A stretch of 20,136 bases of DNA. It comes from a virus. The DNA lies in IMG/VR virus record IMGVR_UViG_3300022937_001507, positions 1 through 20,136 of that record; one strand, written 5' to 3'. Positions 1 through 20,136 of the stretch are shown one piece after another (the stretch's first letter is position 1; every line of letters begins with the position of its first letter). A program made the position numbers and the translations under genes. The notes below the pieces were generated by a model. It was not told the DNA's origin, searched no databases, and was given only the letters and a program-made list of their open reading frames with translations.

Positions 1-254
1 CAGGCACATTATTCTGGCAAGAGTATCAAGGTATGCAAGGTTCTATCTCTGCACTACAATCACAAGCACACGATAAGACTCCAGCATACGATGATGCACC
101 TATGTCTGGTAGAGTCACTGCAAACTCTGAGGCTATCATAGGTATGGGTGAAAGATTAAAGTCCGTAGAATCGAATATTTCGAGACTTGAGAGGGATATA
201 GATAAAGCAGAGAATAAGTTTGATAATAGAAATGTTAACCCGTTAAGTCTGTAA
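1..254 (+). CDS. C-terminal part of an unknown late protein, cut by the left edge
   Basis: The frame is open from base 3 to the TAA at 252-254, so the start lies outside the window. An internal ATG at 33 has no ribosome binding site and the frame reads on above it (GTLFWQEYQGMQGS), so the gene is treated as partial. The visible 83 residues are polar. The last half (ERLKSVESNISRLERDIDKA) has heptad-like spacing of hydrophobic residues and probably forms a coiled coil. I do not recognise the family. It lies directly before the tail adaptor module, where head-completion or other virion genes are common. The stop overlaps the next start (TAATG). Confidence 0.7.
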   Translation, partial: GTLFWQEYQGMQGSISALQSQAHDKTPAYDDAPMSGRVTANSEAIIGMGERLKSVESNISRLERDIDKAENKFDNRNVNPLSL

Positions 255-376
255 TGCCAGTATATAAGTGTCCTAAAGGTTATAAGATAGGTAAAACAGG
301 TAAGTGTATATATAAGACTAAGATGGCAGCTAATAAAGCATATGCAGGTTACTTAGCTAGTAAAAGGAGAAAATAG
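254..376 (+). CDS. small basic protein, 40 residues, unknown
   Basis: ATG at 254 overlaps the stop of the gene before it (TAATG), and its own TAG at 374-376 overlaps the next GTG start (TAGTG). It fills the gap between the two larger genes exactly. The product begins MPVYKCPKGYKIGKTGKC and ends YLASKRRK. It is rich in Lys and Arg and has two cysteines about eleven residues apart around a GYKIGKTGK segment. Similar tiny Cys/Lys-rich proteins, to my memory, occur in the structural region of other marine phages, but I know no function. Nucleic acid or virion binding would fit the charge and is only inference. Confidence 0.6.
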   Translation: MPVYKCPKGYKIGKTGKCIYKTKMAANKAYAGYLASKRRK

Positions 377-1092
377 TGACTTATAGAGAAATTATAAATA
401 GTGTATTGCTTAGGCTAAGAGAAGATACTATTGCTTCTGATTGGTCTGGGGATATACGGACGTCTACTCTTACACCTTATCAAAAACTTATAGGTGAATT
501 AGTTAATGATGCTAAAAAGAATGTAGAGAGCTACCACGACTGGAATGCGTTACGAGAAACTTTTAATGTACGTCTTAGAGATGGTAATATGCAGTATACA
601 TTAGGTGATGCTATTAGAGGTTCTGGTGTATCCTTTAAAGTACTAGACGTAAGAAATAAAACTACAGGTACACAATTAGAGCAAGTTCATAATGACTGGA
701 TTAATGATAGAATGTTTCCCACATCTAAAGTTAAGACTGGTGAGCCGACTACATATGCATTCAATGGTATCTCACAAGCTGCAGTAGGTAGAGAACCAGA
801 TTTTAATATTGATTTCTATCCCATACCAGACTCTACTTCAGCTAATCAAGTTATAGCGGTAAATATCGTAGGTGCTCAAGATGATTTAAATGAAGCTTCT
901 GAAGTATTAAGAGTTCCATCTCAGCCAGTTATTTTAGGTGCTTGGGCCAGAGCTATTGCTGAGAGAGGTGAAGATGGAGGAACACAATACAGTGCTGTAG
1001 CTGCAGAAGCTAGAGATTCTTTAGTTCAGGCAGTACAATTAGATGCTGGTAACTTTGAATATGAGAGAGACTGGTACTATGTTGCAAGGTAA
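376..1092 (+). CDS. tail adaptor protein (tail tubular protein A / gp11-like)
   Basis: This 238-residue protein starts at GTG 376, 5 bases after an AAAGGAG ribosome binding site. It resembles podovirus gp11-type adaptors, which form the ring between the portal and the tail nozzle. The visible signs are the N-terminal helix-rich start (TYREIINSVLLRLRE), the segment LIGELVNDAKKNVESYHDWNA followed by a beta-rich middle with 'YTLG', and a C-terminal helical stretch (PVILGAWARAIAERGEDGG) typical of these proteins. It comes immediately before a tail tubular B-like gene, as gp11 comes before gp12 in T7. The next gene overlaps it by 14 bases. The family call rests on pattern and order, so the exact type of adaptor is uncertain. 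Confidence 0.7.
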   Translation: MTYREIINSVLLRLREDTIASDWSGDIRTSTLTPYQKLIGELVNDAKKNVESYHDWNALRETFNVRLRDGNMQYTLGDAIRGSGVSFKVLDVRNKTTGTQLEQVHNDWINDRMFPTSKVKTGEPTTYAFNGISQAAVGREPDFNIDFYPIPDSTSANQVIAVNIVGAQDDLNEASEVLRVPSQPVILGAWARAIAERGEDGGTQYSAVAAEARDSLVQAVQLDAGNFEYERDWYYVAR

Positions 1093-2647
1093 AGCACTAC
1101 AAGCTAGACTATTAGACCGAATTGGTCTTAATGGATTAGATACTCAGACTACGCCTACTTCGTTAAATCCCGAATGGTTGACGAAGGCTGATAATATTGT
1201 CTATACGGAAGGTAACAGAATAACATTCAGAAAAGGACTATCTCAAAAGACAGCTGCTGAAGGAAATGGTAATCATATAGGTGCTCTATACGAGAATAGA
1301 CAGACAGATACAGTTTATTGTGCTGCTGGTACGTATATGTATGAAGTAGATTTTTCTGACCCTAACAATGCATTTACGAATTCATTTAATACTGGTGCTA
1401 GTGATGACGATTGGCAGTTCGCTGAAATTGAAGATGGTTTAATTGCTGTACAGACAGGTGAAGAACCTCTGATATTAGATAGTGTTGGTTGGGCAATTAT
1501 GTCTGGTGTAACAGGATTTTCTGCTCCAGCAGGTGTTACTACATTTGACCCTTCTACTGCATTAGGTGAGTACGGAAGATTATGGGCAGGAGGAGTTAGT
1601 GAGAGTAATACTGTCTTATATTATAGTGAATTCGAAGAGCCAGTAAAATTTAATAATGGTGATGCTGGATATATAGACCTTAAATATGTTTGGGGTAATG
1701 ACGAAATTGTAGCTATTAATTCATTCGGTGGTAAATTAGTTATCTTCGGTAAACAAAATATAGCTATTTACAACAATCCTTGGGATGTTACTGCGTTAGA
1801 GTTACAAGAGGTTATTAAAGGTATAGGTGCTGTATTTAGAGATTCTATTCAAGCTATTGGTGATGATATATATTTCTTATCAGATACTGGCGTTCGAAGC
1901 TTGACAAGAACAGCAGAATATGATAAACTACCATTAAGGGAAATTTCTGTAACTGTAAAAGATGAAATTATCTCTAATACTCAAAATAGTCAGAATGTAA
2001 AATCAGTTTATGCTTTAGACAGCGGTCTCTATATTCTATCCTTTGTGGACCTCAATGTTACCTACGTATTTGATTTGACGTATATGACGCCGAGACAGAC
2101 ACCTAGAGTAACTAAGTGGAGATTTGAAGGAGATAGAGAACCTATTTCTTTAGCTTATTCTAGAAACTACGGTTTACTATTTGGTGAAGAAGATGGTCAT
2201 ATCTGTCATTATGATGGTTATTTTGAAGTAACTTATGATGGGACCTCATATACCAATACTCCATTTACAGGTTCTTTTTCTACAGTATGGTTAGATTTAG
2301 GTGATGGTTTCGTATCTTCTATCTTGAAGAAACTAATACTAGTAGTATCTGGTGGTAGTGGAACTGATGTAGGTATTAAAGCTTTTAAAGACTTTGAACT
2401 TTCACCTTCTACACAACAAACTTTTAAAGTTAATCCTAGTTTAGGTGGAGCTGAATATAAATGGGGACAATCAAGTTCATTATATGGTGCAGCTAAATAT
2501 GCTCCTATACACGGACTGAAAGAAGTAGGCATTCCTTTATATGGAGATGCTAAATATTTAAGATTTGAGATGGATGGTGTTACTAATGGTTATAGAACAG
2601 CATTACAATCATTAACATTGTTTTATAAGAAAGGAAAAATGTACTAA
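1079..2647 (+). CDS. tail nozzle / stabilization protein (tail tubular protein B-like)
   Basis: I chose the ATG at 1079 (522 residues). A longer reading from the ATG at 1043 has no ribosome binding site and adds a stretch coded out of frame with the adaptor gene. The start segment LLDRIGLNGLDTQTTPTSL, then 'NPEWLTKADNIVYTEGNRI' and 'FRKGLS', is the usual opening of the large beta-rich tail proteins placed after the adaptor in marine podoviruses. These are annotated as tail tubular protein B or stabilization protein. The body has many short beta strands with Gly/Asp turns and no membrane segment. It should form the tail tube that contacts fibres and the ejection machinery. The stop and the next start share bases (TAATG at 2645-2649). 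Confidence 0.7.
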   Translation: MLQGKALQARLLDRIGLNGLDTQTTPTSLNPEWLTKADNIVYTEGNRITFRKGLSQKTAAEGNGNHIGALYENRQTDTVYCAAGTYMYEVDFSDPNNAFTNSFNTGASDDDWQFAEIEDGLIAVQTGEEPLILDSVGWAIMSGVTGFSAPAGVTTFDPSTALGEYGRLWAGGVSESNTVLYYSEFEEPVKFNNGDAGYIDLKYVWGNDEIVAINSFGGKLVIFGKQNIAIYNNPWDVTALELQEVIKGIGAVFRDSIQAIGDDIYFLSDTGVRSLTRTAEYDKLPLREISVTVKDEIISNTQNSQNVKSVYALDSGLYILSFVDLNVTYVFDLTYMTPRQTPRVTKWRFEGDREPISLAYSRNYGLLFGEEDGHICHYDGYFEVTYDGTSYTNTPFTGSFSTVWLDLGDGFVSSILKKLILVVSGGSGTDVGIKAFKDFELSPSTQQTFKVNPSLGGAEYKWGQSSSLYGAAKYAPIHGLKEVGIPLYGDAKYLRFEMDGVTNGYRTALQSLTLFYKKGKMY

Positions 2648-3210
2648 TGTCAAACTATACTATACAAGTTAATTGGGCTGGTAAGGATGCACTTCCAGAT
2701 TCAGACCCAGGAAAGGTAATTTCTGGTGATGATTTTAATACAGAATTTACGTCTGTTAGAACTGCACTTAATTCTAAGGCTGATTTAAACGGTGATGCAG
2801 CAGAGAACTTTACTTGTAACGATTTAACAGTAACTAATAATGCTACTGTCGACGGTGAGAATATTGTTACAGTCGGTGAGCCACAAACATTTACTAAAGC
2901 TCATCCTACAGCTGCGGAAGATATATCTATGACTGCAGACCAAACAGCTAATTTGCTTAATTCTAACGTCTTTACAGTAACTGTAACTGCTAGTGGATAT
3001 CAATTAGATACTTCTAATCAGACTGCAGGTGTTACGGCTAAATTTATTATTGATAATCCAGATTCAAATGCTTTGTCGTTCGGTAGTGAATTCTTTTTCG
3101 TAGGAGAGAGTGGAACTATTACAGTTAATCAAGGCGGCTTTACATTACTAGATTGTGTTTCAGACGGCACTACTATGTACTGTACTACAAAGAATGCGAG
3201 CTTTGCATAA
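2647..3210 (+). CDS. small tail-fibre-like or virion surface protein
   Basis: The 187-residue product starts MSNYTIQVNWAGKDALPDSDP and carries 'GDDFNTEFTSVRTALNSKADLNG'. That motif is common at the N-terminal ends of tail fibre and appendage proteins of marine phages, followed by Asn/Thr-rich strands (NLTVTNNATVDG-type). The remainder is a Thr/Asn/Gly-rich beta domain ending in a short Cys-containing segment (LDCVSDGTTMYCTT). At this length it holds an attachment domain and a small tip rather than a full fibre. It overlaps the gene before it by one base and is 13 bases from the next. Receptor binding is possible but not shown. Confidence 0.5.
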   Translation: MSNYTIQVNWAGKDALPDSDPGKVISGDDFNTEFTSVRTALNSKADLNGDAAENFTCNDLTVTNNATVDGENIVTVGEPQTFTKAHPTAAEDISMTADQTANLLNSNVFTVTVTASGYQLDTSNQTAGVTAKFIIDNPDSNALSFGSEFFFVGESGTITVNQGGFTLLDCVSDGTTMYCTTKNASFA

Positions 3211-3223
3211 TAAGGAGAACTAA

Positions 3224-4627
3224 ATGGCTTTCTTTTCTTCCAATTTAGCACTTACAGAAGAATCTAGCAATCCTAAAATAAGTAGGATTTATGAGCCAAG
3301 CACAGGCGGACAGCCTTTAGGCGATGTCTCTATTTCTGATAATCCTCTACAACAACTAGCCAACGCATTATCTGGCGGAGGAGTAAGTGCTGGTTATTCA
3401 GATTTAGGTAATCCGTATATTCCAGAGTTACCTTCAGGACCAGCTCCAATAGCACCACTACCAGGACAACCATATAATCCTACTGACCCTACTCAACCTA
3501 CACCTACACAACCTATACAATCTAACGTAAGTGACGGAGGAGGCGTAGCTGCTTCAATGTTTAGTGGAGTCGGAGGCTCTGCAGCACAACCTACTTCTGC
3601 AGACGTAGCGAGTTATCTAGAGAATAGAAATGCATATCAGTTTGCAGGTGGATTATTTGGAGGTTTACTTGGTGGCCCAATAGGAGCTAATTTAGTTCAA
3701 GCTGGAATGGATTATAATTATGGTCTAAATACTACTGGTCTTGGTCCTACATTTACTTCTAGATATACACAATTAGGTGGTCCTGGTTCTAGTGGAGAAT
3801 ACACTGGTGGAGTTATGACTCCTTCTGAACAAAGAGATATGTTAATTCAACAGATTGCTTTTAGTGAGCCTAATGCAGCAAATAGAGGTTTCTTCAGTAG
3901 TTTATTTGGAGACCCAGAATTAACTTACGACCCAGAGATGGATTTAACTAATGTTCCTTGGCAAGAGTTTCAACCAATGACTCAGGAACAATTACAAGCT
4001 TTAGGATGGGCACCTACTACAGTTGAATCAGTTGTATCTCAAGCACCTGCTCCAGTAGATATTAGTTCTCAATGGGAGACTACTCCTGGTTCAGAACAAT
4101 CTCAGATGCTAGCTGAACAAGAAGCAGGAATGGATACTACAACTGCTGGTGGATATACTTGGTCTGATAGTGATTGGGGTTCTGTAGCAGAAGCACAAGA
4201 AGATACTGGTATAGGCACATCTGAATGGGATTCTAGTGCAGAAGGATTTAGTTGGGATGATAGTGGAGACAGTGGTGACTCTGGTGGAGGTGATTCTGGA
4301 GGTGGTGGCTCTTATATTGCTACTGCAGCTACTCAAGCATTAGGTGAAGAAGGTCTTAAAGTATTTGAAGATTGGAGAGACTATATGTTTAAGGTTTTAC
4401 CTACGTTTAAATCTTCATTTGGAAGATACAGAGCTACAGCACCTAAGATTGTAGCAGAGATTGATAATAAAGATAATTCTAAGAATATCTATAGTTGGAT
4501 TTGGGATATGCACCTTAAACCAATATTTGATATGATTAAAGAAGATAAAGATAGTAAGAAAGCACTAAAAGACTATAAGGTTATGGTCAGAGAATTAAGC
4601 AATAAATTTCTAAGTAAGGAGAAATAA
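3224..4627 (+). CDS. virion protein with proline-rich, acidic and CFI-box-like regions
   Basis: This 467-residue protein has an AAGGAG ribosome binding site 7 bases before its ATG. In order it has a Gly/Ser-rich head, a proline/threonine-rich segment near residues 70-100 (PTDPTQPTPTQP), and a glycine-rich hydrophobic stretch near 142-165 (GGLFGGLLGGPIGANLVQAG). An acidic Ser/Trp/Asp/Gly-rich linker follows, ending DSGDSGGGDSGGGGS. The last 105 residues begin SYIATAATQALGEEG at about 363. This tail domain fits the CFI-box pattern (C-F-I-A-T-A-A, then L..F.D.RD, GR..., Y...AP.I), with Ser-Tyr in place of Cys-Phe. It lies in the tail/internal-virion cluster, so a virion role is likely. The exact role is unknown. 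Confidence 0.55.
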   Translation: MAFFSSNLALTEESSNPKISRIYEPSTGGQPLGDVSISDNPLQQLANALSGGGVSAGYSDLGNPYIPELPSGPAPIAPLPGQPYNPTDPTQPTPTQPIQSNVSDGGGVAASMFSGVGGSAAQPTSADVASYLENRNAYQFAGGLFGGLLGGPIGANLVQAGMDYNYGLNTTGLGPTFTSRYTQLGGPGSSGEYTGGVMTPSEQRDMLIQQIAFSEPNAANRGFFSSLFGDPELTYDPEMDLTNVPWQEFQPMTQEQLQALGWAPTTVESVVSQAPAPVDISSQWETTPGSEQSQMLAEQEAGMDTTTAGGYTWSDSDWGSVAEAQEDTGIGTSEWDSSAEGFSWDDSGDSGDSGGGDSGGGGSYIATAATQALGEEGLKVFEDWRDYMFKVLPTFKSSFGRYRATAPKIVAEIDNKDNSKNIYSWIWDMHLKPIFDMIKEDKDSKKALKDYKVMVRELSNKFLSKEK

Positions 4628-4628
4628 G

Positions 4629-5294
4629 ATGAGTTGGTTTGATACAGCTATAAGTTGGGCAACAGATTTTATAACTGAGGATATTCCTCAATTTGCTACT
4701 GAGACACTTCCAGGATTATTTAGTCCTGAAGCTGCATATGAAGTTGTAGATGGAGTAGGAGTCTGGGGTACAGAACAACCTAAAAGTCTATTTGCAGAAT
4801 ATGGTGTTCCTCTACTTAAAGATTTAGGGAGAGGTTATCTACAAGATGTACAAGCTGAAAGATATCAAGATTTTATCGATTCACAAAACGAAGAACGTAG
4901 AAAGTTAGCTGAGATGTATTCTAGAATCTATGCTCAAGATAGAGTAGCAGCTGAAACAGCTAGAGAAAGAAAAAGACTGACATCTCAGATGGACCCATAC
5001 ATTCAAAGAGGTGGACAAAGATTAGAATCAGGTTTAAAAAGAAGAGGTCTAAAAGATTCATCTATTGCTGATTGGGAGAACTTCCAAAGAAATCAATACA
5101 TAAATAAGCTGATGTCGGATATCGATTATAGAGCAGGTCAAAATGTATATTCTGCTTTAGAAAAAGAAGCTGATATAGAAGAAATTAAGAGTGGTTTAAT
5201 GCAACCTACTGAAGCTCAGATGAGTCCTAGATACATTGCTGCTGCAACATACAATCCGTGGGAAGCAGCTGCAGCTAGATACTTTTTAGGTTAG
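4629..5294 (+). CDS. probable internal virion protein, 221 residues
   Basis: The gene starts one base after the stop before it, with AAGGAG overlapping that stop. The protein has an aromatic, mildly hydrophobic N-terminus (MSWFDTAISWATDFI). A long helical, charged middle follows (about residues 75-180, rich in Glu, Arg, Gln and Ala) with a pattern like 'DPYIQRGGQRLESGLKRRGL', then a C-terminus ending YNPWEAAAARYFLG. Position and helix-rich make-up match the small ejection proteins of podoviruses (T7 gp14 or P22 gp7 type), which leave the capsid and help form the channel through the cell envelope. I see no catalytic motif. The call rests mainly on context. Confidence 0.5.
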   Translation: MSWFDTAISWATDFITEDIPQFATETLPGLFSPEAAYEVVDGVGVWGTEQPKSLFAEYGVPLLKDLGRGYLQDVQAERYQDFIDSQNEERRKLAEMYSRIYAQDRVAAETARERKRLTSQMDPYIQRGGQRLESGLKRRGLKDSSIADWENFQRNQYINKLMSDIDYRAGQNVYSALEKEADIEEIKSGLMQPTEAQMSPRYIAAATYNPWEAAAARYFLG

Positions 5295-5303
5295 GAGAAA
5301 ATA

Positions 5304-6404
5304 ATGGCAGGTTTATTCGGAAATGAAATGACACCAAAAGAGATTGAAGCACAAGTAACTCAACCTCAATTTATGAGAAGTAGGGCTCAATTTGAGCAAG
5401 GCTTAGAAGAGACAGGGAGAAACGTATTTGACCCTTTAATTGAACAAGCTACTGGCTATGTCTCTCCTGCTAAACAGTTACGTGATATAGCTGCTAAAGC
5501 TGATTTAAACGATGAATCATCTATTAGAGCTACTTTTAATGAATTACTGCAGAGAGACCCTAGGAGTGCTGCACAGTGGATTAAATCTATTGAGCCATTA
5601 ATAGATAAGAATAAACTTACTGGAGCTAACGAGCCACCTAGAATTACTGAATTAAAACAAATAGGCCAACTACAATTTGGTTGTGATGTAACTAAAGATA
5701 GAGAATGTTTTGAGAAAGCACTTCAATCTTACAAAGAAACTAAGAGAGCAGGTGCAGAAGAACAAGCCGATGCTCAATACTCAACAGACCAAGCTAAATC
5801 GTTCGGGGAATTAGCTAACGAAATTAGCGGTAGAGCTGATACAGCTGAAAGTGAATTAATTACAGCAAATCAAAGTTTAGCTATCTTAAATGAGGGAGGT
5901 GTATATTTTGGACCAGGAGCTGACTTAGTTAATTACGCTAAAGGTATCGCTGGTATTTTAGGAGATACTAAATCAGCTATCGATGCTGCTAATGCACAAC
6001 AATTCGTAGTAAATAGTATGAAGTCTGTTATGAAATGGATTGCTGGAACTAAAGGTGCTATTTCAGATAAAGAAATGAAGTATTTTGCTGATGCCGCTCC
6101 ATCATTAAGTAAGACTAAAGAAGGTAATAGATTGATGTTAGATACTATCGTTAAATTATCTAATCTAGAACTTGCTATTGAAGATGAATTCGGAAGATGG
6201 AGAGAAGATATAGAAGCAACAGGTAAACGACCTACAGTAACTCAATGGAAGAGACATCTAAGACAATGGAAGCAAGAAAATGGTTTAGATAGTGTTGCTC
6301 TCTGGAATCAAGCTAAAGAAATTATAGGTAAAACACAGAACTCTGCTACGAGTAAAACTAGTTTTAAAGTTGGTGATTTTTCAATTCAAGTAAGCGAGGA
6401 TTAA
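5304..6404 (+). CDS. probable internal virion / DNA ejection protein, 366 residues
   Basis: An AGGAG site lies before the ATG at 5304. The protein is almost wholly helical and Ala/Glu/Lys-rich, with no signal peptide. Near residues 250-280 it carries 'GTKGAISDKEMKYFADAAPSLSKTKEGN'-like content (G-x-I-S-D-x-E...P-x-L-S-K-T...GN). I associate this motif with large phage ejection or internal core proteins, in which it tends to occur near the C-terminus of the coiled region. Two cysteines sit in 'FGCDVTKDRECFEK'. It lies between two other likely internal virion genes, with 2 bases to the next start, so assembly into the same internal core is a fair inference. Confidence 0.5.
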   Translation: MAGLFGNEMTPKEIEAQVTQPQFMRSRAQFEQGLEETGRNVFDPLIEQATGYVSPAKQLRDIAAKADLNDESSIRATFNELLQRDPRSAAQWIKSIEPLIDKNKLTGANEPPRITELKQIGQLQFGCDVTKDRECFEKALQSYKETKRAGAEEQADAQYSTDQAKSFGELANEISGRADTAESELITANQSLAILNEGGVYFGPGADLVNYAKGIAGILGDTKSAIDAANAQQFVVNSMKSVMKWIAGTKGAISDKEMKYFADAAPSLSKTKEGNRLMLDTIVKLSNLELAIEDEFGRWREDIEATGKRPTVTQWKRHLRQWKQENGLDSVALWNQAKEIIGKTQNSATSKTSFKVGDFSIQVSED

Positions 6405-6406
6405 TT

Positions 6407-8380
6407 ATGCCTACATATATACTTACAGACAATAGATATGGTAGAAAATTAAAGGTTACTGGAAATAGGCCTCCTACTACTGAAGAACAAGAAAAATTCT
6501 TTAACGAAGCTTTTAATGATGATTTAGTCTACGACAATCTAATAAGAGATGAAAAGTATCTTAAAGATATTAGAGACTCTTATAAGAAAAGAGAAGGTGA
6601 ATCATTTAAAGGTACTAATCAAGAACTAGTAGAACAAGAGTTTGAATATTGGAACTTAGTAGACAATAATCTTGCTTACGGAGCTAAGAAAGCTTTTGAT
6701 TTCTCTAACTTAGATAAAGAAGATAAACAGAGGATGTTACGTCTCTATGATGTCTACGATAGAACTCAGGCATTCGGAGAAGGTTCTAGGTCTTTCTGGG
6801 AACAATTTAAAGGTGTTGGTAAGGCTGCTCTTACTGACCCTACAAACTATTTAGGTGGTGCTGGTATTCTATATAAATTAGGTGCTAAAGGAACAGCTAA
6901 AGGTTTAGGTAAAAAAGTCATAGAAAAAGCATTATTTCCTATAGCTGCTGGTGCATCTTGGGCTAGTATCGCTAACGTAGAGAAACAAGCTAGAGAAAAA
7001 TCATTAGAAGGTAGAGCAGCGTTTGATTTCGGTGAGACTGCTGATGCAGCCCTTACTGGTGCTGTTGTTGGCCCATTAGCTCCTTTTGCTACTAAAAAAG
7101 CAGGACAGCTGACAGAAGGCTTAATTAAAACTGTGGCTTCCCTTCCTACGAAAGAAACTAGACGTAAAGGTAAAGAATCTTTAGTAAGAACTTTAGGTGG
7201 TCAGACTACTGCACAGAGAGGCGTAATTAAAGAATTAGAAGATGAAATAGGAGGAGGTGATACTGGTTTAGCTACATCTAGTCTATTTAATATGTTAGGT
7301 ACTAAACGTAATAACATCAAAAAACAATTTAGAGATAGATATGCTCAAGTAGGTGAATTCTCTAAATTAACTGTTGATGATATTAATAACTTAGTGGTTA
7401 AATTAGAAGAGAAAAATGCTGCAATTCCAGCTGTCAAACAAACACTTAAATTATTAGAAGAAGGAAAAACTACACCTACAAAAGCTCTAAAAGCTCTGAG
7501 ACAAGATTTCGGTAATGCTGAATATCAAAGTTATTTTGGTAAAGGCGAAATGGCTGGTTGGACTGACGAATATAAAAAAGATGTAGTTAAAGATGTTAGA
7601 GACTTGTGGAGAAATAAAGCCATAGAGAGTGGTCAACGAGATGCTCTTGCTTTAGATGCTAACTATTCTAGGTGGTTAAATTTCTCTAAAAGAAACAATA
7701 AGATGTTTAACAAGTTAGAAGATGAAACAGCAATCAATAATCTTATTAATGGTCTTACTAACAACCCTAAGACATCTAATGCTAACTTTAAAGCATTAAC
7801 TCAAGCTATCGCTAAAATTAAAGATTTTACTGACGACCCTACGCTGCAAAGAGAAGGTAGAAAACAAGTTATTGAAGCAGTAAAAGGTAGTCTATTTGAA
7901 AAGAATGGTGATAGATTAAGAAAGTTCTTATTAGACCCTCAAGGTGTAAGAACACTTAAGAATATTTTCCCTGAGATAGATGGTAAGAAACTAGATGATT
8001 TCTCTACTATTATGAAGAATGCAGAAGGAAGTACGTCGGTAGGCTTATGGTTAGCTCGTTTCTTTGCTACTGCTTTAGGTTGGAAAGGAACTGGAGGTGC
8101 TGTCCCTGGTGCTATTAGTAGTGCTGTAGCATTAAAGAGTTTAGATACAGCTCTTAGTTCAGAAACTTTTCGTAAGATGGCTATGAATGCTTATAAGAAG
8201 GGTGAAGTAAAAGAACCAGTGGTAAATGGTATGATTAAATGGATACAGAATAATACACCACTTAAATCTAAAGAAGGCCTAGAAGCCTTAAGAAAACAAT
8301 TAGTTGGTACTGCTACTATTGTCGGTGGTAAGACTTACTTAGAATCTGATAATGAACAAGTAAATGAAGGAGAATATTAA
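6407..8380 (+). CDS. large internal virion / DNA ejection protein, 657 residues
   Basis: This is the largest structural protein in the window. It opens MPTYILTDNRYGRKLKVTG followed by 'PPTTEEQE', a short N-terminal module (Thr-rich strand, 'G..PPT..E') seen at the start of many large phage ejection proteins. A region near residues 140-240 is rich in Gly/Ala and hydrophobic residues (LYKLGAKGTAKGLGKK; ALFPIAAGASWASIA; ALTGAVVGPLAPFA) and could insert in membranes. The rest is charged and helical. In role it should correspond to T7 gp15/gp16, but it is much shorter than gp16 and I see no transglycosylase motif. The stop overlaps the next start (TAATG). Confidence 0.5.
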   Translation: MPTYILTDNRYGRKLKVTGNRPPTTEEQEKFFNEAFNDDLVYDNLIRDEKYLKDIRDSYKKREGESFKGTNQELVEQEFEYWNLVDNNLAYGAKKAFDFSNLDKEDKQRMLRLYDVYDRTQAFGEGSRSFWEQFKGVGKAALTDPTNYLGGAGILYKLGAKGTAKGLGKKVIEKALFPIAAGASWASIANVEKQAREKSLEGRAAFDFGETADAALTGAVVGPLAPFATKKAGQLTEGLIKTVASLPTKETRRKGKESLVRTLGGQTTAQRGVIKELEDEIGGGDTGLATSSLFNMLGTKRNNIKKQFRDRYAQVGEFSKLTVDDINNLVVKLEEKNAAIPAVKQTLKLLEEGKTTPTKALKALRQDFGNAEYQSYFGKGEMAGWTDEYKKDVVKDVRDLWRNKAIESGQRDALALDANYSRWLNFSKRNNKMFNKLEDETAINNLINGLTNNPKTSNANFKALTQAIAKIKDFTDDPTLQREGRKQVIEAVKGSLFEKNGDRLRKFLLDPQGVRTLKNIFPEIDGKKLDDFSTIMKNAEGSTSVGLWLARFFATALGWKGTGGAVPGAISSAVALKSLDTALSSETFRKMAMNAYKKGEVKEPVVNGMIKWIQNNTPLKSKEGLEALRKQLVGTATIVGGKTYLESDNEQVNEGEY

Positions 8381-8757
8381 TGGCTGACAATAACGTATTT
8401 GGACCAGGAGCTGAAGTTGCATCACAAGGTTTTATGTTACAAGAAATGGAGAAAAGAGTCCCGCAGGAATTTAGAGCGATGGCACAAGGAATGTCTCCAG
8501 AACAAAAACTAGATTTTTACGGTAAAGTATTACGTTCTATAGAAGGCAGTAAAAGAGCTGAAGGTGAATTAGATATTTTAGGTTCTATAGCAGATAGTAT
8601 AGGTGGTATCAAGAAAGCTACTCAACAGTTCGGTAAAGATATGAATCAAATACAAGCTGGTCCTCAATATCAATTTATGCAGCACTTAGGTAAACCTGTA
8701 GGTGGTAAGATGCAAGATTTAGGTTCTGCTTTCAAAGGAATGTTTACAGGAGAGTAA
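8380..8757 (+). CDS. small virion-cluster protein, 125 residues, unknown
   Basis: The ATG overlaps the stop of the large ejection gene (TAATG), preceded by AAGGAGA, so it is translated together with it. The product is Met/Gln/Gly/Lys-rich and helical, with segments 'EVASQGFMLQEMEKRVPQEF', 'MSPEQKLDFYGKVLRSIEG' and a glycine-spaced end 'LGKPVGGKMQDLGSAFKGMF'. It has no membrane segment and no known motif. Its place at the end of the late operon suggests a minor virion protein or an assembly factor. I do not recognise the family. Confidence 0.55.
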   Translation: MADNNVFGPGAEVASQGFMLQEMEKRVPQEFRAMAQGMSPEQKLDFYGKVLRSIEGSKRAEGELDILGSIADSIGGIKKATQQFGKDMNQIQAGPQYQFMQHLGKPVGGKMQDLGSAFKGMFTGE

Positions 8758-8758
8758 T

Positions 8759-9001
8759 ATGGGAATGTTTGGGGATGCTGGACAAGCAGTAGATGATTTC
8801 TTCGGTGATTTATTTACCTCAGAACCACAAGAGTGGGAAAGAGCAGGATATGAAAATTATGAATCTTGGTGGGAAGACCAAAAACCAGATATTCTACGTT
8901 TTCAATCTCCAATATATCCTGGTGGATTTGATAGGCAAGGTTATGAAGAAGCTTATTATGATTGGATGTCTCAAAGACCTAATCAGAGTTTCAGTCAGTG
9001 A
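8759..9001 (+). CDS. last gene of the late operon, 80 residues, unknown
   Basis: Starts two bases after the stop before it, with an AGGAG site overlapping that stop. The product begins MGMFGDAGQAVDDFFGDLF and is acidic and very rich in aromatics (EWERAGYENYESWWEDQ, then YEEAYYDWMSQRP). No cysteines or membrane segment. Its TGA at 8999-9001 overlaps the stop of the opposing - strand gene by 7 bases. Another frame is open at 8793-9029 but lacks a ribosome binding site. A minor virion role is a guess from position only. Confidence 0.55.
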   Translation: MGMFGDAGQAVDDFFGDLFTSEPQEWERAGYENYESWWEDQKPDILRFQSPIYPGGFDRQGYEEAYYDWMSQRPNQSFSQ

Positions 9002-9426
9002 CTTGTCTTTTTCTCTAAGGTTATCATAGCATCATCTATATGTAGATAACCTACTTCTTTATCTACCCATTCTTTCCAATTAAAATCTGTTTGAGCTGGA
9101 AGTTTTCGAGTCTCCCAATTAAAGTCATAATCTTCGTGTTCTTCCATTCCTATAGGGTCAAACAAATATAACATATCTCCACCTTCGGTAGGCATCGTAA
9201 CTGCATACATAAACTCAAAACCATTATCTTTGGCGTATTTTTTATTCCAATCATATTTAGGTTTTTCAATTATCGTATCATCATAGTGTTTTCTACGACA
9301 CTTTATCTCTAACATTATTCCGTTATCAGCATCAAAAGCATCGTAGCGTGAAAACTTCTCATCCATACGTACAAAGTTGTAGTGGCCTACATTAAGTAGC
9401 TTTATTACGTCATCCTCAGTCATCAT
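8995..9426 (-). CDS. possible PD-(D/E)XK-fold nuclease, 143 residues, last gene of the early operon
   Basis: I chose the ATG at 9426 (or the adjacent ATG at 9423) because AAGGACGAGG lies just before it and it overlaps the end of the gene before it (ATGATGACTGA). A reading back to 9501 lacks such a signal. Near residues 28-42 the protein has 'YDAFDADNGIMLEIKCRRK'. This gives Asp29 or Asp32, then Glu40-x-Lys42, flanked by hydrophobic strand residues, which is the spacing expected of a PD-(D/E)XK core. A Lys/Tyr-rich segment and 'MYAVTMPTEGGDMLYLFDP' follow as probable strands. The fold call is inference. It could be a resolvase-like or restriction-like enzyme, or an inactive relative. Confidence 0.5.
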   Translation of the reverse strand: MMTEDDVIKLLNVGHYNFVRMDEKFSRYDAFDADNGIMLEIKCRRKHYDDTIIEKPKYDWNKKYAKDNGFEFMYAVTMPTEGGDMLYLFDPIGMEEHEDYDFNWETRKLPAQTDFNWKEWVDKEVGYLHIDDAMITLEKKTSH

Positions 9427-9703
9427 CCTCGTCCTTCTTAAATCTATCCTCACTAGCATAATTCCACAATTCATATTGATAGTGGTCACCAGTGTTTCCA
9501 TTCTGACCTATTATATCTATTCTCTCCTCATCCCAGTCGTCTCCGACTAGTTTTTGGTAGTACGTTTCGAGAGCAGTTGTTTTAATTCTTTCGACAAGCT
9601 TTTCGTACTTCTGCTCCGCTTCGATTCGTTTCTCTTTCTCTTTTTCATATTTCTGGACCCAAGAGATATACGAATTCTTTTGAAGTTCACGCCACGAGTC
9701 CAC
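9416..9703 (-). CDS. charged coiled-coil protein, 95 residues, unknown
   Basis: Starts with GTG at 9703, whose first base is the last base of the stop of the gene before it (TAGTG), with GAGG 8 bases before. Residues about 10-45 are a charged helix (VQKYEKEKEKRIEAEQKYEK) likely to form a coiled coil. The middle has 'DDWDEERIDIIGQNGN' and the end is strongly acidic (KKDEDDD). There are no cysteines and no signal peptide. The stop overlaps the next start. I do not recognise it. Its acidic tail and place among small early genes would fit a host-interaction protein, which is a guess. Confidence 0.5.
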   Translation of the reverse strand: MDSWRELQKNSYISWVQKYEKEKEKRIEAEQKYEKLVERIKTTALETYYQKLVGDDWDEERIDIIGQNGNTGDHYQYELWNYASEDRFKKDEDDD

Positions 9704-9984
9704 TACTGATACCTCTTATACCAAACTCTACGACCATTCTTTCTTATGTCGATTGTCTTACAGTATTCAGTAGCACCTCTCTTCTCTGCTGCCATAACAT
9801 ACATATAACAAGACCAGACATCTTTACATACAAAAGTACCACCGCCTTCTACTCCATCATTCTTTACTACATCCATAGTAATTAACTCTGGTGCAGGAAA
9901 TTGATAGATGCTTGGTTTACCCCAATCGTGAGAAGCATTAGCTGCTCCCCACATAAGTAATAATCCTAATAAACTACGACGCAT
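9703..9984 (-). CDS. small exported protein with signal peptide, 93 residues
   Basis: The ATG at 9984 is chosen because GGAGG lies 5 bases before it. A TTG four codons upstream would use that same site as coding sequence. The N-terminus MRRSLLGLLLMWGAANAS is a classic short signal peptide: two Arg, a Leu-rich core, then an Ala-x-Ala-like site (ANA|S). The mature part of about 75 residues has three cysteines (TFVCKDVWSCYMYV and EYCKTI) and a basic end (RKNGRRVWYKRYQ). The product should reach the periplasm or outer membrane side. Possible roles are envelope modification, exclusion of other phages, or a spanin-like role, but no lipobox Cys follows the core. Unknown family. Confidence 0.6.
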   Translation of the reverse strand: MRRSLLGLLLMWGAANASHDWGKPSIYQFPAPELITMDVVKNDGVEGGGTFVCKDVWSCYMYVMAAEKRGATEYCKTIDIRKNGRRVWYKRYQ

Positions 9985-10135
9985 ATCTTCCTCCAAATCT
10001 CATAGGTATTTCTTTACCTGTATCATCAACAATAAGTACCTCAGTATATTCTACTACTTCAGCATCTTTACCTTTACCTGTTTGTGTTCTCACAACTTGT
10101 ACATCTTTGACAGTATATTTAGTTTTATCTACCAT
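9974..10135 (-). CDS. 53-residue protein overlapping the end of nrdB, unknown
   Basis: The ATG at 10135 lies inside the last codons of nrdB (7-base overlap) and is preceded 7 bases away by AAAGGAG, an excellent site. The stop TAG at 9974 lies 11 bases past the next start, so the gene fits exactly between its neighbours. The product starts MVDKTKYTVKDVQVVRTQTG and ends EIPMRFGGRYAS. It is a Thr/Val/Lys/Asp-rich beta-type sequence with no cysteine or membrane segment. It is too short for usual length cut-offs. The function is unknown. Coupling to nrdB translation is likely. Confidence 0.6.
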   Translation of the reverse strand: MVDKTKYTVKDVQVVRTQTGKGKDAEVVEYTEVLIVDDTGKEIPMRFGGRYAS

Positions 10136-11088
10136 CCCCATTCTCCTTTCATACCAGCAGCACTATAATCTGTAACAGTGCCCTCAAAAAAATTCTTAAA
10201 GCTATCACCTGCAATAATCCATTCTACCCAAGGTAGGGGATTCTCCTTTACACCATAGTTAGCTTTAAGTCCTAGTTGTATTAGTCTTCTATCCGCCAAG
10301 TGCCTGATATAATCTTTGACTTCGCCTTTCTCCAGACCCTCGACGCTTCCCATTTTATACGCCAAATCGATAACCTTGTCTTCCAGTGAGACAGCAGTTC
10401 TAACCATTTCATATATTTCCCTCTTCAATTCATCCGTTACCACTCTTGGATGTTCATTACAAAATTGTCTAAATAATCTAGACATCCCTTCTACGTGCAT
10501 ACTTTCATCACGTATAGACCACTCAACTACCTCACACATACCCTTCATCTTACCGAAGCGTTGGTAGTTTAGCAGCATAGCAAATGCAGAGAACAAAGAC
10601 ATACCTTCGTTGACACAAGTTTGAGCTAACGCTTTAGCCAAGCCGTGTAACGTAACTACATCATTCTCTTGCATAAATTCAATCTTGTCTTTCATCTGTT
10701 TGTATTCTAAGAATGCTGAATACTCACTATCATCAAAACCTAACGTATCATTAAGTAATGCGTAGGCACGTTGATGTGTACCTTCTCTATTAGCGAAAGA
10801 CATAATCATATTACGTATCTCGTGATTACGAAACTTAGGTAAGAAGTTATCACAATAGTTCTGAGCTACTTGCACATCCGACTGTGTAAATAGACGTAGG
10901 ATTTGAGTTATGTGATTCTTTTCCTCAGCATTGATATCACCTCGTTTCCATTGGTCAACGTCCTCTTGTAGTTTAACTTCCCATATACCCCAATGAATCT
11001 TCTCGTGCTCTTCAGCGATTTCCATTGCCCACTGATGATTAAATGGTTTATATGTTCTTGCTTCATCTAATACTCCTACTTCATTCAT
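10129..11088 (-). CDS. nrdB: class I ribonucleotide reductase, small (beta, R2) subunit
   Basis: This 319-residue protein generates and holds the radical that the large subunit uses to reduce ribonucleoside diphosphates. The metal ligands are visible: Asp71 (FTQSD), Glu102 and His105 (REGTH), Glu161 (VNEGM), Glu195 and His198 (RDESMH). Tyr109, seven residues after Glu102, sits where the radical tyrosine of E. coli R2 is, so a tyrosyl-radical enzyme is expected. The C-terminus ends with aromatic residues (GEWGW), as needed for contact with the large subunit. The start overlaps the zinc protein gene by 8 bases, so nrdA, zinc protein and nrdB are one translational unit. Phage reductases make deoxynucleotides for replication. 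Confidence 0.95.
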   Translation of the reverse strand: MNEVGVLDEARTYKPFNHQWAMEIAEEHEKIHWGIWEVKLQEDVDQWKRGDINAEEKNHITQILRLFTQSDVQVAQNYCDNFLPKFRNHEIRNMIMSFANREGTHQRAYALLNDTLGFDDSEYSAFLEYKQMKDKIEFMQENDVVTLHGLAKALAQTCVNEGMSLFSAFAMLLNYQRFGKMKGMCEVVEWSIRDESMHVEGMSRLFRQFCNEHPRVVTDELKREIYEMVRTAVSLEDKVIDLAYKMGSVEGLEKGEVKDYIRHLADRRLIQLGLKANYGVKENPLPWVEWIIAGDSFKNFFEGTVTDYSAAGMKGEWGW

Positions 11089-11266
11089 CTTCTTCCTCTA
11101 TTCCGTTAAGTTGGTCTGCCATATCCATCATACAAGGTAGACAAAATTCACATAATGTGACTGGAAGAATTCCGAAGTATCCTTGTAGACCTCCAGCTTC
11201 TTCATCATACTCACATCCACATATAGAACATTTCGTAGGATGCTCTAACCCTGACAACTTAGACAT
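11081..11266 (-). CDS. small zinc-ribbon-like protein between nrdA and nrdB
   Basis: 61 residues, starting at ATG 11266 inside the end of nrdA (22-base overlap) and ending 8 bases into nrdB. It has cysteines in two groups: Cys13, Cys16, Cys18 (CSICGC) and Cys39, Cys42, Cys45 (CEFCLPC), about 20 residues apart. A C-x2-C...C-x2-C zinc site is likely, with two cysteines to spare. The C-terminus is acidic (LNGIEEEDE). The tight overlap on both sides suggests a role with the reductase, for example in assembly or reduction of its disulfide, or only co-expression. No glutaredoxin or thioredoxin gene is seen in the window. Confidence 0.7.
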   Translation of the reverse strand: MSKLSGLEHPTKCSICGCEYDEEAGGLQGYFGILPVTLCEFCLPCMMDMADQLNGIEEEDE

Positions 11267-13029
11267 TCGTCGGCCTCCTCTTTAAATGTTTCTAATTTTA
11301 TTCTCTCTACTTTCTTACCTATCTGTTCAGCAGTAGCACCACTGTTAGTACGTAAGTAATAAAGACCTTTAAGTTTCTTGGCCCAAGCAGCTAGATGTAC
11401 TTTATTCACATACGCCTTGTCGCTGCCAGCAGGGAAGAATAGATTGACTGATTGTCCTTGACATATCATCGGTTGTCTAGTTGCAGCGTGTTCTACGACC
11501 CACAACTGGTCCAGCTCAAATGCAGTCTTAAATACATCTTTCTCCCAATCAGTAAGATAATCTAAGTGTTGTACACTACCTTCGTGATGAATAATATCAG
11601 ACCATTGCTCTTTCAACCAATCTTTCTCGAAACCTAATCTTAATCTATGTTCATTAAGAACTCTAGCTAGATGTCTGTTTTTAACTAGATGAGACCCAAC
11701 CCTAGTCCTATGGGTATAAGCATTAGACTTAATAGGCTCAATACTAGCACTAGTCCCACAGATAATAGAGCTGTTAGCATTAGGGGCAATAGCAAGTAGA
11801 TGGCTATTCCTTCTGTTACTTCCTTTACCGTCTGGGTATTCTCCACGTACTTTAGCCAATCTTTCAGTAGCTTCAACTGCTTGCTCCTTAATTAAGTTAA
11901 ACATCTTAATGTTCTGTCCTGTAGCTTGTGCTGACTCCCAGGGAATATTCTTCGATTGTAGGTACGAATGAAAGCCCATAGCACCCAGCCCTAGGCTACG
12001 CTCCTGATATGCCGATAATTTGGCTCTCCAGAGTTCTGAAGGGGCATTATCTATGAACTGTGTTAAGACGTTATCTAACATCTCAATTAAGTCTGATACA
12101 AGTTCTGTCCCTTTCCATTGGTCAAACTGTTCCAAATTGAGGGAGGATAAGCAACATACTGCCGTCCTATTCTCATCTGTGGGAAGATGTATCTCATTAC
12201 AGAGATTGCTTCCCTTAATTGTAAGTCCGTGGGCTTGTAACTCTTTTGGTAATTGTCTATTTGCTTCATCTATAAAATTAAGGTAAGGTTCACCAGTTCT
12301 GAATCGTACTTCTAACAGTCTTTGCCATAAGTCTCTCGCAGGTATCGTATCACGGACTTCACCGTTACTAGGGTCACGTAAACTCCAAGGCTTATTATCA
12401 ACAACGCAATCCATAAAGGCGTCAGTAATATTGACAGCGTTATTAATGTTAAAACACTTGCGATTAGTATCCCCTCCAGTAGGTACTCGTAAGTTGATGA
12501 ATTCAATGATGTCTGGATGCGAGATATCAGTGTACGCAGCATAGCTCCCTTTCCTTGTCTTTCCTTGTTTATAAGCAGTCATTGCTGAATCTGCTACTTT
12601 AATAAAAGGTATTGGCCCAGGAGCTTTATCGCTCACAGGTCTAACGTCACCCCAGTGACCGCCAACACCACCACCTTTAACACTTAACCAAGCTAACTCA
12701 GATTGATGTTGTATGAGACCGTTAAGGTCGTCAGGAACATAACTAAGAAAGCAAGAAATAGGTAGTCCTTTGACTTCTTCTCCTGGCATCGGAGCGTTAG
12801 ACAATATAGGACTACTGAACATAAACCACCCATTACTAACAGCATCATATAACCTCTGTGCTAATTCTAAATCATTATTACTATAAGCAACACAGGCTCT
12901 AGCGTATGCTTCCTGTGGTGATTTCTCTTTACCTCTAAGATAGTAATTTGTTACAAGCTCTCTGGCTTGTTCAGACATCTTCTTGTCTCTCTTCCTATCT
13001 ATAGTGATTCCTAAATAATTACTCTTCAT
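11245..13029 (-). CDS. nrdA: class I ribonucleotide reductase, large (alpha, R1) subunit
   Basis: 594 residues. It reduces ribonucleoside diphosphates with the radical from NrdB. Visible active-site residues are Asn275, Cys277 and Glu279 (GSNLCNEI), the redox pair Cys93 (PISCF) and Cys292 (AVCCLSS), the radical-path tyrosines Tyr557-Tyr558 (KGLYYLRT), and the shuttle pair Cys589/Cys592 (CLSC) at the end. It is shorter than E. coli NrdA and begins directly at the 'IDRKRD...YYLRG..KSPQEAYARA' region. The N-terminal ATP cone is therefore missing, and dATP feedback control is probably lost, as in many phage enzymes. The start at 13029 overlaps the gene before it by 11 bases. An internal ATG at 12978 is possible but would cut the family's usual start motif. 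Confidence 0.95.
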   Translation of the reverse strand: MKSNYLGITIDRKRDKKMSEQARELVTNYYLRGKEKSPQEAYARACVAYSNNDLELAQRLYDAVSNGWFMFSSPILSNAPMPGEEVKGLPISCFLSYVPDDLNGLIQHQSELAWLSVKGGGVGGHWGDVRPVSDKAPGPIPFIKVADSAMTAYKQGKTRKGSYAAYTDISHPDIIEFINLRVPTGGDTNRKCFNINNAVNITDAFMDCVVDNKPWSLRDPSNGEVRDTIPARDLWQRLLEVRFRTGEPYLNFIDEANRQLPKELQAHGLTIKGSNLCNEIHLPTDENRTAVCCLSSLNLEQFDQWKGTELVSDLIEMLDNVLTQFIDNAPSELWRAKLSAYQERSLGLGAMGFHSYLQSKNIPWESAQATGQNIKMFNLIKEQAVEATERLAKVRGEYPDGKGSNRRNSHLLAIAPNANSSIICGTSASIEPIKSNAYTHRTRVGSHLVKNRHLARVLNEHRLRLGFEKDWLKEQWSDIIHHEGSVQHLDYLTDWEKDVFKTAFELDQLWVVEHAATRQPMICQGQSVNLFFPAGSDKAYVNKVHLAAWAKKLKGLYYLRTNSGATAEQIGKKVERIKLETFKEEADECLSCQG

Positions 13030-13228
13030 CTTCTAATTCGTCTATCTTAATATTAATCATAGTCTGGCCATCTTCTTCATACGTAGTATATTTAAGTCTA
13101 CCACTGTTATGCATCTGAATGCCATCTAAGATTCCTTTTCCGTATTGCTGCTCGCCGTACCACCAAGAAGCCGCACCACCTGCAGCACATAAAGCTGCAA
13201 TTAAAAGCATTACTAAATCAATACTCAT
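13019..13228 (-). CDS. small membrane-anchored protein, 69 residues
   Basis: ATG at 13228 with GGGAGG 7 bases before it. Residues about 4-24 (DLVMLLIAALCAAGGAASWW) form one membrane segment with small residues in its second half, followed by 'YGEQQYGKGILDGIQMHN' and an acidic end (DELEDEE). It is probably an inner membrane protein with a charged tail. It overlaps the tiny gene before it by 11 bases and nrdA by 11 bases. A function cannot be read from the sequence. Confidence 0.65.
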   Translation of the reverse strand: MSIDLVMLLIAALCAAGGAASWWYGEQQYGKGILDGIQMHNSGRLKYTTYEEDGQTMINIKIDELEDEE

Positions 13229-13382
13229 CTATATCCTCCCCAAATTGTTCTCTATTTCTAATTAATTTATCTTCAAAGTTGTCTAACAAATCTCTTACTG
13301 ATATCTCTAGGATATCGCAGATAAGACATTCGTCGTATCCTTGATTCTCAATCTTGTCTTTAAGTTCCTCAAGTGTTAGCAT
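13218..13382 (-). CDS. small acidic helical phage protein, 54 residues
   Basis: The ATG at 13382 lies inside the end of the DUF3310 gene (14-base overlap) and has GGAGAG about 9 bases before it. Its TGA at 13218 overlaps the next gene by 11 bases. The product starts MLTLEELKDKIENQGYDECL and goes on 'ICDILEISVRDLLDNFEDKL'. This pattern (L-x-E-L...LL-x-I-x-x-x-D-L...F-x-D-x-L) recurs, from memory, in small proteins of many marine phages, where it looks like a two- or three-helix bundle with a helix-turn-helix flavour. Function unknown. It is strongly supported by its exact fit between neighbours. Confidence 0.65.
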   Translation of the reverse strand: MLTLEELKDKIENQGYDECLICDILEISVRDLLDNFEDKLIRNREQFGEDIDEY

Positions 13383-13569
13383 CTATTAGTCTCTCCAAAT
13401 ACCACTGTGCCTTCTTTAAGTCCTCAAGACCATTCTTGTACTTATATCTAGACACATACTTAATAATGTTTCCCTCTAAGTAGCTAAACTTCTGGTCCAA
13501 GATAAAGTCGATAACTTCAATATTACCTTGTTTGTAATGCTGCGGATTTATCGCTTTGTTCTCGTCCAT
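13369..13569 (-). CDS. DUF3310 family protein (T7 gp1.7-related)
   Basis: 66 residues with an AAGGAG site 9 bases before the ATG. The sequence shows the whole DUF3310 signature: 'NPQHYKQGNIEVIDFI', 'YLEGNIIKYVSRYKYK' and 'GLEDLKKAQWYLERLI'. In T7 the domain occurs in gp1.7, a nucleotide kinase, and stand-alone copies are common in phages near replication genes. A role in nucleotide metabolism therefore fits the reductase next door. Whether this short version is an enzyme is not known from the sequence. It overlaps endonuclease I before it by 22 bases. Confidence 0.8.
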   Translation of the reverse strand: MDENKAINPQHYKQGNIEVIDFILDQKFSYLEGNIIKYVSRYKYKNGLEDLKKAQWYLERLIDANT

Positions 13570-13916
13570 TGTTTTAGCTCCTTAATTTGTTTAGTGCTGA
13601 ATATCTTTATGTCGTATTTAGCACACCATTGTCTGTATGTAGTCTTACCACCTTTCCTAGTTCTCTTCTCTGGGTCTGGCATCAGAAATATAAGATGTTT
13701 ATTCTCGAACTTTAATTGTTCAGCTATAGCTCTATATTTCTGAGTATCTCCAGCCCTGAAGAAACCTTTGACTTCTATATAATAATCCCCAAAGACAAAG
13801 TCAGGTGTGTAGTTACGTCTAACAGTGTAAGCAATTCTATTAGGTTCATATTTCCATTGTCTCCCTAGTAAGTCGTGACATTCTTTCTCAAGTTTACTAC
13901 GATATTTTATTGCCAT
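13548..13916 (-). CDS. endonuclease I (T7 gp3-like Holliday junction resolvase)
   Basis: 122 residues. The enzyme resolves branched DNA and helps degrade host DNA. The catalytic set of the T7 family is in place: Glu10 in 'YRSKLEKE', Asp39 in 'YTPDF', and Glu48-x-Lys50 in 'YIEVKG'. The C-terminal family motif 'GGKTTYRQWCAKYDI' follows. The length is slightly below that of T7 gp3. An AGAGGT site lies 8 bases before the ATG. The gene overlaps the exonuclease before it by 20 bases and DUF3310 after it by 22, so the nucleases are made together with the polymerase. Confidence 0.9.
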   Translation of the reverse strand: MAIKYRSKLEKECHDLLGRQWKYEPNRIAYTVRRNYTPDFVFGDYYIEVKGFFRAGDTQKYRAIAEQLKFENKHLIFLMPDPEKRTRKGGKTTYRQWCAKYDIKIFSTKQIKELKQWTRTKR

Positions 13917-14775
13917 CTTTATCTACCTCTATGACGTTAGGTGTGTAAACAGTCTCGACTAAGTATCTTGGACCATTAGAGTACAAGAAAGTTCTTAGTT
14001 CTGGGTAGCAGTGATGTTTATATTGACAATAACTACATCCTACACCTAATTTCATATTACCACTTTTACCGTCAGGCTCTGGCTTGTAACATCTTTCAGG
14101 TGGCTCTTCTTGTTCGACTACCTTCTTGATATGTTTGATTCTATCTTCAATACTGAAGAAGTTTAGTTTAGTCCATTGACTAGACGTCTCATCATCCATA
14201 TCATATTTTAGTAGAGTAAGATGTCCGTTAGTCTTATCCATAGCTAACCAACCGAATTGTCTCTCGCCTTCAGCGTGAGCATAACCTTTGATTTGGTCTA
14301 TGTATCCAAATGGGTCATCATCTATAAGTGAACCATCTTTAAACTTACGGAAGCCGTAGCTGGATGTAGATTTGACATCTACTAATAGACCATCTATCTT
14401 ACAGTCCATAGAGCCTCTAATCTCATCTACTTCTACTTGTTTCTGTTCGTCTGTGACTGTATGGCCTGAGAGTTTTACCAATGCTAGGACCATCTCTTCA
14501 ATTAAATGTCCATACAGAAATTTGATTTTAGTGTGAGGGAGCAGGGGTTCTCCCTCGTAACCTTTATAATTATACCATAGTTGTCTATCCTTTTTACCGA
14601 TATTTGACATTCTTAATTTACGATTGTCTTTTTTATGCTCAGTAATATTGTTGAGTAGAATTTCTTTCATATTCTCTGCAAACTGGTCTAAGACCTTCTC
14701 AACATTGACACCTTCTGGTATCTCTTTGGTATCTATCAAATCATAGATATCTTGTATTAGTGTGTCTGTGCCCAC
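13897..14775 (-). CDS. PD-(D/E)XK exonuclease, Cas4/RecB-like
   Basis: 292 residues from GTG at 14775, which overlaps the polymerase end by 19 bases. The nuclease core is visible: 'GHLIEEM' (His90, Glu93), 'GSMDCKID' (Asp124), 'VDVKS' (Asp133-x-Lys135) and 'YIDQIKGYA' (Gln161...Tyr165), as in RecB/Cas4-type nucleases. Near the C-terminus Cys229, Cys247, Cys250 and Cys256 form a cluster like the iron-sulfur site of such enzymes, although in Cas4 one of the four cysteines is usually at the N-terminal side. In T7 the exonuclease (gp6) lies among the replication genes. This probably does the same job: removal of primers and recycling of host DNA. Confidence 0.85.
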   Translation of the reverse strand: MGTDTLIQDIYDLIDTKEIPEGVNVEKVLDQFAENMKEILLNNITEHKKDNRKLRMSNIGKKDRQLWYNYKGYEGEPLLPHTKIKFLYGHLIEEMVLALVKLSGHTVTDEQKQVEVDEIRGSMDCKIDGLLVDVKSTSSYGFRKFKDGSLIDDDPFGYIDQIKGYAHAEGERQFGWLAMDKTNGHLTLLKYDMDDETSSQWTKLNFFSIEDRIKHIKKVVEQEEPPERCYKPEPDGKSGNMKLGVGCSYCQYKHHCYPELRTFLYSNGPRYLVETVYTPNVIEVDKDGNKIS

Positions 14776-16526
14776 GTGTCACCTACCTTATATTCACCAT
14801 CCAGAGGACAGTTTAGTTGAAAATCTAGCCCTGCACGTTTGATACATTCAACTGCAAGACTACCGAATTGTTCTGCTTGTTCCTGTGCTACTTCACACTG
14901 AAATTCATCGTGAACATTGAGAACAAATTTAAAATTTATGTTATAAGCTTTAGCATACTTATTTAATAAGACTAATGCTTGCTTCATCACTATCGCACCA
15001 GCCGATTGTAGTAATACATTTAGTGCTGCGTGTTGTGACCTGATGTTTAATCTTCGTCCATCGAGACCCCTAATCCAACCCTTTGAGCTCTGCGAGTCAA
15101 CTCGTCTTCGTAATGTTTTAAGTGCTGGCGTATTATCAAGGAATTTTGCTTTAAGTGCAGCACCTGCTTTCGCACTTCCTCCCACGATTGTTCCGATTTT
15201 GGTGTCTCCAGCTCCATATAGGAAGGCATAGATGAAAGTTTTTGCTGAATCTCTTGATTGAAGTCCTGCAGCCATTTGATTTGCTGTGTGAATATCTCCA
15301 TTTAATATCTCCTCAGTATAAGTATTATCATTCATATAGTGTGCCAGCATCCTAAGTTCTAGACCGCTAGCATCAACACCTACTAGTTTCTTACCTTCAG
15401 GTACTATCCACAACTCTCTACATTCTTCGCCGTAAGGTGAATATATTGCTGGGACCTGAGCTAGATTAGGACTATTATGTGTCATCCTACCTGTTAAAGC
15501 CCCGCAGCTATTTACCTTTCCGTGTATCCTACCATCTTCTTTCATAGCTTCAATCCAAGACTGGACCATAGCAACTCTCTTTGTGATGGTAAGATACTCA
15601 ACTATGAGTTTGACTTCAGGTATGTTCACATTCTCAAGCACTTTCTCATTCACTATCGGATTACCTTTATCAGTAAATTCCTGGGGTTCCCAGCCAAAGT
15701 TCTGCAAGTATCTAGCTATCTGCTGTCTACTCCCAAGATTGAACTCTGGATATTCTATGCAACCCCAAGTGCCATCCTCATAGTGAGCACCTCTATCTAA
15801 CTGTTTTTGATAGGCCACTGTAGGTGTCCCATCTTTCTTGTATTTATTCTTTATATCAGTTAATTCTTTCCAGACAGGTAATGGAGTAAATACTTTTCTT
15901 ACCTCTCTTTCTATCTCAGTAACCTTATCTTTCAATTCAGCTAATAATAGATGAGCTTTTCGTTCGTCGAATAAGACTCCAGTGTCTTCTTGCTCTTTAA
16001 TTATTAATGCTACTTGATGTTCTAACTCTACTGATTGTTCAGTAAAATCTTCTAACTGCACTCCCAATCTAAAGAATAAATCTTTTAATACTCGTACATC
16101 TTGCTGACAATACTCTAACATCTCTTGATTGAACGCAGCCCAAGGATTAGAATCTTTACCGTGCTTCTCTAAGAAATCTTTTACATAGTCATCCTTGTAG
16201 TTACCTACCCTTTCACCCCAAGCCTTTAACGAATGACCTCCTTCCAAGGAAGGGTTAACCAATCTTGATAAGACAAGAGTGTCTCGAATAGGATAATCCC
16301 AACTGTAGCTACTAAGCTTACGCAGAACAGGAATATCAAAACCAATAATGTTGTGTCCAACAAGAAGTGAACACTTTTCTGTGTCCAACCATTTCTTAAA
16401 GTTTGCACTTGCATCCTCCCCGATAAAATTATACATTGTGTCGTCATTTGAAGTCATAGCACATATACAGTGTATTGTAGTAGCATCTAGACCATCAGTC
16501 TCTATATCAAAAAATACTGTACTCAT
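14757..16526 (-). CDS. family A DNA polymerase with 3'-5' exonuclease
   Basis: 589 residues. The exonuclease domain shows Asp7 and Glu9 (FDIETDG), Asp64 (GHNIIGFDIP) and Tyr139...Asp143 (YCQQD), a full DEDDy set. The polymerase domain shows motif A with Asp385 (VGVDASGLELRM), motif B Arg425-Lys429-Tyr433-Tyr437 (RDSAKTFIYAFLYGAG) and motif C His539-Asp540-Glu541 (VHDEF). Tyr433 sits at the site known as 762 in E. coli Pol I (526 in T7). It is shorter than T7 gp5, and I see no room for the thioredoxin-binding loop. An AAAGGAAAT site overlaps the primase stop, and the start shares one base with it, so the two replisome genes are coupled. Confidence 0.95.
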   Translation of the reverse strand: MSTVFFDIETDGLDATTIHCICAMTSNDDTMYNFIGEDASANFKKWLDTEKCSLLVGHNIIGFDIPVLRKLSSYSWDYPIRDTLVLSRLVNPSLEGGHSLKAWGERVGNYKDDYVKDFLEKHGKDSNPWAAFNQEMLEYCQQDVRVLKDLFFRLGVQLEDFTEQSVELEHQVALIIKEQEDTGVLFDERKAHLLLAELKDKVTEIEREVRKVFTPLPVWKELTDIKNKYKKDGTPTVAYQKQLDRGAHYEDGTWGCIEYPEFNLGSRQQIARYLQNFGWEPQEFTDKGNPIVNEKVLENVNIPEVKLIVEYLTITKRVAMVQSWIEAMKEDGRIHGKVNSCGALTGRMTHNSPNLAQVPAIYSPYGEECRELWIVPEGKKLVGVDASGLELRMLAHYMNDNTYTEEILNGDIHTANQMAAGLQSRDSAKTFIYAFLYGAGDTKIGTIVGGSAKAGAALKAKFLDNTPALKTLRRRVDSQSSKGWIRGLDGRRLNIRSQHAALNVLLQSAGAIVMKQALVLLNKYAKAYNINFKFVLNVHDEFQCEVAQEQAEQFGSLAVECIKRAGLDFQLNCPLDGEYKVGDTWAQTH

Positions 16527-18118
16527 TATATTTCCTTTAGTCTTCCAGTATCTTTATTATATAACAAATTACCAGCTTTACCAGTCAATCCTGCAAATCT
16601 ATTTTTCATTACACGTAAAGTAGTAGTATTTCTTTCTTGTTCATCTTCAGCTTGTTGATTACGTTCTAAACCTATAACCATATCTGATAATTGAGCGATA
16701 GCTGATGAACCTCTCAATTCTGACAATGACACCTGCCCACCTTCTTCGTGAGATTTACCTACTGGTCTCTTTAAGTGTGAGACAACAAACAGACCTATAC
16801 CAGTCTCTTGTACTAGCTTACGTAGTTTAGTCATTATAGAATCGATAGCTTTACGTTCGTCGGCAAAACCTTCTTGGTCAGATACAACTATTGATAGGTG
16901 GTCCAATATGACCCACTTACAATCCATACCTTTAGTCATAGCTCTGATTCTATTTATTAAGCTATCCTCCGCTATGCTGCCGAAGTGGTCAAACATAAAT
17001 AGACGCTTAGCATATTGCCCTACTGCCTTGTACCACATCTTATGTGTCTCTTCTTTCGAGAACTTATTCTTATAAGGTGGTAAGTGCAATGGAAGACTAT
17101 GTTCGATAGACATAATGCCTAGTGTAGACATCTCGATAGATTCTTCTAGATGTAAGATACCGATATTATCTTCAGTATTATTGATTAGATAATGCTCTAA
17201 CTCTTTAACTACGCTCGTCTTACCCATACCAGTACCACTCGTAAGTGTGACTAATTCTTTAGGTCTAAAACCGTACGTTAATTCATTGAGTGCTAGCCAA
17301 GGATATGGCATAGATTGAACATTCTCTTGAGCTTCTAAGTAAGCCCACGTATCTCCCGCTGAAATAATTCCTTCTGGAGTATATGGCTTAGCATTCCACC
17401 AAGACTCCAAGAATTCCTTACTATTTCCAGACATAAGTAATTCACTTGCATCCTTCATAGTCAGCGTACAGATACGTAGCTTGTTAGGAGATATTATGTC
17501 TCTGACCTTCTTTATTGCCTCTTGGCCCGCTTCGTCTTGGTCAAAGCAAAGTACGACATACTCAAAAGATTCTATAAATTCTAGATTCTCTTTGATGTCT
17601 TTAGCAGCAGACTGTGCTCCATTCTTAAGTGAGACGTGAGCCCACTTACCATCGAACATTTCTGCTATAGACAAAGCGTCTAATTCGCCTTCAGTGATAG
17701 TTAAATATTTACTACCACCATCTTTAAATATATTCTGTCCAAATAATCCTGCTCCTCTATTCGTTCCGCTGATAGCGAAATCTTTAGTTGCTACTTTTCT
17801 TTCTTTGTAGCCTAGCAGGTCTCCTGTCTTTGCATCGTAGTAAGGATAATAGTGTTTATCAATCTTACCATCGGTGCCTTTAGTGACTCTGACTCCATAC
17901 TTAGTCGCAATCTTTCTCGATATGCAGCGTTCTGGGATGTCACTGATAAAACCCCTAACTTCCAATTCTGTTTCCTCCTCGTAGTTATCGTTAATGTTAT
18001 CTGTAGCTGGCTGAAGATGGCCACAACCGAAACACCAGCCGTGACCATCTGAGTAGCGTGACAGATTATCTTTTGAGCCGCACGCTGGGCACGGCTCGTG
18101 ATGTAAGAAATCTGACAT
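16526..18118 (-). CDS. bifunctional primase-helicase (T7 gp4-like)
   Basis: 530 residues. It unwinds DNA at the fork and makes primers. In order: a zinc finger Cys10-x2-Cys13...Cys29-x2-Cys32, a TOPRIM domain with Glu143 (ITEGELDAL) and Asp193/Asp195 (CFDQDEAG), and a RecA-type hexameric helicase with Walker A at 295-301 (GTGMGKT) and Walker B Asp406 (WVILDH). 'VVSHLKRP' and 'LSELRGSSAIAQLSD' (motifs 3 and 4) follow, then an arginine-rich end (LRVMKNRFAGLTG). The zinc finger is present, so the protein should be primase-competent. The start is 9 bases after the binding-protein stop and lacks an AGGAG-type site, so its translation may depend on that of the gene before it. Confidence 0.95.
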   Translation of the reverse strand: MSDFLHHEPCPACGSKDNLSRYSDGHGWCFGCGHLQPATDNINDNYEEETELEVRGFISDIPERCISRKIATKYGVRVTKGTDGKIDKHYYPYYDAKTGDLLGYKERKVATKDFAISGTNRGAGLFGQNIFKDGGSKYLTITEGELDALSIAEMFDGKWAHVSLKNGAQSAAKDIKENLEFIESFEYVVLCFDQDEAGQEAIKKVRDIISPNKLRICTLTMKDASELLMSGNSKEFLESWWNAKPYTPEGIISAGDTWAYLEAQENVQSMPYPWLALNELTYGFRPKELVTLTSGTGMGKTSVVKELEHYLINNTEDNIGILHLEESIEMSTLGIMSIEHSLPLHLPPYKNKFSKEETHKMWYKAVGQYAKRLFMFDHFGSIAEDSLINRIRAMTKGMDCKWVILDHLSIVVSDQEGFADERKAIDSIMTKLRKLVQETGIGLFVVSHLKRPVGKSHEEGGQVSLSELRGSSAIAQLSDMVIGLERNQQAEDEQERNTTTLRVMKNRFAGLTGKAGNLLYNKDTGRLKEI

Positions 18119-18127
18119 CTGACTAGA

Positions 18128-18544
18128 TTATCTATTAAGAAAATCTGCCAACTCTTCATTAGCACCCTTGAAACCAGGAGTGTAATTATCTTCTAGCTTA
18201 ATAGCTGTTAGATACGTAGCAACTCCGTGAGTAGGATGTTCTTTACCTGCCTTCCATAAGACCTCAACCTGAGAGCCTGCACCGAAGTCAGTTCCTACGA
18301 CATTGCCGCTGTTGGTTTGAATCATATCGTCATTGAGCTTGTACTGAGTAGAGAACTTACGAATCTTAATGTCCTTACCAGTCTCAGAATCTTTGACGGT
18401 CCTTACTTTTACACCTGCTTCTTCTAATTTCTTAGCTTCTGCATCATTTAGTGCAATCGTTAGTGTGTACTTACCAGTATCCTCACCATTGAACTTCTCA
18501 GTTGAGTCAAGATATACGTACTTAGCTTCACCTTTTGTAATCAT
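18128..18544 (-). CDS. single-stranded DNA-binding protein (gp2.5-like)
   Basis: 138 residues with AAGGAAAAC before the ATG. The make-up fits the small phage single-strand binding proteins: an N-terminal 'KGEAKYVYLD', strands 'GKYTLTIALND', a basic middle (GKDIKIRKF), and 'GAGSQVEVLWKAGKEHPTHGVATYLTAIKL', which is the conserved core of the marine phage branch. The C-terminus is mildly acidic (GANEELADFLNR), but without the terminal Phe of T7 gp2.5. It lies directly before primase-helicase and polymerase, as expected of a replisome cluster. Its leader holds a possible pseudoknot (18566-18601), so autoregulation of translation is possible. Confidence 0.8.
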   Translation of the reverse strand: MITKGEAKYVYLDSTEKFNGEDTGKYTLTIALNDAEAKKLEEAGVKVRTVKDSETGKDIKIRKFSTQYKLNDDMIQTNSGNVVGTDFGAGSQVEVLWKAGKEHPTHGVATYLTAIKLEDNYTPGFKGANEELADFLNR

Positions 18545-18565
18545 TTTGTTTTCCTTACTAAAATA

Positions 18566-18601
18566 GACATTGCAAAAAAGAGGGCCAATGTCCGACGCCC
18601 T
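18566..18601 (-). promoter_or_regulatory. possible H-type RNA pseudoknot or weak terminator in the leader of the binding-protein gene
   Basis: Read on the - strand, AGGGC (18601-18597) can pair with GCCCU (18585-18581). GACAUUG (18592-18586) can pair with CAAUGUC (18572-18566). The order of the four arms is interleaved, with joins of 4, 0 and 8 bases, which is H-type pseudoknot geometry. The first stem alone, followed by CUUUUUU, also looks like a weak intrinsic terminator. The knot ends 21 bases before the ATG of the binding-protein gene, just above its ribosome binding site. Confidence 0.5.
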
Positions 18602-18665
18602 ATCTTAAGTTAAACCTAAGATATAACTACTACGGCTATATCGTTAGGTAAATAACTTAAGTATA
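18601..18665. repeat. long imperfect inverted repeat between small early genes and the binding-protein gene
   Basis: Left arm 18601-18625 and right arm 18637-18665 pair over about 24 bases with one small internal loop and bulges, around the 11-base loop ACTACTACGGC. Matching blocks are CTTAAGTTA, ACCTAA and GATATA. A 9-base direct repeat TATCTTAAG sits at 18601-18609 and 18664-18672. It could be an RNA hairpin that protects or processes the mRNA, a replication signal, or a remnant of a small palindromic insertion. It fills the only sizeable gap among the early genes. Confidence 0.65.
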
Positions 18666-18667
18666 TC

Positions 18668-18868
18668 TTAAGAGATTGTATCACAATTCTCATCGTTTGT
18701 GTAACTATTTTCTTCTCTGAAAGATTCTTCTTCTTCCATCTTAGATATAGTCTTACTTCTAGACATATTCAGACAGTAGGTACAAGTGTCTAAATATTGT
18801 TTAGTCACTGGGTCCTTCTTAACTGCTTCATATTCGTTCAACAGTTGGTCACAAACCTTGCACTTCAT
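18668..18868 (-). CDS. small zinc-finger-like early protein, 66 residues
   Basis: ATG at 18868 with a GGGGGAAG site. The N-terminus is 'MKCKVCDQLL' and 'DTCTYCLNMS' follows, giving Cys3-x2-Cys6...Cys29-x2-Cys32, a four-cysteine zinc site. The motif 'C.VC...L..YE...KDP.T..YLDTC..C' recurs, from memory, in small proteins of marine phages near replication genes. The C-terminal half is acidic and Ser/Glu-rich (KMEEEESFREENSY). It may bind nucleic acid or a host protein. The start overlaps the gene before it by 20 bases. The end of the gene carries a short inverted repeat (GAGATTGT...ACAATTCTC) just before the long hairpin. Confidence 0.65.
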   Translation of the reverse strand: MKCKVCDQLLNEYEAVKKDPVTKQYLDTCTYCLNMSRSKTISKMEEEESFREENSYTNDENCDTIS

Positions 18869-19070
18869 CGTTTCTTCCCCCAGTTATCTTATTGATTTTA
18901 TGGATTACAGCTATTAAGTCAGCTTTGTCTCTCTTAATTTCCCACTCTAAGAAATCTCTTTCTTCCACTAACTTACCTAACTCAGTAGTTTCGTAGCAGC
19001 CCTGGTTGTCATCATAACATAGAAGACCATCGTTCTCCATATCCATAACTTTATTTTTCATTTGTCCCAT
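18849..19070 (-). CDS. early protein, 73 residues, unknown
   Basis: ATG at 19070 is chosen because AAGGAGAAATATA lies directly before it. A longer reading to 19097 would need a TTG and no site. The protein begins MGQMKNKVMDMENDGLLCYD, has two cysteines (LLCYDDNQGCYE), and a helical second half (LVEERDFLEWEIKRDKADL) that could form a coiled coil. Family not recognised. The ribosome binding site is among the best in the operon, so expression is likely high. Confidence 0.6.
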   Translation of the reverse strand: MGQMKNKVMDMENDGLLCYDDNQGCYETTELGKLVEERDFLEWEIKRDKADLIAVIHKINKITGGRNDEVQGL

Positions 19071-19084
19071 TATATTTCTCCTTA

Positions 19085-19255
19085 TTAGTTGGACCAAGAA
19101 TATTCATCAGAATCGATTACGACAGGTTCGTTAGTACCTATCTCAATGTAATGTCTTTCTAATGGTTGAAAAATCTGATATGCCTTAGTGATATCAGTAG
19201 TGTGTATTAAGACTTGACCGTCTTTGTTATATACAGTGTACGTGTTTAGTTCCAT
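19085..19255 (-). CDS. early protein, 56 residues, unknown
   Basis: ATG at 19255, one base after the stop of the first early gene, with AGGAGA 8 bases before it. Stop TAA at 19085, 14 bases before the next start. The gene fills the gap exactly. The product starts MELNTYTVYNKDGQVLIHTT and ends with an acidic tail 'VVIDSDEYSWSN'. It looks like a small beta-alpha domain with no cysteine or membrane part. The opening (TYTVYNKDGQ.L) recalls small early proteins of unknown role. It is short enough to be missed by length cut-offs. Confidence 0.65.
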   Translation of the reverse strand: MELNTYTVYNKDGQVLIHTTDITKAYQIFQPLERHYIEIGTNEPVVIDSDEYSWSN

Positions 19256-19256
19256 T

Positions 19257-19469
19257 TTATTTCTCCTGCTTTAAGTTTAACGTAGTGTCATTGTAGTAGT
19301 TTTTTATCTCGATGTCAATATCATCTGCAATCATATAGTAAGATGTAGCAATTTCTTTTGCTTGAGATTCAACTATTAGGTCCTGATGAACAGGTTGTCC
19401 ATCGACTAAAACTTTCCAGAACTTATACGTCTGGTCGCCTTTGAAGGCCATATCGTGATATATACTCAT
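19257..19469 (-). CDS. first gene of the early operon, 70 residues, unknown
   Basis: ATG at 19469, with AAGGAAAACAAA directly before it. The 16 bases AAGGAAAACAAAATGA are identical to those at the start of the binding-protein gene. The product starts MSIYHDMAFKGDQTYKFWKV and has a compact mixed composition with 'YYMIADDIDIEIKNYY' near the end. No motif is recognised. It is the first gene after the promoter region, where T7-like phages place host-takeover proteins. The gene carries inside it one copy (19363-19382) of the 20-base repeat found in the region before it. Confidence 0.6.
   Translation of the reverse strand: MSIYHDMAFKGDQTYKFWKVLVDGQPVHQDLIVESQAKEIATSYYMIADDIDIEIKNYYNDTTLNLKQEK
19363..19382 (+). 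repeat. isolated copy of the 20-base control-region repeat inside a coding sequence
   Basis: TGAGATTCAACTATTAGGTC differs by one base from the copy at 19514-19533 although it lies inside the first early gene, where it codes for DLIVESQ in the other direction. It is 118 bases from the next copy. Keeping the sequence while it also codes protein suggests a functional site. Confidence 0.7.
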
Positions 19470-19480
19470 TTTGTTTTCCT

Positions 19481-19566
19481 TGTGATTTAACTATTAGGTC
19501 AAAACATTATAGCTGAGATTCAACTATTAGGGCAAATTGTTTTTTTTGAGGTTTAACTATTAGGGT
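19481..19566 (+). repeat. three 20-base direct repeats at an exact 33-base period
   Basis: Copies start at 19481, 19514 and 19547; the middle one is TGAGATTCAACTATTAGGGC. The core AACTATTAGG is identical in all. Only one to three bases vary elsewhere, while the 13-base spacers are unrelated. A period of 33 is close to three helical turns, so proteins bound there would lie on the same face. Options are iterons of an origin, sites of a regulator, or promoters of a phage RNA polymerase (the end ACTATTAGGG looks somewhat like the T7 promoter end CACTATAGGG). Confidence 0.75.
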
Positions 19567-19587
19567 ATATTAGAATTTCCTAATATA
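19566..19587. promoter_or_regulatory. inverted repeat over the -10 box, possible operator
   Basis: TATATTAG (19566-19573) and CTAATATA (19580-19587) are perfect inverted copies around six bases. The right arm contains the predicted -10 box of the leftward promoter, so a bound protein could block it. Confidence 0.5.
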
Positions 19588-19610
19588 GATAAAAATTTTA
19601 AAAGTTGCAA
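19582..19610 (-). promoter_or_regulatory. sigma-70-like promoter for the leftward early genes
   Basis: On the - strand TTGCAA (19610-19605) and TATATT (19587-19582) are set 17 bases apart in AT-rich DNA. Transcription would start near 19575 and read through the repeats into the first early gene at 19469. The promoter is flanked by palindromes on both sides. Prediction from sequence only. Confidence 0.55.
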
Positions 19611-19615
19611 AAATA

Positions 19616-19647
19616 CAACAAATGTTGAAATAATACAACAGATGTTG
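19616..19647. promoter_or_regulatory. two tandem CAACA-RA-TGTTG palindromes, 20 bases apart
   Basis: CAACAAATGTTG at 19616-19627 and CAACAGATGTTG at 19636-19647 are dyad-symmetric and begin exactly 20 bases apart, close to two helical turns. They lie just above the -35 box of the leftward promoter. They are likely sites for a dimeric DNA-binding protein, as activator, repressor or origin binder. Confidence 0.65.
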
Positions 19648-19673
19648 CAGAAGTGATAAAATCTCAAGATCGT

Positions 19674-19713
19674 TTGTTGTAAAAATGCAACAAGTGTTTA
19701 ATCTATGCAACAG
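19674..19713 (+). promoter_or_regulatory. possible rightward promoter with degenerate CAACA sites
   Basis: TTGTTG (19674-19679), 17 bases, then TTTAAT (19697-19702) form a fair sigma-70-like promoter on the + strand. TTGTTG also pairs with CAACAA at 19688-19693. Degenerate operator copies start at 19688 (CAACAAGTGTTT) and 19708 (CAACAG), again 20 bases apart, inside the promoter. Confidence 0.4.
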
Positions 19714-19754
19714 CCATATAAAAATAAGCCCATACAGCGACGATAATTTTAGAG

Positions 19755-19818
19755 CTAGGCCAATACATCAAAAGAGAATAATCTCGCCTAGAATCGAAAA
19801 TATAGAGCTTACAAAGCT
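19755..19818. repeat. cluster of short hairpins in the gene-poor stretch
   Basis: CTAGGC (19755-19760) pairs with GCCTAG (19786-19791) around an inner GAGA-ATAA-TCTC hairpin (19774-19785). AGCTT-ACA-AAGCT follows at 19806-19818. No gene with a good start signal is seen from 19714 to 19867. The stems are short, so a structured RNA is only a possibility. Confidence 0.35.
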
Positions 19819-19867
19819 AGATAAATAGACCTGAAAAGGCCGAAGGATAGCTACAAATTGCAGACAT

Positions 19868-19892
19868 AAAAAAGCCCCGCCGAAGCGAGGCT
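19868..19892 (-). terminator. strong intrinsic terminator of the leftward genes at the right edge
   Basis: On the - strand AGCCUCGC, the loop UUCG, then GCGGGGCU form an 8-pair stem with one U-G pair and a UUCG tetraloop, followed at once by six U. It lies 46-47 bases past the microprotein stop, and should end transcripts entering from the right, isolating the control region. Confidence 0.85.
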
Positions 19893-19895
19893 CTA

Positions 19896-19912
19896 GGGCT
19901 TGATTCTAGCCC
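19896..19912. repeat. short hairpin before the terminator
   Basis: GGGCT (19896-19900) and AGCCC (19908-19912) pair around seven bases, only a few bases from the terminator stem. No U-run follows on either strand, so it may just add structure to the 3' end. Confidence 0.4.
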
Positions 19913-19913
19913 G

Positions 19914-19973
19914 TTAAAGGTCGAATATAGCGAACAATATAAACACTATAAAAAAGACGGCTAATAAAAGCAT
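19914..19973 (-). CDS. 19-residue hydrophobic membrane microprotein
   Basis: ATG at 19973 has GGAGG 8 bases before it, which also directly follows the stop of the gene at the right edge. The product MLLLAVFFIVFILFAIFDL is a single hydrophobic helix with one acidic residue at the end, and the TAA is at 19914. A strong terminator follows. The good start signal, the coupled position and the even hydrophobicity argue for a translated peptide. It could be a membrane-active peptide or a regulator of a host membrane protein. No family can be assigned at this length. Confidence 0.5.
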   Translation of the reverse strand: MLLLAVFFIVFILFAIFDL

Positions 19974-19987
19974 ATTGAAGCCCTCCG

Positions 19988-20136
19988 CTAGTGTTTAAAG
20001 TAGACCACGTTTTCGATAGTCGAGTCCCAACATTTTCGACACGTTCCACACTCGCCGTTATTCTCGAAAGCTCGACACGTTGCGAGGTGCTTCGAGGTGG
20101 TGACGGTCGACGTATTCGGGAAGCTCGGCGGGTTCC
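19988..20136 (-). CDS. C-terminal end of a Gp88-like cysteine-motif protein, cut by the right edge
   Basis: On the - strand a frame is open from the edge (first full codon at 20134) to TAG at 19988, giving 48 residues. They end 'TCRAFENNGECGTCRKCWDS' and then IENVVYFKH. The pattern C...NG-x-CG-x-C-x-x-CW-D...NV-x-Y-x-x-H at the very C-terminus is, as I recall it, that of phage proteins of the Gp88 family, whose cysteines probably bind metal. Their function is unknown. The DNA here is far richer in G and C than the rest of the window, with many codons ending in C or G and the tetramer TCGA seven times in about 100 bases. Confidence 0.6.
   Translation of the reverse strand, partial: NPPSFPNTSTVTTSKHLATCRAFENNGECGTCRKCWDSTIENVVYFKH

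Follow-up and report, generated by a model that had tools for sequence, protein, structure and literature searches.

A covarying H-type pseudoknot in the ssb leader of a marine phage family, a candidate operator for autogenous control

An H-type pseudoknot was read directly on the minus strand (18601-18565) of a 20-kb phage fragment (IMG/VR record IMGVR_UViG_3300022937_001507; the 20,136 nucleotides analysed are called the window), in the leader of a gene for a predicted 138-amino-acid single-stranded DNA-binding protein (SSB). The pseudoknot call was regarded as settled, since nearly all the relatives keep the fold and its position while the letters differ, and this covariation shows, as far as sequence comparison reaches, that the fold is real. 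The conservation of a fold in which almost all letters have been replaced suggests that the SSB shuts off its own synthesis, and we hold it to be reasonably probable that the element is a translational operator through which excess SSB would repress its own production; we infer action on translation, the SSB as the ligand and repression as the direction.

The 138-aa protein (ssb, 18128..18544, minus strand) is the first recognisable gene of a minus-strand replication cluster, followed by a primase-helicase (16526..18118, minus strand; phrog_239, E = 1.5e-180) and DNA polymerase A and, further on, by a Cas4-like exonuclease, an endonuclease and both ribonucleotide reductase subunits. Searched alone, the protein gave no Pfam or PHROG match at E 0.001. 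Its family produced weak matches to the single-strand annealing protein family in 23/23 members (best 1.8e-5) and to the gp2.5 family in 20/23 (best 4e-4), the PHROG families matched being phrog_112 and phrog_4787. The protein was modelled by AlphaFold with good confidence (pLDDT 85.8, falling below 50 in residues 127-138), and the top solved-structure matches of the model were T7 gp2.5, the Enc34 SSB (ORF6) and DUF2815 proteins (Foldseek E-values of 1.6e-5 for 4jg2, 3.9e-4 for 1je5 and 8.8e-4 for 5odl, with moderate TM-scores of 0.47-0.57). The weak family hits and the matches of the model together indicate a predicted OB fold of the gp2.5/Enc34 type, supporting the gp2.5-type SSB assignment that an earlier note had made from the letters of the window. 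A gp2.5-type SSB is expected to have a disordered C-terminal tail with acidic residues and an aromatic residue at its end; the tails of the family end in ..ETNEFF or ..EELADFLNR and are short and only mildly acidic. No relatives of the protein were found by tblastn in cultured phages, nor in genome contigs. Elsewhere in the window, a 13-bp hairpin or pseudoknot-like pairing at the start of the primase-helicase gene (18015-18059, minus strand) was the strongest in a mechanical scan, repeats of GATTCAACTATTAGG and TGCAACA...TGTTGCA were seen upstream of small early genes (19480-19700), and a strong terminator was located at 19894-19871 (minus strand).

On the minus strand the element reads AGGGC-GTC-GGACATTG-GCCCT-CUUUUUUG-CAATGTCT. 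Stem 1 (S1) joins AGGGC (18597..18601) to GCCCT (18581..18585) in 5 bp, and stem 2 (S2) joins GGACATTG (18586..18593) to CAATGTCT (18565..18572) in seven Watson-Crick pairs and one G-U. Loop 1 (L1) is GTC (18596-18594), or GTCG when the G-U pair is left uncounted; the S1/S2 junction has 0 bases, and loop 3 (L3) is the U-rich CTTTTTTG / CUUUUUUG (18573..18580). The 3' end of the element falls at 18566 when only the seven Watson-Crick pairs are counted, 21 nt before the ssb AUG at 18544, and at 18565, 20 nt before it, when the G-U pair is included; the Shine-Dalgarno sequence (SD) AAGGA (18552..18556) starts +9 nt from the S2 3' end. Read on this strand, the placement in the ssb leader given in the earlier note, its stems of 5 and 7 pairs with a G-U extension, its joins and its 21-base distance were all correct.

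The stacking of the two stems, which is a sum over both and not a computed pseudoknot free energy, amounted to -24.4 kcal/mol, against a mean of -9.9 and a minimum of -21.3 in dinucleotide shuffles, so that none of 60 shuffles was as good. One other site, inside the primase gene, had stronger stacking in a mechanical scan of both strands of the window, and by itself the window pseudoknot is only moderately unusual. Nested-only folding of the same stretch gave -11.0 kcal/mol (S1 alone -7.9, S2 alone -8.6); since the usual pseudoknot penalty is 7-10 kcal/mol, the knot should, by this estimate, win over the nested fold by a few kcal/mol. The window knot is comparatively weak, with an S1 of 5 bp and the SD 9 nt below the knot.

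Relatives were collected by three IMG/VR protein scans, with loci down to ~61% identity to the window protein, and 69 distinct leaders were kept after removing duplicates between scans. The pseudoknot was found in all the distinct ssb leaders except those of a small clade (L007-L009). In L016 the upstream half lay outside the 78-nt frame, and the full leader contains the L010 knot with a hairpin inserted after it; in this leader and in that of L017 the inserted hairpin, with a U5 run, separates an L010-type knot from the SD and places the knot ~40 nt upstream of the AUG, much like that of T4. Whole-leader MAFFT alignments misplaced the stems, as loop and stem lengths shift, and pairs were therefore counted on structure-assigned strands, with controls.

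The compensatory changes that the earlier note had proposed as a check proved abundant in both stems, across 65 distinct leaders. The S2 core occurs as 23 different, always complementary sequences (CATTG/CAATG, ACATC/GATGT, TTGTC/GACAA, ACCCT/AGGGT, GCCCC/GGGGC, GCCAC/GTGGC, GGTCC/GGACC, ACCAC/GTGGT, AGTCC/GGGCT, AGACC/GGTCT, GACCC/GGGTC, AGGCA/TGTCT and others; longer examples are GTTGTC/GACAAC and GAGACC/GGTCTC), and the top 5 bp of S1 as 30 different sequences. Native strands were 99% paired, a value that is partly by construction, the structures having been assigned by a pairing-maximising search, whereas strands swapped between leaders were 53% (S2) and 46% (S1) paired. The shuffles, the swaps and a set of control leaders serve to correct for this bias: in most ssb leaders the best pseudoknot beat all 60 shuffles, and a score of at least 30 was reached by 32/44 thinned ssb leaders versus 0/118 leaders that precede other genes of these contigs (Mann-Whitney p = 8e-24). 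Fitch parsimony on a tree of the nucleotides of ssb and the downstream sequence, with counts inflated where indels shift the register, gave 68 two-sided, 8 one-sided and 1 breaking change for S2 (76 kept to 1 broken) and 115 two-sided, 16 one-sided and 13 breaking changes for S1 (131 to 13). A conservative alternative, the count over disjoint leaf pairs with the same loop lengths, yielded 18 two-sided versus 1 breaking change for S2 and 16 versus 9 for S1 (34 versus 10 in total).

Relatives lacking the pairing, which the earlier note had held would speak against the element, do occur in the L007-L009 clade, and the knot is kept elsewhere. This clade is nested among pseudoknot-bearing relatives, so that the absence is best read as a loss or replacement. 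In the 60 nt upstream of ssb in L007, L008 and L009, a plain hairpin (TGCGAA-CGG-TTCGCA) just above the SD stands in the place of the knot.

Across the family L1 measures 1-6 nt, the junction 0-3 nt (mostly 0-2) and L3 5-20 nt, and many members have an S1 of 9-15 bp. The S2 end lies 8-28 nt from the AUG (median 15), most members have an SD that starts between -4 and +6 nt relative to where S2 ends, the stem runs into the SD in 8/65, and the spacer before the AUG is 55% A. When the geometry was left unconstrained and mismatches were barred, a junction gap of 0 was the commonest outcome (19/43), with scatter where S1 was mismatched, which is weak evidence for a coaxial geometry. Loop sequences are not conserved, and no protein-recognition motif is visible in them. 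Taken together, the compared leaders indicate that selection keeps both stems jointly, with a short L1 and a near-zero junction.

L3 is 58% U across the family, and the earlier note had pointed out that S1 and its U-run might act as an intrinsic terminator, giving a transcription attenuator that alternates with the S2 fold. A sub-clade with a long S1 followed by U8 (e.g. L063, L073) agrees with such a device, as does the finding that in 28/43 thinned leaders five or more of the 8 nt following S1 are T; however, the U-run is not universal, being missing in the other 15/43, deep branches L120, L122, L005 and L104 among them. The two stems have no bases in common and would coexist rather than alternate, and this compatibility, together with the unconserved U-run, disfavours a switch. 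Attenuation would also leave the conserved S2, with its single broken change, unexplained; the loop closed by S1 (L1, S2 and junction) is longer than in usual terminators (11 nt in the window, on a stem of 5 bp), and the window S1 was not picked up by a terminator scan. Attenuation is thus very improbable. Nor does the element fit an intrinsic terminator in the strict sense, a G+C-rich short-loop hairpin with a U-run directly after it, and a terminator or antiterminator switch was rejected as its main function.

The knot was absent from the ssb leaders of HTVC115P-type pelagiphages (24 distinct) and from the T7 gene 2.5 leader, indicating, on the leaders compared, that it is a property of this phage family, in which it was seen before ssb and no other gene; the same knot was not found in the cultured pelagiphages with the nearest primase (HTVC115P, HTVC104P). 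No leader matched Rfam at the curated threshold, STAXI, SAM-II and preQ1-II included, and no description of the element was met in the literature searched, in which subscription journals were mostly not covered; it would be a new structured-RNA family, absent from Rfam.

The leaders of SAM-II, preQ1-II and ribosomal protein S15 are H-type knots at the SD, and the similar architecture here, with the SD at or near the 3' end of the knot, would suit a metabolite riboswitch or the operator of a host protein. A ligand pocket, however, needs conserved loop nucleotides, and here both the lengths and the sequences of L1 and L3 vary; these points, the lack of an Rfam match to either riboswitch class and the occurrence of the element only before ssb make this reading extremely improbable. 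Hardly credible is a structure of the single-stranded DNA, such as a replication or packaging signal, rather than of the RNA. Replication genes do adjoin the element, and STAXI pseudoknots near ssb genes have been discussed as possible DNA structures (PMC2864571), but the constant position relative to the ssb SD and AUG argues against it, as does the strong preponderance of G-U over A-C pairs when the mRNA strand is read (118 versus 6, in a search that favours G-U).

A predicted sigma-70-type promoter (TACACA-17-TACAAT with TG; 18675..18703, minus strand, -10 at 18680-18675) would place the transcript start near 18668, ~65 nt above the knot, and promoters of this type stand at the matching place in relatives such as L063 (TTGACA-17-TAAAAT), L010 (TTGACT-17-TATAAT) and L066. 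A T7-type single-subunit RNA polymerase was found in none of four long relative contigs (36-39 kb, possibly incomplete), whereas the control phage HTVC011P gave one, so that the ssb gene is probably transcribed by the host RNA polymerase. A T7-like phage promoter at GGGCG inside the element, suggested by the AT-rich sequence upstream, was dropped because the relatives showed no such polymerase.

Right below the promoter and above the pseudoknot, RNAfold gave an AU-rich 5' hairpin, a long imperfect palindrome (18604..18661, minus strand), which might stabilise the 5' end of the mRNA or serve as an operator in the DNA. Comparable AU-rich hairpins occur in many relatives and are absent where a tRNA-like sequence lies upstream; many relatives have a different 5' palindrome, of the TAAAGTGATAATCATTATGGTTATTACTTTA type. 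The tRNA-like sequences lie directly upstream of the ssb leader (60-250 nt) in L041, L069, L074, L175, L187 and others, and also at 1336-1422 in L201 and 415-496 in L006. They comprise acceptor-like (GATACAG/CTGTATC) and T-arm-like (GGTTCAAATCC) parts and were mostly uncalled by ARAGORN; that of L201 was called tRNA-Pyl with a CUA anticodon, and that of L006 scored just below the Rfam tRNA threshold. L040, a further relative, has a match to the Type II hammerhead ribozyme (RF02276; 40.2 bits against a gathering threshold of 37) at 588-651 on the plus strand, ~2.4 kb upstream of ssb.

A fold that survives sequence turnover, only before ssb and against the ribosome-binding site, is most simply explained by an action on ssb translation. 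Autogenous repression, for which the earlier note had pointed to the logic of gene 32, is favoured because T4 gene 32 is the only well-studied case of a leader knot of an SSB gene, and there the knot is bound by the gene's own protein. In the proposed mechanism, what matters is that the knot stands against the SD, within the region that the 30S subunit must occupy. Once free SSB exceeded the available single-stranded DNA, it would bind the folded leader, possibly contacting the single-stranded L3 and the A-rich spacer beside the coaxial stems, and would keep the knot closed so that the ribosome could not load. Single-stranded DNA made by replication would draw the SSB off, and the ribosome would then melt the knot and more SSB would be made. 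T7 gp2.5, however, is not known as an autogenous repressor, and no paper linking the gene 2.5 protein to translational repression turned up in the literature searched. The cooperativity of gp2.5 on single-stranded DNA is limited (PMC5686142), which fits a knot at the SD better than a nucleation site far from it; with the knot so placed, a single SSB on it could be enough to block the 30S subunit, and so could the closed knot without SSB.

The main rival of repression by the SSB is a brake working without a ligand, in which the knot sets the loading of ribosomes on ssb or shields the 5' region of the mRNA from RNases. The lack of conserved loop sequence and the position of the knot against the SD, sometimes over it, are compatible with this, and as no recognisable gene of the replication cluster precedes ssb, such a brake would set the level of the ssb product. 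A plain hairpin would suffice for the purpose, yet the two-stem topology, the short L1 and the junction of mostly 0-2 nt have been kept through sequence turnover, and the knot appears only before a gene with known pseudoknot autogenous control in T4; we therefore consider the passive reading unlikely. Against the SSB as ligand count the missing loop motif, the L007-L009 clade, whose members encode the same SSB without the knot and form a natural negative control, the weaker knot of the window with its more distant SD, and the fact that a passive brake would be expected to show the same evolutionary pattern.

The textbook example of a DNA-binding protein controlling its own message by way of a pseudoknot is T4 gene 32, which is known from few phages. 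The unrelated SSB family described here offers over 60 divergent natural variants of a leader knot. The chances seem to us evenly divided that this is a second, independent invention of SSB autogenous control, in which a gp2.5-family repressor would read the shape of an SD-touching knot, in a large marine phage family using the host RNA polymerase, while the sequence drifts freely. By what means an SSB with affinity for any single strand picks out its own mRNA is an unsettled question (PMC535899). If the SSB does bind the knot, the natural variation would show recognition of shape instead of sequence and would open the question to direct test.

Among known systems, the knot of rpsO, the E. coli gene for ribosomal protein S15, also adjoins the ribosome-binding site. 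Its autogenous control works through a pseudoknot in the translational operator (PMC3014915); it is, however, a cellular gene for a ribosomal protein, and homology to the present element is not in evidence. The STAXI motif shares with the element a pseudoknot associated with ssb genes (Weinberg 2010; PMC2864571). STAXI, however, comes in 2-3 tandem copies, often with UUCG tetraloops, near ssb, topoisomerase, antirestriction and integrase genes, whereas the element is a single copy, lacks UUCG tetraloops, occurs only before ssb and has no Rfam match, and is therefore distinct.

The closest likeness is to T4 gene 32. The gp32 proteins of T4 and RB69 bind a leader pseudoknot and repress translation, the T4 knot being bound by its own protein when SSB exceeds single-stranded DNA (PMC535899, PMC3014915). 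Our search recovered the T4 knot (S1 of 4 bp, L1 of 1, S2 of 7 bp, L3 of 5), ending 39 nt before the AUG, only when an S1 of 4 bp was allowed, and missed it at the usual 5-bp minimum. Both cases pair an SSB gene with an H-type leader knot, and the short form in the window is very close to T4 in its geometry (4, 1, 7, 5 in T4 versus 5, 3, 8, 8 in the window). Among the relatives of T4 the sequence of the knot varies, and some, such as RB49, lack it (PMC3014915); the present family likewise shows both divergence and absence. In contrast, sequence homology was not found, the SSB here is of the gp2.5 and not the gp32 type, and many members have an S1 of 9-15 bp. In T4, gp32 nucleates at a distance, on a knot 39 nt before the AUG, and from there binds cooperatively along an unstructured, A+U-rich stretch containing UUAAA repeats until it reaches the SD; the layout here differs, with a distance of 8-28 nt and the SD at the knot. 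Because protein family and layout both differ, the element is no member of the T4 gene 32 type, but it resembles that operator in gene type and fold.
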